Shown here piece after piece: positions 1 through 64,000 of a DNA stretch of 64,000 bases. Within the stretch, counting starts at the first letter, position 1, and each line of letters opens with the position of its first letter. The DNA is from Rhodocyclaceae bacterium (GTDB taxonomy: Bacteria > Pseudomonadota > Gammaproteobacteria > Burkholderiales > Rhodocyclaceae): NCBI GenBank assembly GCA_004379165.1, contig NKXK01000034.1:1-64000 (forward strand). The letters are read 5' to 3'. The position numbers and the translations under genes are program-made. The notes beneath the pieces were generated by a model. The model was given only the letters and a program-made list of their open reading frames with translations. It was not told the origin of the DNA and made no database searches.

Positions 1-44
1 AGCATTTCTTCGCCGCGAATGCGCTTCAATTTCGATTCACCCAT
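1..44 (-). CDS. 5' end of an unidentified gene running off the left edge
   Basis: Only the first 14 codons are visible, reading MGESKLKRIRGEEM. The ATG at 44-42 is preceded by GGAG with a 7-base spacer, which supports a real translation start. The frame stays open to position 1. It lies just beyond the point where the upstream sir2 reading frame loses homology, so it probably belongs to inserted or rearranged DNA. The family cannot be identified from so few residues. Confidence 0.35.
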   Translation of the reverse strand, partial: MGESKLKRIRGEEM

Positions 45-109
45 CGGGTGACTCCATCAACTAACGCCAATCCTATAGCCTGCCAGCTTTTCAGGCGCCC
101 CGCACGTGA

Positions 110-625
110 TCAACTGAGATTTTTAGGTTCATTCAGCAAGCGGCAGCTAGAGGTATCGACACGGGGCAGGAAGCCATCGGCCGGCCAGATGCGGCCCTTG
201 CAGTTTTCGGTGCATTGGAGATGGTGGATCGAGCCATGAACCTCGCAGACGCTCGCAGTTGAGAAGTCGGCTTTCTGAAACTGGCCGTCGACATTGCTGG
301 TAAATACCCGCAGGCCGTGAGGCAACTGTTGGCCCAACGCAAGCAACCGGGCAAAACCGGCATGTGGCAGGGTGTCGCGATACAGCTGCAGACGGTGGCC
401 GTAGAAGCCCCAGGCAAGTTCGGGGTCACTAGCGAATGCTGACGGATTGGCGATGCGGGTGAAATCCATGCGTGCTTTGGCTAGTGCCGGATAGACGGCC
501 CAAAAACCACCGGGTCCGCGGAAATCCGGTAGTCCGGAATCAATCCCCATGCCGGCGCCGGCGGTAATCAGCAGGCCGTCAGCACTTTCCAGCCAATCGC
601 GGGCGCGGTCGTATGGATCAGTCAA
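110..625 (-). pseudogene. Sir2-family NAD-dependent deacylase, C-terminally truncated
   Basis: The 171-residue product has the sirtuin NAD-binding GAGMGIDSGLPDFRG motif near residue 23, the NVDGQ motif, the catalytic-His segment EVHGS and the first Cys pair of the zinc site (CTENC). It stops about 20 residues later. Family members are usually 240-290 residues with a second CxxC pair and more Rossmann fold, all absent here. Homology seems to end near position 125 (after CRLLNEP), and the last four codons come from unrelated DNA. The start is TTG at 625, overlapping the stop of the preceding small gene (TTGA), which suggests translational coupling. Probably non-functional. Confidence 0.75.
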
Positions 626-840
626 TGGCGCGGAGCGAGGGCGACGATGATGACCACCCCGAGCAAGACGATGAAGCCACGGATCGGGTTACGGGTAGCG
701 ATCGCTTCCCGCTCGGCGATTTCTCGATCGCGATCGGCAAGTTCGTTGAGCTTGCGCAGTGGTTCGTGGTGGTGATGACAAAACGGATCTGAGGTGGCAT
801 GTTGGCCCGGCGACATCCCGAAAAAATAGCTGGATGGCAT
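622..840 (-). CDS. Small His-rich, single-span membrane protein (hypothetical)
   Basis: A 72-residue frame starting at ATG 840, seven bases after the apbE stop and overlapping the sir2 start. The N-terminal half has a CHHHH cluster and a charged, helix-prone stretch (KLNELADRDREIAEREA). The C-terminus is one hydrophobic segment (GFIVLLGVVIIVALA) ending just after it, the pattern of a tail-anchored inner-membrane protein. The family is not recognised. Position inside the apbE-sir2 transcription unit supports expression, but the ribosome binding site is weak. The Cys/His cluster could bind metal or haem; that is a guess. Confidence 0.5.
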   Translation of the reverse strand: MPSSYFFGMSPGQHATSDPFCHHHHEPLRKLNELADRDREIAEREAIATRNPIRGFIVLLGVVIIVALAPRH

Positions 841-847
841 GGTTTGA

Positions 848-1885
848 TCAAGGAACGATCTCCATCTTGGGCGGCTTACCGATGAATTCCAGACGTTGAT
901 GCAGGGCGGCCGTGACCTGGATGTTGCTATCGGCGTCGATGCGCAACACCTGGGAGGTTTCGAGCTTGCGGGCCAGTTCGCGCCAGCGCTCTGGCCCGGC
1001 AATGAAAATCGGTTTGGACAGGGCATCGGACAGCGTGCCGCTCTTTGGACCAGCCGGGATGAGGACTGTCACCGCCTGAGTATGCGTGGCGGGGCGGGCG
1101 CTGCGCGGGTCGAGCAGGTGCGGAAAGCGCTGGCCCTCGAGCTCGAAGTAGCGTTGGTAATCGCCAGAAGTGCCTATGGCCTCGCCGTCGGCCAGCTTTA
1201 CCGTCGCCAGTGGCCCGGGCTGGCGTGGGTGCTGAATGCCGATGCGCCAGGGCTGGCCGCCCTTGCTGCCCAGCGCCATGACGTTGCCGCCGATATTGAT
1301 CAACGCGTTCTTCACGCCCTGTTCGCGTAGCAGGTGGGCGGCGCGGTCGAGGGCGACGCCCTTGAGGTAGCCCCCGAAATCGAGGGCGACCCGCCGGTTG
1401 CGACTGGTAACGGTGTTGCCTTCAATCTGGAGGTCGGCAATTGACGGCGCGGCCTTGCGCCAAGCCGCGAGATCGTTAGCAGCCGGCAAGCGGGCAGCGA
1501 ATTCGTCGGACTGAAAGCCCCAGAGTCCGATCAGGCGCCCGATGCCGGGGTCGAACAGGTGGTCGCCGCGGGCGGAAAGCTGCTGGGCTTCGCGAATGAA
1601 CGCGGCAAGCTCGTCGCTGACCGTCTGCGGTCGATCCGAAAAAATGGCCGAATTCAGGACCGTCAGTTCGGATTCCTGCCAGGCGTGAAAATGTCGATGC
1701 AGGCGGTCAAATTCGCGCAGGACGGCGGCAATGGCCTGCCGCCCCTGTTCGGCATCGCCTCCAGCGACCAGCACTTCGACGCGGGTGCCAAAGACGAAGG
1801 CCTGTTGTTCCTGCAACGGCGCCCGGCCGCAAGCGCCGAGCAGCAGGGCGCCGAGCAGCGCCGTCAGCGTCAGGAGAGTCCGCAT
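848..1885 (-). CDS. apbE: FAD:protein FMN transferase (ApbE lipoprotein)
   Basis: 345 residues, with a lipoprotein signal peptide ending at the lipobox LLGAC (Cys about 19). ApbE-family enzymes sit on the periplasmic side of the inner membrane and attach FMN from FAD to a threonine of flavoproteins such as NqrB/NqrC or RnfD/RnfG. Family features visible include FDPGIGRLIGLWGF, the GGYLKGVALDRA segment, the INIGGNVMALG motif and the C-terminal substrate region GTSGDY...HLLDPRS. The start overlaps the 3' end of gshB by 16 bases, so it is likely co-transcribed with the glutathione genes. No flavin-acceptor partner is seen in the window. Confidence 0.93.
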   Translation of the reverse strand: MRTLLTLTALLGALLLGACGRAPLQEQQAFVFGTRVEVLVAGGDAEQGRQAIAAVLREFDRLHRHFHAWQESELTVLNSAIFSDRPQTVSDELAAFIREAQQLSARGDHLFDPGIGRLIGLWGFQSDEFAARLPAANDLAAWRKAAPSIADLQIEGNTVTSRNRRVALDFGGYLKGVALDRAAHLLREQGVKNALINIGGNVMALGSKGGQPWRIGIQHPRQPGPLATVKLADGEAIGTSGDYQRYFELEGQRFPHLLDPRSARPATHTQAVTVLIPAGPKSGTLSDALSKPIFIAGPERWRELARKLETSQVLRIDADSNIQVTAALHQRLEFIGKPPKMEIVP

Positions 1886-2889
1886 GCGCGCTCGATGGCG
1901 GTGATGGTGGCGCCGGCGACATCGAAACCGGTCTGTTGGCGGATCTCGACCATGCAGGTCGGGCTGGTGACGTTGATTTCGGTGAGGTAGTCGCCAATGA
2001 CATCGATGCCGACCAGCATCAGGCCGCGCTTGATGAGGACGGGACCGAGGGCCTCGGCGATTTCCCGGTCGCGTGGGGAGAGCTCCTGCGCAACGCCGGT
2101 TCCGCCGGCAGCCAGGTTGCCGCGCGTCTCGCCGGCCTTGGGGATGCGCGCCAGAGACCAGGGTACGGGCTTGCCGCCGATGAGCAGGATGCGCTTGTCG
2201 CCCTGGCTGATCGCCGGCAGGTAGCGTTGGGCCATGATGGTGCGCTGCCCTTCGTTGGTCAGCGTTTCGAGAATGACGTTACGGTTGGGATCGTTGCGAT
2301 GGACGCGGAAAATCTGGCTGCCGCCCATGCCGTCGAGCGGCTTGAGGATGACGTCGCGTTCTTCGTCAATGAAGTGCTGCAGCTGGCCTAGGTCACGGCT
2401 GACTACGGTCGACGGTGAAAAGTGGGCAAATTCGGCAATCGCCAGTTTTTCTGAGTGTTCGCGCAATGCCCGTGGCCGATTGAAGATGCGAACACCTTCG
2501 GCTTCGGCGCGCTCCAGCAGCCAGGTAGCGGTGAGGTATTCGAAATCGAAGGGCGGGTCCTTGCGCATCAGCACCGCATCGAAGGACTTGAGCGGCAGCC
2601 AGCTGCGACCGGTTTCACGGTACCAGTCATGATCGTCCGGACGCATGTGCAGGTGCAGCGCCTCGCCAAAAACACCCCCGGCGTGACCATCGCCGGGCTT
2701 GCGCCAGCCGAGCGTCGAGCAATCGATGGCATAGACCTCATGGCCGTGCTTTTCGGCAGCGCGCATCATGGCTATTGACGAGTCCTTCCAGGCCTTCAGG
2801 CTGGCCAGCGGGTCAAGGACGAAAGCAACTCGCAGTGAGCGCTCGCTGCCGCCGAGCAGGTGTTTCTCAAAGTGCAGTTGCTGGGCCAC
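1870..2889 (-). CDS. gshB: Glutathione synthetase
   Basis: 339 residues, ATP-grasp fold. It joins gamma-glutamylcysteine to glycine with ATP hydrolysis, the second step of glutathione synthesis. Diagnostic segments are FVLDPLASLKAWKDSS at the N-terminus, MRKDPPFDFEY, the ATP-grasp core VILKPLDGMGGSQIFR and the metal-binding C-terminal part with GIDVIGDYLTEINVTSPTC. The start is GTG at 2889, two bases after the gshA stop, so gshA-gshB form an operon. About 18 residues precede the usual N-terminus; no alternative start lies nearer. Confidence 0.95.
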   Translation of the reverse strand: MAQQLHFEKHLLGGSERSLRVAFVLDPLASLKAWKDSSIAMMRAAEKHGHEVYAIDCSTLGWRKPGDGHAGGVFGEALHLHMRPDDHDWYRETGRSWLPLKSFDAVLMRKDPPFDFEYLTATWLLERAEAEGVRIFNRPRALREHSEKLAIAEFAHFSPSTVVSRDLGQLQHFIDEERDVILKPLDGMGGSQIFRVHRNDPNRNVILETLTNEGQRTIMAQRYLPAISQGDKRILLIGGKPVPWSLARIPKAGETRGNLAAGGTGVAQELSPRDREIAEALGPVLIKRGLMLVGIDVIGDYLTEINVTSPTCMVEIRQQTGFDVAGATITAIERACGLS

Positions 2890-2891
2890 CG

Positions 2892-4178
2892 TCAGGCGAT
2901 CTCGGGCGCCGTGCGCTCAAGTTCAATAGCTGCCGCCACGCAGGCGAGACGACCGACCACGCCGTAGGCGTAAAAGCGGTTGGGTGGGGAGTCAGGGTTG
3001 CCGCTGCGGTAGTCGGGCAGGTTGCACCCGGTCTCAAAGGCCAGCGGCTCGAAATGCATGCCCGGTGCGTTGAGGTTCTCGTCCTTGCCGCGGCCGGTAT
3101 GTACGCGGTAGAAGCCGCCGACAACGTAGCGGTCGATCATGTAGATCACAGGTTCGGCAACGGCTTCATTCAGTGTCTCGAAGGAGTGCACGCCTTCCTG
3201 GATCAGGACCTCGGACACTTCGAGGCCTTCCTTGACCACGCTCATCTTGTTGCGCTGCTTGCGGTTCAGCGCGATGACCTCGTCGACGTTGCGAACGGTC
3301 ATGACGCCCATGCCATACGTGCCGGCATCGGCCTTGACGACGACGTAAGGCGTTTCGTCGATGCCGTACTCCTTGTACTTTTCGCGGACGATATCGAGAA
3401 CGGCGGCGACATTCGCGGCGAGACATTCCTCGCCCTGACGCTCGTGGAAGTTGATGCTGCGACAGACGGAAAAAGCCGGGTTGATCCGCCAGGGGTCGAT
3501 GCCGATGGCCTTGGCAAAGTCGTTGGCGACTTCGTCGTAGGCGGCAAAGTGATTTGACTTGCGGCGGACGGCCCAACCGGCGTGCACCGGGGGCAGGACC
3601 ACCTGTTCGTCGAGATTCTGCAGGATGGCGGGGATGCCGGCCGAGAGGTCATTGTTGAGCAGTATGGCGCAGGGTTCGAAGCCGGCGACACCGAGACGCC
3701 GGCCGTTGCGTACCAGTGGCTCGAGCAGCAGTTGCTGACCGTTGGGCAGGTCGACCGGCGTCGGTGCGATGATGTCCGGCAACAGGCTGCCGATGCGGAC
3801 ATTGAGACCGGTCTGCTTGAGAATGGCAGCAATCTGCGCGACGTTCTGCAGGTAAAAGGTGTTGCGCGTATGGTTTTCCGGGATCAACAACAGGCTGCGC
3901 GCTTCCGGGCAGAATTTTTCGATGGCGCTCATCGCCGCCTGCACGCAGAGCGGCAAGAAGGCCGGGTTTAGGTTGTTGAAACCGCCGGGGAAGAGGTTGG
4001 TATCGACCGGTGCCAGCTTGAAGCCGGAGTTGCGCAGGTCGCACGACGAATAGAAGGGCGGCGTGTGCTCCCCCCACTGGCCGCGCAGCCAGTGCTCAAT
4101 CTGCGGACTGGCATCGAGGAAGCGGCGCTCGAGTTCGAGCAGGGGGCCGGTGAGGGCGGTGGTCAGGTGCGGAACCAT
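2892..4178 (-). CDS. gshA: Glutamate-cysteine ligase, proteobacterial GshA type
   Basis: Catalyses ATP-dependent formation of gamma-glutamylcysteine, the committed step of glutathione synthesis, in the cytoplasm. The 428-residue protein is of the small class found in many betaproteobacteria rather than the E. coli class. Family hallmarks include APVDTNLFPGGFNNL, LLIPENHTRNTFYLQN, VVVKADAGTYGMGVM and SPPNRFYAYGVVGRLA. The ATG at 4178 (MVPHLTTAL) is the family's usual start; an upstream in-frame GTG at 4217 would add 13 residues. It is the first gene of the gshA-gshB-apbE unit and is divergent from the ABC-F gene, so its promoter must lie in the roughly 130-base gap. Confidence 0.93.
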   Translation of the reverse strand: MVPHLTTALTGPLLELERRFLDASPQIEHWLRGQWGEHTPPFYSSCDLRNSGFKLAPVDTNLFPGGFNNLNPAFLPLCVQAAMSAIEKFCPEARSLLLIPENHTRNTFYLQNVAQIAAILKQTGLNVRIGSLLPDIIAPTPVDLPNGQQLLLEPLVRNGRRLGVAGFEPCAILLNNDLSAGIPAILQNLDEQVVLPPVHAGWAVRRKSNHFAAYDEVANDFAKAIGIDPWRINPAFSVCRSINFHERQGEECLAANVAAVLDIVREKYKEYGIDETPYVVVKADAGTYGMGVMTVRNVDEVIALNRKQRNKMSVVKEGLEVSEVLIQEGVHSFETLNEAVAEPVIYMIDRYVVGGFYRVHTGRGKDENLNAPGMHFEPLAFETGCNLPDYRSGNPDSPPNRFYAYGVVGRLACVAAAIELERTAPEIA

Positions 4179-4311
4179 GTGCTGTCTCAGGGTGAAGTTT
4201 TGTTTTAATGGGACCAAATCTTACACCGCAGTGCACAATGATAGGGCAAGGCGGGGGGTAAAAAGGGTAAAATTTGCCGCTTGTTGAAATACTTACCGGG
4301 TTGAAACCAAC

Positions 4312-5934
4312 GTGCTTGTCGCAGCCAACATCACCATGCAGTTTGGGGCCAAGCCCCTGTTCGAAAACGTCAACGTCAAGTTCGGCGAAGGCTACCGCTA
4401 CGGCCTGATCGGTGCCAACGGTGCCGGCAAGTCGACCTTCATGAAGATTCTCTGTGGGGCATTGGAGTCTTCTGCCGGCAACGTCTCGAAGGATGTGCAC
4501 GAGCGCATGGCCTACCTGCGCCAGGACCAGTTCGCCTATGAAGACATGCGCGTGCTCGACGTGGTGATGATGGGCCACGAAGAACTGTGGGCCGCCATCC
4601 AGGAACGCGATGCGATCTACGCCAATCCGGAAGCGACCGAAGACGATTACATGCGTGCCGCCGAACTGGAAGGCAAGGTCGGCGAGTACGACGGCTATAC
4701 CGCCGAGTCGCGTGCCGGCGAACTGCTGCTGGGCGTTGGCATTCCGACCGAGCAGCACGACGGCCCGATGCGTGAGGTCGCCCCGGGCTGGAAGCTGCGC
4801 GTACTGCTCTGCCAGGCGCTGTTCGCCAACCCGGACATCCTGCTGCTCGACGAACCGACCAACAACCTCGATATCAACACCATCCGCTGGCTGGAAGACG
4901 TGCTCAATGCGCGCGAGTCGACGATGATCATCATCTCCCACGACCGCCATTTCCTGAATCAGGTCTGTACCCACATGGCCGACCTCGATTACGGCAAGAT
5001 CACGACCTACGCCGGCAACTACGACGACTTCATGGAAGCCTCGGCGCAGGCGCGTGCCCGCCAGCAGGCGGCGAACAGCAAGGCCAAGGAGCGTATCAAC
5101 GAGTTGCAGGAGTTCGTTCGTCGCTTCTCGGCCAACAAGTCCAAAGCCAAGCAGGCGACCAGCCGCCTGAAGCTGATCGACAAGTTGAAGCCGGAAGACG
5201 TCAAGCCGTCGTCGCGCCAGTATCCGTGGATCCGCTTCGACTACGACGAGAAGCAGAAGCTGCACCGTCAGGCGGTCGAAATCGAAAACCTGTCCTTTGC
5301 CTACGAAGGCAGTGAGCGGAAGATTTTCAACGACCTCACTATCACCATTAATGCCGGCGAGAAGATCGCCATCATCGGTGAGAACGGCGTCGGCAAGACG
5401 ACTTTCCTCAAGCTGCTGATGGGCGAACTGCAGCCGCAATTCGGTACGCTGAAGTGGGCGGAAAAGGCCAACCCCGGCTACTACGCGCAGGATCACTCCG
5501 CGGAGTTTGCCGGCACGCAGAGCCTGACCGAATGGATCGTCGGTTATGCCCGCAATTCGGTCGAGGAGGGCGGCGATCTGGAAACGCTGGTGCGCGGCAC
5601 CCTCGGCCGTCTGCTCTTCTCCGGTGACGAGGTGAAGAAGTCGGTCAATGTCATCTCTGGTGGCGAGCAGGGTCGCATGCTCTTCGGTAAGTTGATGCTC
5701 TCCCGCCCGAATGTGCTGGTGATGGACGAGCCGACCAACCACCTTGACATGGAATCCATTGAAGCCCTTAACACCGGCCTCGAGAAATTCCCGGGCACGC
5801 TGATCTTCGTCTCGCACGACCGCGAATTCGTTTCCTCGCTGGCGACGCGTGTGTTCGAGGTCAAGGGCGACGGTAGCATCGTCGATTACCTTGGTGGTTA
5901 CGAGGATTACCTGGCGTCGCTCGGCGTCGAGTAA
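4312..5934 (+). CDS. ybiT: ABC-F family ATPase, YbiT type
   Basis: 540 residues with two ABC ATPase domains and no membrane segments. Walker A motifs are GANGAGKST (about residues 34-42) and GENGVGKTT (about 357-365). Two Walker B/D-loop segments read [12 protein letters not shown] and [13 protein letters not shown] charged inter-domain linker (about 240-310) carries the P-site tRNA interaction region of ABC-F proteins. The family acts on ribosomes, relieving stalls or gating elongation; the specific role of YbiT-type members is poorly defined. It opens with a GTG start ([12 protein letters not shown], the family's usual N-terminus) and a weak ribosome binding site. It ends before a strong terminator. 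Confidence 0.92.
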
Positions 5935-5950
5935 TTGCCGATTTTGGCCC

Positions 5951-5970
5951 GTTTTTCGGGTTGACCGCAG
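5951..5970 (+). repeat. Copy of a dispersed TTCACCGCAG-type motif (intergenic)
   Basis: GTTTTTCGGGTTGACCGCAG lies between the ABC-F stop and its terminator. Very similar 18-22-base sequences occur about 15 more times in this window, mostly inside coding regions (positions are listed in the findings). This is the only copy lying wholly between genes. Function unknown. Confidence 0.4.
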
Positions 5971-5997
5971 CCGTCGGAATTCCCCATAGGGGGCAGC

Positions 5998-6031
5998 AGG
6001 CCGGTTCGCGATCGCGACCGGCCTTTGTTTT
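5998..6031 (+). terminator. Rho-independent terminator of the ABC-F gene
   Basis: The stem AGGCCGGTTCGCG / CGCGACCGGCCT has a two-base loop, one bulge, and is followed by TTGTTTT. It lies 64 bases after the ybiT stop and immediately before the convergent SRPBCC gene's 3' end, so it may act for both strands. Confidence 0.8.
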
Positions 6032-6033
6032 GC

Positions 6034-6504
6034 CTACTGGGCCGTGCCGTCGGCCGCCAGCGTGCGGATGATGCGTACGCAGTCAAGGTCGGACTGGTGA
6101 TAGGCGGACTTGATGTAGTCGATGTAGGCCCGCTCTTCCGAATTCGGGTTGGCGGCGAAGCTGGTGGTGTAGGCGAAGCGCAGGAAGAGTGCGCCGGGTT
6201 CCGGTTCTTCGATGGTGATGGTCAGGCTGCCGCCGGCATGTTGCTCGCCGGGCTGGATGTCGAAACGCACCCAGTGGTTATCCGCCTGCGTCACCTTGTC
6301 TTCGATGACGGCAGCGCCGAAATTGAGCTGGCGGCGCAGGTGTGCCTCTGTGCGCTCGACGATGGTGCAGGAGACCATGCCGGGCAGGAAGGGCACAGGA
6401 TTGTCGACGCGGTGGCACAGGCCGGCCCAGACCTGATCGCGAGAGAGGGCAGTGACCAGCGGATTCTGCGGGTCGTTGATGGCGATGAGATGTTCGAATT
6501 GCAT
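6034..6504 (-). CDS. SRPBCC-fold protein, DUF1857/AtaL-like
   Basis: 156 residues, no signal peptide or membrane segment. The opening MQFEHLIAINDPQNP and the segments CHRVDNPVPFLPGM and RFAYTTSFAAN fit the DUF1857 (AtaL-like) group of the SRPBCC/START superfamily, a helix-grip fold that binds small hydrophobic ligands. The biological role of bacterial members is not established. It is a single gene, divergent from rsuA (23 bases apart) and convergent with the ABC-F gene. Confidence 0.75.
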   Translation of the reverse strand: MQFEHLIAINDPQNPLVTALSRDQVWAGLCHRVDNPVPFLPGMVSCTIVERTEAHLRRQLNFGAAVIEDKVTQADNHWVRFDIQPGEQHAGGSLTITIEEPEPGALFLRFAYTTSFAANPNSEERAYIDYIKSAYHQSDLDCVRIIRTLAADGTAQ

Positions 6505-6527
6505 GGGCGAATGTTAACATCGCCGCC

Positions 6528-7235
6528 ATGGAACTAGAACGCATCCTGCACAAACATGGTTTCGGCACGCGCAAGGCCTGCCGGGGGTTGGTCCGCCACG
6601 AACGGGTTTTGGTTAACGGCGTGCTCAGCGACGATCCGTTTGCCGATTTTCCGACTGATGGCCTGGTTTTCACCGTCGATGGTGTTGATTGGCCGTATCA
6701 GGAACAGGCGGTGTTGATGCTGAACAAGCCTGCCGGTTACGAGTGTTCGCGCAAGCCGCAGCACCACCTCGGCGTGCTGGAGCTGCTGCCGGTGCAGTTG
6801 CGCGAGCGCGGCGTGCAGCCGATTGGCCGGCTCGACGAGGACACCACCGGCCTGCTGATCATCACCGACGACGGGCAGTTGAATCATGTGTTGTCGTCGG
6901 GCAAACGCAAGGTGCCCAAGGTCTATCTGGCGACGACGAAGCACGAACTCGATGCCGCGCAGATCGCCCAACTGCTTGAAGGCGTGCTGTTACATGATGA
7001 ACCGGCGCCGATCGCCGCGGCCGCTGTGGAAATAGCCGGGCCGAACCTGCTGCGCCTGACGCTGACCGAAGGCAAGTACCATCAGGTGAAGCGGATGGTG
7101 GCGGCGGTCGGCAATCGGGTCGAGGCGCTGCATCGCGAGGCGGTGGGCGCGTTGACGCTGCCGGAGGATCTTCCGGCTGGCCACTGGCGCTGGCTGTCTG
7201 CGGTGGACCTGGAAAAACTGGTGAAATCGACATGA
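6528..7235 (+). CDS. rsuA: 16S rRNA pseudouridine synthase RsuA
   Basis: 235 residues. The N-terminal S4-like RNA-binding domain (about 1-60; LERILHKHGFGTRKACR, RVLVNG) is followed by the RsuA/RluB/E/F catalytic domain. The catalytic aspartate lies in the GRLDEDTTGLLIIT motif, and KPAGYECS and YHQVKRM are family signatures. RsuA-type enzymes convert U516 of 16S rRNA to pseudouridine during 30S assembly. The last codons overlap the oxyR start by four bases (ATGA), so the two genes are translationally coupled. Confidence 0.9.
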   Translation: MELERILHKHGFGTRKACRGLVRHERVLVNGVLSDDPFADFPTDGLVFTVDGVDWPYQEQAVLMLNKPAGYECSRKPQHHLGVLELLPVQLRERGVQPIGRLDEDTTGLLIITDDGQLNHVLSSGKRKVPKVYLATTKHELDAAQIAQLLEGVLLHDEPAPIAAAAVEIAGPNLLRLTLTEGKYHQVKRMVAAVGNRVEALHREAVGALTLPEDLPAGHWRWLSAVDLEKLVKST

Positions 7236-8146
7236 CCCTGACCGAAATGCGTTACATCGTGGCGCTCGCTCGTGAGCGCCATTTTGGCAAGGCGGCGGAA
7301 GCCTGCCACGTCAGCCAGCCGACCTTGTCGGTGGCACTGAAGAAGGTCGAAGGCCAACTGGGCGCGGCCTTGTTCGAGCGGACGGCTTCGGATGTGCGGA
7401 TTACCGCACTGGGTGAGCGCATCGTCGCACAGGCGCGGCGGGTGCTGGATGAGGCGGTCAAGCTTGAGGAAATCGCGCAGTCCACCGGTGACCCGATGAG
7501 CGGTCAGTTGCGTGTCGGCATCATCTACACCATCGCGCCCTATTTGCTGCCTCAGATGATCCCGGCACTCAGTCGTGAAGCTCCGAAAATGCCCCTGTTT
7601 CTGAAGGAGGATTTCACGGGTAACCTGATTCCGGCATTGAAGGCCGGCGAGCTTGACGTCATCGTCATCGCGCTGCCCTTCGCCGAACCGGGGCTGGTGG
7701 CGCAGCCGGTGTATGAGGAACCCTTCCGTGTCGTCGTTCCGGCCGATCACCCTTGGGCGACGCGGGAGGCGGTCATCGGCGATGAACTGGATGGACAGAA
7801 CCTGCTGCTGCTGGGACAGGGCAACTGTTTCCGCGATCAGGTGCTGGAGTCCTGCCCGCGCCTGACTGAGCCGGATGCACTTGAGCATTCGCTGGAAGGC
7901 AGTTCGCTGGAGACGATCCGCTACATGGTTGCCAGCGGTGCCGGGGTGGCGGTGATGCCAAGCACGGCGGCCGATCCCTTGATCGACCGGGAGCGCATGG
8001 TGCGGGTACTGCCTTTTGCCGGCCGGCAGCCGAAACGAACGGTGGGTCTGGTCTGGCGGGTGACTTTCCCGCGGCCGCAGGCGATTGATGCCGTGCGCGC
8101 GGCCCTGCTTTCCTGCCAGTTGCCGGGGGCGACGCCCGTTCGCTGA
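7232..8146 (+). CDS. oxyR: Hydrogen peroxide-sensing LysR regulator OxyR
   Basis: 304 residues. The N-terminal winged helix (about 1-60) has the LysR helix-turn-helix HFGKAAEACHVSQPTLSVAL; the rest is the periplasmic-binding-like sensor domain. Cys199 and Cys208 in GNCFRDQVLESC fall at the same residue numbers as the peroxide-sensing disulphide pair of E. coli OxyR, which strongly supports the assignment over other LysR proteins. Oxidation would switch on antioxidant genes; no obvious OxyR target such as katG or ahpC lies in the window. It is coupled to rsuA. Confidence 0.92.
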   Translation: MTLTEMRYIVALARERHFGKAAEACHVSQPTLSVALKKVEGQLGAALFERTASDVRITALGERIVAQARRVLDEAVKLEEIAQSTGDPMSGQLRVGIIYTIAPYLLPQMIPALSREAPKMPLFLKEDFTGNLIPALKAGELDVIVIALPFAEPGLVAQPVYEEPFRVVVPADHPWATREAVIGDELDGQNLLLLGQGNCFRDQVLESCPRLTEPDALEHSLEGSSLETIRYMVASGAGVAVMPSTAADPLIDRERMVRVLPFAGRQPKRTVGLVWRVTFPRPQAIDAVRAALLSCQLPGATPVR

Positions 8147-8163
8147 GTGTCGCTGGTGACCGG

Positions 8164-8179
8164 CGTTTCACGTGAAACG
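8164..8179. other. parS site (ParB-binding palindrome)
   Basis: CGTTTCACGTGAAACG is a perfect 16-base palindrome. It matches the conserved chromosomal parS consensus TGTTTCACGTGAAACA at all 14 inner bases. It lies in the 40-base gap between the converging oxyR and porin genes. The identical 16-mer recurs at 16232 and a close variant at 30967. ParB-parS complexes load SMC and segregate the origin region. Confidence 0.85.
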
Positions 8180-8186
8180 TACGGCG

Positions 8187-9467
8187 TCAGAAGAAATATT
8201 GCACGCCGGCGGCGATCCCGGTTGCGTTGTCGCCCGGATTGATCGTGTAATAGCCGTAGGCGGCGGTGCCCGAAGCGGCGATGGCCGAACCAGGGTAGTT
8301 GATATGCCGGGACAGCGCCAGATAGGCCTTGAACTGCTGGTTGATGGTTTCGATCCAGGTCGCCGAGAACACCCGGCCGCGGTTATTGATCAGAGCCTGT
8401 GGCGAGTAGCCCTCGCCATAGACCAGACGCAACTGACCGCTGCCCGTTGCGTCGATGCGGGTGCCGGCAAACCAGCTGCGCCAGTCGCTGTCCGCACCGA
8501 GATCCGGGCGGTAGGCGATTTCCGACAGACCGCCCATGAGTTGGACGCGCCCCAGTTTGTAGCTGGTGCCGGAGAAGAGGTAGCGCGCGCTGCGGTCGAG
8601 TGCCGTGGTGTGATCGTCGTACAGATAGCCGGCCCCAATGGCCAGCGGGCCGCGGCTGAAATCAAGCGACAGGCCATAGGCGTTGTGCCGAGTGGCACCG
8701 GTCTGGCCGCCGAGTGCGGTCAGCGCACTGGCTTTCAGGCCACCGAGATCGGGCGTGGCATAGATCAACGCGTTGTCGTAGCGTGTTGGCCCCGGCGGCA
8801 CGTTGCCATCGTTGGTCGGCGAGCCATAGCCGTTTTCCAGCGCGTCGTAACCAATCAGCTGCAAGAAATACGGCGAATACTGCCGGCCAACCGTCAGCCG
8901 GCCAAGACGGCCTTCGATGCCGACATAGGCCTGACGGCCGAACAGGCGGGTATTGCCGCCACTGCTCTGGCCAATACGCCCATTGTTGATGAAATAGCCG
9001 GCCTCCAGCTGGTAAATGGCCTGAACGCCCGGGGTCAGCTCGCGCCCGCCTTTGACGCCAACGCGGCTACCGGTGTAGCCGCCGGACTCAAGCGACAGTC
9101 GCGATCCGCTAGAACCGCCGGTGCCGTAATCGAGGAAGACATCGACACGGCCGTAGAAGCTGGCGAGCTTCGGATCAATGCCGGGGATTGTTCCAGTGCT
9201 GGCCGGAGGGCTTGCCGATGGCGCATTCTGGGTGGCGCCGGGAGCGGCAGCGACCGTCGATGCCTGAGGGGTTGCCGGCGCTGGTGCGGCGGTCGGTAAC
9301 GCCTGTTGTCGCTCCAGTTGTTCGATGCGTGCCTGCTGTTGCTGCAGGCGTTGCTGCATTTCCATCAACATCGTCCGCATTTCTTCCAGTTCGCCGGCGT
9401 GGCCTGGATTGGCCTGGAATGCGATCAATACGCCAATAGGGGCGGTAGTGAGTACCAACCTCGGCAT
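8187..9467 (-). CDS. Gram-negative porin with coiled-coil N-terminus
   Basis: 426 residues. The ATG at 9467 is preceded by GGGAGGGG and gives a signal peptide (MPRLVLTTAPIGVLIAFQ... GHA). A heptad-like stretch follows (EEMRTMLMEMQQRLQQQQ, about residues 27-55), then a Pro/Ala-rich linker (about 57-90). The 16-strand OmpC/OmpF-like barrel begins near SFYGRVDVFLDYG and ends in Phe (GVQYFF), as outer-membrane barrels do. The coiled coil plus linker resembles porins whose N-terminus reaches into the periplasm toward peptidoglycan. It forms passive channels; substrate preference cannot be told. Confidence 0.88.
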   Translation of the reverse strand: MPRLVLTTAPIGVLIAFQANPGHAGELEEMRTMLMEMQQRLQQQQARIEQLERQQALPTAAPAPATPQASTVAAAPGATQNAPSASPPASTGTIPGIDPKLASFYGRVDVFLDYGTGGSSGSRLSLESGGYTGSRVGVKGGRELTPGVQAIYQLEAGYFINNGRIGQSSGGNTRLFGRQAYVGIEGRLGRLTVGRQYSPYFLQLIGYDALENGYGSPTNDGNVPPGPTRYDNALIYATPDLGGLKASALTALGGQTGATRHNAYGLSLDFSRGPLAIGAGYLYDDHTTALDRSARYLFSGTSYKLGRVQLMGGLSEIAYRPDLGADSDWRSWFAGTRIDATGSGQLRLVYGEGYSPQALINNRGRVFSATWIETINQQFKAYLALSRHINYPGSAIAASGTAAYGYYTINPGDNATGIAAGVQYFF

Positions 9468-9503
9468 CGTCCCCTCCCGCGGGCCGGCCGACACGCCAGC
9501 AGA

Positions 9504-12050
9504 TTACCCGGCGGCGTCGGCGGTGGATTTTTTGGTCGTCGCTTTCTTCTTCGCCGGCGCCTTTTTCTCGAATTCGAAGCCGACCTTGCCGTCCTGAGCG
9601 ACCAGATAGGCCGAGAACTTGCGCCGGGTACGGTTCGACACGAATTCCTTGAGCAGATCGGTCTTGCCGTCGGCCAGCAGTTTCTTCATCTGCACGCTGT
9701 CGATGGGCTGTTGCAGAATGATCTTGCCGGAGCGGAAGTCGCAGCTCTTGTCGGCGCCCACGGACTTTTCGCAGACGTAGGAGGTGCCGTGCTCATAGAC
9801 ATTGCTGGCGCACTTCGGGCATTTGCCTAGGCTTTCCTGGCCGGAGAAATCGACCGGTTCGGCGTTGGCCTCGTCCGCACGGTCCTGACCGAAATCGAAT
9901 TCCGGCTGCAGGTCGTCGTTGAGACGGATACTGGCGGCAAAGCTGCGACCCATCTTGTTGCGGAATCCGGTCAGCGGGCCGACCTGGCGTTCGGTGAGCA
10001 GGGTTTCGATCTCGGCCGGTTCGTACTGGCGGCCGGCGACGATTTTCCACAGCGCGTAATCGCAGGCGCCGCACTGGAATTTCTTGTAGGTTTCGCGGAT
10101 CTGGCCGCCACACTTCGGGCACGGGGCTGCCAGCACGCCGAAATCGCCGGGAATGGTGTCGGCCTCATATTGCTTGGCGCGTTCGACCATGTGGCGGGTC
10201 ATTTCGGCGATTTCGCGCATGAATTCGGCGCGGGTGAACTCGCCCTTTTCTATGCGGCCGAGTTTCCATTCCCAATCGCCGGTCAATTCGGGCTGCGTCA
10301 GTTCGGTGACGCCGAGGCCATTGAGCAGGGTCATCAGCGTGAAGGCCTTGGCCGTGGGGATCAACTCGCGGCCTTCGCGGTGCATGTATTGCTCGCCGAT
10401 CAGGTTTTCGATGATCTGTGCCCGCGTCGCTGGTGTGCCGAGCCCGCGGCCGGCCATCGCCGCCTTGAGTTCCTCGTCGTCGACCATCTTGCCGGCGCCC
10501 TCCATGGCGGAAAGCAGGGTGGCTTCCGAATAGCGCGGTGGTGGCTTGGTTTCGTTGGCCTTGACCGTGACTTCTTCGGCCAGCACCTTTTCATCCTTGG
10601 CGACAGCGACCAGATTGCCTTCGTCGCCGGCCTGGCCTTCCTTGCCATGCACGGCCATCCAGCCGGGACTGACCAGCACCTTGCCCTCTGTCTTGAAGGG
10701 ATGGCCTTCGACGCGGGTGATGCGGGTGGTGACCAGGAACTCGGCGGCCGGGAAGAAAACGGAGAGGAAGCGGCGGACGACGAAGTCGTAGAGCTTCTGT
10801 TCCATTTCGTTCAGGTTTTTGGGCCCCTGCGGCGTTGGGATGATCGCGAAGTGGTCGCTGATCTTGGCGTTATTGAAAATGCGCTTGTTCGGCAGCACCC
10901 AGTTGCGGGCGAGAATCTGGTGTGCAAAGGGTGAATAACGGGCAAGCAGGACCTCGTCGTGTCCCTTGCCAGCACCTTCGCCGGTCAGCACCGTCAGCGT
11001 TTCCTTGACCGTGGCGACGTAATCTTCGGGCAGGCAGCGAGAGTCGGTACGCGGGTAGGTGAGAACCTTGTGCTTTTCGTACAAGGCTTGCGCCAGCGAC
11101 AATGTCGTCTTTGCAGAAAATCCAAAGCGAGCGTTCGCTTCGCGCTGAAGGCTTGTCAAATCGAAGAGTAGCGGGGAGAGACGGGTTTCCGGTTTTGCCT
11201 CTTCGGTCACAGTACCTAGCTTGCCGAGCGTCGCGGCACGCAGGGCATCGGCCTTTCTCTGTTCCCAGATGCGGTCGGCACGGGCGTGTTCGTCGCGGGT
11301 CTGGTCGTTACCATCCTTGCCTTTAAAACCTTCGTCAAACCATTTGCCGGTGTAGGTGCCGGCGCGGGTCTTGAATTCGGCCTCGACCTCCCAGTACGAA
11401 CGGGCCTTGAAGTCTCGGATCTTGCGCTCACGCTCGACGACGATGGCCAGCGTCGGTGTCTGCACACGACCGACGGTGGTCAGGTGGAAACCGCCGGTCT
11501 TCGAGTTGAAGGCGGTCATCGCCCGCGTGCCGTTGATGCCAACCAGCCAGTCGGATTCGGAACGGCAGGTCGCGGCATCGGCCAGACCCTGCATTTCATG
11601 GCCCTGGCGCAAATGCGCAAAGCCATCACGGATGGCCCCGGGAGTCATCGACTGCAGCCACAGGCGCTGCACCGGCTTGCCGGACTTGGCTGCCTGGGCG
11701 ATGTAATTGAAGATCAACTCCCCTTCGCGCCCCGCGTCACAGGCATTGACCAGACCGACGACGTCCTTGCGCTTGATCAGCTTGTTCAGCAGCTTGAGTC
11801 GGGATTCGGTCTTTTCGATCGGCTTCAGCGCAAAGTGCGGCGGAATGACCGGCAAATGGGCAAAAGACCATTTGCCGCGTTTGACTTCGAATTCTTCCGG
11901 GCAGGCCAGTTCGAGCAGATGGCCGACAGCTGACGACAACACATAGTGTTCGCTCTCGAAGTAGTCGTCGTGCTTGGTGAACCCGCCGAGTGCCTTGGCG
12001 ATGTCGCTGGCTACGGAGGGTTTTTCGGCGATGATCAGCTTTTTTGTCAT
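9504..12050 (-). CDS. topB: DNA topoisomerase III
   Basis: 848 residues, type IA topoisomerase. The TOPRIM domain has AEKPS (about 8-12) and DAGREGELIF (105-114). The active-site tyrosine is Tyr332 in LTYPRTDSRCLP. Two C-terminal Cys4 zinc ribbons follow (starting CPKCGG and CPKCAS), then a Lys/Ala-rich basic tail (KKAPAKKKATTKKS) that probably binds DNA. TopB decatenates replication and recombination intermediates in the cytoplasm. It lies downstream of dprA on the same strand with a 78-base gap holding nothing recognisable. Confidence 0.92.
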   Translation of the reverse strand: MTKKLIIAEKPSVASDIAKALGGFTKHDDYFESEHYVLSSAVGHLLELACPEEFEVKRGKWSFAHLPVIPPHFALKPIEKTESRLKLLNKLIKRKDVVGLVNACDAGREGELIFNYIAQAAKSGKPVQRLWLQSMTPGAIRDGFAHLRQGHEMQGLADAATCRSESDWLVGINGTRAMTAFNSKTGGFHLTTVGRVQTPTLAIVVERERKIRDFKARSYWEVEAEFKTRAGTYTGKWFDEGFKGKDGNDQTRDEHARADRIWEQRKADALRAATLGKLGTVTEEAKPETRLSPLLFDLTSLQREANARFGFSAKTTLSLAQALYEKHKVLTYPRTDSRCLPEDYVATVKETLTVLTGEGAGKGHDEVLLARYSPFAHQILARNWVLPNKRIFNNAKISDHFAIIPTPQGPKNLNEMEQKLYDFVVRRFLSVFFPAAEFLVTTRITRVEGHPFKTEGKVLVSPGWMAVHGKEGQAGDEGNLVAVAKDEKVLAEEVTVKANETKPPPRYSEATLLSAMEGAGKMVDDEELKAAMAGRGLGTPATRAQIIENLIGEQYMHREGRELIPTAKAFTLMTLLNGLGVTELTQPELTGDWEWKLGRIEKGEFTRAEFMREIAEMTRHMVERAKQYEADTIPGDFGVLAAPCPKCGGQIRETYKKFQCGACDYALWKIVAGRQYEPAEIETLLTERQVGPLTGFRNKMGRSFAASIRLNDDLQPEFDFGQDRADEANAEPVDFSGQESLGKCPKCASNVYEHGTSYVCEKSVGADKSCDFRSGKIILQQPIDSVQMKKLLADGKTDLLKEFVSNRTRRKFSAYLVAQDGKVGFEFEKKAPAKKKATTKKSTADAAG

Positions 12051-12128
12051 GGGGTTGGCCTGTGGGGGTGCGGGGCATGATAAGTGCGCCCTGCGCGGCT
12101 TGGCAAGTTGTCTACTTGATTTGGGGGC

Positions 12129-13232
12129 TTAAGCGAGCCGCTGATAGCGGTTGCCGGCGAGGCTGACAATCTGCCCCGAGAGTTCGAGGTCGAGCAGTTC
12201 CGGGAGTAGTTGGTCGGCGCCCAGTCCGGTGCGATTGGCAAGTTCATCCAGCGTACAGGGATCGTGACCCAGCGCTTCCAGAATCGGGCTGTTTTCCGGG
12301 TTCACCGCATCCCGAAGGAAGTCTCCTTGGCGGGAAACTTCCGGTGCGGTGGCGGACAGGGGTGGGCTGCCGAGTTCCTCGAGAATGTCGCTGGCGGTTT
12401 CAACCAGTTTGGCGCCCTGTTTGATCAACTGATGACAGCCGCGGGCGACCGGCGAATGAATCGAGCCGGGGATGGCAAAGACTTCGCGTCCCTGCTCGCC
12501 GGCGAGGCGGGCGGTGATCAGCGAGCCGCTTTCCGGAGCGGCTTCGACGACCAGTACGCCCTGTGCCAGCCCGGAAATGATGCGGTTACGGCGCGGAAAG
12601 TTGGCGGCCAATACCGGTGTGCCGAGTGGAAATTCGGAAACGATGGCCCCGCGCTCGGCGATGGCCAGCGCCAGCTCGCGGTTGCGGGCCGGGTAGATGC
12701 GGTCGGCACCGGTGCCGATGATGGCCACAGTGGCGCCGTTGGCGGCCAGCGCGCCGCGATGGGCCGCGGCATCGATCCCCAGTGCCAGACCGCTGATGAT
12801 GCACAGGCCTTGCGCAGCCAGCGCCTTGGCAAAGGCTTCTGCGGTCTGCACCCCCTGTGGCGTAGCATTGCGGCTGCCGACAACGGCCAGCGCACGGCGC
12901 TGCAGCAGGCGCGGGTCACCTTTCACGTACAGCAGGTTCGGCGGATCGGCGATCTGCAGCAAATCCGCCGGGTAGTCAGGGTGATCAAGCGGTAGGATGT
13001 GGTTGCCGGGCTGCTCGGCCCAGGCGAGGGTGTTGTCGATGGCTTCCTGATTATCGGTCTCGAAGAGCAGGTCGGCGCGGCTGGCGGCGACCGCGCGCGT
13101 TGCGACCGGGCCGGCAGCGAAGACGCCCGCCGGTGAACCAAAAGCGGCGAGAAGCTTTCGCTGTGTCTCGCCGCCGATCCCGCGGATCAGGGTCAGCCGC
13201 AGCCAGGCGGCCAGACCGTCATATTCGTTCAT
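12129..13232 (-). CDS. dprA: DNA-processing protein DprA (Smf)
   Basis: 367 residues. A short N-terminal HhH/SAM-like region (WLRLTLIRGIGGETQRKLL) is followed by the Rossmann-like DprA core with VVGSRNATPQG, SGLALGIDAAAHRGAL and IPGSIHSPVARGCHQLI. The end is a winged helix (LDELANRTGLGADQLLPELL). DprA binds incoming single-stranded DNA in natural transformation and loads RecA. It overlaps the LysM gene by four bases. A dispersed TTCACCGCAG-type motif lies at 12291-12309 inside it. With comM at 43.2 kb it hints at natural competence. Confidence 0.92.
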   Translation of the reverse strand: MNEYDGLAAWLRLTLIRGIGGETQRKLLAAFGSPAGVFAAGPVATRAVAASRADLLFETDNQEAIDNTLAWAEQPGNHILPLDHPDYPADLLQIADPPNLLYVKGDPRLLQRRALAVVGSRNATPQGVQTAEAFAKALAAQGLCIISGLALGIDAAAHRGALAANGATVAIIGTGADRIYPARNRELALAIAERGAIVSEFPLGTPVLAANFPRRNRIISGLAQGVLVVEAAPESGSLITARLAGEQGREVFAIPGSIHSPVARGCHQLIKQGAKLVETASDILEELGSPPLSATAPEVSRQGDFLRDAVNPENSPILEALGHDPCTLDELANRTGLGADQLLPELLDLELSGQIVSLAGNRYQRLA

Positions 13233-14248
13233 GGATTGCGGGCGACATCTCCGACGATGACTGACTTCGACGCATCGACCACAAGGGCGTAGGCAACGCG
13301 CTCGAAAACACGGAAGACAAAAGCGAGGGCATAGCGCTCGTCGGGAATCGGCGTCTGTGTGCGGCGGCCGTCACTGTCGATGGCCTGCGACACCCGCTTG
13401 CGATAGAGGGCGACGACGTGGCCGACTTCCAGACCAGCGGCACTGCCGCGGTTCAGTGACACGACAGAATTGGTGCCGCCTTCATTGACGCCGCCGTAGA
13501 TCGACATGATGCGCGCCGTCACTGGCTGTTCCGGACGGTGCGGAGCGTAGGCGATGATATTGGGCGGCGGGGCCGGAAGCAGGCGGTCGCCGCGTGCGAT
13601 TTCTTCCTTTGCCAGCGTGATGCGTATGGCCGCAGGCTCGCCCGGTTTGACGAGGCGGGCATTGCCGAGGAAGAAGGCTTCGTGGGCGATGATTTCGCCG
13701 GTTTCCGGGTCCTTCAGCGGCTTGCCGGGGCGGAAGACATTCCATTTTTCGACACTGGCGTCGGGAATGCCGGTGACAAAGGCTTCGTCACCGGTGCCGA
13801 CCATCATCCGGTCTTCCTGGGTGGCGACAATGCGGGCGAGGCCGTCGTGGGCGCCGGGTTCGATGACCAGTGGCTGCGAGATGAAGGGCTCGATGACATT
13901 GGGCGGAATGCTCGGAATGACCTGCTGCACCGGTTGGCTGTAAACCTTCGGCTGCAGCTTGTCATTGACCGGTTTGGCGATGCGCAGGCGTGGGTCGCCA
14001 CCGGAGGTGTCGAGCAGGATGATGTCGCCGGGGTAGATGCGGTGCGGGTTCTTGATCTCGGCCTTGTTCATCCGCCAGATCTGGGGCCAGCGCCAGGGTT
14101 CCTTGAGAAACTTGCCGGAAATGCCCCACAAGGTATCGCCGGGAACGACAATGTGGCGATCGGGCGGGTTGTCTACCAGTTTCAGCGGCTCGGCGGAGAC
14201 GCAGGCGGCCGTCACGGCCAGGATGAGCGCGGATATAATGCGAACCAT
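13229..14248 (-). CDS. LysM-domain exported protein
   Basis: 339 residues from ATG 14248. A signal peptide (MVRIISALILAVTAACVSA) precedes a LysM peptidoglycan-binding domain (about 33-85; IVVPGDTLWGISGKFL...IYPGDIILL). The roughly 250-residue remainder is conserved with LysM proteins commonly encoded beside dprA in betaproteobacteria. It is probably periplasmic and wall-associated. Its last bases overlap the dprA start (ATGA), and it is divergent from def, so the 142-base gap to def must hold both promoters. The molecular role is not known. Confidence 0.85.
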   Translation of the reverse strand: MVRIISALILAVTAACVSAEPLKLVDNPPDRHIVVPGDTLWGISGKFLKEPWRWPQIWRMNKAEIKNPHRIYPGDIILLDTSGGDPRLRIAKPVNDKLQPKVYSQPVQQVIPSIPPNVIEPFISQPLVIEPGAHDGLARIVATQEDRMMVGTGDEAFVTGIPDASVEKWNVFRPGKPLKDPETGEIIAHEAFFLGNARLVKPGEPAAIRITLAKEEIARGDRLLPAPPPNIIAYAPHRPEQPVTARIMSIYGGVNEGGTNSVVSLNRGSAAGLEVGHVVALYRKRVSQAIDSDGRRTQTPIPDERYALAFVFRVFERVAYALVVDASKSVIVGDVARNP

Positions 14249-14390
14249 AGTCGTAACCTCACGTGCCGGTGGAACGCGCTGGTCGGGTCGTTGTCTGAGC
14301 AGCGTTCGAAACATGCGTCCATTTCTCGGAAATTGCTTTAGATTCTGCACGTAATAACCTAAGCGAGCAAGCTTTTATTCGGTTTTTGAT

Positions 14391-14894
14391 ATGTCACTTC
14401 TACCCATTTTGCGTTTCCCCGATCCCCGTCTGAAAAAGATCGCCGTGCCGGTGCTCAAGATTGATGACAGCATCCGCAAACTGGTCGCCGACATGGCGGA
14501 AACCATGTATGAGGCGCCGGGTATCGGTCTGGCCGCGACGCAGGTCGATGTTCACAAGCAGGTGGTGGTGATCGATACATCCGAAGAAAAGAACGATCTG
14601 CGTGTTTTCATCAATCCGGTCATTGAGCAATGTGCCGGACAGCAGACCGGCGAGGAAGGCTGCCTGTCGGTGCCCGGCATCTACAACAAGGTCGAGCGTG
14701 CCGAGCGGGTCAATGTCCGCTACATGGATCTCGACGGCAAGACGCAGACGCTGCAGGCCGATGGCCTACTCGCCGTCTGCATCCAGCACGAAATGGATCA
14801 TCTCAACGGCAAGGTCTTTGTCGATCACCTGTCGCAACTCAAGCAGACACGCATCCGCAACAAGCTGGCCAAACAGGCACGCGTGACGGCATGA
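14391..14894 (+). CDS. def: Peptide deformylase
   Basis: 167 residues. It removes the formyl group from the N-terminal methionine of nascent proteins and is a Fe2+/Zn2+ hydrolase. The three family motifs are all intact: [17 protein letters not shown] (metal-binding Cys) and [12 protein letters not shown] (metal-binding His pair and catalytic Glu). It overlaps fmt by four bases (ATGA), the classical def-fmt pair. Confidence 0.96.
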
Positions 14895-15817
14895 AGCTGA
14901 TTTTTGCCGGAACGCCGGCTTTCGCTGCCGAGGCGCTGGCCGCGATCATCGCTGCCGGTCACGAGGTGGCGCTGGTGCTGACGCAACCTGATCGCCCTGC
15001 CGGCCGTGGCATGGCCTTGCAGCCTTCGGCCGTCAAGCAGGTAGCGATGGTCCACGGGATCGAGGTATTTCAGCCGCAGTCCTTGAAGGACGCCGACGCG
15101 CAGTCAAGGGTTGCGGAAGTCGGTGCGGCGGTGATGGTCGTTGCGGCCTATGGCCTGATCCTGCCACAAGCCGTGCTCGACATGCCGCGCTTTGGTTGCC
15201 TCAATATTCATGCATCGCTGTTGCCGCGTTGGCGCGGTGCGGCGCCGATCCAGCGCGCGCTGCTCGCTGGCGATGCCGAGACCGGCGTTTGCATCATGCA
15301 GATGGAAGCCGGGCTCGATACCGGGCCGGTGTTGTTGCGCGAAGCCTTCCCGATTGCTGCGGATGATACGACCAGCAGCCTGCACGACCGACTGGCGACG
15401 CTGGGTGCCCGGCTGATCGTCGAGGCGCTCGCAGCCTTGCCGCTGGCCGCTGAAACGCAGCCGGCCGAGGGCGTGACCTACGCTCACAAAATCGAGAAAG
15501 CGGAAGCGCTGATCGACTGGCGACGCAGCGCCGGCGAGCTCGACCGCCACATTCGCGCTTTCAATCCCTTCCCCGGCGCGCAGGCGCGTTTCGCCGGGCA
15601 GACAGTCAAAATCTGGCAGGCAAGCCCGCTTGCGGTGAACGGTGAATTTGGGCGAATTTTGGCCGTCGACCGCAAGCAGGTGGCGGTTGCCTGTGGCGAG
15701 GGCGCGCTGGCGATTACAGAAATGCAGAAGGCCGGCGGCAAGCGCTTGCCGGTACAGCAGTTTCTGGCCGGACACCCGTTGCAGGCGGGTGACCGCTTCG
15801 ATATCGAACCCGCCTGA
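14891..15817 (+). CDS. fmt: Methionyl-tRNA formyltransferase
   Basis: 308 residues starting at the ATG that overlaps the def stop. It transfers a formyl group from 10-formyl-tetrahydrofolate to initiator Met-tRNA. The N-terminal domain has [12 protein letters not shown] and the catalytic block [17 protein letters not shown] with Asn/His, followed by the Asp-containing [11 protein letters not shown]. The C-terminal OB-like tRNA-binding domain starts around residue 210 ([12 protein letters not shown]). Two inverted copies of the dispersed TTCACCGCAG-type motif face each other at 15630-15674 inside the gene. Confidence 0.96.
15630..15674. repeat. Inverted pair of the dispersed motif inside fmt
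   Basis: TTGCGGTGAACGGTGAATTTG at 15630 is followed two bases later by the reverse-oriented GAATTTTGGCCGTCGACCGCAA (15653-15674). Aligning one arm with the reverse complement of the other gives about 15 matches over 21-22 positions. It lies in the part of fmt that encodes the C-terminal tRNA-binding domain, where inter-species conservation is low. Confidence 0.45.
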
Positions 15818-15835
15818 GCCGGCGGCGGCGAAAAA

Positions 15836-16216
15836 TCAGTCGCCGGGCCGGCCGCGGGTGACGGCCTGAGTGGTTTTCGCTGCCGGATCAAATGCAGCGA
15901 TCACTTCGTCGAACAGGCCGTGGGCCCGCGCGCTGTTGTCACCGCTGTAATTGCAGACATAGACATCAAGGGTGACGCCGCGTAGTTCGGGCCAGGTGTG
16001 GATGGCGAGATGGGATTCGGCCAGTACCACGGTACCGGTCACGCCGGCCGGTTGCCCGTGATCGGTGCTGAAACTGTGGAATAGCTGGCCGACCACGGTG
16101 ACACCGTGCCGGCGGCAGGCACCGACGCAAAAATCGGCCAGCCACTCGGCATCGAGCAGTTGCCGGGGCGGGCAGCGGCAGTCCTTGAGATCGGCAATCA
16201 GGTGGAGACCGTTCAT
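15836..16216 (-). CDS. speD: S-adenosylmethionine decarboxylase proenzyme-like protein
   Basis: 126 residues, the size of the short bacterial/archaeal proenzyme class. It has the self-cleavage site Glu67-Ser68 in LAESHLAIHTWPE, where serinolysis would create the pyruvoyl cofactor. His73 and Cys88 (VYVCNY) match the processing/catalytic positions of the family. Decarboxylated SAM is normally used by spermidine synthase, but no speE is adjacent, so a different aminopropyl acceptor or a distant speE must be assumed. It is convergent with fmt (18-base gap). Confidence 0.85.
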   Translation of the reverse strand: MNGLHLIADLKDCRCPPRQLLDAEWLADFCVGACRRHGVTVVGQLFHSFSTDHGQPAGVTGTVVLAESHLAIHTWPELRGVTLDVYVCNYSGDNSARAHGLFDEVIAAFDPAAKTTQAVTRGRPGD

Positions 16217-16225
16217 GCCTCCATT

Positions 16226-17161
16226 TTATTGCGTTTCACGTGAAACGCGTGGCGCGAGGCTACGCTCGAGTAACCAGCAGAGTCGGAAGCCGGCGTCGAC
16301 CAGTCGCCGGCCGGACACCTTCTGCGCCCGCTGGTGAAATGGCTGGCTGATAATCGGCAGCAGCGTGCCGGTCGTCTCGGGATAGACCACGGTCGCGAGC
16401 AGACGGTGGCTCTCTTCCCGCCACTGCCGGACGCTTCCGAGGGCGGGCGCAGTGTGCTCGGCAAGCAGTCGGGCGATGGCCTCGTCGAGACGTTTGCCTC
16501 GCAGCCAGGGCGGACCGGGCAGGTCATCCCAATAGCGATGCAGGCTGGAAAAGGGCAGCCGCGGATTGAACGGGTCTTCGATGGCAAACTCGGTGCCGCC
16601 ATCATCGTCGGCGTGGCCGACGTGCAGCGGCTGGTGGATGTCGGCGACCAGGTGGCTGATCCAGGGCAAGGCCCAGGCGAGGCGGGGCGTCTCGGTATTG
16701 GCAACCAGTAGCAGGCTGAGTTCGTTGAGGCGCCGTTCCAGCTGGCCGCTGACTACCCGACCGCTGCGGTCAACATCCATATAGTGCCAATTCAGATGCC
16801 GCGCATGGTCGGGCAGACCCGGCACTGGCGGCTTCGGGGTTTCCCGCGCCTCGTCATAGAAGCGCGGGTCGTTGCGGATTTCGTCAGGCCAGATGGCGGC
16901 CTCGGCGAAAATCGCCGCCGGCTCTGAAGATTTCGCCCGTGTCTGCCAGCGTTCGTGATCGGGATGCTGGCGGAGTGTGTTGGCGATCAGTGCCTGCACG
17001 GGGGGTGAGAGCTGTTGCCACGCGATGCCGGCAACCAGACGATGGCCAGCAGCGTTCCAGGCATGGGCCAGGCAGGGCAGGAGCAGCAAGAGGAGGGTCA
17101 GGCAGTGACGGATCGCGGCATTATGCCGCGTGCGATAATCTCCATCTATGCCCAGACCCAC
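16226..17161 (-). CDS. S1/P1-family zinc-dependent nuclease, exported
   Basis: 311 residues. A signal peptide (RHCLTLLLLLLPCLAHA) is followed directly by WNAAGH: in this family the mature protein begins with Trp, whose backbone and the nearby His bind zinc. Further zinc ligands lie in HYMDVD and SHLVADIHQPLHVGHADDDGG. Such enzymes cleave single-stranded DNA/RNA and 3'-nucleotides outside the cytoplasm. The ATG at 17161 overlaps the divergent rsmB start by 14 bases; no better start was found. A parS site sits in its last codons. Confidence 0.88.
   Translation of the reverse strand: MGLGIDGDYRTRHNAAIRHCLTLLLLLLPCLAHAWNAAGHRLVAGIAWQQLSPPVQALIANTLRQHPDHERWQTRAKSSEPAAIFAEAAIWPDEIRNDPRFYDEARETPKPPVPGLPDHARHLNWHYMDVDRSGRVVSGQLERRLNELSLLLVANTETPRLAWALPWISHLVADIHQPLHVGHADDDGGTEFAIEDPFNPRLPFSSLHRYWDDLPGPPWLRGKRLDEAIARLLAEHTAPALGSVRQWREESHRLLATVVYPETTGTLLPIISQPFHQRAQKVSGRRLVDAGFRLCWLLERSLAPRVSRETQ
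16232..16247. other. parS site (ParB-binding palindrome)
   Basis: This is the same 16-mer palindrome as at 8164, CGTTTCACGTGAAACG. It falls on the last codons of the S1/P1 nuclease gene (encoding VSRET), and the nuclease C-terminus can accommodate it. An identical 16-base palindrome twice within 8 kb is very unlikely by chance. Confidence 0.85.
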
Positions 17162-18419
17162 CGAACATCTGCCTTTGACTTCCCTGGCCTATGCCATGCT
17201 GCAGGCCGCCCGAATCGACGCTGCCGTCCTGGCTGGCCAGAGCCTTGCCGATGGGTTGCTGGGGCGGGTAGATGCACAGGCGCGACCGGCGGTTCAGGAT
17301 TTGGTCTATGGCAGCTTGCGGGCCTATGGCCGGGGCGATTTCTTTTTGCAGCATTTGCTCACCAAGCCGCTCGCAGAAGCCGAAGTGCATGCGCTGTTGC
17401 TGGTCGCGCTCTATCGCCTGGAAACCCGGCCAGAGGCCGTGCATACCGTCGTCGATCAGGCGGTGCTCGCGGCCGGCGAGATCGCCAATGGGCGCTTCAA
17501 GGCACTGGTCAATGGCGTCCTGCGTAATTTCCTGCGTCAGCAGTCTGAACTGACCGGGGCGCTGGCGGCAGATGCGGTGGCGACGAGTCAGTTACCTGAC
17601 TGGTGGCTGGCACGCCTGCAGGCAGCCTATCCGCAGGACTGGCAGCACGTGGTAGCAGCCGGCAATCAGCCACCGCCGATGGCGCTGCGGGTCAATGGCC
17701 GGCGAATTGACCGTGAGGCATATCGGCTTCGTCTGCAGGATGCCGGGATCGCCGCGCAGCCACTCGGCGACCGGGGACTGGCGCTGGCCCGACCTGTGCC
17801 GGTGGACCGTTTGCCCGGCTTTGGCGATGGCTGGGTATCGGTGCAGGATCCCGGCGCGCAACGCGCGGCGGAAATTCTGTCACCCGTTGCGGGATCCCGG
17901 GTGCTTGATGCCTGCGCGGCGCCGGGCGGCAAGACGGCGCATTTGCTGGAGTTGTCAGCACTGGAGCTGCTGGCGCTTGATCTGAAGCCTTCACGTAGCC
18001 GCCGTGTGACTGAAAACCTCGAACGGCTGGGGCTGTTTGCCGAAGTCAAGGCGGCGGACTGCGCGCGCCTCGATACCTGGTGGGACGGCCGGCCATTCGA
18101 TGCCATTCTGGCCGATGTGCCTTGTACCGCCAGCGGGGTGGTGCGCCGCAATCCGGATGCAAAGTGGCTGCGTCGTGAGGCCGATATTGCCAGCTTCGCC
18201 AAGGCGCAGGCGCGTATCCTCGATGCCTTGTGGCAGACGCTCGTGCCCGGCGGTAAACTGCTTTACGCCACTTGCTCGGTATTCCCGGAAGAAAACAGCG
18301 AGCAGATGGCGCGTTTCCTGTCACGACAGCCCGACGCCCAGTCCTGCCATGAGGAGCAGATTCTGCCCGATGCCGACCACGATGGCTTTTTCTACTGCCT
18401 GCTCAAAAAGCATGGCTGA
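17148..18419 (+). CDS. rsmB: 16S rRNA (cytosine-967-C5) methyltransferase RsmB
   Basis: 423 residues. An N-terminal NusB-like helical RNA-binding domain (about 1-140; LVDGV-type LVNGVLRNFLR motif) precedes the SAM-dependent m5C methyltransferase domain. SAM and catalytic motifs are LDACAAPGGKTAHLLEL, the Cys in ADVPCTASGV and the nucleophilic Cys in LLYATCSVFPEEN. It heads a plus-strand operon with DUF4390, ntrY, ntrX, trkA and trkH, and its last eight bases overlap the DUF4390 start. Confidence 0.94.
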   Translation: MPRPTEHLPLTSLAYAMLQAARIDAAVLAGQSLADGLLGRVDAQARPAVQDLVYGSLRAYGRGDFFLQHLLTKPLAEAEVHALLLVALYRLETRPEAVHTVVDQAVLAAGEIANGRFKALVNGVLRNFLRQQSELTGALAADAVATSQLPDWWLARLQAAYPQDWQHVVAAGNQPPPMALRVNGRRIDREAYRLRLQDAGIAAQPLGDRGLALARPVPVDRLPGFGDGWVSVQDPGAQRAAEILSPVAGSRVLDACAAPGGKTAHLLELSALELLALDLKPSRSRRVTENLERLGLFAEVKAADCARLDTWWDGRPFDAILADVPCTASGVVRRNPDAKWLRREADIASFAKAQARILDALWQTLVPGGKLLYATCSVFPEENSEQMARFLSRQPDAQSCHEEQILPDADHDGFFYCLLKKHG

Positions 18420-19032
18420 GCGCCTGCGCCGCTGGCTGATGCTACTGGTTTTTGTGCCTTTTTTGGCGTGGACCGCAGAAATCGATGTCAGCAACCCGCA
18501 GTTGCTTGCCGTCGAGGATGGGCTGGCGGTGTCGGCAGATTTTCGCTTCGAACTCAATTCGCGTCTGGAAGAGGCTGTCACCAAGGGCGTCGTGCTCTAT
18601 TTTGTTGCCGAATTCGAGATCAACCGTCCGCGCTGGTACTGGCTGGATGAGAAACTGGCCAGCCGCAGCCTGACCTTCAGCCTTTCCTACCACGCATTGA
18701 CCCGGCAATATCGCTTGTCGACCGGTGGCCTGCATCAGAGTTTTTCGACCTTGAGTGGTGCCCTGGCGGTTATTTCGCGCCTGCGCAACTGGCTGGTCGT
18801 CGAGCGTGGGGATAAATCCCTGCGTCCTGGCGATACCGTGCCGGCGGCCTTGCGTTTGCGACTCGATTTGACCCAGTTGCCACGTCCCTTCCAGATCACC
18901 GCGCTGGGTAACAAGGACTGGAATCTGGCATCCGACTGGAAAACCTGGACGGCGACGATCCCGCCTCCGTTGCCGGCCAGTCCACCCCCTTCGCCGGCCG
19001 TTGTCGTAACGCCAGCGGTGGAGGCCAAGTGA
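18412..19032 (+). CDS. DUF4390 exported protein of the ntrYX operon
   Basis: 206 residues. A signal sequence (RWLMLLVFVPFLAWTA) is followed by a beta-rich domain with WYWLDEKLASRSLTFSLSYHALTRQYRLS, typical of DUF4390 proteins found between rsmB and ntrY in betaproteobacteria. The C-terminal 20 residues are Pro-rich (IPPPLPASPPPSPAVV). The constant neighbourhood suggests a periplasmic partner of the NtrY sensor; this is an inference from gene order only. It overlaps rsmB by 8 bases and ntrY by 4 (GTGA). A copy of the dispersed motif is at 18459-18478. Confidence 0.8.
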   Translation: MAERLRRWLMLLVFVPFLAWTAEIDVSNPQLLAVEDGLAVSADFRFELNSRLEEAVTKGVVLYFVAEFEINRPRWYWLDEKLASRSLTFSLSYHALTRQYRLSTGGLHQSFSTLSGALAVISRLRNWLVVERGDKSLRPGDTVPAALRLRLDLTQLPRPFQITALGNKDWNLASDWKTWTATIPPPLPASPPPSPAVVVTPAVEAK

Positions 19033-21185
19033 AGCGCCTCGTCGCTGCCGGAGGCGCCTTCATCGCCGCGATCGGCGGCATCCTGTGGTTCCTGCTGTTG
19101 ATGTCTACGGCGGCGGATACCGTTATCTTCTCGCGCAATTACCCGCTGCTGATCGCACTGAATATCGTGCTGGCGCTGGGCATGGTGGCGCTGGTTGGTT
19201 GGCAGTTGCGTTCCTTGTGGCGCGACTATCAGGCCCAGGTTTTTGGCGCCCGCCTCAAGCTGCGCCTGATGCTGATGTTTGGCGTGGTGGCTGTGCTGCC
19301 CGGGGCGCTGGTCTATGGTGTCTCGGTGCAGTTCGTCACCCGTTCCATCGAAAGCTGGTTCGATGTTCGGGTTGAAAAGGCACTGGAAGCCGGTCTTCAT
19401 CTCGGCCGTTCGGCGCTCGATTCCCTGCTCGCCGACCTCACCGACAAGGCGCGGGGCATGGCGGTTGAACTCTCGGACATCAAGGAAGGCTCGCGGCGTT
19501 CGGCGCTGCTGCGTCTGCGTGAAGAAAAAGGCGTGCAAACGGCAGTCCTCTTCTCGGTCGGCGGCCAGTTACTGTCGAGCGCCACCGGGGAACTGGCCAA
19601 CCTGTTGCCAGAGATGCCGGGGCAGGCGCAACTTAAGCAGGCGCGCAGCGCCCGCGCCGTGACTTCGGTCGATGGCAGTGGCGGCGATCTGCACCTTCGG
19701 GTGCTGGTACCGGTGGCGGCGCGCGAAGTTTTTGAGGAGCCGCGTATCCTGCAGGTGACGCAAGCGGTGCCGGAGGTTTTGGCGCGGGATGCCGAGGCGG
19801 TCCAGGCCGTCTATCGTGACTATCAGGAGCTGCAACTGGCCCGTGAGGGTCTGACGCGTATCTATGCGTTGACGCTGACATTGACCGTGCTGGTCGCGCT
19901 GTTCGGTGCCTTCGCACTGGCCTACCTGATGGCACGCCGCCTGGCGGCACCGCTGCACATCCTGGCGGAAGGTACCCAGGCGGTTGCCCAGGGCGACTTT
20001 TCGCCACGGCAAGCGGTGTATAGCGGCGACGAACTGGGTGTATTGACGCAGTCTTTCAACCGGATGACCCGGCAGCTTGACGATGCCCGACGTGAAACCG
20101 AGCGCCACCGGGCCGAGCTGGAATCTGCACGCGGCTATCTCGAATCCATCCTCGCCAATCTGTCTGCCGGGGTGCTTGTCTTTGATCGCAGCTTTGTACT
20201 CCGTACGGTCAACGAAGGCGCGCTGACCATACTCAATGACGATTTCGAGGCCCTGATTGGCGTTGCCGTCGAGGAATGGCCGCGACAGGCGGCGCTCGGT
20301 GCCTTCATTCGCGAACGCTTTGCCGCTGCCGAGGAGCCGGAGTGGCAGGGGCAACTGGAGATGGAGCGCCCCAACGGCATGCCGCAGGTGTTATTGCTGC
20401 GCGGCTCGCGGCTGCCGGAGGCCAGTGGTGGCGGCGATGTTGTGGTTTTCGATGATGTCACCCGGCTGATTGCCGCCCAGCGCAGCGCAGCATGGGGTGA
20501 GGTGGCACGGCGTCTGGCGCACGAAATCAAGAATCCACTGACGCCGATCCAGCTTTCTGCCGAGCGACTGCAATTCAAGCTGGCCGACAAGCTGGCCAAT
20601 GGCGATGCTGAGATGCTGGCCCGTGGTACGCAGACAATCATCAATCAGGTACAGGCAATGAAGCGGATGGTCGACGACTTCCGCGACTATGCCCGGTTGC
20701 CGGCCCCGGAAGTGGCACCCCTGGCGCTCAATGAGTTGATCGGTGAGGTGCTCGGCTTATACGAAAGTTCGTCCGCGTCCATAGAGATTCGTCTCGCCAG
20801 CGCGTTGCCGTCGGTCCTCGGCGATGCTACCCAATTGCGCCAGATCATCCATAATTTGTTGCGGAATGCCGAAGATGCGCTGGAAGGGCGCGAAGATGGC
20901 CGGATTCTCATCGAGACCGGCTTCAGCGGAAGATTTGCCCGATTGCAGATCAGCGATAACGGTCCGGGATTTCCGGCCGAGCTGTTGCCAAGAATTTTCG
21001 AACCCTATGTCACGACCAAATCGCGGGGAACCGGCTTGGGCCTGCCCATCGTCAAGAAGATCGTCGAGGAACATCAGGGAAGCGTGGAAATCAGTAATGC
21101 ACCGGAAGGTGGTGCCCGGATCGATATCCGGCTGCCTTTGGTGAAAGCGGAGGAAGCCAAAAATGGCAATCATTCTGGTCGTTGA
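19029..21185 (+). CDS. ntrY: NtrY-like sensor histidine kinase
   Basis: 718 residues. There are transmembrane segments near 5-30, 40-60 and 80-105 and another near 285-305, with a periplasmic sensor region between. A HAMP domain (AYLMARRLAAPLHILAEG, about 305-360), a PAS domain (about 375-480) and a HisKA/HATPase core complete it. The phospho-acceptor His is in RRLAHEIKNPLTPIQL. ATP-binding boxes are HNLLRNAEDAL, ISDNGPGFP and GTGLGLPIVKKI. NtrY relays nitrogen or redox status to NtrX. The 3' end overlaps ntrX by 23 bases, so the pair is coupled. Confidence 0.9.
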   Translation: MKRLVAAGGAFIAAIGGILWFLLLMSTAADTVIFSRNYPLLIALNIVLALGMVALVGWQLRSLWRDYQAQVFGARLKLRLMLMFGVVAVLPGALVYGVSVQFVTRSIESWFDVRVEKALEAGLHLGRSALDSLLADLTDKARGMAVELSDIKEGSRRSALLRLREEKGVQTAVLFSVGGQLLSSATGELANLLPEMPGQAQLKQARSARAVTSVDGSGGDLHLRVLVPVAAREVFEEPRILQVTQAVPEVLARDAEAVQAVYRDYQELQLAREGLTRIYALTLTLTVLVALFGAFALAYLMARRLAAPLHILAEGTQAVAQGDFSPRQAVYSGDELGVLTQSFNRMTRQLDDARRETERHRAELESARGYLESILANLSAGVLVFDRSFVLRTVNEGALTILNDDFEALIGVAVEEWPRQAALGAFIRERFAAAEEPEWQGQLEMERPNGMPQVLLLRGSRLPEASGGGDVVVFDDVTRLIAAQRSAAWGEVARRLAHEIKNPLTPIQLSAERLQFKLADKLANGDAEMLARGTQTIINQVQAMKRMVDDFRDYARLPAPEVAPLALNELIGEVLGLYESSSASIEIRLASALPSVLGDATQLRQIIHNLLRNAEDALEGREDGRILIETGFSGRFARLQISDNGPGFPAELLPRIFEPYVTTKSRGTGLGLPIVKKIVEEHQGSVEISNAPEGGARIDIRLPLVKAEEAKNGNHSGR

Positions 21186-22431
21186 TGACGAAGTCGGCAT
21201 CCGCGAGTTGTTGTCGGAAATCCTGATCGACGAAGGCTACGACGTCCGGCTGGCGGAGAACGCCACCGCGGCGCGCAAGTTGCGCAATGAATTGCGTCCT
21301 GATCTGGTGCTGCTCGACATCTGGATGCCGGATACTGACGGCATTTCCCTGCTCAAGGAGTGGCACGCCGGTGGCCAGCTCAACATGCCGGTGGTGATGA
21401 TGTCGGGTCACGGCACCATCGACACGGCGGTCGAGGCCACCCGTTTTGGCGCTTTCGACTTCCTGGAAAAGCCGATTGCACTGCAAAAATTGCTGTCGTC
21501 AGTGCAGAAGGCCCTCAAGCACGATACGCCGCCACCGCGCGCGCCACTGACGCTTGAGGCCTTTACCCGCTCGGCTTTCGTCAAGGAGTTCAAGCGTCGG
21601 CTCGAGCAGGCGGCGGCCAAAGCGCCAGTTGTCCTGCTCAAGGGCGCGACTGGCGGCATGGCGGAAATTTGTGCCCGCACGCTGCAACCGCCGCGTGCAC
21701 CGTGGCTCGATTTGTCGGCAGTCAGCAGCGCTTTGAGCCAGGAAATGCTGGAAAAAATCAGCGGTGGCGTGCTTTTCGTCCCTGATCTGTCGGCGTTGGG
21801 CAAAATGCAGCAGATGAATCTGGCGTTTGCCGTCGATCGTCTGGAAAAGCTCAATCTGCAACTGATTGCTGCAAGCGTTGCTGCCTTTCCCGCGCTGGCC
21901 GAAGCAGGCTGGGACCACAAGCTGCTGGCCCGGCTGGGCGAGGTCTGGGTCGCCTTGCCACCACTGGCAGGCCACGCGGACGAGCTACCGGAGATTGCCG
22001 GCCTGTTGCTGTCCAATTTTGTTGAGCGGGGCGAAGTGCCACCACGGCGGTTTTCAACCGGTGCCTTGAACGCACTGCGTACATTGCCCTGGAAGAACCA
22101 TGCCGAGGCCAGCTGGACGACCTTGTATGCACTGGTCCGCAATCTGGCACTGACCGCGCTCGAAGAGGATATATCGGCCGAAGATGTCAGCCGCGTCATG
22201 CCGCAGGACAGCGAGGCATCGCCGCAGCTGGCCTCGCTCCTGCCGCTGCTCGACCAGCCCTTGCGCGAGGCGCGCGATGCGTTCGAGAAGCTCTATTTCG
22301 AGCATCACCTGCGGCTGGAAGGGGGTAACATGACCCGGTTGGCCGAACGCTCGGGTCTTGAGCGTACGCATCTTTACCGCAAGCTGAAACAACTCGACAT
22401 CAAGCTCGGCAAGCGGCACGAAGAACCGTAA
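21163..22431 (+). CDS. ntrX: NtrX-like response regulator with degenerate AAA+ domain
   Basis: 422 residues. The receiver domain (1-120) is intact: acidic pair Asp8/Asp9, phospho-site Asp52 (LLDIWMPDTDG), Ser/Thr in MSGHG and Lys in LEKPI. The C-terminal Fis-type helix-turn-helix is intact too (MTRLAERSGLERTHLYRKL). The middle region (about 125-340), normally a sigma-54 activator ATPase, keeps the length but lacks Walker A (GATGGMAE instead of GExGxGKE), the GAFTGA loop and a recognisable DE-box. It cannot act as a classical sigma-54 activator and more likely works as a sigma-70 repressor/activator. Confidence 0.85.
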   Translation: MAIILVVDDEVGIRELLSEILIDEGYDVRLAENATAARKLRNELRPDLVLLDIWMPDTDGISLLKEWHAGGQLNMPVVMMSGHGTIDTAVEATRFGAFDFLEKPIALQKLLSSVQKALKHDTPPPRAPLTLEAFTRSAFVKEFKRRLEQAAAKAPVVLLKGATGGMAEICARTLQPPRAPWLDLSAVSSALSQEMLEKISGGVLFVPDLSALGKMQQMNLAFAVDRLEKLNLQLIAASVAAFPALAEAGWDHKLLARLGEVWVALPPLAGHADELPEIAGLLLSNFVERGEVPPRRFSTGALNALRTLPWKNHAEASWTTLYALVRNLALTALEEDISAEDVSRVMPQDSEASPQLASLLPLLDQPLREARDAFEKLYFEHHLRLEGGNMTRLAERSGLERTHLYRKLKQLDIKLGKRHEEP

Positions 22432-22472
22432 TCGTCCGCGATGTATTGAAAGATCGCGACCCGGGGGGGGTT

Positions 22473-23906
22473 ATGAAAGTCATTATTCTTGGTGCCGGCC
22501 AGGTCGGTGCCAGCGTTGCCGAGGGCCTGGTCTCGGAAGAGAACGACATTACCGTGGTGGACTACGATGCCGCCCGGCTGGCCCAGCTTCAGGACCGACT
22601 CGATCTGCGAACCGTTGTCGGCAATGCGGCGACACCATCGGCGCTGCGTGACGCTGGTGCCGAAGATGCAGACATGATCATCGCCGTGACGCAGAGCGAC
22701 CAGTCGAATCTCGTGGCCTGCAAACTGGCGCAGAGCGTTTTCAATGTGCCGACGCGGATCGCCCGCCTGCGTTCCCGCGATTTTCTGGAAGATGCCAGCC
22801 TGCTGACCCCGGAGAACTTTGCCGTAGATTTCGCGCTATGTCCCGAGCAGGTGATCACCGAATACATCCGCCGCCTGATCGAGTTTCCGGAGGCGCTGCA
22901 GGTGCTCAACTTTGCCCGGGGGCGGGTCAGTCTGGTAGCCGTGCGCGCCTACGAGGGCGGCCTGCTGGTTGGCAAGCCGATCAAGTCTATGCGTGATCAC
23001 CTGCCACCGGGTACCGATGCCCGCATCGCCGCGATCTTTCGTCGCGATCAGCCGGTGTTCCCCGAGGGTGATACCGTCGTCGAAGCCGGCGACGAAGTCT
23101 TTCTGCTGGCGGCGGCAGAGCATATCCGCCAGGTATTGCGCCAGCTGCGGCGAATGATGAAACCGGTCGAGCGCATCATGATCGCTGGCGGTGGCAATAT
23201 CGGGCTGCGCCTGGCGAAGTCGCTCGAGAAACGCTATGAGGTCAAGGTCATCGAGGGGCGCAAGGAGCGTGCCGAGATGCTGGCCAATGAGCTGGGGCGG
23301 ACGCTGGTACTGCTTGGCGATGCCACTGATGAAGAGTTGCTGGAGCAGGAAAATATCGCCGAGATGGATCTCTTCCTCGCCGTGACCAACGACGATGAGG
23401 ACAACATCATGTCCGGCAGCCTGGCCAAGCGTTTGGGGGCCAAACGCGTCGTGGCCTTGATCAACCGCCGTGCCTACGCCGACATGATCGAAGGCGGGCC
23501 GATCGATATCGGTATCTCGCCGGCCCACGTCTCTATCGGTACCTTGCTGGCGCACGTCCGCCAGGGCGATGTCGCCGAGGTGCATTCGCTGCGGCGCGGT
23601 GCCGCGGAAGCGCTGGAACTGGTCGCACACGGTGATGCCAAGACTTCTAAAGTGGTCGGCAAGCGTATTGATCAGATCGACTGGCCGCATGGGGTGACCG
23701 TGGCCGCGCTGGTTCGCAACTTCGAGCAAGCGGTGGTCGTCGGTCAGACTGACGAATGGACGTCGATTACCCGCCATGGCGAGGTGGTCATCGCGCATCA
23801 CGATACAGTCATCGAGGCGGAGGATCACGTCATCGTCTTCTGTACCCGCAAGAAGCTGGTGAAGAAGGTCGAAAAGCTGTTCCAGGTCGGTTTCCACTTC
23901 TTCTGA
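22473..23906 (+). CDS. trkA: Trk potassium transporter NAD-binding subunit TrkA
   Basis: 477 residues with a duplicated RCK layout. There are two Rossmann NAD(H)-binding domains (GAGQVGASVAEGL at about 8-20; GGGNIGLRLAKSLE at about 238-251), each followed by a TrkA-C ligand domain. TrkA is the cytoplasmic gating ring of the TrkH potassium channel-transporter. The ATG at 22473 follows an eight-G run that supplies the Shine-Dalgarno. trkH follows 10 bases later. Confidence 0.94.
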   Translation: MKVIILGAGQVGASVAEGLVSEENDITVVDYDAARLAQLQDRLDLRTVVGNAATPSALRDAGAEDADMIIAVTQSDQSNLVACKLAQSVFNVPTRIARLRSRDFLEDASLLTPENFAVDFALCPEQVITEYIRRLIEFPEALQVLNFARGRVSLVAVRAYEGGLLVGKPIKSMRDHLPPGTDARIAAIFRRDQPVFPEGDTVVEAGDEVFLLAAAEHIRQVLRQLRRMMKPVERIMIAGGGNIGLRLAKSLEKRYEVKVIEGRKERAEMLANELGRTLVLLGDATDEELLEQENIAEMDLFLAVTNDDEDNIMSGSLAKRLGAKRVVALINRRAYADMIEGGPIDIGISPAHVSIGTLLAHVRQGDVAEVHSLRRGAAEALELVAHGDAKTSKVVGKRIDQIDWPHGVTVAALVRNFEQAVVVGQTDEWTSITRHGEVVIAHHDTVIEAEDHVIVFCTRKKLVKKVEKLFQVGFHFF

Positions 23907-23916
23907 GGAGGCGACG

Positions 23917-25371
23917 ATGACCCGCTTTGCTCCCGTCTATCGGGCCTTGGGCATGATCATCATGCTCTTCGGGTTGACCATGCTGGCACCGCTGATTCTC
24001 TCCTATGTTGTCAATGATGGTGCGCAGACCGCCTACGACGAGGCCTTCGCACTGACCATGCTCTGTGGTTCCGCGCTCTGGTACCGCTATCGCAACTGCA
24101 AACGCGAATTGGCAATCCGCGACGGCTTCCTGATGGTGGTGCTGGTGTGGACAGTGTTGCCTGCTTTCGCAGCGATACCCCTGATGCTGCAACTCGGCAT
24201 CAGTCATACCGATGCCTATTTCGAAACGGTTTCCGGGTTGACCACAACCGGTTCGACCGTATTGGCCAATATCGACAAGCTGCCGATGTCGATCAACCTC
24301 TGGCGGCATCAGCTGGTCTGGATTGGCGGCATGGGTTTGATCGTGCTGGCGATTGCCATTCTCCCGCTGCTGGGGATTGGTGGCCGGCAGATGTTCAAGG
24401 CCGAAACGCCGGGCCCGATGAAGGACGCCAAGATGACGCCACGCATCGCCGAAACGGCGAAGGGGCTGTGGCTGGTGTATCTGGGGGTGACAGTTGCCTG
24501 TGCCGTGTCCTACCGACTGGCCGGAATGGACTGGTTTGACGCCGTCTGCCACACCTTTTCGACCATGGGCCTTGGCGGTTTTTCGACCCATGATGCGAGT
24601 TTTGGACATTTCGACTCCCCGGCGATCGAGTTGGTGGCCATTTTCTTCATGCTGATTGCCGGCATGAATTTCGGCACACTCTTTCTGGCAGTCAGTGGGC
24701 GCTCGCTGCGGCCCTATCTCCATGATCCCGAGGCGGGTTGGTTCATTGGCGTGACCTTGCTGAGCATCCTGGTGGTTGCCATCTACATCTGGAAGGAGGG
24801 TACCTACCCCGAGGTCGAAACCGCACTCCGTCACGTTGCCTTCAATCTGGTGTCGATTGCGACAACGACGGGTTTTGCCAGTCAGGATTACGCGCTGTGG
24901 CCGATGTTTGCCTCGTTGTGGATGCTTTTCCTGTCCAGCTTTGCCACCAGTGCCGGCTCGACCGGCGGTGGCATCAAGATGATGCGGGCGCTGTTGCTAT
25001 ACAAGCAGGTGTATCGCGAGTTGCTGCGGGCGATGCATCCAAACGCTGTGTATAACGTCCGCATCGGCGGCCAGGTGGCGCCGCAACCCATTCTGTTTGC
25101 GGTTCTGGCCTTCGGGTTCATGTACATGGTCAGCATCGTCTCGTTGACGCTGGTCCTGTCATTTACGGGTTTGGACATCATTTCAGCGTTCACCGCAATC
25201 GTCGCCAGCGTTAACAACACCGGGCCGGGATTGGGCGTGGTCGGGCCATCGACTACCTACGAAGTGCTTGAGGATTTCCAGACCTGGGTCTGCATTTTCG
25301 CGATGCTGCTCGGGCGTCTCGAAATCTTTACGCTGCTGGTGGTTCTGACGCCGGACTTCTGGCGCAAGTGA
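23917..25371 (+). CDS. trkH: Trk potassium uptake membrane subunit TrkH
   Basis: 484 residues, with about ten hydrophobic segments arranged as four M1-P-M2 repeats. Selectivity-filter-like loops are visible: SGLTTTGST (about 108), STMGLGGFST (about 217), ATTTGFAS and VNNTGPGLG. TrkH conducts K+ into the cell and is gated by TrkA. A strong AGGAGG-type ribosome binding site precedes the ATG. It is the last gene of the rsmB-trkH operon. A copy of the dispersed motif lies at 25180-25197. Confidence 0.94.
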   Translation: MTRFAPVYRALGMIIMLFGLTMLAPLILSYVVNDGAQTAYDEAFALTMLCGSALWYRYRNCKRELAIRDGFLMVVLVWTVLPAFAAIPLMLQLGISHTDAYFETVSGLTTTGSTVLANIDKLPMSINLWRHQLVWIGGMGLIVLAIAILPLLGIGGRQMFKAETPGPMKDAKMTPRIAETAKGLWLVYLGVTVACAVSYRLAGMDWFDAVCHTFSTMGLGGFSTHDASFGHFDSPAIELVAIFFMLIAGMNFGTLFLAVSGRSLRPYLHDPEAGWFIGVTLLSILVVAIYIWKEGTYPEVETALRHVAFNLVSIATTTGFASQDYALWPMFASLWMLFLSSFATSAGSTGGGIKMMRALLLYKQVYRELLRAMHPNAVYNVRIGGQVAPQPILFAVLAFGFMYMVSIVSLTLVLSFTGLDIISAFTAIVASVNNTGPGLGVVGPSTTYEVLEDFQTWVCIFAMLLGRLEIFTLLVVLTPDFWRK

Positions 25372-25414
25372 CGCTTTGATCATTTCCTGATCCAGCGCAA
25401 GTGACCCGCGGCAC

Positions 25415-25448
25415 GGAAAGGCGGATAATCCCGCCTTTCGATTATTTT
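25415..25448 (+). terminator. Hairpin after trkH, upstream of hemE
   Basis: GGAAAGGCGG and CCGCCTTTC form a 9-base-pair stem with a short ATAATC loop, followed by GATTATTTT. It lies 44 bases after trkH and 14 bases before the hemE start, so it most likely terminates the trkH transcript. It could also be a leader structure of hemE. Confidence 0.6.
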
Positions 25449-25461
25449 GGCGGAGCCTACC

Positions 25462-26535
25462 GTGAGCCGACCCCGCAACGACACTTTCCTGCGCGCCCTT
25501 CTCAAGGAGCCAACCGATTACACGCCGCTCTGGCTGATGCGTCAGGCTGGCCGCTACCTGCCGGAGTATTGCGAAACCCGTAAGCGGGCCGGCAATTTCC
25601 TCAATTTGTGCAAATCGCCGGCCATGGCCTGCGAAGTGACCTTGCAGCCGCTGGCCCGCTACGATCTCGATGCTGCCATCCTCTTTTCGGACATCCTGAC
25701 CGTGCCCGACGCGATGGGGCTCGGCCTGTACTTTGCCGAAGGCGAGGGCCCGAAGTTCGAGCGTCCGCTGCGCGAGGAGTGGGCGATCAACAACCTGACG
25801 GCACCGGATCCCTACGAGCACCTTGGCTACGTCATGGATGCCGTCTCCGAGATCCGCCGCGCGCTCGACAACTCCGTGCCGCTGATCGGTTTCTCCGGCA
25901 GCCCCTACACACTCGCCTGCTACATGGTCGAAGGGCAGGGCTCCAGTGACTTCCGTCACATCAAGGGCATGATGTACAGCCGTCCCGATCTGCTGCACAA
26001 GATCCTGTCGGTGACCGCCGATTCCGTGACCAGCTACCTGAATGCCCAGATCGACTCCGGCGCCCAGGCAGTGATGATTTTCGATACCTGGGGCGGCTCG
26101 CTGTCGGCGGCGGCCTATCAGGAATTTTCGCTGGCCTACATGCAACGTATCGTTGCCGGCCTGAAGAAGGAAAAGGACGGCCAGCGTATCCCGTGCATCG
26201 TATTCACCAAGAACGGTGGCCTGTGGCTGGAGAAGATCGCCGCCATTGGTTGCGATGCGGTCGGTCTCGACTGGACCATCGATATCGGCGAGGCCCGTCG
26301 CCGCGTCGGCGACAAGGTTGCCTTGCAGGGCAACATTGACCCGAACGTGCTCTTCGGCAGTCCGGAAGTGATTGCCGCCGAAGCCCGAAAGGTCCTCGAC
26401 AGCTATGGTTCCGGCAACACTGGTCACGTTTTCAACCTCGGCCACGGCATTTCCCAATATACCCCGCCGGAAAACGTCACCACACTGGTCGAAACCGTTC
26501 ACGCCCATAGCCGGAAGCTGCGTCAGCAGGCTTGA
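25462..26535 (+). CDS. hemE: Uroporphyrinogen decarboxylase
   Basis: 357 residues. It decarboxylates the four acetate side chains of uroporphyrinogen III to give coproporphyrinogen III in haem synthesis. The signatures [15 protein letters not shown] (substrate-binding Arg) and [16 protein letters not shown] are intact, as are [13 protein letters not shown] and [14 protein letters not shown]. The GTG at 25462 ([14 protein letters not shown]) has GGAG six bases upstream and is preferred over an in-frame TTG at 25447. Confidence 0.95.
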
Positions 26536-26560
26536 TAAGTCGGGCCGAAAGCCCGACTTA
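26536..26560 (+). terminator. Hairpin terminator directly after hemE
   Basis: A perfect 10-base-pair stem TAAGTCGGGC / GCCCGACTTA with a CGAAA loop begins right at the hemE stop. The following TACACAGTATTTT is only moderately T-rich, so termination strength is uncertain. Confidence 0.65.
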
Positions 26561-26757
26561 TACACAGTATTTTGCTGCCCTGCGCAATAAATTCCGGCGA
26601 AGGGCTTGACATCCAAGATTGATTTCAAGTCATTGAATATAAAGCGGATGCTATCTTGCTCAATATTTCGGCAAGATGGCAAAAGCCTTACGAAACGGTG
26701 ACTTAGCGCGGAACGCGCATTTTCATTCACACAGTTATCCACAGATTCTGTGGACAA
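26558..26757. promoter_or_regulatory. DnaA-box cluster upstream of priA
   Basis: This region holds three 9-mers fitting the DnaA box TTWTNCACA or a near variant. They are TTATACACA at 26558-26566, the consensus TTATCCACA at 26735-26743 and, inverted six bases on, TTGTCCACA on the minus strand at 26757-26749. The last two form a palindrome-like pair 15 bases before the priA start. The region between is AT-rich for this genome. DnaA may regulate priA here or be titrated; three boxes are too few to call an origin. Confidence 0.55.
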
Positions 26758-26772
26758 GCTACCCGGAGCCCC

Positions 26773-28755
26773 ATGCCTGTCATCCGCGTTGCGCTCGATT
26801 TACCGCTGCACCGCCTCTTCGATTACCGGTGCGAGGCGGCAGGTTCGGGTGACATCGGCTATCGGGTGCGCGTGCCTTTTGGTCGTTTCGAGCGTATCGG
26901 CGTGATCGTCGAGGTTTCCGAAACCAGTGAATGGCCCGATGAGCAGCTGAAGCCGGCCGGGGAAATCCTGCGTGATCTGCCGCCGCTGCCGGAAACCTTC
27001 TTCGCCCTTTGCCGCTTTGCCGCCCACTACTATCAGGCCCCGCTGGGCGAGGTGATCCTGCAGGCCCTGCCATCCGGGCTGAAACGTATCGACCCGCCGC
27101 AACGCCGCCAGGGGCGGACGCCACACCCTGTGCCAGCGATTGCCCGGCCTGATTTGACCGCTGAACAGGCGGCGGTGCTGTCTGCCCTCGATACGGCCTC
27201 AGGATTTGCCACCCACCTGCTGTTCGGTGTCACCGGCAGCGGCAAGACGGAGGTGTATCTGCGCCTGATCGAGCAGGTGCTCGAGCGCGGGCAGCAGGTA
27301 TTGTTACTGGTGCCGGAAATCAACCTGACGCCGCAGCTTGAAGAGCGGGTACGCGGGCGTTTCCCTGAGGCCGGCGTTGTCGCGCTGCACAGCGAACTGG
27401 CCGACGCCGCGCGTGAGCGCAACTGGCGAGCCGCTGTCGCTGGCGAGGCCGCGATCATTCTCGGTACGCGACTGTCGACTTTCACGCCGCTACCGCGTCT
27501 GGGGATGATCATTGTCGATGAAGAGCATGACGCGTCCTTCAAGCAGCAGGACGGCATGCGCTATTCAGCGCGTGACATCGCGGTGTTTCGCGCCTCGCAA
27601 CTCAATATCCCGATTCTGCTCGGCTCGGCGACGCCGTCGCTGGAGTCCTGGAGCAATGCCCGCCATGGCCGTTACCGTCTGTTGACGATGGCCGGCCGGG
27701 CCAATCCGCAGGCCACGTTGCCGACCGTCAAGGTGCTCGATACGCGGCGCATGGCGCTGCGCGAAGGCGTCAGCCCGCTGCTGGTGGAGGGCATCAAGGC
27801 GCGCCTGGCGCGTGGCGAGCAGAGCCTGGTTTTCCTCAACCGGCGCGGCTATGCGCCGGTGCTGTGTTGCCCGGCCTGTGGCTGGGTGTCGAGTTGCCGC
27901 CGCTGTGCCGCCAATCTCGTACTGCACATGGCCGACAAGCGTCTGCGCTGTCACCATTGCGGCTACGAAAACCGCGTGCCGCGCGCCTGCCCGACCTGTG
28001 GCAACCAGGACATCCATCCCTTTGGCCGCGGCACGCAGCGCGTTGAAAGCTGGCTGCAGGAGGAATTCCCGGATGCGCGCATTATTCGGGTTGACCGTGA
28101 CTCGGTGAAATCCCGCCGCCAGTGGGAGGCGGTACTAGAGCAGATCCATGGTGGCGAGGCCGATATCCTGGTCGGTACGCAGATGCTCGCCAAGGGGCAT
28201 GATTTTCCAAGGCTGACGCTGGTCGGCGTGCTGGGTGCGGACGCAGCCCTGTTTGCTGCCGACTGGCGGGCGCCGGAACGCCTTTTCGCCCAGTTGATGC
28301 AGGTCGCGGGCCGTGCCGGGCGGGCCGAACTGCGGGGAGAGGTGCTGATTCAGACCCAGTACCCGGACCATCCCCTGTTTGCCGCTGTCGCCAGCCACGA
28401 CTATCCCGGATTTGCGGCAATGCAGTTGGCCGAACGTGAGCAGGCCGGCTTCCCACCCTATTCCTTCCAGGCCGTATTGCGTGCGGAAGCGCCGGCGATG
28501 GCCGATGCCATGGCTTTTTTGACCTCGGCCGCGGCAGCGCCTTGTGTCTGCGCGCAGGATCAGGTGATGGCCTACGACCCGGTGCCGATGAAAATGGCCC
28601 GCCTGGCGAATCTGGAGCGCGGTCAGTTGCTGGTCGAGTCGATGTCGCGACCGGCCTTGCAGAAGTTTCTACCGCTCTGGCGCGAGGCGATCGAGGCCAT
28701 CAAGGCGCCGTCGCGGCTGCGCTGGCATATCGAGGTCGATCCGCTCGAATTCTGA
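26773..28755 (+). CDS. priA: Primosomal protein N' (PriA helicase)
   Basis: 660 residues. The N-terminal 3'-DNA-binding domain is followed by a superfamily 2 helicase core with Walker A GVTGSGKTEVYL (about residue 156) and the DEEH box (IIVDEEHDASFKQQ). Eight cysteines in two zinc-binding clusters read CCPACGW...CRRCA...CHHC...CPTC. Helicase motif VI reads QVAGRAGRA. PriA reloads the replisome at stalled forks and recombination intermediates. It lies directly after the DnaA-box cluster. Confidence 0.95.
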   Translation: MPVIRVALDLPLHRLFDYRCEAAGSGDIGYRVRVPFGRFERIGVIVEVSETSEWPDEQLKPAGEILRDLPPLPETFFALCRFAAHYYQAPLGEVILQALPSGLKRIDPPQRRQGRTPHPVPAIARPDLTAEQAAVLSALDTASGFATHLLFGVTGSGKTEVYLRLIEQVLERGQQVLLLVPEINLTPQLEERVRGRFPEAGVVALHSELADAARERNWRAAVAGEAAIILGTRLSTFTPLPRLGMIIVDEEHDASFKQQDGMRYSARDIAVFRASQLNIPILLGSATPSLESWSNARHGRYRLLTMAGRANPQATLPTVKVLDTRRMALREGVSPLLVEGIKARLARGEQSLVFLNRRGYAPVLCCPACGWVSSCRRCAANLVLHMADKRLRCHHCGYENRVPRACPTCGNQDIHPFGRGTQRVESWLQEEFPDARIIRVDRDSVKSRRQWEAVLEQIHGGEADILVGTQMLAKGHDFPRLTLVGVLGADAALFAADWRAPERLFAQLMQVAGRAGRAELRGEVLIQTQYPDHPLFAAVASHDYPGFAAMQLAEREQAGFPPYSFQAVLRAEAPAMADAMAFLTSAAAAPCVCAQDQVMAYDPVPMKMARLANLERGQLLVESMSRPALQKFLPLWREAIEAIKAPSRLRWHIEVDPLEF

Positions 28756-28806
28756 CCGGCACGCGGCTTGCAGTGATCTCTGCCCAATCACCGCAAGGAG
28801 TGCATC

Positions 28807-29796
28807 ATGAAGATTCAGGAATCGTCGTTGCAACTCACCTCCAGCCGCGAGGCGAGCCGGCATCAAAGCCTTGAAATCGAGACAACACAAGAGTTTCGCC
28901 AGGTTATGCGTGATCTCGGTGAGCACCGCGACGCCCGTGCCGAGACGCTGGCCGCCCGTGTCCAGCGTCTGTTGCAGTCACTGATCGAGGCCATTCTTGC
29001 CGCACTCGACGGCAAGAAGTGCAGCAATGAACTCGCCACCTGCGAGACGCCAGTTGCCGGCGACGCTGCCGCCCCGACGGGGAGGTCGATAGAGATCGGT
29101 TGGCAGCGAAAAGTGGTCGAGACGGTCCGTGAATCCGAAACCACCCGCGTCTGCGGCAAGGGGGAGGTGAGTACCGCAGACGGCCGTTGTATCCGCTTCG
29201 ATCTGGCCGTGGACATGGCGCGCAGCTACGTGTCGCGAAGCGAAACGGAGGAATCCGGCGTCGTCCGCCTGCAGGATCCGCTGGTGCTCAGTTATCCGGG
29301 ACAGTCCTGCGAGTTATTGGCGCAATGCATTTCGTTTGATCTCGATGCCGATGGCCGGGCCGAGCAGATTCCCAAATTGGGGGAGGGTTCGGGATTTCTG
29401 GTCTTCGACCGCAACGCCAATGGCCGGGCGGATGACGGCAAGGAACTATTCGGTGTCGCCAGCGGTGATGGCTTCGCCGATCTGGCAAAGCTGGACGGTG
29501 ACGGAAATGGCTGGATCGACGAGGCGGATGCAGCCTGGTCGCGGCTGGGGCTTTGGTCTGGAGAACGCTTCGAGTCGCTGACCGCCGCTGGAATCGGCGC
29601 CCTGAATACGGCTGCGGTGAACTCGGAATTTTCGCTGAAATCGGCAGATAACGCGCTGCTTGGTCAGATCCGTGCGGCGGGGGTTTATCTCACCGAGGCC
29701 GGGGCAGCCGGCCTCGTCCAGCATGTCGATCTAGCGGTCTCAGCGCCGCCGCCCGGAAACCAGCAACCAGCCGAGCGCCAGCACTTGCCCACCTAG
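28807..29796 (+). CDS. Unrecognised protein with calcium-binding-type Asp loops
   Basis: 329 residues, no signal peptide and no membrane segment. The N-terminal third is helical and charged; the middle carries a DLAVDMARSYVSRSE strand. Residues about 177-245 contain three loops of the DxDxDG type: DLDADGRAEQ, DRNANGRADD and DGDGNGWIDEAD, like EF-hand or dockerin-type Ca2+ sites. The tail is Pro/Gln-rich. Similar Asp-loop proteins occur in proteobacteria without known function. It has a GGAG ribosome binding site, and its 3' end overlaps the convergent MFS gene by 57 bases. Confidence 0.65.
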   Translation: MKIQESSLQLTSSREASRHQSLEIETTQEFRQVMRDLGEHRDARAETLAARVQRLLQSLIEAILAALDGKKCSNELATCETPVAGDAAAPTGRSIEIGWQRKVVETVRESETTRVCGKGEVSTADGRCIRFDLAVDMARSYVSRSETEESGVVRLQDPLVLSYPGQSCELLAQCISFDLDADGRAEQIPKLGEGSGFLVFDRNANGRADDGKELFGVASGDGFADLAKLDGDGNGWIDEADAAWSRLGLWSGERFESLTAAGIGALNTAAVNSEFSLKSADNALLGQIRAAGVYLTEAGAAGLVQHVDLAVSAPPPGNQQPAERQHLPT

Positions 29797-30957
29797 CAGG
29801 GTGAAGAAGGCGGTGCGGTAGGCGGTATCCACCGTCCAGCCCGCCACCTGCAGTGCGTCCACCAGAATGCCGATGCCCCATTGCAGGCCGAAGGCGCCGG
29901 CGAATACCAGCAGGTTGAGCGCGGTATTGGCGCGGCCGGAAAGTGCCGGCGGGAAGGCGGTGGCGACCAGCGAGTAGGAGATGTTGGATAGCGAAAAACA
30001 GGCACCCAGTATCGGCCACAGCCAATTGCCGGCGAATGTCGGTTGCAGACTGATCACGGCAAAACAGGCCAGGGCGACGACCATAGCCCAGAAATAGAGG
30101 CGGTCGAGCCGGATGCCCCGACGCTGCAGCCCGGTGGCAAAGAAACCCATGAACAGGAAGCCGGCGAGCATGGCGCCGCTGATCAGGGTCAGCCGGGCGG
30201 CAATACCGGCGCCGTCGATGCCTTCCAGGACCGACATCCAGCGCGATGCCCACAATCCTTGCACGGCCATGAAACCACCGGTGAAGACGAGCCCCATCGG
30301 CCCGTAGCGCCAGAAATGCGCGCTGCCGAAAATCCTGCGTACCCCCGCCATTTGCTCGCGGAAGCCGCCGGCCGAACTCGCCTCCTGCTTGTCCGGAACG
30401 AAGAAGAACAATGCGGCGGCGACGAGGAGGGTAATGATGGCGAGTGCGAAGACGATTTCCCGCCAGCCGGCGATGGCCAGTGTCATTTCCAGCGGCTTCG
30501 AGGCCGCAAGGGCGCCGAGGCCGCCGGAAGCCATGACCCAGCCGGTCAGCGACGCCTGCCGCTCGGGCGGGAACCACTGCACGAAGGCCTTGAACGAGGC
30601 CATCAGGCAAGCCGAGACGCCCAAGCCGATCAGTGCGCGGCCGATAGCCAGCCCGACCAGCGCATCCGAAAGCGCAAAGACGCAGGCGCCGGCGGCGGCA
30701 ATCAGCAGCAGGCCGGCTTCGACACGCCGCGCGCCGTAGCGGTCGAGCAGCATGCCGAGTGGCAGTTGCGCCGCGCCAAAGGCCAGAAAATAGGTGCTGG
30801 TCAGCAAGCCAAGGGCGTTGTCCGCCAACTGCAATTCGCGCGCGATGACCGGGCCGAGGACGGCATTGACGGTGCGGAACAGGTAGGAGAGGAAGTAGCC
30901 GGCGGCGAAGGGAAGGAAAAGCCTGACCCACAGGCCGTGTGTGTCTTGGTGTGTCAC
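29740..30957 (-). CDS. Major facilitator superfamily transporter
   Basis: 405 residues and about 12 hydrophobic segments in two halves. The loop after helix 2 carries the MFS signature LGMLLDRYGARRVEAG. The first segment, SYLFRTVNAVLGPVIARELQL, and the overall layout resemble the sugar-phosphate/anion permease-like group of MFS carriers. The substrate cannot be assigned. It lies 13 bases upstream of the MOSC gene stop across a parS site, on the same strand, so co-transcription is possible. Confidence 0.85.
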   Translation of the reverse strand: MTHQDTHGLWVRLFLPFAAGYFLSYLFRTVNAVLGPVIARELQLADNALGLLTSTYFLAFGAAQLPLGMLLDRYGARRVEAGLLLIAAAGACVFALSDALVGLAIGRALIGLGVSACLMASFKAFVQWFPPERQASLTGWVMASGGLGALAASKPLEMTLAIAGWREIVFALAIITLLVAAALFFFVPDKQEASSAGGFREQMAGVRRIFGSAHFWRYGPMGLVFTGGFMAVQGLWASRWMSVLEGIDGAGIAARLTLISGAMLAGFLFMGFFATGLQRRGIRLDRLYFWAMVVALACFAVISLQPTFAGNWLWPILGACFSLSNISYSLVATAFPPALSGRANTALNLLVFAGAFGLQWGIGILVDALQVAGWTVDTAYRTAFFTLLGGQVLALGWLLVSGRRR

Positions 30958-30966
30958 GGTGACTCC

Positions 30967-30982
30967 GGTTTCACGTGGAACC
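30967..30982. other. parS-like site
   Basis: GGTTTCACGTGGAACC matches the parS consensus core GTTTCACGTGAAAC at 13 of 14 positions and has matching outer G/C. It overlaps the stop of the MOSC gene and the MFS upstream region. It is the third site in 23 kb. Confidence 0.7.
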
Positions 30983-31639
30983 GTCGTTGGCGTGGGTCTT
31001 CAGCCAAGCCAGACGGTTGTTGATCTTGGTTCGCCACTGGCTGGCAATACCGGGCAGGTCGGCCAGCGCCTGCAGTGCTGCCAGCGATGGCCGGTGCGTT
31101 GCCGCGAGATCCATTGCCTCGGCCAGCGTCGGTGCTTCGGCTGCTGTCTCGAGTTCGAGGCGGTCACCGGGGGCGACGACACCGGGTGCCAGTACACGCC
31201 AGTACCAGCCGGTCAGGCGATGTTCGGCAATGTAGGCTGCCATGCCATTGCAGCCGAACTTGTCGTCGATCTTCCAGCAGGGATTGCGCGGCTGGCAAAC
31301 CTGCAGGCGGGCCGTACCAAGGCACCAGATGTCGCCGATCCGAACCCAGTGTTCATCAAGTGCCGGCGTCGAGATGTTCTCGCCCATGCTGCCGGCAACC
31401 AGGGCCGCAGCGCATTCCGGAAAGGCGTCGGCGAGCATGGCATAGTGACCCACCGGGTAGAGATGGACCGCCTTTTCCGGGCCGCCATGGACTCGAAGGT
31501 CAGCCTGCTCGTCGCCGACTAAGCCATTAAAATCAATCGAAACCGACGAAGTGAGTGCCTGCTTGTAGATGCCGCTCGGGCGTCCGGAGGCGGGCAGGGG
31601 GCGGACACGTCCGCTGAATAGGGAAACCTGTACTTTCAT
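30971..31639 (-). CDS. MOSC-domain protein, YiiM-like
   Basis: 222 residues from the ATG at 31639 (MKVQVSLFSGRVRPLP). The MOSC beta-barrel has the expected elements: GDEQADLRVHGGPEKAVHLYP, GSMGENI and a conserved Cys in CQPRNPCWKI. A YiiM-type C-terminal helical region follows. MOSC proteins bind the molybdenum cofactor and use it for sulfur transfer or reduction of N-hydroxylated compounds, as YiiM does for 6-N-hydroxylaminopurine. The C-terminal codons are shaped by an overlapping parS-like site. Confidence 0.85.
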   Translation of the reverse strand: MKVQVSLFSGRVRPLPASGRPSGIYKQALTSSVSIDFNGLVGDEQADLRVHGGPEKAVHLYPVGHYAMLADAFPECAAALVAGSMGENISTPALDEHWVRIGDIWCLGTARLQVCQPRNPCWKIDDKFGCNGMAAYIAEHRLTGWYWRVLAPGVVAPGDRLELETAAEAPTLAEAMDLAATHRPSLAALQALADLPGIASQWRTKINNRLAWLKTHANDGST

Positions 31640-31655
31640 CGTCCGGATGATGCCA

Positions 31656-32567
31656 TCAATTCCAAAGCCACGCAGCGCCGCGCACCCCCGAGGAATTCCC
31701 ATGGACAGGCGGCCGGATCGGTGTCCTGAAATCGTCGGAAAAAACGTGTTCACCGCAGATTGCCGGCAGCTCGCGGTAGAGTCGGGTCAGCCCGGAGAGG
31801 CCACCGCCGAGGACAATCACATCGGGGTCAAGGAGATTGACGACGCCGGCGAGCGCCCGCCCCAGGCGGTTCTGGTAGCGGCCCAGCGTTGCTTCTGCCG
31901 CCGGGTCGCCGGCGTCTGCCATGGCGGCAATGGCGATTGCGTCAATGTGAGCGCTTGCGCCGGAAGCGGGGGTGTTGTGTCGGGCATGGTCGGCGGCGAG
32001 TCCGGGGCCGGAGAGGTAGGTCTCGATGCAGCCCTGGCGACCGCAGTAGCAGTCCGGCAGCGGCAGTCCGTCATCACCGGCGCCGGGCAATGGATTGTGA
32101 CCCCACTCACCGGCAATCGCATTGGCGCCGGTGAGTGCCTGGCCGTTGACCACGATGCCGCCTCCGACACCGGTACCGAGAATGACGCCGAACACCACGC
32201 TGGCGTCACGGCCAGCACCATCCACGGCTTCGGACAAGGCAAAACAGTTGGCGTCGTTGGCCAGGCGAATTTCCCGCTGGAGCAGCGCCTGCAGGTCGCG
32301 GCGCAGGGGTTTGTCGATCAGGCAGGTCGAGTTGGCATTCTTGATCAGGCCGTTGCACAGTGATTCGGCGCCGGGGATGCCGATGCCGACGGTGCCCCGC
32401 TGGCGCAATTCCACTTCGACGGCTTCGACCAGTCCGGCGATTGCCATCACCGTTCCGAGATAATCCCCCTGCGGTGTGGGGATGCGTCGCCTGAGCAGTG
32501 CCGTGCCGTCATCCGCCAGCGCGATGACCTCGATTTTTGTGCCGCCTAGGTCAATACCGATGCGCAA
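31656..32567 (-). CDS. ROK-family sugar kinase (fructokinase-like)
   Basis: 303 residues. The phosphate-binding loop GIDLGGTKIEV is at the N-terminus, and the ROK signature spans FGVILGTGVGGGIVVNG. The zinc motif is CYCGRQGCIETYLSG. The ANDANCFALSEA block carries the catalytic Asp. Sequence features fit the E. coli Mak/NagK group, which phosphorylates fructose or N-acetylglucosamine; the exact substrate is uncertain. It follows the methyltransferase gene by one base, so both are probably on one transcript. Confidence 0.85.
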   Translation of the reverse strand: MRIGIDLGGTKIEVIALADDGTALLRRRIPTPQGDYLGTVMAIAGLVEAVEVELRQRGTVGIGIPGAESLCNGLIKNANSTCLIDKPLRRDLQALLQREIRLANDANCFALSEAVDGAGRDASVVFGVILGTGVGGGIVVNGQALTGANAIAGEWGHNPLPGAGDDGLPLPDCYCGRQGCIETYLSGPGLAADHARHNTPASGASAHIDAIAIAAMADAGDPAAEATLGRYQNRLGRALAGVVNLLDPDVIVLGGGLSGLTRLYRELPAICGEHVFSDDFRTPIRPPVHGNSSGVRGAAWLWN

Positions 32568-32568
32568 C

Positions 32569-33219
32569 TCAGACCCGGACGGCGATGCCCTTGACGTTGC
32601 CGTAGGTGGTGGTCAGGGTACGCAGGACGCTGGCACCGGCTTCAAGCAGCAGCATGAACAGGTTACGTTCGGAGTACAGGCAGACCTCGCCCTGAATGCC
32701 GTATTTCTTGACCAGCACCGGTGATAGCGGGGAAAAACGCTGCTCTATGGGGGTCTCAGCTCCGGCATATCCCTGGCCGAGTTCAGAGTGCAGACCAAGT
32801 ATCGACAGGTAAAGCTTGCCGCCAATGCGCAGCCGGAGCAGCAGCTGCCGGGTGACCTGGCGGGCGATGTCGTAGGGCAGGCCGCACAGGCCACGGCGGA
32901 CGATGATGATGTCGAAGGGTTGGCCGGCCAACTCATCCGGCAGCTGGCCCAGCGTCGCCGCCTGAAAGCGGATCTGCTCACCGAGGCCGCTGGCGAGAAT
33001 GCGTCCCTGAACTTCCTGCTGTCGGGCCACCTCGTCGGCCACCGTCACGGTTGCCCCGAGCCGGGCGAATTTGATCGCCATCTCGCAACGACCCGCCGGC
33101 AGGATCAGCACCGATACGCGGTGTTCCAGACGCTGGCGCTTGACGCACTCCTCCATTGCGTAACGCTCCAGTTCGTCGGAGCCCGTCTCGAGGGGATTGG
33201 CGTTAATATTGGTTTCCAT
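32569..33219 (-). CDS. SAM-dependent methyltransferase-like protein
   Basis: 216 residues from the ATG at 33219, chosen because GGGAGA lies 8 bases upstream. The Rossmann SAM-binding pattern is recognisable: VSVLILPAGRCEMAIKFARLG, then VADEVARQQ and FDIIIVRRGLCGLPYD. The glycine-rich motif I is relaxed (LPAGRCEMA rather than GxGxG), so activity is not assured. Substrate unknown. It is the first gene of a unit with the ROK kinase and is divergent from the DUF1840 gene. Confidence 0.6.
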   Translation of the reverse strand: METNINANPLETGSDELERYAMEECVKRQRLEHRVSVLILPAGRCEMAIKFARLGATVTVADEVARQQEVQGRILASGLGEQIRFQAATLGQLPDELAGQPFDIIIVRRGLCGLPYDIARQVTRQLLLRLRIGGKLYLSILGLHSELGQGYAGAETPIEQRFSPLSPVLVKKYGIQGEVCLYSERNLFMLLLEAGASVLRTLTTTYGNVKGIAVRV

Positions 33220-33297
33220 GGCTTTGTCTCCCGTCGGTTCATTGTGCATGATGCACCCGCCCTCTGACAACCAAGCCAGCCCCCAACGGAGCGCCAG

Positions 33298-33627
33298 ATG
33301 TTAGTTCGATTCGATTCCAGTGAAACTGCCGAGGTCCTGATGTATGCCGACACGGCGAAGATGTTGTTGACGGCCTTGGGCAAGGAAACGACCGCCCGCG
33401 GAACCTTCACCCACCCGGAAATGCTGCCGGCCGCCGAAGCCCTGCGCGAGGCAGCGCGTCAGGCTGCCCAGCCGCCTGAGGAAGAAGACGAAGAGGGCAA
33501 GGATGGTAAGAAAAAGCCGCCGGTCAGTTTTGGCCAGCGGGCCTGGCCGCTGATTGACATGTTCGAACGCACCGCGCGCGCGGGCAGTGATGCCTGGGTG
33601 GTATGGGAGGCTTCGGCGGACTTCTGA
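33298..33627 (+). CDS. DUF1840 family protein
   Basis: 109 residues. It opens with MLVRFDSSETAEVLMYAD and ends with DMFERTARAGSDAWVVWEAS, the typical ends of DUF1840 proteins of betaproteobacteria. In between is an acidic/lysine-rich low-complexity stretch (PPEEEDEEGKDGKKKPP). It is cytoplasmic and of unknown function. It stands alone, divergent from the methyltransferase gene and convergent with the Hpt-like gene. Confidence 0.8.
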   Translation: MLVRFDSSETAEVLMYADTAKMLLTALGKETTARGTFTHPEMLPAAEALREAARQAAQPPEEEDEEGKDGKKKPPVSFGQRAWPLIDMFERTARAGSDAWVVWEASADF

Positions 33628-33640
33628 GCGAGTAAGGCGT

Positions 33641-33919
33641 TCAGCCTACCGGTGGCGTCAGCCCAAAATTGCTGCCGATACCGTCGATGACGACTTTCAG
33701 CGATTGGGAGAATTCATCCAGAATCTCTTTTTCGTAGCGGGTTTCGCCGCGCAAGGCCATTTCCAGCGCCAGTGCCGCCGACTGCAACCGGGCAGCGCCG
33801 ATCGAGCCGGCCAGTCCCTTAGCTCTGGGGGCGAGGTGCATTGTCGCTTCGGTGTTGCCTGCATCGAGCGCGGTCTGGATGGCTGCCACTTCGTCGATAA
33901 AGCGGGCAGTTTTCGTCAC
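33641..33919 (-). CDS. Hpt-like domain protein lacking the phospho-histidine
   Basis: 92 residues with the four-helix Hpt pattern; KGLAGSIGAARLQSAALALE matches the conserved Hpt helix. The usual AHxLKG phosphorylation site reads APRAKG, so Pro replaces His (CAC to CCC is one base). The nearest His is two residues earlier. The start is GTG at 33919; an ATG six bases upstream with a better-spaced GGGAG runs in another frame for 34 codons, so a small frameshift near the start is possible. It is either a decaying phosphotransfer protein or a non-phosphorylated interaction module. Confidence 0.6.
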   Translation of the reverse strand: MTKTARFIDEVAAIQTALDAGNTEATMHLAPRAKGLAGSIGAARLQSAALALEMALRGETRYEKEILDEFSQSLKVVIDGIGSNFGLTPPVG

Positions 33920-33950
33920 TCATGTCTTGTCTCCCTGGGACAGGCGGGAA

Positions 33951-34325
33951 CTAAAGCGCAACCGGCGAATTTCTATCCACTACCACGAAATACTTGCGAA
34001 CCGGTGCCAGTACTTCAAAACAGCCGGTAAAACCGGCCGGGATGACGCCCGCCTCGCCCGGCCCGAACTCGCCGCCTTGGCCCTGATGATCGAGAATGCG
34101 AACCCGGCCGCTGATGATGCAGAAAAACTCATCCTTGCCGTCGGCAAAAAAGATGTTCCAGGCACCGGTTTCGCAGGACCAGATACCTGCGCTGAGGTCG
34201 CCGTGTTCGCTGGCAAAGTGTTCCCAGGTAAGGCGCTGCGGATTACCGCGTACCAGCCGGTCGGGCCGCGGATAGTCGATTACGGTGTCGGGGGTCTGGC
34301 GGGAAAAAACAGTCAGTTCGGGCAT
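33951..34325 (-). CDS. Cupin protein, DUF861 type
   Basis: 124 residues with a single cupin barrel: LSAGIWSCETGAWNIFFADGKDEFFCIISGRVRIL forms motif 1 and FGPGEAGVIPAGFTGCFEVL motif 2. This matches the DUF861 (ureidoglycine aminohydrolase/EutQ-like) group. The classical His metal ligands of motif 1 are not evident, so metal binding is uncertain. It starts 3 bases after the cytochrome c stop, and the two are probably co-transcribed. Confidence 0.78.
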   Translation of the reverse strand: MPELTVFSRQTPDTVIDYPRPDRLVRGNPQRLTWEHFASEHGDLSAGIWSCETGAWNIFFADGKDEFFCIISGRVRILDHQGQGGEFGPGEAGVIPAGFTGCFEVLAPVRKYFVVVDRNSPVAL

Positions 34326-34328
34326 GGT

Positions 34329-34712
34329 TTATTTCTTGATGCGTCTGTCGGCTTTCTGCCGCCAGCGGGCGAGGTCATCTGCACTCGGCTCGGCGAACTT
34401 GCCGCCGCCGGCATTGGCCATATAAATGACCGCCGCCGCGACTTCTCCGTCGCTGAGTTCCGGCTTACCGCCCTTGGCGGGCATTTTGCGGATGCCAGCA
34501 AGCGCCGCGGGCACCAGATCATTCAAACCCTCGCGCACCAGCTTTCCCCAACGCTTCCTGTCGCCAAACACCGGTGCGTTATCGGTGCCATGGGCATGGC
34601 ATTGCGAACATACCGATTGATAGACAGCTTCGCCGCTCTGCATGGCATGGGCCGGAACGGCAAGAAGGAAGGCGGGAAAGATGAGGCTGGCAGGGGTTAA
34701 TGGGGTGCGCAT
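34329..34712 (-). CDS. Monohaem c-type cytochrome (c5-like)
   Basis: 127 residues. A signal peptide (LIFPAFLLAVPAHA) targets it to the periplasm. There is one haem site, CSQCH (about 35-39), and the axial Met is in RKMPAKGG (about 77). Size, the YQSVCSQCHAHG start and the MPAKGG ligand segment place it with cytochrome c5/c553-type electron carriers. A reductase/oxidase partner is not in the window. It is followed by the cupin gene. Confidence 0.87.
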   Translation of the reverse strand: MRTPLTPASLIFPAFLLAVPAHAMQSGEAVYQSVCSQCHAHGTDNAPVFGDRKRWGKLVREGLNDLVPAALAGIRKMPAKGGKPELSDGEVAAAVIYMANAGGGKFAEPSADDLARWRQKADRRIKK

Positions 34713-34768
34713 TGGCGTGACTCGGGGATGGGCGAAGCAACATCATAAATTCCAAGCATAATTCGCGC

Positions 34769-35479
34769 ATGAAATTGTTTGCTGTTTTTGCCCTGTTTTT
34801 CGGGTTGGCCGCAGCCTTCGTCGCCAACGCCTTGGAAGTGGCCGTCGATGTCGGTCACGATCTGCGGAAGCCGGGGGCGGTGAGCGCCCGTGGTCGCAAT
34901 GAGTACGATTTCAACCGGGAACTTGCGGGGGTGCTGGCCCCGTTGCTTCGTGAGCACGGGCTGGCGGTACGCGAGATCAATTTCGACGGGCGTATCGCTA
35001 ACCTTATTGCCCGTCCACGCGCTGCCGAGGCGAGTAATTTCTTTCTCTCGATCCATCACGATTCGATCAGCGAATCCTGGCTGCTGCCCTGGCTCTGGGA
35101 AGGCGTCGAGCAGACGCATACCGAGGTCAAACGAGGCTTCGGACTCTTCGTGTCTAGTCACAATCCCGACCTCGCCAGCACTCTGCGCTGTGCCTCGACG
35201 ATGGGCGCGGTACTGCGCCGTGCGGGATTTACCCCGACCCCATGGCATGGCCGCAAACATGTCGCCGCCGACGCCGAAAACGGCGTCTGGTATTACGACA
35301 ATCTGGTCGTCCTGAAAAACGCCCGCCAGCCGGCAGTCCTGTTCGAGGCCGGCGTGATCAAACACAAAGAGGAAGAACTGGAACTGCGCGATCCGGAGCG
35401 CCAGGCGCGGATGGCGGATGCGCTGGCCACCGGACTGGCCGCCTGCCTGTCGGTTACAGAAATATCGGTTCCGGAGTAA
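34769..35479 (+). CDS. N-acetylmuramoyl-L-alanine amidase (Amidase_3)
   Basis: 236 residues. A signal peptide (MKLFAVFALFFGLAAAFVANA) is followed by a zinc amidase domain. Zinc ligands appear in VAVDVGHD, the Glu in GRNEYDFNREL and SIHHDSI; the catalytic Glu is in AVLFEAGVIKH. It cleaves the amide between MurNAc and the stem peptide of peptidoglycan. There is no AMIN or LysM targeting domain, so this is a minimal form. The 3' end overlaps the convergent murB by 26 bases. A copy of the dispersed motif spans 34795-34814 in the signal-peptide region. Confidence 0.88.
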   Translation: MKLFAVFALFFGLAAAFVANALEVAVDVGHDLRKPGAVSARGRNEYDFNRELAGVLAPLLREHGLAVREINFDGRIANLIARPRAAEASNFFLSIHHDSISESWLLPWLWEGVEQTHTEVKRGFGLFVSSHNPDLASTLRCASTMGAVLRRAGFTPTPWHGRKHVAADAENGVWYYDNLVVLKNARQPAVLFEAGVIKHKEEELELRDPERQARMADALATGLAACLSVTEISVPE

Positions 35480-36470
35480 GGGCGACGGCGAAGCGCTCAC
35501 GTACCGCCGCCTGCACGGCGGACATGGTCCGCTGCACGTCTTCGCCGCAGGCGCCGCCGTGATTAACCAGCACCAGCGCCTGCTTCTCATACATTCCTAC
35601 CGGGCCGAGGGATTTGCCTTTCCACCCGGCCTGCTCGATCAGCCAGCCTGCTGCGAGCTTGATCCGGCCATCCGGCTGGGGATAGCAGGGCAGCGTGGGA
35701 AACTCCGACTTCAGGAGCGCCGCGAGTTCAGCTGAAACGACGGGGTTGTGGAAGAAGCTGCCGGCGTTCGGGAGTTGCGCGGGGTCGGGCAACTTGCGCT
35801 GGCGGATGGCGATCACCGCGTCCGCCAGATCTTGCGCCGTTGGTTGGTTGATCTGACGGGCAGCCAGTTCCTGGCTGATGTCGGCGTAGCGCATGTTGGG
35901 CTGCCACTGCCGTGGCAGACGAAAAACGACCCGGGTGATGGCGATGCGGCCATCGAGATGCCAGCCTTCCTGCTTGAACAGGCTGTCTCGGTAGCCGAAT
36001 CGGCATTGGCTACGGTCAACCTGAAAAAAGGCCCGTTTTTCGAAATCCCAGGCGGTGACCGAATGCAGCAGGTCGCCGGCCTCCAGACCATAGGCGCCAA
36101 TGTTCTGGATCGGTGCCGCGCCGACTTTACCGGGGATCAGCGAGAGATTTTCCAGGCCTGGCCAGCCTTGCGCCAAGGTCCATTGCACAAATGCATGCCA
36201 GTTCTCGCCCGCCCCGGCTTCGACGTAGAAGGCCTCGTCATCCTGCGTGACCAGACGCTTGCCGGGGATGGCCATGTGCAGCACCAGACGGTCGATATCG
36301 CCGGTGACCACCAGATTGCTGCCGCCGCCGAGAATGAAGCGCGGCCCGTCGGCCCGCGCTGCATCGGCAAGTTGCGTCTCGTCATCAATCCGGCAGAAAG
36401 CCCGCGCCCGTCCTGGCAGGGCAAGGGTATTGAAGGCGGTGAGGTCGACGCCGGTGGTGAAAGGCATCAT
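35454..36470 (-). CDS. murB: UDP-N-acetylenolpyruvoylglucosamine reductase
   Basis: 338 residues, type I MurB. It reduces UDP-GlcNAc-enolpyruvate to UDP-MurNAc with NADPH and FAD in the cytoplasm. FAD-binding elements are FILGGGSNLVVTGD and the GLENLSLIPGKVGAAPIQNIGAYG block. The catalytic Ser is in PNAGSFFHNPVVS, and the type I insertion with RFGYRDS is present. It is followed by the HAD phosphatase gene four bases upstream on the same strand. Confidence 0.95.
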   Translation of the reverse strand: MMPFTTGVDLTAFNTLALPGRARAFCRIDDETQLADAARADGPRFILGGGSNLVVTGDIDRLVLHMAIPGKRLVTQDDEAFYVEAGAGENWHAFVQWTLAQGWPGLENLSLIPGKVGAAPIQNIGAYGLEAGDLLHSVTAWDFEKRAFFQVDRSQCRFGYRDSLFKQEGWHLDGRIAITRVVFRLPRQWQPNMRYADISQELAARQINQPTAQDLADAVIAIRQRKLPDPAQLPNAGSFFHNPVVSAELAALLKSEFPTLPCYPQPDGRIKLAAGWLIEQAGWKGKSLGPVGMYEKQALVLVNHGGACGEDVQRTMSAVQAAVRERFAVALTPEPIFL

Positions 36471-36474
36471 CGAT

Positions 36475-37140
36475 TCAGCCGAGGAGCAGCAGTTCGCCCA
36501 GAATCGAGGGCCGGGCGGCGGCGCGCCAGCCGGGGCGCATCTCGCTGGCCGTCAAACTGCCGTAGCCCCAGGTGACGGCAATGAAAGGCAGGCCGTTGGC
36601 GTCTGCGGATTCGCCGTCTTCGCTGCGGTCGCCGAGGTAGATTGCCTGGTCACGGGCGATATTCTGGTCGGCGAGCAGGCGGGCGATCATCGCCGCCTTG
36701 TCCGGCAGGCGCGGGGTGAAGAGGTCGAGGGCATAGACGTGGCTGAAATAATCCAGCCAGCCCAGATGCGCGAGGATCAGGCGGGTCGGGTGGATGCGCT
36801 TGTTGGTGGCTATCGACAGTTGCCGCCCGGCCGCGGCGAGTTGCGCCAGCAGTTCGCCGACGCCGGTGTAGGCGGCGGTTGCCTTGTAGCCCTCGCTGTC
36901 GTAGCTGGCCTTGAAGGCATCGGAGATCCGGCCGATCAGGGCCGGGTCATTGCTGCCCGAGAGCAATTGCAGCGTCTCAGTCAGCGGCGGCCCGATGACG
37001 CTCTCGTCGATGCTGCGGACCGGCGCGACGCCGGTGCTGGCGAAGGCCTCGCGGAAGCTGGCGAGAATCGCCGGTGCCGAGTCGATCAGCGTCCCGTCGA
37101 GGTCAAAGAGGATGTGCGGATAGCGAACCATGGCGGTCAT
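36475..37140 (-). CDS. HAD-IA hydrolase, phosphoglycolate phosphatase-like
   Basis: 221 residues. HAD motif I is LFDLDGTLIDSAP, motif II is SIATNKR, and motif III/IV is YLGDRSEDGESADANG, with a C1 cap domain between. The sequence fits the Gph/pyrophosphatase-like subgroup (phosphoglycolate or nucleotide substrates), and the substrate is unproven. The ATG at 37140 overlaps the metH stop by one base (TGATG), indicating coupled translation; a second ATG at 37131 is possible. It is co-directional with murB. Confidence 0.83.
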   Translation of the reverse strand: MTAMVRYPHILFDLDGTLIDSAPAILASFREAFASTGVAPVRSIDESVIGPPLTETLQLLSGSNDPALIGRISDAFKASYDSEGYKATAAYTGVGELLAQLAAAGRQLSIATNKRIHPTRLILAHLGWLDYFSHVYALDLFTPRLPDKAAMIARLLADQNIARDQAIYLGDRSEDGESADANGLPFIAVTWGYGSLTASEMRPGWRAAARPSILGELLLLG

Positions 37141-40100
37141 CAGAGCAGCGGCGCCAGCCAGTATTCGGCATCCTTGATCGACATGCCCTTGCGCGCTGCC
37201 CAGTCTTCCAGCTGGTCGCGTCCGATCTTGGGAATGGCGAAATAGCTGGCGGCCGGGTGGCCAATGTAGAAGCCGGAGACGGCAGCCGCCGGTGTCATCG
37301 CACAGGATTCGGTGAGATTCATGCCAGCGTTGGCCGGTGCATCGAGCAAGGCGAAGAGACCGCGCTTGGCCGTGTGGTCGGGGCAGGCCGGATAGCCTGG
37401 GGCGGGGCGGATGCCCTTGTATTGCTCGTCAATCAGTTCGGCATTGGTGAAGGCCTCGTCCGGGGCATAGCCCCAGTAGCGGGTACGCACCTCAAGATGC
37501 AGCCACTCGGCGGCAGCTTCGGCCAGGCGGTCGGCCAGCGCCTTGAGCATGATCGCCGAGTAGTCGTCGTTGGCGGCTTCGAAAGCGGCAACGCGCTCCT
37601 CAATGCGATGGCCGGCGGTGACGGCGAAGGCGCCGACGTAGTCGTTGTCGCCGATGAAGTCGGCGAGCGCCATGTTGACGCGGCCGGAAGGTTGCTTGTG
37701 CTGCTGGCGCAGGCCGACCCAGCGGCTGAGTTCAGTGGTGCGCGACTCGTCGGCGTAGATGATGATGTCCTCGTTGTCGGCGCGGGCCGGATAGAGGCCG
37801 AATACGGCACGCGCCGAGAGCCAGTTTTCGTCGATGATGCGGGCGAGCATGTCCTTGGCGTCGGCAAAAAGCTGGCGCGCCGTTTCGCCCACCGTTTCAT
37901 TCTCGAGGATGGCCGGATAGCGGCCGGCGAGGTCCCAGCTCTGGAAGAAAGGCGTCCAGTCGATCAGCAGCGCAATATCCCTGAGGCTGGGGTTCAGCGT
38001 GTGCAGGCCGAGTTCCTTCGGCTTGACCGGCGTATGCGGCTGGTTCCACGTGAAGCGATTGGCGCGGGCCTCCGCCAGTGACACCAGCGTGGCGCCCTTG
38101 CGCCCGGCGTGCTCGGCGCGCACGGCTTCGTACTCGGCGATGATCTCCGCCTTGTAGCCATCACGTTGTTCCGATGACAGCAGCCGGGTGGCGACACCGA
38201 CCGCCCGCGAGGCGTCCGGCACATAAACGACGGTGCCTTCGGTGTTGGGGGCGATCTTGATCGCCGTATGTGCACGGCTGGTCGTTGCGCCGCCGATCAG
38301 AAGCGGCTGCTGCAGTCCCTGACGCTGCATCTCGCTGGCGACGTGGGCCATCTCTTCCAGCGACGGGGTGATCAGACCGGACAAACCGATGATGTCGACC
38401 GCATGCTCGCGGGCAGCCTTGAGGATGTTCTCGCAGGAAACCATGACGCCGAGGTCGATGACGTCGTAGCCGTTGCAGCCGAGAACGACGCCGACGATGT
38501 TCTTGCCAATGTCGTGTACGTCGCCCTTGACGGTCGCCATCAGGATCTTGCCCTTGGAGCCGAGACCGGTGCGGGCCTTTTCGGCTTCGATGAACGGCAC
38601 CAGATGGGCGACGGCCTGCTTCATGACGCGCGCGGATTTGACCACCTGCGGCAGGAACATCTTGCCAGCGCCGAAGAGGTCACCGACGTGGTTCATGCCG
38701 TTCATCAGCGGGCCTTCGATGACGGCCAGTGGCGGTCTGCCTTCGCTCTCCAGCTGGGCGCGAACTTCTTCGGTGTCGGCGACGACGAAATCGGTAATGC
38801 CCTTGATCAGCGCATGCTCCAATCGCTTCTCGACCGATAGTTCGCGCCAGCTCAGGTCCGGGCCGCTATCCTTGGCCTTGCCTTCCTTGACGGTTTGCGC
38901 AAACTCGACCAGCGCATCGCCGGCACCCGGGTGGCGGTTGAGCACCACGTCCTCGACCTTGTCGCGCAGCGCCGGTTCGAGATCGTCGTACACGCCGAGC
39001 ATGCCGGCGTTAACGATGCCCATGGTCATACCGTTCTGGATGGCGTGGTAGAGGAAGACGGTGTGGATGGCCTCGCGCACCGGGTCGTTACCACGGAAGC
39101 TGAAGGAGACGTTGGAAACGCCACCGGAAATGTGCGCATGCAGCAGGTTTTGCTTGATCCAGCGGGTGGCCTCGATGAAATCGACAGCGTAGTTGTCGTG
39201 TTCGGGAATACCGGTGGCGATGGCGAAGATGTTCGGATCGAAGATGATGTCTTCGGCCGGGAAACCGGCACCACCCTCGCTGGCTGGCTTGGTCAGCAGC
39301 GCGTAGGCACGGCCGCAGATTTCGGTCTTGCGCGCGTAGGTATCGGCCTGGCCTTTTTCGTCGAAAGCCATGACGATCACCGCCGCCCCGTAGCGGCGGG
39401 CAAGTTTGGCCTGCTCAAGGAACTTGGCTTCGCCCTCCTTCATCGAGATCGAATTGACGATGCCCTTGCCCTGGATGCACTTCAGTCCAGCCTCGATGAC
39501 TTCCCACTTCGACGAGTCAATCATGATCGGCACGCGCGAAATGTCCGGCTCCGAAGCGATCAGCTTGAGGAACTTGTCCATCGCGGCGATCGAGTCGAGC
39601 ATCGCCTCGTCCATGTTGATGTCGATGACCTGCGCGCCGTTTTCCACCTGCTGGCGGGCGACGGCCAGCGCATCGTCGAAGCGCCCTTCAAGGATCATCC
39701 GGGCAAAGGCACGCGAGCCAGTGACGTTGGTGCGTTCGCCGACGTTCACATAGAGCGAGTCGTGGGTGACGTTGAACGGTTCCAGTCCGGACAGGCGCAG
39801 CGCCGGTTCGATTCTTGGGCAAATTCGCGGGTTCACCGCAGCAACGCGCCGCGCGATGGCGGCAATGTGTTCCGGCGAGGTACCGCAGCAGCCACCGACG
39901 ATATTGACGATGCCGGCCTTCGCCCAGCCCTCGATTTCGTCCGCCAGTTGCTCGGCCGTTTCGTCGTAGCCGCCGAAGGCATTTGGCAGGCCGGCGTTGG
40001 GGTGCGCCGAGACGAAGCAGTCGCAGACGCGTGACAATTCCTCGACGTACTGACGCAGTTCCTTGGCGCCGAGCGCGCAGTTGAGGCCGAAGCTCAGGGG

Positions 40101-40823
40101 CTGGACGTGGCGCAGCGAATTCCAGAAGGCCTCGGCGGTCTGGCCGGACAGCGTGCGGCCGGAGGCGTCGGTAATGGTGCCCGAGATCATCACCGGCCAG
40201 CGGCGCTTGGCCATATCGAAGAACTTTTCGATGGCAAACAGCGCGGCCTTGGCATTAAGCGTGTCGAAGACCGTTTCGACAAGAATGATGTCGGCGCCCC
40301 CCTCGACCAGCCCAGTAGTCGCTTCGACGTAGTTGGCGACCAGTTCGTCGAAAGTGACGTTGCGATAGCCGGGGTCATTCACGTCCGGCGAGATCGACGC
40401 GGTGCGCGAGGTCGGGCCAAGGACGCCGGCAACGAAGCGCGGCTTGTCCGGGTTGGCAGCGGTGAATTCATCGCACAGCTGGCGGGCCAGCCGGGCACCC
40501 TCGAAATTCAGTTCGTAGACCAGTTCCGAGAGGTTGTAGTCCGCCTGCGAGACGGCGGTCGAATTGAAGGTGCAGGTTTCGAGGATGTCGGCGCCGGCTT
40601 CGAGGTATTCGCGGTGGATGCCGCCGATGATGTCCGGGCGGGTCAGCACCAGCAGGTCGTTGTTGCCCTTGAGGTCGTGGGGGTGATCCGCAAAGCGCTC
40701 ACCGCGGTAATCGCGCTCCTGCAGGCCGTGCCGCTGGATCATCGTGCCCATGGCGCCATCGAGGACGAGCAGGCGTTGCTGGAGCAGGGTCTGGAGTTCG
40801 GATGTGCGGTCGGGCTGGATCAT
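37140..40823 (-). CDS. metH: Cobalamin-dependent methionine synthase
   Basis: 1227 residues, full modular length. It has a homocysteine-binding domain with zinc Cys ligands ([19 protein letters not shown]), a methyltetrahydrofolate domain ([16 protein letters not shown]), a B12 domain with the His ligand ([19 protein letters not shown]) and a C-terminal SAM-dependent reactivation domain ending [15 protein letters not shown]. The ATG at 40823 sits 5 bases after AGAGG and is preferred over the GTG at 40829. A SAH riboswitch precedes it, so high S-adenosylhomocysteine should raise expression. The last base overlaps the HAD gene. Confidence 0.96.
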
Positions 40824-40917
40824 GGTCACCTCTTGGAAGGCCTCGGCAAAGCAAAGCGCCGTCAGTGTCCGCGGCGCCGCAAAAGCAAACGGCGCCGCAA
40901 ACCGGCAGAATCAGGGT

Positions 40918-40985
40918 TTGCGAGCGCCGTTGTTCGTTGCCGAGCCTGGCCCTTCATAAAAAGGTCGCAGCGCTCCTCGGCAGAG
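40918..40985 (-). promoter_or_regulatory. S-adenosylhomocysteine (SAH) riboswitch
   Basis: Read on the minus strand, CCGAGGAGCGCTGCGACC (40980-40963) is followed by CCAGGCTCGG and, after a short linker, ACGGCGCTCG. These are the conserved core, the P1 partner and the pseudoknot strand of the SAH aptamer, in the right order. CCGAG pairs with CTCGG and GAGCGC with GCGCTC. About 90 bases separate it from the metH start. Two copies of GGCGCCGC near the start codon could form an alternative pairing with the pseudoknot strand. SAH riboswitches turn genes on when SAH accumulates. Confidence 0.88.
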
Positions 40986-41033
40986 GCGATAGTTTACCGG
41001 CAGCGCATCCCGCTGCCAAGGCCTTTGATTTAT

Positions 41034-41528
41034 TTAGCCTTTCATCGCCACGCGGCGCGAGGTCTTCTTGACTACGCCGTGGCCGGTGTCGAAATGCACC
41101 ATGAAGTAGGTTTCTTCCGTCGACGGCACGCCTTCGATGCGCCACTCCCAGATTTCCTCGCGCAGGTTGTCGAAGACGACTTTGGTGGCCGGTGCGCCGA
41201 GGATCCGGCGGACGTCGTCCTTGGACAAGCCGTCGGCGATCCGGGCGTAGTTGGCGTCGTTCAGCACCTGGTCCTTGCGGGTCACGACGTCCTTCCGGTC
41301 GAAGGCGATCATGTAGCAATGCACACCCTGCGGTTGCCGGCTGTATTCCCAGATTGCCGTGCCATCGTTGCCGTGGTGGATGAAGCCGGGTTCGCCCATG
41401 CGGGCCCTCACTTCCGCGGCTGTCGTGATGCCCGGCCGGATTTCCTCGAGATTGACGACATCACAGGCGGACAACAGGGCCGACGCGACGGCGGCTGTGG
41501 CGGCGATGATCCAGCGGGATAGTTTCAA
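41034..41528 (-). CDS. BamE/SmpA-domain lipoprotein
   Basis: 164 residues from a TTG start at 41528 that has GGAG seven bases upstream; an in-frame upstream start at 41579 has no such site. A lipoprotein signal (IIAATAAVASALLSAC) precedes a SmpA/OmlA (BamE-like) fold seen in GITTAAEVRARMGEPG and DGLSKDDVRRILGAPA, which is a tandem of the motif. BamE assists outer-membrane protein insertion; this paralogue's two repeats and context differ from bamE itself, so its role is uncertain. Confidence 0.8.
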   Translation of the reverse strand: MKLSRWIIAATAAVASALLSACDVVNLEEIRPGITTAAEVRARMGEPGFIHHGNDGTAIWEYSRQPQGVHCYMIAFDRKDVVTRKDQVLNDANYARIADGLSKDDVRRILGAPATKVVFDNLREEIWEWRIEGVPSTEETYFMVHFDTGHGVVKKTSRRVAMKG

Positions 41529-41611
41529 GAGGGCTCCGGGCGACAGCAGAGTATTGAGTTTACGCCCGGATGGACGCAACCGATAATATCGGCATCATCT
41601 AACATGGCGAT

Positions 41612-42010
41612 ATGCCCATGCAGCACCTTGATCCCCTTGCCGCCCATGCTTTCCTGCAGGCTCACCCGGAGGCCGCCCTTGTCGATTGCCGGACAGAGAT
41701 CGAGCACATGTACGTTGGTCATCCGGTGGGTGCCGAGCATGTCGCTTGGCAGGATGGGCCGGACTGGGAAATCGATCCGCACTTTGCCGACAAGGTGGCT
41801 CGTCTGGTCAACGCGGACCGGGCGCGGCCGGTGCTGCTCATCTGCCGCAGTGGCCGGCGCTCGGTGGATGCAGGTGAGGCGCTGGAGGCCGCTGGTTTCA
41901 CCCAGGTGATCAATGTGCTCGAAGGCTTCGAGGGCGATCTCAACGACAACTTCCACCGCGGCACTCTCGGCGGTTGGCGTTTCCGTGGCTTACCCTGGCA
42001 GCAGTCTTGA
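41612..42010 (+). CDS. Rhodanese-like sulfurtransferase domain protein
   Basis: 132 residues, single rhodanese domain. The active-site loop is CRSGRRS with Cys about residue 75, preceded by VDCRTEIEH and followed by NVLEGFEGDL. It has no signal peptide, so it acts in the cytoplasm. Single-domain rhodaneses pass persulfide sulfur between acceptors. The 3' end overlaps the convergent Bcr-type exporter gene by 21 bases. Confidence 0.87.
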   Translation: MPMQHLDPLAAHAFLQAHPEAALVDCRTEIEHMYVGHPVGAEHVAWQDGPDWEIDPHFADKVARLVNADRARPVLLICRSGRRSVDAGEALEAAGFTQVINVLEGFEGDLNDNFHRGTLGGWRFRGLPWQQS

Positions 42011-43189
42011 GCGGTAACGGGCGAGGGCGGCGAGTCCGCCAGCCAGCATTAGCCCGCCCATGCCAATCGCCAGACTGCGCGTCGAGTACCACAGCATCGG
42101 CGCGATAAGTGCCGCGGCCACACCATTGAATCCGGATTGCAGGAAGGTCTGGCAGGAAGCGGCCAGTCCGCGCTGGGCCGGGAAGGGGTCGAGGGCGAAA
42201 ATCGTCAGGCAGGGCATTGCCAGCGACATGCCGAAGGTGTAGGCGAACAGCGGCGCCACCGCCCAGGGCAACGGCGGCGTGGCACCCAGATTGAGCAGCA
42301 GATTCGTCAGTGCCGCAGAACTCATGATGCCGTAGCCGAGAGCGATACTGCGGTTAAACGATAGCTTTCCGGCCAGCCGTCCGGATGTCCAGGAGCCGGC
42401 CATCAGGCCGCCCATGGCCGGACCGAAAAGCCAGAGAAAGGCAGTTTCGGGCAGGCCGAGGTGCTGCATCAGGAAGACCGGTGCCGAGAGGACGTAGATG
42501 AAAAATCCGGCGAAATTCATCGACAGGGCGAGACAGGCGAGCAAGAACGGCGGCGAGGTCAGCACCTGCCAGTAGGTGCGTCCGAGATAGGCGGGGCGCA
42601 GCGATTGCCGCCTCTCTGCGGGCAGTGTTTCCGGCAGCAGGCACCAGCAGGCGACAAACAGCGCCAGCGTTGCCAGTACAAGAAAGGCAAAAATCGCGCG
42701 CCAGCCGAAAAGCACCTGCAACCAGCCGCCGATCAGCGGCGCGATCGCCGGTGCCAGCGCGAACATCATGGTGATCTGCGACATAAGCCGCTGGGCGGCG
42801 GCGCCGTCATAGAGGTCGCGGACAATGGCGCGGCTGATGACGATGCCGGCGCCGGCGCTGATGCCCTGCACTGCCCGCCAGAACCACAGATGTTCGATTT
42901 GGCTGGCGAAGACGCAGCCGAGCGAGGCCAGCCCGAACAGTGCCAGTGCCCAGAGTATGACCCGGCGTCGACCGAAACGGTCGGAAATCGCCCCGTGCCA
43001 CAGGGTCATCACGGCGAAGGAGAGCAGGTAGACCGAGAGCGTCTGCTGGACGTCGAGCTGGCTGGCGCCCAGCGAGCGGGCGATATCGGGGAAGGCCGGC
43101 AGGTAGGTGTCGATCGAAAACGGGCCGAGCGCCGACAACGAGGCGAGCAGGGCGGCGATCCCCCGCGTGGCGCGCCTTTGCTCAGGCAT
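41990..43189 (-). CDS. Bcr/CflA-type multidrug MFS exporter
   Basis: 399 residues, about 12 membrane segments. The family features are LSALGPFSIDTYLPAFPDI in the first helix and the loop GAISDRFGRRRVILW; RAIVRDLYDGAAAQRLMS matches the drug-export family motif. Bcr/CflA pumps use the proton gradient to expel drugs or dipeptides. It starts 8 bases inside the 3' end of comM on the same strand. Confidence 0.88.
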   Translation of the reverse strand: MPEQRRATRGIAALLASLSALGPFSIDTYLPAFPDIARSLGASQLDVQQTLSVYLLSFAVMTLWHGAISDRFGRRRVILWALALFGLASLGCVFASQIEHLWFWRAVQGISAGAGIVISRAIVRDLYDGAAAQRLMSQITMMFALAPAIAPLIGGWLQVLFGWRAIFAFLVLATLALFVACWCLLPETLPAERRQSLRPAYLGRTYWQVLTSPPFLLACLALSMNFAGFFIYVLSAPVFLMQHLGLPETAFLWLFGPAMGGLMAGSWTSGRLAGKLSFNRSIALGYGIMSSAALTNLLLNLGATPPLPWAVAPLFAYTFGMSLAMPCLTIFALDPFPAQRGLAASCQTFLQSGFNGVAAALIAPMLWYSTRSLAIGMGGLMLAGGLAALARYRSRLLPG

Positions 43190-44669
43190 ACGCCAGCCGG
43201 CGATACTGGATGGCTTCGGCGATATGCGCGGCGTTGATCACCTCGCTGCCGGCGAGATCGGCAATCGTCCGGGCGACCTTGAGCACGCGGTGCCAGGCGC
43301 GGGCGGATAGGCCCAACTGGGCTGATGCGCGTTGCAATAGCTGGCCGCCGGCGGTATCCGGCTGGCAGAGCCGGTCGATGGCGGCGGTGTCGAGGCGGGC
43401 GTTGCTACCCGCCTGCCGGGCATGTTGTTGTGCCATCGCGGCGACAACGCGTTGCTGCACGTCGGCTGAAGACTCGCCGTCGGCGCTGGCGGCCAGTTGC
43501 TCCGCAGTGACGGCGGGCACTTCGATGAGCAGGTCGATGCGGTCGAGCAGCGGGCCTGAGAGGCGGCCGCGGTAGCGGGTGATTTGATCGGGCGTGCAGC
43601 GACAGCGGGCAGCCGGATGGTGACCACAGGGGCAGGGATTCATGGCGGCGATGAGCTGGAATTCGGCCGGAAACTCCGCCTGATGCGCCGCGCGGGCAAT
43701 ATGGATGCGGCCGGTTTCCAGCGGTTCGCGCAGGGTTTCCAGAACCTTTCGGTCGAATTCTGGCAGTTCATCGAGAAAGAGAATGCCCTGATGGGCAAGG
43801 CTGATCTCACCCGGCCGGGGCGGATTGCCACCACCTACCAGAGCGACTGCCGACGCGGTGTGGTGCGGCTGCCGATACGGTCGTTGGCCGAAACGGGCGG
43901 GTTGAAACTGCCCGACCAGCGACAGGACGGCAGCCGAAGCCTGCGCCGCTTCACGCGGCAGCGCCGGGAGTAGCCCGGGCAGGCGGGCGGCGAGCATCGA
44001 CTTGCCGGCACCGGGCGGGCCGATCATCAATAGCGAATGTCCGCCGGCGGCGGCGATTTCCAGCGCCCGTTTGGCCTGTTGCTGGCCGCGCACATCGCGC
44101 AGGTCAGGCAAATTTGGCGTGTTTTCAAGGTTCACCGCAGACGGTGCTGAGAGCGACTCGCGACCACTCAGGTGGGCGCAAACGGCGAGCAGGGAATCGG
44201 CAGCCAGGATGCAATCGTGGCCGGTCAATGCGGCCTCGCTGGCGCTATCACCAGGCAGGATGAATACCTTGCCGTCACCGGCGGCCTGCAGCGACATGGC
44301 CAGCGCGCCGCGGATCGGACGCAGGGCGCCGGAGAGGGAGAGCTCGCCGGCGAATTCGTAATCAGCAAGCGAGGCAGGCGGAATCTGGCTGCTGGCAGCG
44401 AGTATGCCGAGCGCGATCGGCAGATCGAAGCGCCCCGATTCCTTGGGCAGATCGGCCGGGGCCAGATTGACGGTGATGCGTTTGGCCGGGAATTCGAAGC
44501 CGGAGTTGATGATGGCTGCACGGACACGATCCCGGGCCTCCTTGACTTCGGTATCCGGGAGGCCGACGAGGGTAAAACTGGGAAGGCCGCTGGCGAGGTG
44601 TACCTCGACCGTGACAGCCGGCGCATTCAGGCCATCCAGCCCGCGGCTGTGGGCGATGGCCAGTGCCAT
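43182..44669 (-). CDS. comM: YifB/ComM family AAA+ Mg-chelatase-like helicase
   Basis: 495 residues. The N-terminal Lon-protease-like fold (about 1-175; GLPSFTLVGLPDTEVKEARDRVRAA) has the start of the family. The AAA+ core has Walker A IGPPGAGKSMLA and Walker B GILFLDELPEF, followed by PCPCGHHPAARCRC (zinc-like) and a C-terminal winged region. ComM-type proteins drive branch migration of incoming DNA in natural transformation. Upstream lies ubiK (6 bases). Confidence 0.9.
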   Translation of the reverse strand: MALAIAHSRGLDGLNAPAVTVEVHLASGLPSFTLVGLPDTEVKEARDRVRAAIINSGFEFPAKRITVNLAPADLPKESGRFDLPIALGILAASSQIPPASLADYEFAGELSLSGALRPIRGALAMSLQAAGDGKVFILPGDSASEAALTGHDCILAADSLLAVCAHLSGRESLSAPSAVNLENTPNLPDLRDVRGQQQAKRALEIAAAGGHSLLMIGPPGAGKSMLAARLPGLLPALPREAAQASAAVLSLVGQFQPARFGQRPYRQPHHTASAVALVGGGNPPRPGEISLAHQGILFLDELPEFDRKVLETLREPLETGRIHIARAAHQAEFPAEFQLIAAMNPCPCGHHPAARCRCTPDQITRYRGRLSGPLLDRIDLLIEVPAVTAEQLAASADGESSADVQQRVVAAMAQQHARQAGSNARLDTAAIDRLCQPDTAGGQLLQRASAQLGLSARAWHRVLKVARTIADLAGSEVINAAHIAEAIQYRRLAYA

Positions 44670-44675
44670 GCTGGC

Positions 44676-44918
44676 CTAGCTGCCGCTACGGGCTTTTTCG
44701 AGGGCGTCGACGCGGGCTTCCAGCGCCTTCAGCTTTTCGCGCGTCCGGGCCAGCACTTGCGACTGGATGTCGAACTCCTCGCGAGTGACCAGGTCGAGCT
44801 TGGAGAAAACGCCGCTGAGTACCGCCTTGGCGTTCTTCTCGATGTCACGTGCCGGGGAGTTGGCGAGCAGCGCACTCATCTTGGCGCTGAATTCTTCAAG
44901 GATTTTTGGGTCGAGCAT
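44676..44918 (-). CDS. ubiK: Ubiquinone biosynthesis accessory factor UbiK (BMFP)
   Basis: 80 residues of almost continuous helix: MLDPKILEEFSAKMSALLANSP, then REEFDIQSQVLARTREKL as a coiled coil. The family (formerly YqiC/BMFP) trimerises, fuses membranes in vitro and helps UbiJ in aerobic ubiquinone synthesis. It has an AGGAAG ribosome binding site, and its start faces the nitrogen-regulated promoter region of the TorF gene. Confidence 0.88.
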   Translation of the reverse strand: MLDPKILEEFSAKMSALLANSPARDIEKNAKAVLSGVFSKLDLVTREEFDIQSQVLARTREKLKALEARVDALEKARSGS

Positions 44919-45010
44919 GATCTTCCTCCGTGGCGCAACAGTTTAACACAGCGTCCTATCCCGCCTCGCTCAACCTTCCGCCCGTAGCTGGTGCGCGCAA
45001 GGTCTAGTTG

Positions 45011-45025
45011 GCACCGTAATGGTGC
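45011..45025. promoter_or_regulatory. NtrC-type enhancer palindrome
   Basis: GCACCGTAATGGTGC is a perfect 5-5-5 palindrome matching the NtrC/GlnG consensus GCACC-N5-GGTGC. It is centred about 97 bases upstream of the predicted sigma-54 transcription start, a normal enhancer distance. Half sites GGTGC at about 44992 and 45034 may form weaker flanking sites. Confidence 0.8.
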
Positions 45026-45065
45026 GCCGGGTTGGTGCGTGATCGGTGGTTTCGGCCAAGTTTCT

Positions 45066-45079
45066 TTGATAAACATCAA
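45066..45079. promoter_or_regulatory. FNR/CRP-family box
   Basis: TTGATAAACATCAA is an exact TTGAT-N4-ATCAA palindrome, the FNR/Anr consensus. It is centred about 42 bases upstream of the predicted start, the position of a class II activator. It lies between the NtrC site and the sigma-54 promoter. Confidence 0.7.
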
Positions 45080-45089
45080 AAAACCGACC

Positions 45090-45104
45090 TGGCACGGCTC
45101 ATGC
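45090..45104 (+). promoter_or_regulatory. Sigma-54 (-24/-12) promoter
   Basis: TGGCACGGCTCATGC has GG and GC exactly ten bases apart with the TGGCACG -24 element intact and ATGC for TTGC at -12. It lies 62 bases upstream of the TorF-like gene and directs a transcript rightward through it; it is the only strong sigma-54 element in the region. Confidence 0.85.
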
Positions 45105-45165
45105 TTTTGCTGTGTTGCACAAAACTTCTTTTTGCTACTTGATCGTTTATTTCAGGAGAGACCAC

Positions 45166-45975
45166 ATGAAAAAGTCACTGATCGCCCTCGCCCTCATCGG
45201 CGCCTTTGCTGCCCCGGCAGCCGTCCAAACCGCTATGGCTGCTGAAGAAGCTGCCCCGGCCGGTCCGCACACCTTTACTGGTAACGCTGGATTGTTCAGT
45301 GAATACCGTTTCCGTGGTATCGCACAGACCTTTGCTAAGCCGGCATTGCAAGGTGGCTTTGATTATTCGCATGAGTCGGGTGTTTATCTTGGCAACTGGA
45401 ACTCCAATGTGAACTCCGGTGCAGGCTTCCCCGAAGGTAACCTCGAAATGGATTTCTACGGTGGCTTCAAGAAATCCTTCGGTGATTTCGGCGTTGATGT
45501 GGGTGGGATCTATTACTACTACCCAGGTACCAATCTCAGCGGCAAGACCGTCAAGAACGGCGAAGTCTATCTTGGTGCCAGCTGGAAATTCATCTCCTTC
45601 AAGTACTACTACGCATTGACCGACTACTTCAATGCAAAGGGTCCGAATGGTGAAAAGACTGACGGAACGAGCTACTACGACCTTGGCTTCAACTATGACC
45701 TCGGTAGCGGTTGGGGTGTGAATGCTCACGTTGGCTACCTTGACTTCAAAAAGGTCCAAAACGCTGACTACACCGACTGGAAGCTTGGCGTGACGAAGGA
45801 CATCAATGGCTGGGTAGTTGGCTTGTCCTACATTGACACCAACGCTAAGGGCGATTGCAACAAGGGCCAGTTTTACTGCTTCAGCAATAGCCTGGATGCC
45901 GCAGGCAATCTCGGTTCCAAGACCATGAATGCTGGTCGTGCTACTGGCGTGCTGTCGATCTCCAAGTCTTTCTAA
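45166..45975 (+). CDS. TorF-family outer-membrane channel protein
   Basis: 269 residues. The ATG at 45166 has a CAGGAG site upstream. After a signal peptide (MKKSLIALALIGAFAAPAAVQTAMA) comes the typical TorF/gcw_chp start GNAGLFSEYRFRGIAQTFAKPALQGGFDY, and the protein ends in Phe, as outer-membrane barrels do. Being first gene behind an NtrC/sigma-54 promoter and before glnK-amtB, it may open the outer membrane to small nitrogen compounds when ammonium is low. That function is inferred from position, not from the family, whose transport role is largely untested. Confidence 0.8.
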   Translation: MKKSLIALALIGAFAAPAAVQTAMAAEEAAPAGPHTFTGNAGLFSEYRFRGIAQTFAKPALQGGFDYSHESGVYLGNWNSNVNSGAGFPEGNLEMDFYGGFKKSFGDFGVDVGGIYYYYPGTNLSGKTVKNGEVYLGASWKFISFKYYYALTDYFNAKGPNGEKTDGTSYYDLGFNYDLGSGWGVNAHVGYLDFKKVQNADYTDWKLGVTKDINGWVVGLSYIDTNAKGDCNKGQFYCFSNSLDAAGNLGSKTMNAGRATGVLSISKSF

Positions 45976-46398
<423 letters not shown>

Positions 46399-46408
46399 GG
46401 AGCGCACC

Positions 46409-47881
46409 ATGAAACGCGTACTCGCATTACTGGCCCTGGTCAGCGCCGTCGCCTTCGGCGCGCCGGCCTGGGCTGAAGAAAAGGTGGCGGCGCCGGTTGT
46501 GGCCGCTGCAGTTGAGGCTGCACCCGCTGCGGCTGCTGCAGCCGCCCCTGCCGCAGAAGCTGCCCCGGCACCCGTGCCCAACAAGGGCGACAACGCCTGG
46601 GTGATGGTCAGCGCTGCGCTGGTCATTCTGATGTCCATTCCTGGCCTCGCCCTGTTCTATGGCGGTCTGGTCCGCAGCAAGAACATGCTGTCGGTCTTGA
46701 TGCAGGTGTTCACGGTCTTCTCGCTGATTACCCTGCTCTGGGTGATCTACGGGTACTCGGCGGCATTCACCGAGGGCAACGAGTTTTTCGGCACGCTGGA
46801 CAAGCTCTTCCTGAAGGGCATCACGCCGGAATCGGTGGGTGCGACGTTCTCGAAGGGTGTCGTCATCTCCGAACTGGCCTTCGTGATCTTCCAGGGCGCC
46901 TTTGCTGCCATCACCTGCGGTCTGATCGTCGGTGCCTTTGCTGAACGTGCCAAGTTCTCCGCGATCTTGGTCTTCATGGTCATCTGGTTCACGTTGTCCT
47001 ACATCCCGATGGCTCACATGGTCTGGTACTGGGCGGGTCCGGATGCCTACACCGATGCCGCTGCTGCTGAAGCCGCTGGCAAAACGGCTGGCTTCCTGTT
47101 CCAGAAGGGGGCTCTCGACTTCGCCGGTGGCACCGTGGTTCACATCAACGCCGCCATCGCCGGTTTGATCGGTGCCTACATGGTGGGCAAGCGTACCGGC
47201 CTCGGTAACGTGGCCATGGCCCCGCACTCGCTGACCTTCACGATGATCGGTGCCTCGCTGCTGTGGTTCGGCTGGTTCGGTTTCAATGCCGGCTCCGCCC
47301 TCGAAGCCTCCGGCGGTGCTGCGCTGGCCATGGTCAATACCTGGGTTGCGACCGCAGCTGCCGCGCTGTCCTGGACCTTCGCCGAGTGGATCCTCAAGGG
47401 CAAGCCCTCCATGCTGGGTGCTGCTTCCGGTGCTGTTGCCGGTCTGGTGGCGATCACCCCGGCAGCTGGCTTCGTCGGTGTCATGGGCGCCATCATCATC
47501 GGCCTGATCGCCGGTGTGGTCTGCCTGTGGGGCGTCAATGGCCTGAAGAAGCTGCTCGGTGCGGATGACTCGCTCGACGTCTTCGGCGTCCATGGCGTCG
47601 GTGGCATCCTCGGTGCGATCCTGACGGGCGTGTTCGTTGATCCGGCGCTCGGTGGTACGGGTGTCTATGACTACGTGGCCAACAAGGTCGGCGACTTCGA
47701 CATGACCACGCAAGTGATCGCCCAGCTCTGGGGTGTCGGTACGGTCATCGTGTGGTCTGGCGTGGTCTCCATCGTCGCCTACAAGCTGGTCGATATCGTT
47801 ATCGGTCTGCGTGTGCCGGAAGACGAAGAGCGTGAAGGTCTTGACCTCACCTCGCACGGCGAAAGCGCCTACCACCACTAA
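46409..47881 (+). CDS. amtB: Ammonium transporter AmtB
   Basis: 490 residues. A signal-type N-terminus (MKRVLALLALVSAVAFGAPAWA) and an Ala-rich linker (about 25-60) precede eleven membrane helices starting at NAWVMVSAALVILMSIPG. The pore has the twin-His positions (LDFAGGTVVHINAAIAGL and DVFGVHGVGGILG). The C-terminus REGLDLTSHGESAYHH binds GlnK when nitrogen is sufficient. Its ATG (46409) lies 8 bases behind AGGAG and 10 bases beyond the glnK stop. A strong terminator follows. Confidence 0.95.
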   Translation: MKRVLALLALVSAVAFGAPAWAEEKVAAPVVAAAVEAAPAAAAAAAPAAEAAPAPVPNKGDNAWVMVSAALVILMSIPGLALFYGGLVRSKNMLSVLMQVFTVFSLITLLWVIYGYSAAFTEGNEFFGTLDKLFLKGITPESVGATFSKGVVISELAFVIFQGAFAAITCGLIVGAFAERAKFSAILVFMVIWFTLSYIPMAHMVWYWAGPDAYTDAAAAEAAGKTAGFLFQKGALDFAGGTVVHINAAIAGLIGAYMVGKRTGLGNVAMAPHSLTFTMIGASLLWFGWFGFNAGSALEASGGAALAMVNTWVATAAAALSWTFAEWILKGKPSMLGAASGAVAGLVAITPAAGFVGVMGAIIIGLIAGVVCLWGVNGLKKLLGADDSLDVFGVHGVGGILGAILTGVFVDPALGGTGVYDYVANKVGDFDMTTQVIAQLWGVGTVIVWSGVVSIVAYKLVDIVIGLRVPEDEEREGLDLTSHGESAYHH

Positions 47882-47909
47882 GCAAAGAATTCGTAGTCTC
47901 TCTCCCTTT

Positions 47910-47937
47910 GGGCACCTTCGGGTGCCCACTTTTTTTG
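47910..47937 (+). terminator. Rho-independent terminator of amtB
   Basis: GGGCACC / GGTGCCC stem with TTCG loop followed by ACTTTTTTT, 29 bases after the amtB stop. The rest of the gap to 48050 shows nothing recognisable. Confidence 0.9.
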
Positions 47938-48050
47938 TGAGGTGAGAATCTACGCTGTGCGGCGAGGAAGGCTAATGTTGACCTTCAATCGAGTCGCAGC
48001 AAAGTTCTGAGCCAAGCTGTAACCCTGGCACGCGTGGCGCTACGGCCAGG

Positions 48051-48593
48051 CTACTTAATCAGTGGCAGGATGCTGCGGAAGTCATCCGTGCCGGCCCGGT
48101 CCAGCCACTCGAAGAGCACCATTTCGGTCGTCACGATGTGTACGCCACAGGCGCGCAGGCGATCGATGGCCAGCTGGCGGTTCTCCAGGGTCCGTGACGA
48201 AGCCGCGTCGGCGACGAGAAAGACGTCGAAATCCAGCGCCTTCAGCCCCAAGGCCGTCTGCAGCACGCAGACATGGGTTTCCATGCCGGTGACGAGAATC
48301 TGCCGACGGCCGGTGGCAAGCAGTCGCTCGACCACGCCGGGTTCGGCGGCGCAGCCAAAGTGGATTTTTTCGAAGAATTCCGCGTTCACCGCAGCAGCCC
48401 GGATTGCGGGCACGCTGTGGCCGAGTCCGCGGACATACTGTTCGGATACGAAGGCGGGTACCGCGAGCTGATCGGCGGCTGTCAGCAGTCGAACGTTATT
48501 GGCGGTTGCCGTCTCGGCATCGTGAATGGCCGGCGCCAGTTTCTCCTGAACATCGACCACCAGCAGCAGGGAATCTTCGCGGCGGATCAGCAT
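48051..48593 (-). CDS. Isochorismatase-family cysteine hydrolase
   Basis: 180 residues. The catalytic triad is visible: Asp14 in LLLVVDVQEKL, Lys in FEKIHFGC and Cys in GMETHVCVLQTAL. It resembles YcaC-type hydrolases, whose substrates are unknown, rather than entB-type isochorismatases. Its ATG overlaps the purU stop by one base (TGATG), so it is co-translated after purU. A copy of the dispersed motif lies at 48375-48394. Confidence 0.85.
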   Translation of the reverse strand: MLIRREDSLLLVVDVQEKLAPAIHDAETATANNVRLLTAADQLAVPAFVSEQYVRGLGHSVPAIRAAAVNAEFFEKIHFGCAAEPGVVERLLATGRRQILVTGMETHVCVLQTALGLKALDFDVFLVADAASSRTLENRQLAIDRLRACGVHIVTTEMVLFEWLDRAGTDDFRSILPLIK

Positions 48594-49456
48594 CAGCGGA
48601 ACACCACCGTCTTGTTGCCATGGACCAGCACCCGGTCTTCGAGGTGATAGCGCAGGCCGCGGGCGAGCACCGTCTTTTCGATGTCCTTGCCGTAGCGCAC
48701 CATGTCTTCAGGTGAATCGGAATGGTCGATGCGGATGACGTCCTGTTCGACGATCGGGCCGGCATCGAGTTCGGCCGTGACGTAATGGCAGGTGGCGCCG
48801 ATCAGCTTGACGCCGCGCTCATAGGCCTGATGGTAGGGCTTGGCGCCGGCAAAGCTGGGCAGGAAGCTGTGATGGATATTGATGATGCGGCCGGAGAGGG
48901 CTTCACACAGTTCCGGCGAAAGAATCTGCATGTAACGCGCCAGCACCATGGTGTCAGCGCGCACATCATCGAAAATCCGCTGGATTTCCGCATAGGCACC
49001 GGCCTTGTTGTCCTTGGTCACCGGAACGTGGATAAAGGGAATGCCGTGCCACTCGACGAAACCCTTGAAGGTGTCGTGATTGGAAATCACGCAGGGAATC
49101 TCGATGTCCAGTTCCTTCGCCTGCCAGCGGGCGAGCAGGTCGTAGAGACAGTGTTCCTGCTTCGATACCATGACGACGACGCGTTTCTTGACCGCGCTGT
49201 CGTTGATCCGCCAGGTCATCTGCAACGGATCGGCTACTTCTTTGCGGAAGCGCTCGCGAAATTCGGCGAGCAGGAAAGGTAGCGAATCGGCCTTGATCTC
49301 GATGCGCATGAAATAGCGACCGTCCACCGCGTCGGCATGAAAGCTCGACTCGAGTATCCAGCCGCCATTCTGGGCAATGAAACCCGAAACACGGGCGATG
49401 ATGCCGACCTGATCGGGGCAGGAGGCGGACAGGGTATAGAAGCGGTCTTTATGCAT
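48593..49456 (-). CDS. purU: Formyltetrahydrofolate deformylase
   Basis: 287 residues from the ATG at 49456. An N-terminal ACT domain (FYTLSASCPDQVGIIARVSGF) precedes the formyltransferase-like domain with IINIHHSFLPSFAGAKPYHQAY and GATCHYVTAELDAGPIVEQD, which hold the catalytic Asn/His/Asp. PurU releases formate from 10-formyl-THF and balances the one-carbon pool, restrained by methionine/glycine. It is coupled to the isochorismatase-like gene. Confidence 0.93.
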   Translation of the reverse strand: MHKDRFYTLSASCPDQVGIIARVSGFIAQNGGWILESSFHADAVDGRYFMRIEIKADSLPFLLAEFRERFRKEVADPLQMTWRINDSAVKKRVVVMVSKQEHCLYDLLARWQAKELDIEIPCVISNHDTFKGFVEWHGIPFIHVPVTKDNKAGAYAEIQRIFDDVRADTMVLARYMQILSPELCEALSGRIINIHHSFLPSFAGAKPYHQAYERGVKLIGATCHYVTAELDAGPIVEQDVIRIDHSDSPEDMVRYGKDIEKTVLARGLRYHLEDRVLVHGNKTVVFR

Positions 49457-49530
49457 GATGGCTCGGTGCTGACTCGCGCCGCCGACGGCTCCGAGGGGAA
49501 CCGGCAACCGCTGGCGAGCGGGGGCGAAAG

Positions 49531-50142
49531 TCAGGCGACTTTTGCGAAGGCCTTGTCGATTTCGGCGCGCAGATTGTCGTAAGAGAGCACGACCGGGAAC
49601 TGCGGGAATTCGCGGATGACGTTTTCCGGGGGGTGGAAGAGGATGCCGCCGTGGGCCTCGCCGAGCATCGCGGTGTCGTTGTAGGAATCGCCGGCGGCGA
49701 CGATGGTGAAGTTCAGTTCCTTGAAACGCTTCACGGCTTCCTGTTTCTGGTTCGGCATGCGCAGGTGGTAATTGACCAGCATGCCGGACGCGTCCGCTTC
49801 CAGCGAATGGCAGAACAGCGTCGGCCAGCCGAGCTGGCGCATCAGCGGATGGGCAAATTCGTAGAAGGTGTCGGACAGGATGATGACCTGATAGTCCTCG
49901 CGCAGCTGGTCGAGGAAGGTGCAGGCGCCGGCCATCGGGCCCATTTCGGCGATCACCTTCTGAATATCCGGCAGGCCCAGCTTGTGCTCGCGGAGGATGT
50001 TCAGGCGATAGGTCATCAGCTTGTCGTAATCCGGCTCTTCGCGCGTCGTCCGCATCAGCTCGGGGATGCCCGTGCGCTTGGAAAATTCGATCCAGATTTC
50101 AGGAACAAGGACCCCTTCGAGGTCAAGGCAGACGATCTTCAC
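49531..50142 (-). CDS. thrH: Phosphoserine phosphatase / homoserine phosphotransferase ThrH
   Basis: 203 residues, HAD superfamily. The ThrH-specific start MKIVCLDLEGVLVPEIWIEF carries the nucleophilic Asp7; other blocks are ILSDTFYEFAHPLM and AAGDSYNDTAMLGEA. ThrH can dephosphorylate phosphoserine and transfer the phosphate to homoserine, linking serine and threonine synthesis. It lies 74 bases upstream of purU, and the same-strand order suggests a one-carbon/serine operon. Confidence 0.93.
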   Translation of the reverse strand: MKIVCLDLEGVLVPEIWIEFSKRTGIPELMRTTREEPDYDKLMTYRLNILREHKLGLPDIQKVIAEMGPMAGACTFLDQLREDYQVIILSDTFYEFAHPLMRQLGWPTLFCHSLEADASGMLVNYHLRMPNQKQEAVKRFKELNFTIVAAGDSYNDTAMLGEAHGGILFHPPENVIREFPQFPVVLSYDNLRAEIDKAFAKVA

Positions 50143-50189
50143 GGTAAAACTCCCTGCGCAGTATTCGGAAAAGCGTCGATTTTACCCGA

Positions 50190-52541
50190 TCAGGATGGGG
50201 TAATTTCTCCGACCGGGAAGGAAAGGTAATAACCCTGCGCGTAATCGACGCCAATCTCGGCAAGCAGCGCCAGCGTTTCGGCATCGCCGACAAATTCGGC
50301 CACGGTCTTTTTGCCCAGCCCGCGGGCGACTTCGACGATGGCGCGGACGAAAACCTGATCCTCGCGGTTACCGACCAGGCTACGGATAAACATGCGGTCG
50401 ATCTTCAGTACATCGGCCGAAAGGTGCTTGAGGTAGGCAAAGGACGAGAATCCGACGCCGAAATCGTCGAGGCAGACGGTACAACCGAGGTGGCGCAGGT
50501 CATCGATGAAGCGCTCGGAATCCTGGATGTTCGCCAGTGCCGAAGTTTCGGTCAGCTCGATGATCAGTCGAGTCGGCGCGACGCCGAATTCCTCAAGCAG
50601 CCCGCTGATGACTCCTGAAAGCGTTGGATCATCGAAAGATCGCGCGGAAATGTTGACCGCCAGTCCCGGAAGGCTCGGCATCGCGGCCAGCTTGTTAATG
50701 GCGGCGCGGATCACCCAGCGGTCGATATCGACAATGCGGCCGGTACGTTCCGCCGCCGGAACGAATACGCCGGGGGGAATCAGTTGCTCCGGATTATCGG
50801 CATCCACCATCCGGATCAGTGCCTCGTAGTGCTTGACGGCACGGCTGCGGGTCTCATGTACGCCCTGAAAATGCAGGACAAAGCGATTCTCGACGAGCGC
50901 TGCCTGAATCTTTTCATTCCAGCCAAGCTGGCTGAGCATGTGAGCCGACTCATCCAGCTCCGGCCGGTAGAGCCGCCAGCAGTTCTTGCCGCTGCGTTTG
51001 GCCTGATACATCGCGGCATCGGCATGGGCGACGAGTGTTTCGGCGTCCAGCGCGTGATCGGGTAGCAGGGCGATGCCGAGACTGATGGTGAGCGCGAAGC
51101 GGCGGCCGTCGAAATCGAAATGCAGGCCGGTCAGTGCGCGAACGACGCGGTCGGCCAGTGCTTGTGCACCGGCCTGGTCGGCGCCGGGGGCAATGATCGC
51201 GAATTCGTCGCCGCCGAGCCGGGCAAAGACCTCGTCACCGCGAACCAGCCGGCCGACCGCATCGGCGGTGCGAACCAGCACGCTATCGCCCGCCCGGTGG
51301 CCGAAGGTATCGTTGATTGTCTTGAATTCGTCGAGATCGAAATAGAGCAGGGCACCACGATGCCCCGGAACGCGCAGGGCATGGCCGATCAGGCGTTCGA
51401 GTTCGGCGCTGAAGCGGCTGCGGTTGGCGAGCCCGGTCAAGGCATCCCGTTCCGCCATGAACACCAGACGTTCGGCGATCTGTCTTTCGCTGGTGACGTC
51501 CTCGAAAATCCACAGCCGCCCGAGCGTACCGCCACCGGGGCTGGTCACCGGCACGCTCTGTTGCGTAATCAGGCGTCCCTCGGGCAATTGCAGTTCGCAA
51601 GGCGTGCCGTCACCTTCGAACAGTTGCTTGCGGCTGACATCGCTCAGGCTTTCACCCAGCCATCGGCGCAAATCGGCGACGGGCAGGCTGGCCAGAAGAT
51701 GATCGAGATCGACAGTCCACAGGCCGGCAAAGGCCGGGTTCAGATAGGCAAGGCGCTCGTCGGGATCAACGAAGACGAGACCGAGTCGCATTGCCGACAA
51801 CAGCGCATCCAGCCGAGCGCGTTCGGCGTCAATCGTGGTTGCCAGCAGGCGTTGTCGCGACTCGGCATCCTTCAGTTCGTGCATTCGATGTTCCAGGGTG
51901 CTGGCCATCTGGTTGAAGGCGTTGATGACCTCGCCAATGTCATCATTGCTGCTGCCCCCCACTTGCTGAAATGCCTCGCCGCTGGCCAGCCGGTGACTGG
52001 CATCGGCGAGCAATGCGAGTCGCCGCGTCAGCCAGAGCGCGATACTGCCAAGCGCCAGCGAGGAGACCAGGACGCCGAAAATCGCCAACGCGATGTTCTG
52101 GAGCAGGATCTCCCGGCGCGCTTCGTCGAGAAAGCCGAGATCCATCCCGATGGCGAGATCGCCATAGCGCTGTTGCTCCAGTGCGATCGCGATGCGGAAT
52201 TCGTGCAGATCTTCGCGGTTGGCCATCCGGTCGGCGCTGGCCGAGGCAATGCGCTGACCGTCGCCGTCATACATCACCAGTGCACTGATGCCCTGCAGTT
52301 TTTGGGCATTGTTGAGGGTCTCGCTGATTGCCGCGTAATCGCGCTGTGCCATGGCCGGCGCGATGGCCGCCTGCAACAACAGGCTGATTTCTGCGCGTCG
52401 CAGCTCGAACTGTCGGACCAGGTGTTCCTCGGTCAGGCGCTGACTGTTCCAGACAATGGCCGAGATCATCACGATCTCGACGACGACTGTCAGCGCGATC
52501 AGCCGGCTGCGCAGCGACGTGAACATGCGTATGAGCATCAA
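50190..52541 (-). CDS. Membrane GGDEF-EAL cyclic-di-GMP protein with HAMP and PAS
   Basis: 783 residues. It has a membrane helix (about 10-32), a periplasmic sensor (about 35-150), a second helix (about 155-178), a HAMP domain, a PAS-like region (about 255-365), GGDEF (about 375-530) and EAL (about 545-783). The cyclase motif reads RLGGDEF, intact. The EAL domain keeps YEALIRM, NISARS, ELTETSAL, DDFGVGFSS and LKIDRMFIRSL, so phosphodiesterase activity is plausible. The RxxD inhibitory site is RGDE. The start overlaps the stop of the PhnD-like gene by 4 bases, tying the two together. Confidence 0.88.
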   Translation of the reverse strand: MMLIRMFTSLRSRLIALTVVVEIVMISAIVWNSQRLTEEHLVRQFELRRAEISLLLQAAIAPAMAQRDYAAISETLNNAQKLQGISALVMYDGDGQRIASASADRMANREDLHEFRIAIALEQQRYGDLAIGMDLGFLDEARREILLQNIALAIFGVLVSSLALGSIALWLTRRLALLADASHRLASGEAFQQVGGSSNDDIGEVINAFNQMASTLEHRMHELKDAESRQRLLATTIDAERARLDALLSAMRLGLVFVDPDERLAYLNPAFAGLWTVDLDHLLASLPVADLRRWLGESLSDVSRKQLFEGDGTPCELQLPEGRLITQQSVPVTSPGGGTLGRLWIFEDVTSERQIAERLVFMAERDALTGLANRSRFSAELERLIGHALRVPGHRGALLYFDLDEFKTINDTFGHRAGDSVLVRTADAVGRLVRGDEVFARLGGDEFAIIAPGADQAGAQALADRVVRALTGLHFDFDGRRFALTISLGIALLPDHALDAETLVAHADAAMYQAKRSGKNCWRLYRPELDESAHMLSQLGWNEKIQAALVENRFVLHFQGVHETRSRAVKHYEALIRMVDADNPEQLIPPGVFVPAAERTGRIVDIDRWVIRAAINKLAAMPSLPGLAVNISARSFDDPTLSGVISGLLEEFGVAPTRLIIELTETSALANIQDSERFIDDLRHLGCTVCLDDFGVGFSSFAYLKHLSADVLKIDRMFIRSLVGNREDQVFVRAIVEVARGLGKKTVAEFVGDAETLALLAEIGVDYAQGYYLSFPVGEITPS

Positions 52542-53401
52542 CGCAGCACCGGCCCGAGCAGGCGCCGGGTCTCCGGCAGCGCCCGGTCAAGTTGGCTATT
52601 ATCGGCGGACGTCGGTTCGCGAAAACCTTCATTGCGAGTCTTGTCGAAGAAGGTCTGTCCTTCGGCGCTGCGCTCAAAGGCAAGCAAGGCTGCCTTGATC
52701 GCCTTTTGCCGGGCGTCGGACAAGCGGTTGTGCGCGACATAGAACTGACCGGGAATCTGCGCCAGTTCTCGCCAGGCCAAGGCATCCCGTTGCAATTCTG
52801 CAGGGGCGAGCAGCAGCGCGGTTTGCGTCACCAGCGCGGCCGCGGCCTTGCCGGAAACCGCGCTGTGCAATGCGCTGGCATGGCTGGGTGCCTCGACAAA
52901 TCGGTAGTCCTTTTCCTCGCGCAGGCCGAGATCTGCCAAGGCTGCAGCCCCGAGGATGACGAGCAGGGCACTGCGGTCGGCGATGGCGATGGCTTTGCCG
53001 CGCAGATCGTCGGCGCTGGCCAGCGGTTGCTGCCGGGCGGTGACCAGAATGCCGCGAATCGGTGCTTTGTGCACCAGCAGGGCTTGGTAGCCGTACTCCC
53101 GGATCGCCAGTCGGGCGTAGTGCGGCGGGGCGATGGCCAGGTCGAAGTCACCGCTGACCAGTCGTTTGACGAAGGTATCGAAATCGGGGGCGGTCTGGAT
53201 CTGGACCGGCTGCTGCAGGCTGGTTTCGAGCCTGCGCGCCAGCGGCTGGTGAATGGCCAGAAGGTTGCGGGTGCTCAGGTAGGGCACGATGCCCAGCGTC
53301 AAGGGGCGGAGGTTGCGTTCGCTATCATTGGCGTACGTCGGCAAGGCGGCGGTCAGCAGCGTGCACAAGAGTGCCCAGACCATCCCTGGCGAGAAACGCA
53401 T
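52538..53401 (-). CDS. PhnD-like periplasmic binding protein paired with the GGDEF-EAL gene
   Basis: 287 residues. A signal peptide (GMVWALLCTLLTAALPTYA) is followed by a phosphonate/phosphate-type binding domain (PhnD superfamily): LTLGIVPYLSTRNLLAIHQPLARRLE, DFDLAIAPPHYARLA, then the second lobe with GKAIAIADRSALLVILG. No ABC permease or ATPase genes are adjacent; instead the gene overlaps a GGDEF-EAL gene (ATGA). This looks like a ligand-receptor/c-di-GMP output pair, as known for other binding-protein plus cyclase pairs. The ligand is unknown. Confidence 0.85.
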   Translation of the reverse strand: MRFSPGMVWALLCTLLTAALPTYANDSERNLRPLTLGIVPYLSTRNLLAIHQPLARRLETSLQQPVQIQTAPDFDTFVKRLVSGDFDLAIAPPHYARLAIREYGYQALLVHKAPIRGILVTARQQPLASADDLRGKAIAIADRSALLVILGAAALADLGLREEKDYRFVEAPSHASALHSAVSGKAAAALVTQTALLLAPAELQRDALAWRELAQIPGQFYVAHNRLSDARQKAIKAALLAFERSAEGQTFFDKTRNEGFREPTSADNSQLDRALPETRRLLGPVLR

Positions 53402-53462
53402 CCGAACCCCCTCAAATTCAGTCGCTCTTTCGGATTATAGACGCTGCAACCGCGTCCCGGCC

Positions 53463-55370
53463 TCAATCCGGAGACGGCAAGGCATCGAGTGCCTCGTGCA
53501 ACTCCAGCCAGTGTAGCTCCAGTCCGTCGATTTCATCGCTGAGCTTCGCGGCATCCTTATGCAGCTTTTCGCTATTTTCACGGTCGACCGTGGCGTAGAA
53601 CACGGGGTCGGCGAATTGCGCGTCGAGTGCTGCCTTGGCAGTCTGGCATTGGGCCAGTCGCTGGTCGATTTTCTCGATTTCCCGCGTCAGCTTGCGCCGT
53701 TCGGCCAGCAGGGCCTGCCGGTTGGCCTTGGCCTCGGCGCGTTGTTGCAGGCGCCCCGCTTTTTCGGCCACGGCATCCGGTTCCGGTGCCTTCTCGGCAC
53801 TGCGCTGGGCGGCCAACCAACTGGCGTAATCGTCGAGGTCGCCGTCGAAGGGTTCTGCCTTGCCATCGGCCACCAGCAGCAGTTCGTCGGCGCAGGTGCG
53901 CAGCAGGTGACGATCGTGTGAAACGCAAACCATGCCGCCCTCGAAATCCTGCAGTGCGAAGGTCAGCGCCTCGCGCATCTCCAGATCGAGGTGATTAGTC
54001 GGTTCGTCGAGCAGCAGCAGATTGGGTTTGGTGCGGATGAGCAGCGCCAGCGCCAACCGCGATTTCTCGCCGCCGGAGAAAGGTGCGACAGCGCGCGTCG
54101 CCATCTCCCCGCGGAAATCGAAGCCGCCCAGATAGTCGCGCAGTTCCTGCTCCGGCGTCAGCGGCTCCAGTCGCTGCAGGTGCTGCAAGGGCGATTCGTC
54201 CTCGCGCAGTTGTTCCAGTTGGTGTTGGGCGAAGTAGCCGATGTTCAGCGCCTTGGCTTCCTTGCGCTCACCGCCCTGCTGAGGGATGGCGGCGGCCAGC
54301 AGCTTGATCAATGTCGATTTGCCGGCGCCGTTGCGACCGAGCAGGCCGATGCGGCAGCCGGGGCGCAGGGTCATGCTGATTTTGGCGAGAATTTCGCGTT
54401 CACCGTAGCCGACGCTGGCACCCTCGATCACCAGCAGCGGGTCGGGCAGGGCGGTTGGCTCACGGAAGCTGAAATGGAAGGGTGAGTCGACATGGGCGGC
54501 GGCGACGATTTCCATGCGTTCGAGCATCTTGACCCGGCTCTGCGCCTGCCGGGCCTTGGTTGCCTTGGCCTTGAAGCGTTCAACGAAGCGCGTCAGGTGG
54601 GCGATTTCGCGCTGCTGTGCCTCGAAAGCCGCCTGCTGCGTTGCCAGCCGCGCGGCCTTGGCACGCTCGTAGTCGGAATAACCGCCGCTGGTCAGGTTCA
54701 GGCGCTGCTGGTCGATGGCGATGATCTGGCCGACGACGGCATCGAGAAAGTCTCGGTCGTGCGAGATCAGCAGCAGTGTCGCCGGCGTGCTTTTCAGCCA
54801 TTGCTCCAGCCAGAGCACGGCATCGAGGTCGAGGTGGTTGGTCGGTTCGTCGAGCAGTAGCAGGTCGGCGCGGCACGACAGGGCGCGGGCAAGGTTCAGG
54901 CGGACCCGCCAGCCGCCGGAAAAATCCGCCACCGGTCGGGAAAAGTCGGCGTCGGTGAAACCGAGGCCGTGCAGCACCTCGGCGACGCGTGCCTTGGCAG
55001 AATAGCCACCGATTTCGCCATAGCGTGCATGCAGGTGGCCGATGGCCTCGCCATCACCCTTTTCCTCGGCCTCGGCAAGTTCGCACTCGACCCGGCGCAG
55101 TTCGGCATCGCCGTCGAGCACGAAATCGAGTGCGCTGTCTGGCAGGGCCGGCGTTTCCTGCGCCACACGGGCGATCTGCCAGCTTGCTGGAAGTTCGACA
55201 TCACCGGACTCTGCATGCAGTTCGCCGCCGAGCAGGGCAAACAAACTGGATTTGCCGCAGCCGTTGGCACCAACGACACCGACCTTCCATCCTGCATGAA
55301 GTTGAACAGAGGCGTCGACGACCAGCGGACGGCCGGCGCGGGCGAAAGTGACTTGACGTAAGGCGATCAT
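53463..55370 (-). CDS. ABC-F family ATPase, YheS type
   Basis: 635 residues with two ATPase domains: Walker A GANGCGKSS (about 34) and GRNGAGKST (about 337), Walker B/D-loop [12 protein letters not shown] in both. The linker (about 240-300) is the long charged helix pair of ABC-F proteins. The C-terminal 110 residues form a charged coiled coil (LLAERRKLTREIEKIDQRL) typical of Uup/YheS types. It acts on ribosomes; its target is not known. It is divergent from the damaged HD-GYP gene. Confidence 0.9.
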   Translation of the reverse strand: MIALRQVTFARAGRPLVVDASVQLHAGWKVGVVGANGCGKSSLFALLGGELHAESGDVELPASWQIARVAQETPALPDSALDFVLDGDAELRRVECELAEAEEKGDGEAIGHLHARYGEIGGYSAKARVAEVLHGLGFTDADFSRPVADFSGGWRVRLNLARALSCRADLLLLDEPTNHLDLDAVLWLEQWLKSTPATLLLISHDRDFLDAVVGQIIAIDQQRLNLTSGGYSDYERAKAARLATQQAAFEAQQREIAHLTRFVERFKAKATKARQAQSRVKMLERMEIVAAAHVDSPFHFSFREPTALPDPLLVIEGASVGYGEREILAKISMTLRPGCRIGLLGRNGAGKSTLIKLLAAAIPQQGGERKEAKALNIGYFAQHQLEQLREDESPLQHLQRLEPLTPEQELRDYLGGFDFRGEMATRAVAPFSGGEKSRLALALLIRTKPNLLLLDEPTNHLDLEMREALTFALQDFEGGMVCVSHDRHLLRTCADELLLVADGKAEPFDGDLDDYASWLAAQRSAEKAPEPDAVAEKAGRLQQRAEAKANRQALLAERRKLTREIEKIDQRLAQCQTAKAALDAQFADPVFYATVDRENSEKLHKDAAKLSDEIDGLELHWLELHEALDALPSPD

Positions 55371-55425
55371 GGCGAGGCTACCGGGAGGGGGGCGAATTAT
55401 AGCGGTGGCCTGCTAGAATCCTTGC

Positions 55426-56164
55426 ATGATCAAGCAGATTTGCACCGACCAGCTCCTGCCGGGCATGTACATCGACGACCTCAATTGTGGCTGGCTCGAT
55501 CATCCCTTCATGACGAATGCATTTGCCGTGCACGGCCAGGCGACGGTGGTCAAGATCGTTTCGCTGGGCATCCGCGAAGTCTATATCGACACCCTCAAGG
55601 GCGCCGACGTCTGGCTAGCGCGACCGCAGGCCGACGTCAATGCGGAAATGGAGCGCCGGCTGCAGGAAATTGCTGCCAAACAGACCGACAAGCCGATTGT
55701 CTTCGACCCCAAGGACGAAACTGCCGGCGCCCGGCGGCTGCATGGCGAAGCCAACAAGATCGTGCGGGTGATGATGGACGATGTCCGCCTGGGCCAGCAG
55801 ATCCGCATTGTGCGAATCGAGCCGCTGGTCGACATTATGGTCGAGTCGATTTCCGCAATCAGGACGCGCTGCTGCCGTGGAGCGATCACCACTTTGATCC
55901 GAAGCTGGTGCAGTCTTTCGTTCGTGCCATCGGCATCTATCCAACCGGGACGCTGGTGCGGCTGGAAAGCAACCGCATGGGTTGGTTATCGAGCAGAACG
56001 AAGGCAAACTGCTCGAGCCGGTGGTGCGGGTCTTCTATCACGCCGTCAAGCAACACTACGTCCCGCCGGAAATCGTCGATCTGTCCAAGGTGCCGGATCG
56101 CATCGTCAGCTTCGAGAATTACGACAAATGGAAAATCGATCCCTATCAGTGCTTGCCCTCCTGA
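55426..56164 (+). pseudogene. HD-GYP domain protein, internally deleted and frameshifted
   Basis: The first frame encodes a DUF3391-type N-terminus and runs to MVESISAI. It then needs +1 and -1 shifts to follow the homologous reading: frame two gives NQDALL PWSDHHFDPKLVQSF...RLESNRMG, frame three IEQNEGKLLEPVVRVFYHA to the stop. Missing bases in a C-run (near 55856) and a G-run (near 55980) account for both shifts. The core with H...HD and HHE...GYP (roughly 150-170 residues) is absent between NQDALL and WSDHHFDP. The gene cannot hydrolyse c-di-GMP. Both shifts are in homopolymers, so sequencing error is possible, but the deletion is not explained by that. Confidence 0.8.
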
Positions 56165-56730
56165 GCGGCCTGCTCCTGATGCCGCTGCCGGTACTTGCTG
56201 ACATTGGCCCCGATGCGCAGCAGACTGCTGACTGGACGCAGCGACTGGAGCGGGCGAGCGCATTGCAGCGTGAAGGCCGGCGCCTGCAGGAAGTCGCCGA
56301 TCAAGCGTTTGAAGCGGAAAGCAAGGCCTGTTTCAGCCGTTTTCAGGTCACTTCCTGTCAGCAAGCGGCAAAAAAGACACATGTCGCGGCGACCCGCGCG
56401 GCGCGCAAGCTGGAAACCGAAGGCTCCGCACTTGAGCGCACGGTGAAGAAGGAGCAGCAGGCCGACAAGGCAGCACGCCGCGAAGCCGATGCCCCGCGCC
56501 GCCAAGCCGAGTTGAAGGCACGCGAAGCGGAAACCGCGGAAGCCCGGGCCGCGGCCAGCCAGATTGCCGAGGCCCGCCAGGCCGACAAGGCCCGCCAGGC
56601 AGAAGAAGGTGCCCGTCGCAAGGCAGCCGATGCCGAGCGCCTGCGCAAGAAGCGTGAAGAGCACGAAGTTAAGGTCGCGCGGCGGATGGCCGAAGCCGAA
56701 CGGCGTGCCGCCGAAGCAAAGAAGCCCTGA
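56128..56730 (+). CDS. Exported coiled-coil, Lys/Ala-rich protein (hypothetical)
   Basis: 200 residues. A signal peptide (MENRSLSVLALLSGLLLMPLPVLA) precedes a mature part made mostly of charged helix (REGRRLQEVADQAFEAESKA; Ala/Lys/Glu repeats), a TolA/EpsG-like low-complexity coiled coil. It includes one Cys pair (CFSRFQVTSC). It overlaps the 3' end of the HD-GYP pseudogene by 37 bases and ends 12 bases before the second HD-GYP gene, suggesting one transcript. Its function is not recognised. Confidence 0.7.
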   Translation: MENRSLSVLALLSGLLLMPLPVLADIGPDAQQTADWTQRLERASALQREGRRLQEVADQAFEAESKACFSRFQVTSCQQAAKKTHVAATRAARKLETEGSALERTVKKEQQADKAARREADAPRRQAELKAREAETAEARAAASQIAEARQADKARQAEEGARRKAADAERLRKKREEHEVKVARRMAEAERRAAEAKKP

Positions 56731-56742
56731 AACGGGACCGGC

Positions 56743-57957
56743 GTGATCCGCAAGATTCCACTTGCCGAATTGCTGCCCGAGATGTTCGTCGTCGACCTGC
56801 ACAAACCGTGGATCGAGCATGCCATCTGGCGTTTCCGGTTCCGGGTTCGTGACGAGGCGCATATCCGCAAGCTGCGCGAGGCCGGCATTGTCGAAGTCAG
56901 TATCGACACCGATCAGGGGATCGACTTGCCGCCCCTGCCCACGTCGCGCCTGCATGATGTTGAACAGCGCATATACCGGCTCGCGGAGCGGCCGCGCCCG
57001 CCAGCGCCGCGCAAGGTCTCGCTGGGCGAGGAGCGGCGTCGTGCCGGTCGCCTGCTGGCCGACGCCAACGACAGCCTGACAGAACTGATGTTTGCTGCCC
57101 GAGCCGGGCGTCAGGTCGAGGCCGGCCGGCTGGAGCCGGTGGTCGGAAAAATGATCGAATCGGTCCTGCGCAATCCCGACGCGCTGGTACCGCTGGCCCG
57201 CCTCAAGCAACTCGATGCCTATGCCACCGAGCACGCCGTTGCAACGACAGCGCTGATCATCGCTCTGGGCCACCAGCAACGCCTCACGGCCAGCGAGCTC
57301 GAAAAACTGGCGATGGGCACCCTGCTCAAGGATGTCGGCCACGCCTCGCTCGATGCCCGGCTGACGAGCAAAGCGGGCATGCTCTCGCGGGATGAATATT
57401 CGCTCGTCCAGAGCCATGTTGAGGAAGGCCTGGCCGTACTTGAAGCCACTGCACGCTTGCCCGAGATGTCGGTGGCGGTTGTCCTCGAGCACCACGAGCG
57501 CTATAACGGTTGCGGTTATCCCTACCGTATGGCCGGTGACGAGATCTCGCTCGCCGGCCGGATGGCTGCCATCGTCGATACCTATGACGCGATGACCTCC
57601 GATCGCCCCTACCGGGCGGCGCTTTCGCCAGCACAGGCGCTACGTCAGCTTTACGATCAGGGCGGTAGCCAGTTCGACCCGGCGCTGGTCGCCGCCTTTG
57701 TCAGGACGGTTGGCGTCTATCCGGTCGGCACGCTGGTCATGCTTGAAAGCGGCCACCTGGCCGTCGTCGAGGAACTGCATCCCGAGCAGTTGCTGCAGCC
57801 GGTAGTGCGGGTCATTTACCATGCCCGGCGGCGCCAGTACGTCACGCCGATGCGTGTCGATCTGGCGCGCAAGGTCGGTAACCACTACGGCCTGATCCAG
57901 CATGCCGAAACCTATGAGCGTTGGGGGCTCAGTCCGCAGCGCTGGCAACCCGCCTGA
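56743..57957 (+). CDS. HD-GYP-type protein with altered HD dyad
   Basis: 404 residues, GTG start. An N-terminal DUF3391 domain (about 1-120) precedes the HD-GYP domain. The GYP part is intact (HHERYNGCGYPYRMAGDEISL), but the HD dyad, normally HDIGK in LLHDIGK, reads LLKDVGH, so His-to-Lys and Lys-to-His changes hit two metal/active-site positions. The preceding conserved His (EHAVAT) remains. Hydrolysis of c-di-GMP is doubtful; a binding or sensor role is possible. It is a paralogue of the broken gene upstream. The 3' end overlaps mutY by 29 bases. Confidence 0.87.
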   Translation: MIRKIPLAELLPEMFVVDLHKPWIEHAIWRFRFRVRDEAHIRKLREAGIVEVSIDTDQGIDLPPLPTSRLHDVEQRIYRLAERPRPPAPRKVSLGEERRRAGRLLADANDSLTELMFAARAGRQVEAGRLEPVVGKMIESVLRNPDALVPLARLKQLDAYATEHAVATTALIIALGHQQRLTASELEKLAMGTLLKDVGHASLDARLTSKAGMLSRDEYSLVQSHVEEGLAVLEATARLPEMSVAVVLEHHERYNGCGYPYRMAGDEISLAGRMAAIVDTYDAMTSDRPYRAALSPAQALRQLYDQGGSQFDPALVAAFVRTVGVYPVGTLVMLESGHLAVVEELHPEQLLQPVVRVIYHARRRQYVTPMRVDLARKVGNHYGLIQHAETYERWGLSPQRWQPA

Positions 57958-58960
57958 TCAGCTTGCGGATGGGCGTCGGTACGCCGGCATCAGCAGCCTC
58001 CGCCAGCGGCAGCCACTGCCAGCCGGCCTCCAGGCAAGCCAACCCTGGCGCCACCCGGCTCAGTACCGGCAGCAAGGTCAGACGGAAGTGGGTGAAGGCA
58101 TGTTTCAGCGGCGGCAGCGTTTCGGTACTGAGCGCGGTCATCCCGAGCTGGCCGAGAATCGTCTCCGGATCGCCCTCAGGCGGCACCAGTAGTCCGCCCC
58201 ATAGTCCGCTATCGGGGCGCCGTGTCAGCAGCAGTTGTTCGCCATCGGTGATGAAGACGAACTGGCTGCTGCGCGTTGGCACACTGGCACGCGGCCGCGC
58301 CTCGGGTAGCGTCGCCTGCCGTCCATCGCGCCGGGCGATGCAGCCGGTCGCCAGCGGGCAATGTTCGCATTTGGGCCGGTTGCGCGTGCACACCGTCGCG
58401 CCCAGGTCCATCAAACCCTGTGTGTAGGCTTCGATATCGCTTTCCGGCAGCAGTGCGTCGGCCACGGCCCACAGCTTGCGCTCGACCGAGGCCGCACCCG
58501 GAAAGCCTTCAATCCCGTAAAACCGGCACAGCACCCGCTTCACGTTGCCATCCAGAATCGCCACCCGCTCCCCGGCGCTGAAAGCAGCGATGGCCGCCGC
58601 CGTCGAGCGGCCGATCCCCGGCAGTTCGGCGAGGATCGCTGCCGATTTCGGGAAGTTTTCGGCGTAGACCGCAGCAACCGTCTGCGCACAGCGATGCAGA
58701 TTTCGGGCGCGGGCGTAGTAACCCAGGCCGGCCCAATGGGCCAGCACCGCCTCGACCGGCGCCCGCGCCAGCGCGCCTACATCGGGGAAAGAAGCGAGAA
58801 AGCGGGTGTAATACGGGATCACTGTCGCCACTTGCGTCTGTTGCAACATGATCTCCGAAAGCCAGATCCGGTAAGGATCGCGGGTGTTCTGCCAGGGCAG
58901 GTCATGGCGACCGGCCTGCTTCTGCCAGGCGATCAACGGGGCGGCGAACGGGACATCCAT
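57929..58960 (-). CDS. mutY: A/G-specific adenine DNA glycosylase MutY
   Basis: 343 residues from ATG 58960. The helix-hairpin-helix ELPGIGRSTAAAI and the catalytic Asp in VAILDGNVKRVL lie in the glycosylase domain. The [4Fe-4S] cluster has its Cys-X6-Cys-X2-Cys-X5-Cys set (CTRNRPKCEHCPLATGC). A C-terminal NUDIX-like domain (about 225-343) recognises 8-oxoguanine. It removes adenine mispaired with oxoG. A copy of the dispersed motif is at 58655-58674. Confidence 0.95.
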   Translation of the reverse strand: MDVPFAAPLIAWQKQAGRHDLPWQNTRDPYRIWLSEIMLQQTQVATVIPYYTRFLASFPDVGALARAPVEAVLAHWAGLGYYARARNLHRCAQTVAAVYAENFPKSAAILAELPGIGRSTAAAIAAFSAGERVAILDGNVKRVLCRFYGIEGFPGAASVERKLWAVADALLPESDIEAYTQGLMDLGATVCTRNRPKCEHCPLATGCIARRDGRQATLPEARPRASVPTRSSQFVFITDGEQLLLTRRPDSGLWGGLLVPPEGDPETILGQLGMTALSTETLPPLKHAFTHFRLTLLPVLSRVAPGLACLEAGWQWLPLAEAADAGVPTPIRKLIRRVASAAD

Positions 58961-59030
58961 GCTCAAAATCTGCCTCGACGGGGGGCTTGGGAGCACGGAT
59001 AATACGACTTTTCAATAAAAACAACGCCCG

Positions 59031-59522
59031 ATGACCCAACCCCAGACAGACACCCGCGCGCTGCGCAACGCGCTCGGACGCTTCGCCACCGGCGTCGCCA
59101 TCGTCACGGCCATCGACCCCGACGGCCAGCCGGTCGGGCTCACCGTCAATTCCTTTTCTGCCGTCTCGCTCGATCCGGCCCTGGTGCTCTGGTGCCTCGA
59201 CAACAACTCGCACAACCTTGCCGCCTTCCGCAAGGCCAGTCACCACGCCATCAACATCCTGGCTGCCAACCAGCAGGAACTCTCCAACCGCTTCGCCACC
59301 TGGCCAGCCGACCGCTTTGCCGGCCTGCCCTGGCAAACCGGTATCGGCGGCGCACCGGTTTTTCCCGGTTGTTGTGCCACCTTTGAAGTCGCCAATGAAA
59401 CCGCCCATGCCGGAGGTGATCACACCATTTTCGTCGGTCGGGTCGAACGCTTCGGCGAGCGGGTCGACCTCGCTCCGCTGCTCTTTCACGCTGGCCAGTA
59501 CCGGGGACTGGCGGAAAGCTGA
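59031..59522 (+). CDS. Flavin reductase-like domain protein
   Basis: 163 residues, FMN-binding split barrel. The start ALRNALGRFATGVAIVTA and the motif GLTVNSFSAVSLDPALVLWCLDNNSHN are typical of the flavin reductase/HpaC-like family, which makes reduced flavin for a monooxygenase partner. No partner oxygenase is near. It stands alone, divergent from mutY, and ends shortly before the tRNA-Gly gene. Confidence 0.9.
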   Translation: MTQPQTDTRALRNALGRFATGVAIVTAIDPDGQPVGLTVNSFSAVSLDPALVLWCLDNNSHNLAAFRKASHHAINILAANQQELSNRFATWPADRFAGLPWQTGIGGAPVFPGCCATFEVANETAHAGGDHTIFVGRVERFGERVDLAPLLFHAGQYRGLAES

Positions 59523-59527
59523 TTGCA

Positions 59528-59556
59528 TTGAACTGGCTGCGTTCTGCGCTTAGAAT
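59528..59556 (+). promoter_or_regulatory. Sigma-70 promoter of tRNA-Gly
   Basis: TTGAAC and TAGAAT are separated by exactly 17 bases, ending 18 bases before the tRNA. The spacing is ideal and both hexamers match the consensus at four or five positions. Confidence 0.65.
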
Positions 59557-59574
59557 GCAGCCTTCGTGCCCTGA

Positions 59575-59648
59575 GCGGGCGTCGTATAATGGTAATACCT
59601 CAGCTTCCCAAGCTGATGCCGAGGGTTCGATTCCCTTCGCCCGCTCCA
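59575..59648 (+). tRNA. tRNA-Gly (anticodon CCC)
   Basis: 74 bases with encoded CCA. The acceptor arm GCGGGCG pairs with CGCCCGC, the anticodon stem TCAGC/GCTGA carries a loop TTCCCAA with anticodon CCC, and the T arm reads GAGGG TTCGATT CCCTT. The D-arm region is GTATAATGGTAATAC, as in bacterial tRNA-Gly(CCC). A Tn7-like transposon end begins less than 50 bases downstream. Confidence 0.96.
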
Positions 59649-59676
59649 TCAGAATTTACTCAGGTCATTGATCTGA

Positions 59677-59750
59677 TGTGCCGTTAAGCATAAAGTGTCC
59701 GCCCGGACAGCTTATGCTTTAATTCCCGATAGGACACATTTTGCTTTATC
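59677..59750. repeat. Transposon end with three GGACA-TGCTTTA elements
   Basis: One inverted copy, TTAAGCATAAAGTGTCC (59684-59700), faces GGACAGCTTATGCTTTAA (59705-59722), and a direct copy GGACACATTTTGCTTTA starts at 59732, 27 bases later. The common core is GGACA-N3/4-ATGCTTTA. Such repeats next to a terminal TGT are the pattern of transposase (TnsB/TniA) binding sites in Tn7-like ends. The outermost TGT could be 59677 or 59696 (TGTCCGCCCGGACAG). The paired arms also form a hairpin just 3' of the tRNA. Confidence 0.65.
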
Positions 59751-59804
59751 GGAAATTTATGGCTGTCGTCAGACGGTTTTTCCGGGCTCCCAAGCACCAG
59801 ACGT

Positions 59805-59829
59805 AAAAAAACCGGCCATGTAGCCGGTT
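59805..59829 (-). terminator. Rho-independent terminator of the transposition operon
   Basis: Read on the minus strand: AACCGGC / GCCGGTT stem, six-base loop TACATG, then TTTTTTT. It lies 26 bases downstream of the TniQ stop. The 332-base stretch 59523-59854 otherwise holds the tRNA, its promoter and the transposon end. Confidence 0.88.
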
Positions 59830-59854
59830 CTTTGTGTGCTCCGAAATCGTTCGG

Positions 59855-61192
59855 TTATTTTGCAGCTTCAGACTCGAAATCTGGCCTCATCAGGTGACTT
59901 TGTACGTCCTTGAGATTCAGGAGGAGATTGCTCAAGGGGGCGAGAATTGGAGCTGGCACCCGTGCGATGACCTCACGTAGGGTGACAGACTTCCCCTCTG
60001 CCCAAATATCAATGCAAGCCTGCTCGAGATGTGGCCATGCATTGACGACATGTTCATCCTGGCGCCGGCGTAGATATTCCTTCCAGCGCTCGCCAAGTTG
60101 TCGAGTGAGCATATTCGCGCGCAGATAAAGCAGTCTGGGGTCGATATTTAACCGCCTCCCGGCTTCGCGCACGGTGATTGGCGTCGGCAACACAAGAAAT
60201 GCCTGGAGTTGGTTTTCAATTTCTGCCCAGTTTCGCTCACGCTTTACCGTGCGAGTTCGTGGTTTGGGCTGGGGCAGGTTCAGAATTAGCTGAGGCTCAA
60301 TTTGCGGGCACACCCACGTCGATAAATCTCCGCTCAAAAGCTGTGTCAGGCTGGCTCCACTGTGAGCTGCAATCTTTAGGCTGGCCTTCAGGGTTGGTGT
60401 GCCATCACCCTTCAACCAGTTGTGGACAGTGCTTTTGGCGACGCCAATACGTCGAGCGAAGAGAGCACTTTGCCCGTTGTCCATCTCCTCGATGATTTGC
60501 GAGATTGCATTGATGAGGTTGTCGCGCGTTGGTGTGCTCGCCAAAGTTTGCTGAGCATGAACCAATTCACCGATTTGCCGTGCAGCCCATCGTGCGGCAG
60601 GGTCGATTGAAGCCGTAGCTGGCATTTCCCCCTCTTTCCCAAGGAACTCTCCACAATGAGTGCACCAGCCGGGAACTACATAGGCAGCGGTATGGCGAAT
60701 ATTATCTTTACCGCAATGAGGGCAATGTGTCTCGAGCGAGCAAGCGTGTCTCGAACAAACGAAAACCTCGGCGGACTCCCAAACCAGGCGGAAATATGGA
60801 GTCCGGCCTTTTGCAAGGTCTTCGGCAAAGCAGGAAGGACAGAATTGGCCTCGCGTGACGATGGAAAGGCCACTCCGGGAAATGACGTTTTGCCATGACA
60901 GGAAGGTTAGCTTGTCCAGGTTCGGGACAGCGGTGAGCTCCGACAGTGCGGCCGACCAGGTTTCAGCCGACTCGCAAGTGCTAGCCAATCGCCGTTGATG
61001 CCAGTCGAATTGATGGCTGACATCGTGCTCGATACGTTGTGCAATCGAGCGAGAAAGCGCCAAGGTGGATACCGAGTGGGATACTGCCAGCCGACAGAAG
61101 TAGCTGGGTAGGCTTTCAACATCGCTGGTGCCTTCGCCCAAAGGTTGAAGGGCATGCAGCTCGGAGCGTGGGTTGTTGAGCACGGAATTCAT
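59855..61192 (-). CDS. tniQ: TniQ-family target-selection protein with central HTH
   Basis: 445 residues. The TniQ N-terminus (LPSYFCRLAVSHSVSTL) is followed by Cys-rich zinc clusters: CPSC (about 118), CSRHACSLETHCPHC and WCTHC (about 178). Residues about 250-300 are an XRE-like helix-turn-helix (FARRIGVAKSTVHNWLKG). A TnsD-like C-terminal half follows with EAGRRLNIDPRLLYLRANML. TniQ/TnsD proteins choose the target and recruit TnsC. The stop is just before a terminator; the start overlaps the AAA+ gene by 4 bases. Longer than Tn5053 TniQ, near TnsD in size. Confidence 0.85.
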   Translation of the reverse strand: MNSVLNNPRSELHALQPLGEGTSDVESLPSYFCRLAVSHSVSTLALSRSIAQRIEHDVSHQFDWHQRRLASTCESAETWSAALSELTAVPNLDKLTFLSWQNVISRSGLSIVTRGQFCPSCFAEDLAKGRTPYFRLVWESAEVFVCSRHACSLETHCPHCGKDNIRHTAAYVVPGWCTHCGEFLGKEGEMPATASIDPAARWAARQIGELVHAQQTLASTPTRDNLINAISQIIEEMDNGQSALFARRIGVAKSTVHNWLKGDGTPTLKASLKIAAHSGASLTQLLSGDLSTWVCPQIEPQLILNLPQPKPRTRTVKRERNWAEIENQLQAFLVLPTPITVREAGRRLNIDPRLLYLRANMLTRQLGERWKEYLRRRQDEHVVNAWPHLEQACIDIWAEGKSVTLREVIARVPAPILAPLSNLLLNLKDVQSHLMRPDFESEAAK

Positions 61193-62229
61193 GCGGCCTC
61201 CCGGTTACGGTGCGGCTTGGCCGTCTTGATGGGTGGCAGATTCCGGGTCAAGCTCGGATTGATAGCGGCCTCACCCTCGAGAATTTCCTCAAGGATTCGA
61301 GTTCTCTGCGCATCGGTCAGCAGGGCGCGCTCCAATGCTGCAACCGTCCATCGCCCATCGGCTTCTGCAAACCTGGCGGCGCGCGTGAGTACGCTGCTCA
61401 AGGTGCCGACGCAACCCAGCGTGTTCTCGTGGAGCGCCTGGGCATATTGAACCAGCTGGTCGCCCCACAAATGCGGGAGTACCGACTGAAACTTTTGCAC
61501 GCAGGCGGTGAATGCCAATACATCTTCGGGACGGTCCTGGCGGTAACGCTCGCAGTGCACAACGTGAATGCGCCGTGCCAGTTGCCCAGAGAGTGAAACC
61601 AACTGGTAAAGGTCATACGAGCCCACCATAACTATCTGGGAACACCCCTTGTTGGCCAGCGACTTCAGGGTGTCGAGCTGGATTTCGAGTCGGCTACGCC
61701 GCGTTTGACGAATGATGTGCGCTGCCTCATCGATGACAACAAAGCGCGTATCACGCTCCTTCAGGCAGCGCTCTACCGCGGTCCGCAGGCCAGCTAGTCC
61801 ACCAGGGCTGATTCCGCGAGGACGGACCATTTTCCCTGTGGTTGGGTCAATCCCATATGCAACCTTGGGGGCGCTCAAGTCTTCCCCCAGTTCGGCAAGT
61901 GCTTGGGTATAAAACAGGCGCCAAGAGAAATCGTCCTCACCCGATGACGGGGCTTCGACATAGACAGCAGGAATCAGCCCCGCATCCGTGTTCATCTCGG
62001 GGGTGGCGCCGTCCACGGCTTGCTCGACCATGTAGCGGGCCAATGTGGTTTTGCCTGCACCGGTAGGGCCAATCACGAGCAGGATACTGTCCTGGCTGCC
62101 CGGGTAAATCAGGGTGTTGAGCTCATTAATGACCTGCTTGATGCGGGTGTGTTTGATGCGCAGGTTCAGCAGGGATTCAGCTGAGGCGGGAACCGGCGTC
62201 AAGGCAGGTTGAGAAGGTTTGTGAATCAT
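61189..62229 (-). CDS. TniB/TnsC-like AAA+ transposition regulator
   Basis: 346 residues. Walker A is GPTGAGKTT (54-62), Walker B RFVVIDEAAHI (about 168), and sensor I lies in IVMVGSYDLYQLV. TnsC/TniB proteins polymerise on target DNA with ATP and activate the DDE transposase at a site chosen by TniQ. The start follows the transposase stop by 8 bases, and the end overlaps tniQ by 4, so all three genes are one operon. Confidence 0.88.
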   Translation of the reverse strand: MIHKPSQPALTPVPASAESLLNLRIKHTRIKQVINELNTLIYPGSQDSILLVIGPTGAGKTTLARYMVEQAVDGATPEMNTDAGLIPAVYVEAPSSGEDDFSWRLFYTQALAELGEDLSAPKVAYGIDPTTGKMVRPRGISPGGLAGLRTAVERCLKERDTRFVVIDEAAHIIRQTRRSRLEIQLDTLKSLANKGCSQIVMVGSYDLYQLVSLSGQLARRIHVVHCERYRQDRPEDVLAFTACVQKFQSVLPHLWGDQLVQYAQALHENTLGCVGTLSSVLTRAARFAEADGRWTVAALERALLTDAQRTRILEEILEGEAAINPSLTRNLPPIKTAKPHRNREAA

Positions 62230-62237
62230 AGGTCACC

Positions 62238-64000
62238 TTAAAAAGTGTCAAAGTCAGGAAGGGTTTGCGGTGCTGTCGCCTCAGGCAGCGAACCGCAGGA
62301 AGGGATGGAAGGTGATGACCTGTCTTCCGCCATGGAAGGGGCGGTATTCGATGTTTCCTTGGTGAGGCTGAATTTTTTCAGGGGAGCAACGGGGTTGATG
62401 CTGCCCACTTGCAATGTGTTGTAGAGCGATTTGTTTTCTTGCTGGCGTTCGAGTGCGGCGGCCAACGCCCCCTCGGGGGTGAACACCTGCATGAATTCCC
62501 GCAGACGCTGGCTGGCGCGCTCATCGTCGCCGGCGGTACCACTACGGCGGGTGTATTCCTCAGTCAGTGCTCGCCGTTCCAGTTCGGTCAGTTGGCCCAG
62601 GCCGAGTAGATTGCGGCAGGTCGCATGGAGCCAGCGGTCCTTGTAGCGGACGTATACCGATGAGGCATCCCACGGGTCATAGCGGACGGGCAGACTTTGG
62701 CCGGCGAGGCGAGGGTCGCGGAACTCCGGGTGCCAGTACAACTGGTCATTGACCTTGACCCCGCGTTGGCGGTTGACGAGGCGAACTCCACCGCGGTCGA
62801 CAGGCGGGCAGGTGGCAATCAGGAAATCCTGGTTGAAGAGAATCTGCCGTTGCGGCCGGGCGCCGCTTTCTTTCAAGCCACGCCGAAAAGCTTCTCGGGG
62901 GCTGAAATCCAGAGCTGGATGGCGCTCGTCGTCGTAATACTCGGTCGCCCAATATTCGAGACCAAAATACATCGCTTCCAGCGTCCACTCCGCAAAGTTC
63001 ACCGGCAGATGCTTGCCGGTCACCATGCGCACGTTCTTGGTGGCTTTCGTATTGCCGGACAAGTTGTGGACGTATTCGCTGTGCGCCCGCCCGAACATGC
63101 GTTCGAGAACTGCGCCGTGCCGCGGCTGGCCGGCCGGCCGAAAACGCAGATGCACCCCCATCACCTGGAGAAAGGTCTCAAACGCCGACGACATGAAATC
63201 ACGGCCGTTATCGACCACGATGAATTCGGGCAGCCGCTCGAAGCGGCGAACCATGTCGCGTATCACCATCATCACCGAGTGATAGGAGGGTGGGTCGAAA
63301 GTCAAATACATCGCAACGATGCGGCGCGACCAAGCATCCACGGCCAGAGAGAGCCAGGGGCGCCCCAATGGTTTGCCTGTACGACTTGAAACCAACTCGA
63401 TGTCGAGCTGGGTATGGTCGATATGTACATACTGGAACGGGCGGCTACCATGGACAGGGGTGTCGACGTACAGCACATCCACAAACTCACTCATTTGATA
63501 AGCCATGCGCTTGCCATGACGAACACGCAGGTCGTGGGCAGTTTCTTCGGCCTTGATGCGGGCGATGAGGGTCGGGTAGGACGGAGCCTTGATACCGGCT
63601 TCGTCACATGCCGCCTTGAGTATTCTGTAGCACGCCTTGTAGTTAATGGCTTCATGGCTACGCCAGTGAGTCTCGATGACGCTTTGAAGAATTTCCTCCT
63701 GCTGTTCTGTCAGTCGTGCTGTGCGATTGCCCCGGGCATCGGTATGCGGCACCAAGGCCAGCACCTCATGGCCACCATTAAGCAATACAGCGTTCTGGCG
63801 TGCCAGCCAGCGTCGCACCGTACGGTCGCAAACAATGGCTGGGGTGCAATCCGATTGCAGTATGGCCCGGCGCTGCAACGCAATGTCGAGTTGTGCCTGG
63901 TCATAGCGGGCCAGGTCCAGCTTGGTCCTACCAGTCTCAGTCACCGGCACGATGCGCTTGTGCCTGAGTGCATCGGCCAGCCATTCGCGGGGCAGTGTTA
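62238..64000 (-). CDS. TnsB/TniA-like DDE transposase (5' end off the window)
   Basis: 587 residues visible. The reading frame stays open to the right edge (TLPREWLADALRHKRIVP before the first GTG at 63950), so the true start lies further right. An N-terminal HTH region is followed by the rve/integrase core with Asp178 (HIDHTQLD), Asp247 (VVDNGRDF) and Glu283 (AVLERMFG), numbered from 63950: a D-x68-D-x35-E spacing. A Mu-type C-terminal beta-barrel domain follows (about 380-470). It cuts and joins transposon ends bound through the terminal repeats. Confidence 0.88.
   Translation of the reverse strand, partial: TLPREWLADALRHKRIVPVTETGRTKLDLARYDQAQLDIALQRRAILQSDCTPAIVCDRTVRRWLARQNAVLLNGGHEVLALVPHTDARGNRTARLTEQQEEILQSVIETHWRSHEAINYKACYRILKAACDEAGIKAPSYPTLIARIKAEETAHDLRVRHGKRMAYQMSEFVDVLYVDTPVHGSRPFQYVHIDHTQLDIELVSSRTGKPLGRPWLSLAVDAWSRRIVAMYLTFDPPSYHSVMMVIRDMVRRFERLPEFIVVDNGRDFMSSAFETFLQVMGVHLRFRPAGQPRHGAVLERMFGRAHSEYVHNLSGNTKATKNVRMVTGKHLPVNFAEWTLEAMYFGLEYWATEYYDDERHPALDFSPREAFRRGLKESGARPQRQILFNQDFLIATCPPVDRGGVRLVNRQRGVKVNDQLYWHPEFRDPRLAGQSLPVRYDPWDASSVYVRYKDRWLHATCRNLLGLGQLTELERRALTEEYTRRSGTAGDDERASQRLREFMQVFTPEGALAAALERQQENKSLYNTLQVGSINPVAPLKKFSLTKETSNTAPSMAEDRSSPSIPSCGSLPEATAPQTLPDFDTF

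Follow-up and report, generated by a model that had tools for sequence, protein, structure and literature searches.

At the right-hand end of the window, by which we mean the whole 64,000-nt stretch of Rhodocyclaceae DNA analyzed here, an intact tRNA-Gly(CCC) gene is followed by the end of a mobile element and by three minus-strand genes, tniQ, tnsC and a transposase gene, all of which read towards the tRNA gene (Table 1). Pfam matches to TniQ (1e-15), TniB (6.5e-18) and rve (6.7e-10; rve/Mu-C transposase) bore out the first-pass annotation, which had described a TnsB/TniA-type transposase, a TniB/TnsC AAA+ protein and a TniQ/TnsD-type selector in one operon. The D-D-35-E motif it had claimed was also found, with an exact spacing of 35 between D578 and E614, and the position at which its region began, 59677, is exactly the element edge, 28 bp past the tRNA gene. 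Its statement that the operon ends less than 50 bases from the tRNA is correct for the element end and not for the last gene, as the tniQ stop codon lies 206 bp from the tRNA. The hairpin and T run between the element end and tniQ are probably, from their arrangement in the sequence, the terminator of the tniQ transcript.

Table 1. Features around tRNA-Gly(CCC) and the adjoining element end (positions in the window)
Feature	Position	Strand	Basis
tRNA-Gly(CCC), attachment gene, intact, CCA encoded	59575..59648	+	ARAGORN, sequence
Spacer, 28 bp, from tRNA 3' end to element; target-site duplication TCTGA in its last 5 bp (59672-59676)	59649..59676		Second TCTGA after the right end, contig C44
Target-proximal element end, begins TGTGCCGTTAAGCATAA; repeated TTATGCTTTA / GGACA-type motifs (putative TnsB sites)	59677..59800		Sequence
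Hairpin between element end and tniQ, then T run on minus strand	59810..59829		Direct sequence reading
tniQ, TnsD-type target selector, 445 aa, TniQ domain and helix-turn-helix	59855..61192	-	Pfam, PmcCAST TnsD match
tnsC / tniB, AAA+ regulator, 346 aa; GPTGAGKT at residue 54, VVIDEA at 164	61189..62229	-	ORF, Pfam, profile
tnsAB, TnsA-TnsB fusion, 901 aa, runs past the window to contig C5:64943	62238..64000	-	ORF, Pfam, profile

The transposase is encoded by a single 901-aa open frame, with its N-terminus outside the window, and is a fusion of TnsA and TnsB; the tnsA gene that the first-pass annotation had proposed to look for is present in fused form. Besides this element, 27 relatives have about 860 residues or more of TnsAB aligned in a single frame. 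Residues E64, D107, E120 and K122, which we take to be catalytic by reference to E. coli TnsA, are conserved together with D509, D578 and E614 in 30-31 of 31 sequences, while the TnsA-like N-terminal domain was matched by Pfam at 9.8e-5 (23.3 bits, slightly below the curated cutoff of 26.5). The alignment with TnsAB of PmcCAST, a type I-B2 CRISPR-associated transposon (CAST), spans residues 4-848. The features expected of a Tn7-like element were found, namely TnsA-type endonuclease residues, a TnsB DDE domain with a Mu-type C domain, a TnsC AAA+ protein and a TniQ/TnsD selector. TniQ matched PmcCAST TnsD both by profile (E 8.4e-67) and as the top fold match (E 8.7e-24), using a fold predicted from 51 sequences (pLDDT 86) in place of an earlier one from 14 sequences (pLDDT 63), which was dropped. 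The fold match has a TM-score of 0.60 and an rmsd of 11.2, and therefore the domain placement in TniQ either differs or is poorly predicted. A gene for a DUF6471 protein adjoins tnsAB. TniQ-domain matches number one in the whole genome of a sibling (G172) and two in the host genome, where the additional one belongs to a tnsA-B-C-tniQ set of its own on contig C37.

Comparison with other sequences delimited the element. The edge, TGTGCCGTTAAGC..., also follows tRNA-Gly in a second genome, where the flanking sequence differs, and between the host and genome G103 the spacing is nearly the same (28 and 29 bp) despite a differing spacer sequence. The second end of the host element was found on a separate contig of the same genome (C44:106493), and the middle of the element, between C5 and C44, is absent from the assembly. 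This right junction was located with the right end of the sibling element as the query; a short pattern search had given 2 matches with 3 mismatches versus 5 in the control. Past the right end lies a perfect copy of TCTGA and next the terminator of tRNA-Gly(CCC), such that the insertion falls between the tRNA gene and its terminator. The element ends read TGT...ACA, the TTATGCTTTA / GGACA-type motifs are also present at the opposite end, and in G172 a complete element of 28,904 bp is flanked by a perfect ATCTG/ATCTG duplication. When 43 oriented sequences were searched by script for right ends and duplications, G172 and G129 (also locus L090; duplication matching at 4 of 5 bases) alone gave a result, because most stretches were too short. 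Empty sites are present in relatives. Given these unoccupied sites, the second end with its duplication of 5 bp and the entire copy in the sibling, neither of the objections foreseen by the first-pass annotation, that a second end with matching repeats might be lacking or that these genes might be normal chromosome in relatives, holds.

Integrases classically use tRNA genes as their sites, and tRNA-Gly fragments recur downstream in some relatives, so that the locus could be read as a genomic island moved by a tyrosine integrase, with the Tn7-like genes as mere passengers. This is extremely improbable, since the tRNA is intact with the junction 28 bp away, the TGT...ACA ends are flanked by 5-bp duplications and the tns genes abut one end in all three copies with both ends known (host, G172 and G129). 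Very likely, as judged from the sequence, the window takes in one end, the target-proximal one, of a transposon that belongs to the TnsAB-fused lineage of Tn7-like elements. No CRISPR system was seen, and the TniQ would act as a TnsD.

The first-pass annotation expected such elements to carry defence islands or CRISPR-guided targeting modules, and the first of these expectations was borne out: restriction systems are among the cargo, the sibling carries Wadjet, and much of the nameable cargo function is predicted anti-phage defence. A CRISPR-guided module was not found; neither the complete sibling element nor the sequenced parts of the host element contain a CRISPR-like array or any stretch of more than 12 nt that matches the tRNA region, such as the proposed tRNA-Gly spacer would give. 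In a PADLOC scan of 15 G172 cargo ORFs of at least 100 aa, none matched a Cascade subunit. Of the hallmarks of type I-B2 and I-D CASTs, neither Cascade genes (in the ORFs scanned) or an array nor the dual TniQ and TnsD were found in G172. That the stretch missing between C5 and C44 hides a Cas module and an array, with a spacer against the tRNA region guiding homing, is very unlikely, even though the fused TnsAB and TniQ are nearest, among solved structures, to those of PmcCAST and PADLOC labels the PrimPol and WYL models of the sibling cargo CRISPR-associated. Pfam assigns the PrimPol protein to the TOTE type (4e-102), and its weak Cas3 matches were set aside as helicase similarity. Moreover, in the available parts of one report, a single full-length TnsD is enough for homing in known relatives (PMC10293859).

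Among TniQ relatives, mostly betaproteobacterial, an RNA gene lies 26-31 bp from the element end in 36 of the 48 closer loci and is absent from this position in the other 12; over all 67 distinct loci, distant ones included, the pattern is present in 36 and absent in 31. The targets are tRNA-Gly(CCC), Ala(CGC), Val(CAC), Ser(UGA), a CAU-anticodon tRNA and tmRNA, nearly all of which have a GTTCGA-type T-arm core and an encoded CCA. Order-level matches numbered four, including one truncated by a contig end and one that is an already known locus. An Rfam scan of seven loci without an ARAGORN match gave one match only, a Betaproteobacteria-1 RNA that lies well away from the element end in L103, and a permissive rescan of L103 gave nothing; L103 was not adopted as a map of the minimal 3' target because integrase insertion equally explains its tRNA fragment. 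A plasmid search returned 17 records, of which the one proteobacterial record (Caballeronia) has no tRNA and no recognizable end nearby. With regard to tmRNA, the accessible portions of PMC10121019 place transposons of unstated kind at an E. coli tmRNA hotspot and in those of PMC12452197 ssrA appears solely as a qPCR reference; tmRNA may, in the part of the literature covered, be unreported as a target of Tn7-type elements.

The fixed spacing behind these genes suggests that one element protein probably recognizes them. The proposal of the first-pass annotation that tRNA genes are recognized through TniQ is supported by this comparison and by the PmcCAST TnsD match, which point to TniQ as the likely reader. 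It could instead be that TnsC/TnsAB or a general feature of tRNA gene ends sets the target and TniQ merely bridges, for which the shared T-arm core and CCA may speak. Six target labels require 5 changes on the TniQ tree, the minimum, and 6 on the TnsAB tree (shuffled mean 15.7), on which they hence cluster too, and therefore the trees alone single out TniQ weakly. This alternative is nevertheless distinctly improbable, as TniQ clades hold to one isoacceptor across host families (Ala cases are CGC in 11 of 11, with GGC in two distant cyanobacterial cases). Against the TniQ reading, tmRNA users fall in more than one TniQ clade. The TniQ and TnsAB trees conflict in AU tests, and selector and transposase have therefore been reassorted. 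In locus L107, at tRNA-Ala, the transposase is Val-type (100/100) and the TniQ Ala-type, a case of limited weight because grouping it with Val on the TniQ tree is not rejected (AU p 0.17).

In the preferred reading, TniQ would act as a TnsD: it would bind the DNA of the tRNA gene in its 3' portion and bring in TnsC, which in turn would guide the TnsAB-bound ends to join at a set distance downstream, so that the tRNA stays intact. The machinery of the relatives would be the same, with a TniQ re-specified for other tRNA genes and the tmRNA gene. The wider proposal has about even prospects: a CRISPR-free, mainly betaproteobacterial lineage would home generally to tRNA/tmRNA genes, its single TniQ having changed target at least five times among six RNA genes and having been exchanged between transposases, with the DUF6471 protein as an unrecognized fourth core component (regulator or co-selector). 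If this is true, a new type of attachment site, tmRNA, would be added to those of the Tn7 family. Homologous selectors at different RNA genes, on one transposase scaffold and with near-constant spacing, offer a natural series for the study of TnsD-type DNA reading, and suggest protein-guided insertion adjoining tRNA/tmRNA genes without disruption. The RNA-gene sites are also predictable spots in which to seek defence islands.

Among solved structures, the closest system is PmcCAST (Tn7744), with a fused TnsAB (E 2.2e-139), TnsC (E 2.6e-42) and a full-length TnsD that, according to the accessible part of the source, homes to a tRNA gene (PMC11406308). PmcCAST has both TniQ and TnsD, whereas the element described here has one TniQ and the DUF6471 gene, its hosts are mostly betaproteobacterial and neither Cascade nor a CRISPR array was seen. 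In CyCAST (Tn7745, type I-D), TnsAB, TnsC and TnsD were found experimentally to insert ~30-33 nt downstream of tRNA-Leu, as given in the available text (PMC10293859). By comparison, the target here is tRNA-Gly(CCC), at 28-29 bp, and no CRISPR system was seen. Tn7 (TnsABCDE, glmS site) makes a 5-bp duplication and likewise has TnsA, TnsB and TnsC, a site-specific TnsD-type selector and fixed-distance insertion outside a conserved gene; in contrast, TnsA and TnsB are fused here and the target is an RNA gene. A search for TnsE gave no match in the host or sibling genome, and none in its control. Tn5053/Tn402 (TniABQ) share, by Pfam names, the DDE transposase, AAA+ TniB and TniQ, and are not known to have TnsA, the domain of which is present here. 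Their targets are plasmid resolution sites, as stated in the part of the source available (PMC11406308), rather than RNA genes. By its predicted proteins, the element belongs to the TnsAB-fused, tRNA-homing lineage that is the source of the type I-B2 and I-D CASTs, and it represents a relative, with no CRISPR system seen, of this lineage, which yielded two CAST types.

The first-pass annotation had proposed, from the one end in view, that a Tn7-like element homes beside tRNA-Gly(CCC), and both the second end and the unoccupied site then sought have been located. With the right end of the complete copy in the sibling genome G172 as query, a search located the host element's own right end on contig C44, where its last base is 106493; the 5 bp TCTGA flank both ends. 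The edge in G172 also lies 28 bp past the tRNA, with an inverted end 28.9 kb further on and ATCTG on both sides, and in G129, another genome of the genus, the duplication agrees in four of five bases. The hairpin that trails the tRNA in element-free genomes sits immediately past the right end, and the flanks, once joined, align to uninterrupted sites in four relatives' loci (L024, L025, L028 and L030). Flanks were compared for 16 of the 19 loci fetched from relatives (in the other three the tRNA lies on the opposite strand). Of these 16, a single locus (L032, from G103) carries the host-type edge right behind the tRNA, and in L014 (G129) a different element occupies that position. The edge in G103 is identical (TGTGCCGTTAAGC...), begins 29 bp past tRNA-Gly(CCC) and follows an unrelated spacer. 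The sequenced parts of the host element sum to ~24.9 kb, the middle being absent from the assembly.

Other arrangements of ends were also observed. On contig C3 of G129 (L062-L063), a second Tn7-like element with TGAGAC...GTCTCA edges and a distant TniQ (about 27-28% identical) starts ~25 bp behind tRNA-Gly (L062:2352-2425), ends at ~L063:11546 and stands between the tRNA and the copy of the first element, whose tnsAB is truncated; this tRNA-Gly is one site used by two Tn7-like lineages. In L100 (1490-1515) two element ends face each other ~4 bases apart (CACA-CAAG-TGTG), representing either a tandem insertion or a circular form that the assembly captured. In L092 the final 14 bp of the element end recur in the spacer ahead of tRNA-Ser (about 9520-9549), which looks like the footprint of an earlier insertion.

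The host genome consists of 44 contigs, and contig C5, whose positions 1-64000 form the window, extends 12.8 kb beyond it. Reading the transposase frame on past the window gave a TnsA-TnsB fusion of 901 aa, whose N-terminal domain matches a TnsA-like Pfam model at 9.8e-5, slightly below the curated bit cutoff. Residues E64, D107, E120 and K122, which we take to be catalytic from E. coli TnsA, and D509, D578 and E614, presumably catalytic given the D-35-E pattern, are conserved in 30-31 of 31 sequences. A DUF6471 gene lies divergently next to tnsAB in 24 of 30 loci with full-length tnsAB; it was not found in L091, L104, L112, L120, L124 and L138, of which L124 offers <500 bp to search. Judged by eye, its product looks like a small DNA-binding regulator; it had no PADLOC match, and a full-text literature search for DUF6471 returned no paper.

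Features of the host element and its copies
Feature	Sequence	Position	Strand or orientation	Pfam match
tRNA-Gly(CCC) gene	C5	3' end at 59648		
tniQ	C5	59855-61192	-	
tnsC	C5	61189-62229	-	
tnsAB	C5	62238 (end of frame) to 64943, beyond the window	-	
DUF6471 gene	C5	65050-65382 (L012:6050-6382)	divergent from tnsAB	PF20075, 5.8e-26
Bax inhibitor-1 family gene	L071	8857-9531		PF01027, 6e-48
Bax inhibitor-1 family gene	L061	12697-13371		PF01027, 4.6e-48
Bax inhibitor-1 family gene	L063	17569-18243		

The host cargo includes a type I restriction-modification system, an Mrr-type endonuclease, an AbiU2 HEPN protein, a DUF6988 protein matching the PADLOC candidate PDC-S52, IS66 and another rve-type insertion sequence, as well as some proteins without any match. 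The G172 cargo comprises another type I system, a PDC-S52 protein, an AbiD-type protein, JetABCD, a primase-helicase of the TOTE type, a TrfA-like protein and a WYL regulator. Three copies encode, just within the right end, a 224-aa protein of the Bax inhibitor-1 family.

TniQ proteins at least 86% identical occurred in 5 of 76 genus genomes (the host, G172, G103, G129 and a damaged copy in G136); counting the host each time, matches at E 1e-30 or better were found in 17 of 395 family genomes and matches at 1e-40 in 5 of 399 genomes of the order sample and 1 of 369 of the class sample. Scanning named genomes yielded 53 loci, many of them betaproteobacterial (Dechloromonas, Herminiimonas, Trinickia, Thiobacillus, Chromobacterium and others), along with more distant cyanobacterial loci and a few others.

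When an RNA gene was sought behind the end in the 48 closer loci, duplicates removed, one was found 26-31 bp away in 36: tmRNA and tRNA-Ala(CGC) in 11 each, tRNA-Ser(UGA) in five, and tRNA-Gly(CCC), a tRNA with a CAU anticodon and tRNA-Val(CAC) in three each, one of the Val loci being cyanobacterial. A random position would fall in this interval with a chance of ~1/10,000, assuming ~60 RNA genes per 3 Mb. No RNA gene stood at this distance in the other 12 (L090, L099, L100, L103, L104, L112, L115, L119 and L121-L124); in L090 another element separates the tRNA from the end, and L123 and L124 have tRNA-Ala(GGC) nearby but ends that fail the search motif. L103 (9478-9530) has only an apparent tRNA 3' fragment, 29 bp from the element. 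Outside the 48, L074, L083, L085, L086 and 14 distant named loci (L126-L137, L139 and L140) gave no acceptable match to the pattern, a weak one in L128 being dropped; in L083 and L086 a tRNA-Ser lies close by but no end was recognised, and L148 is cut by a contig end. Over all distinct loci examined, the distant genus-level matches L039-L056 being excluded from this survey, 36 of 67 fit the pattern, as do 26 of the 33 named loci treated here as the close family (L088-L118, L125 and L138). Among four order-level matches, two are new cases at 29 bp (L150, Ala; L151, Ser), one repeats L101 and one is the truncated L148. In four of the five kinds of betaproteobacterial tRNA target the anticodon begins with C (CCC, CGC, CAC and CAU).

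No Tn7-family element at tmRNA/ssrA was reported in the literature searched, which omitted two central papers (Hsieh and Peters 2022; Saito et al. 2021), and priority for this target therefore cannot be claimed. A separate Tn7-like set is present on host contig C37 (L152:672-6647 and onward). It has tnsA-, tnsB- and tnsC-like genes and encodes a TniQ of 691 aa; the methylase- and helicase-like genes that come next by eye resemble DISARM-type cargo, and the first 16 kb contain no tRNA.

On the TniQ tree (n=41; L099, L123 and L146 removed beforehand) the six target labels require five changes, the minimum, against a shuffled mean of 19.0; the TnsAB tree (n=32; L090, L094, L106, L146 and short frames removed) requires six, against 15.7. 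L090 received its Gly label by inference. AU tests used 25 taxa common to both trees, leaving out L099, L103, L104, L112, L119, L120, L124 and incomplete sequences, and their p values are indicative because the test groups were picked after the first trees were seen. Gly and Ser users form one clade on TniQ (97/96), which TnsAB rejects (p 0.001), while a grouping of Gly users with the tmRNA users L141 and L142 is rejected by TniQ (p 0.0003) and not by TnsAB (p 0.38). An all-Ala clade is rejected by TnsAB (p 0.002), on which the Ala-sited L107 groups with Val users (100/100); TniQ supports Ala as a single group at only 87/70 and does not reject L107 with Val (p 0.17). The host is 74% identical to L141 in TnsAB and 48% in TniQ, and 65% and 61% identical, respectively, to L092. 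These conflicting trees and the pairwise identities that differ between the two parts show that TniQ and TnsAB have been reassorted. The natural reading, which rests mainly on the known function of TnsD, would be that the insertion site follows TniQ.

The TniQ profile matches TnsD of PmcCAST, a type I-B2 CAST (Tn7744), across nearly its full length (E 8.4e-67), and the predicted fold (pLDDT 86, pTM 0.65) has the same TnsD chain as its best match (E 8.7e-24, TM 0.60, rmsd 11.2). Most likely, TniQ would bind the 3' part of the tRNA gene, as DNA, and TnsC would set the insertion distance, given what is published on related systems. PmcCAST TnsD is described as inserting an arginine at a CC/GG step of its att DNA, which it thereby bends (PMC12585508), and TnsD of CyCAST, a type I-D CAST (Tn7745), as guiding insertion to 30-33 nt behind tRNA-Leu (PMC10293859). 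Moreover, the I-B2 and I-D CASTs are described as originating within a fused-TnsAB subfamily whose TnsD proteins use various tRNA genes (PMC11406308).
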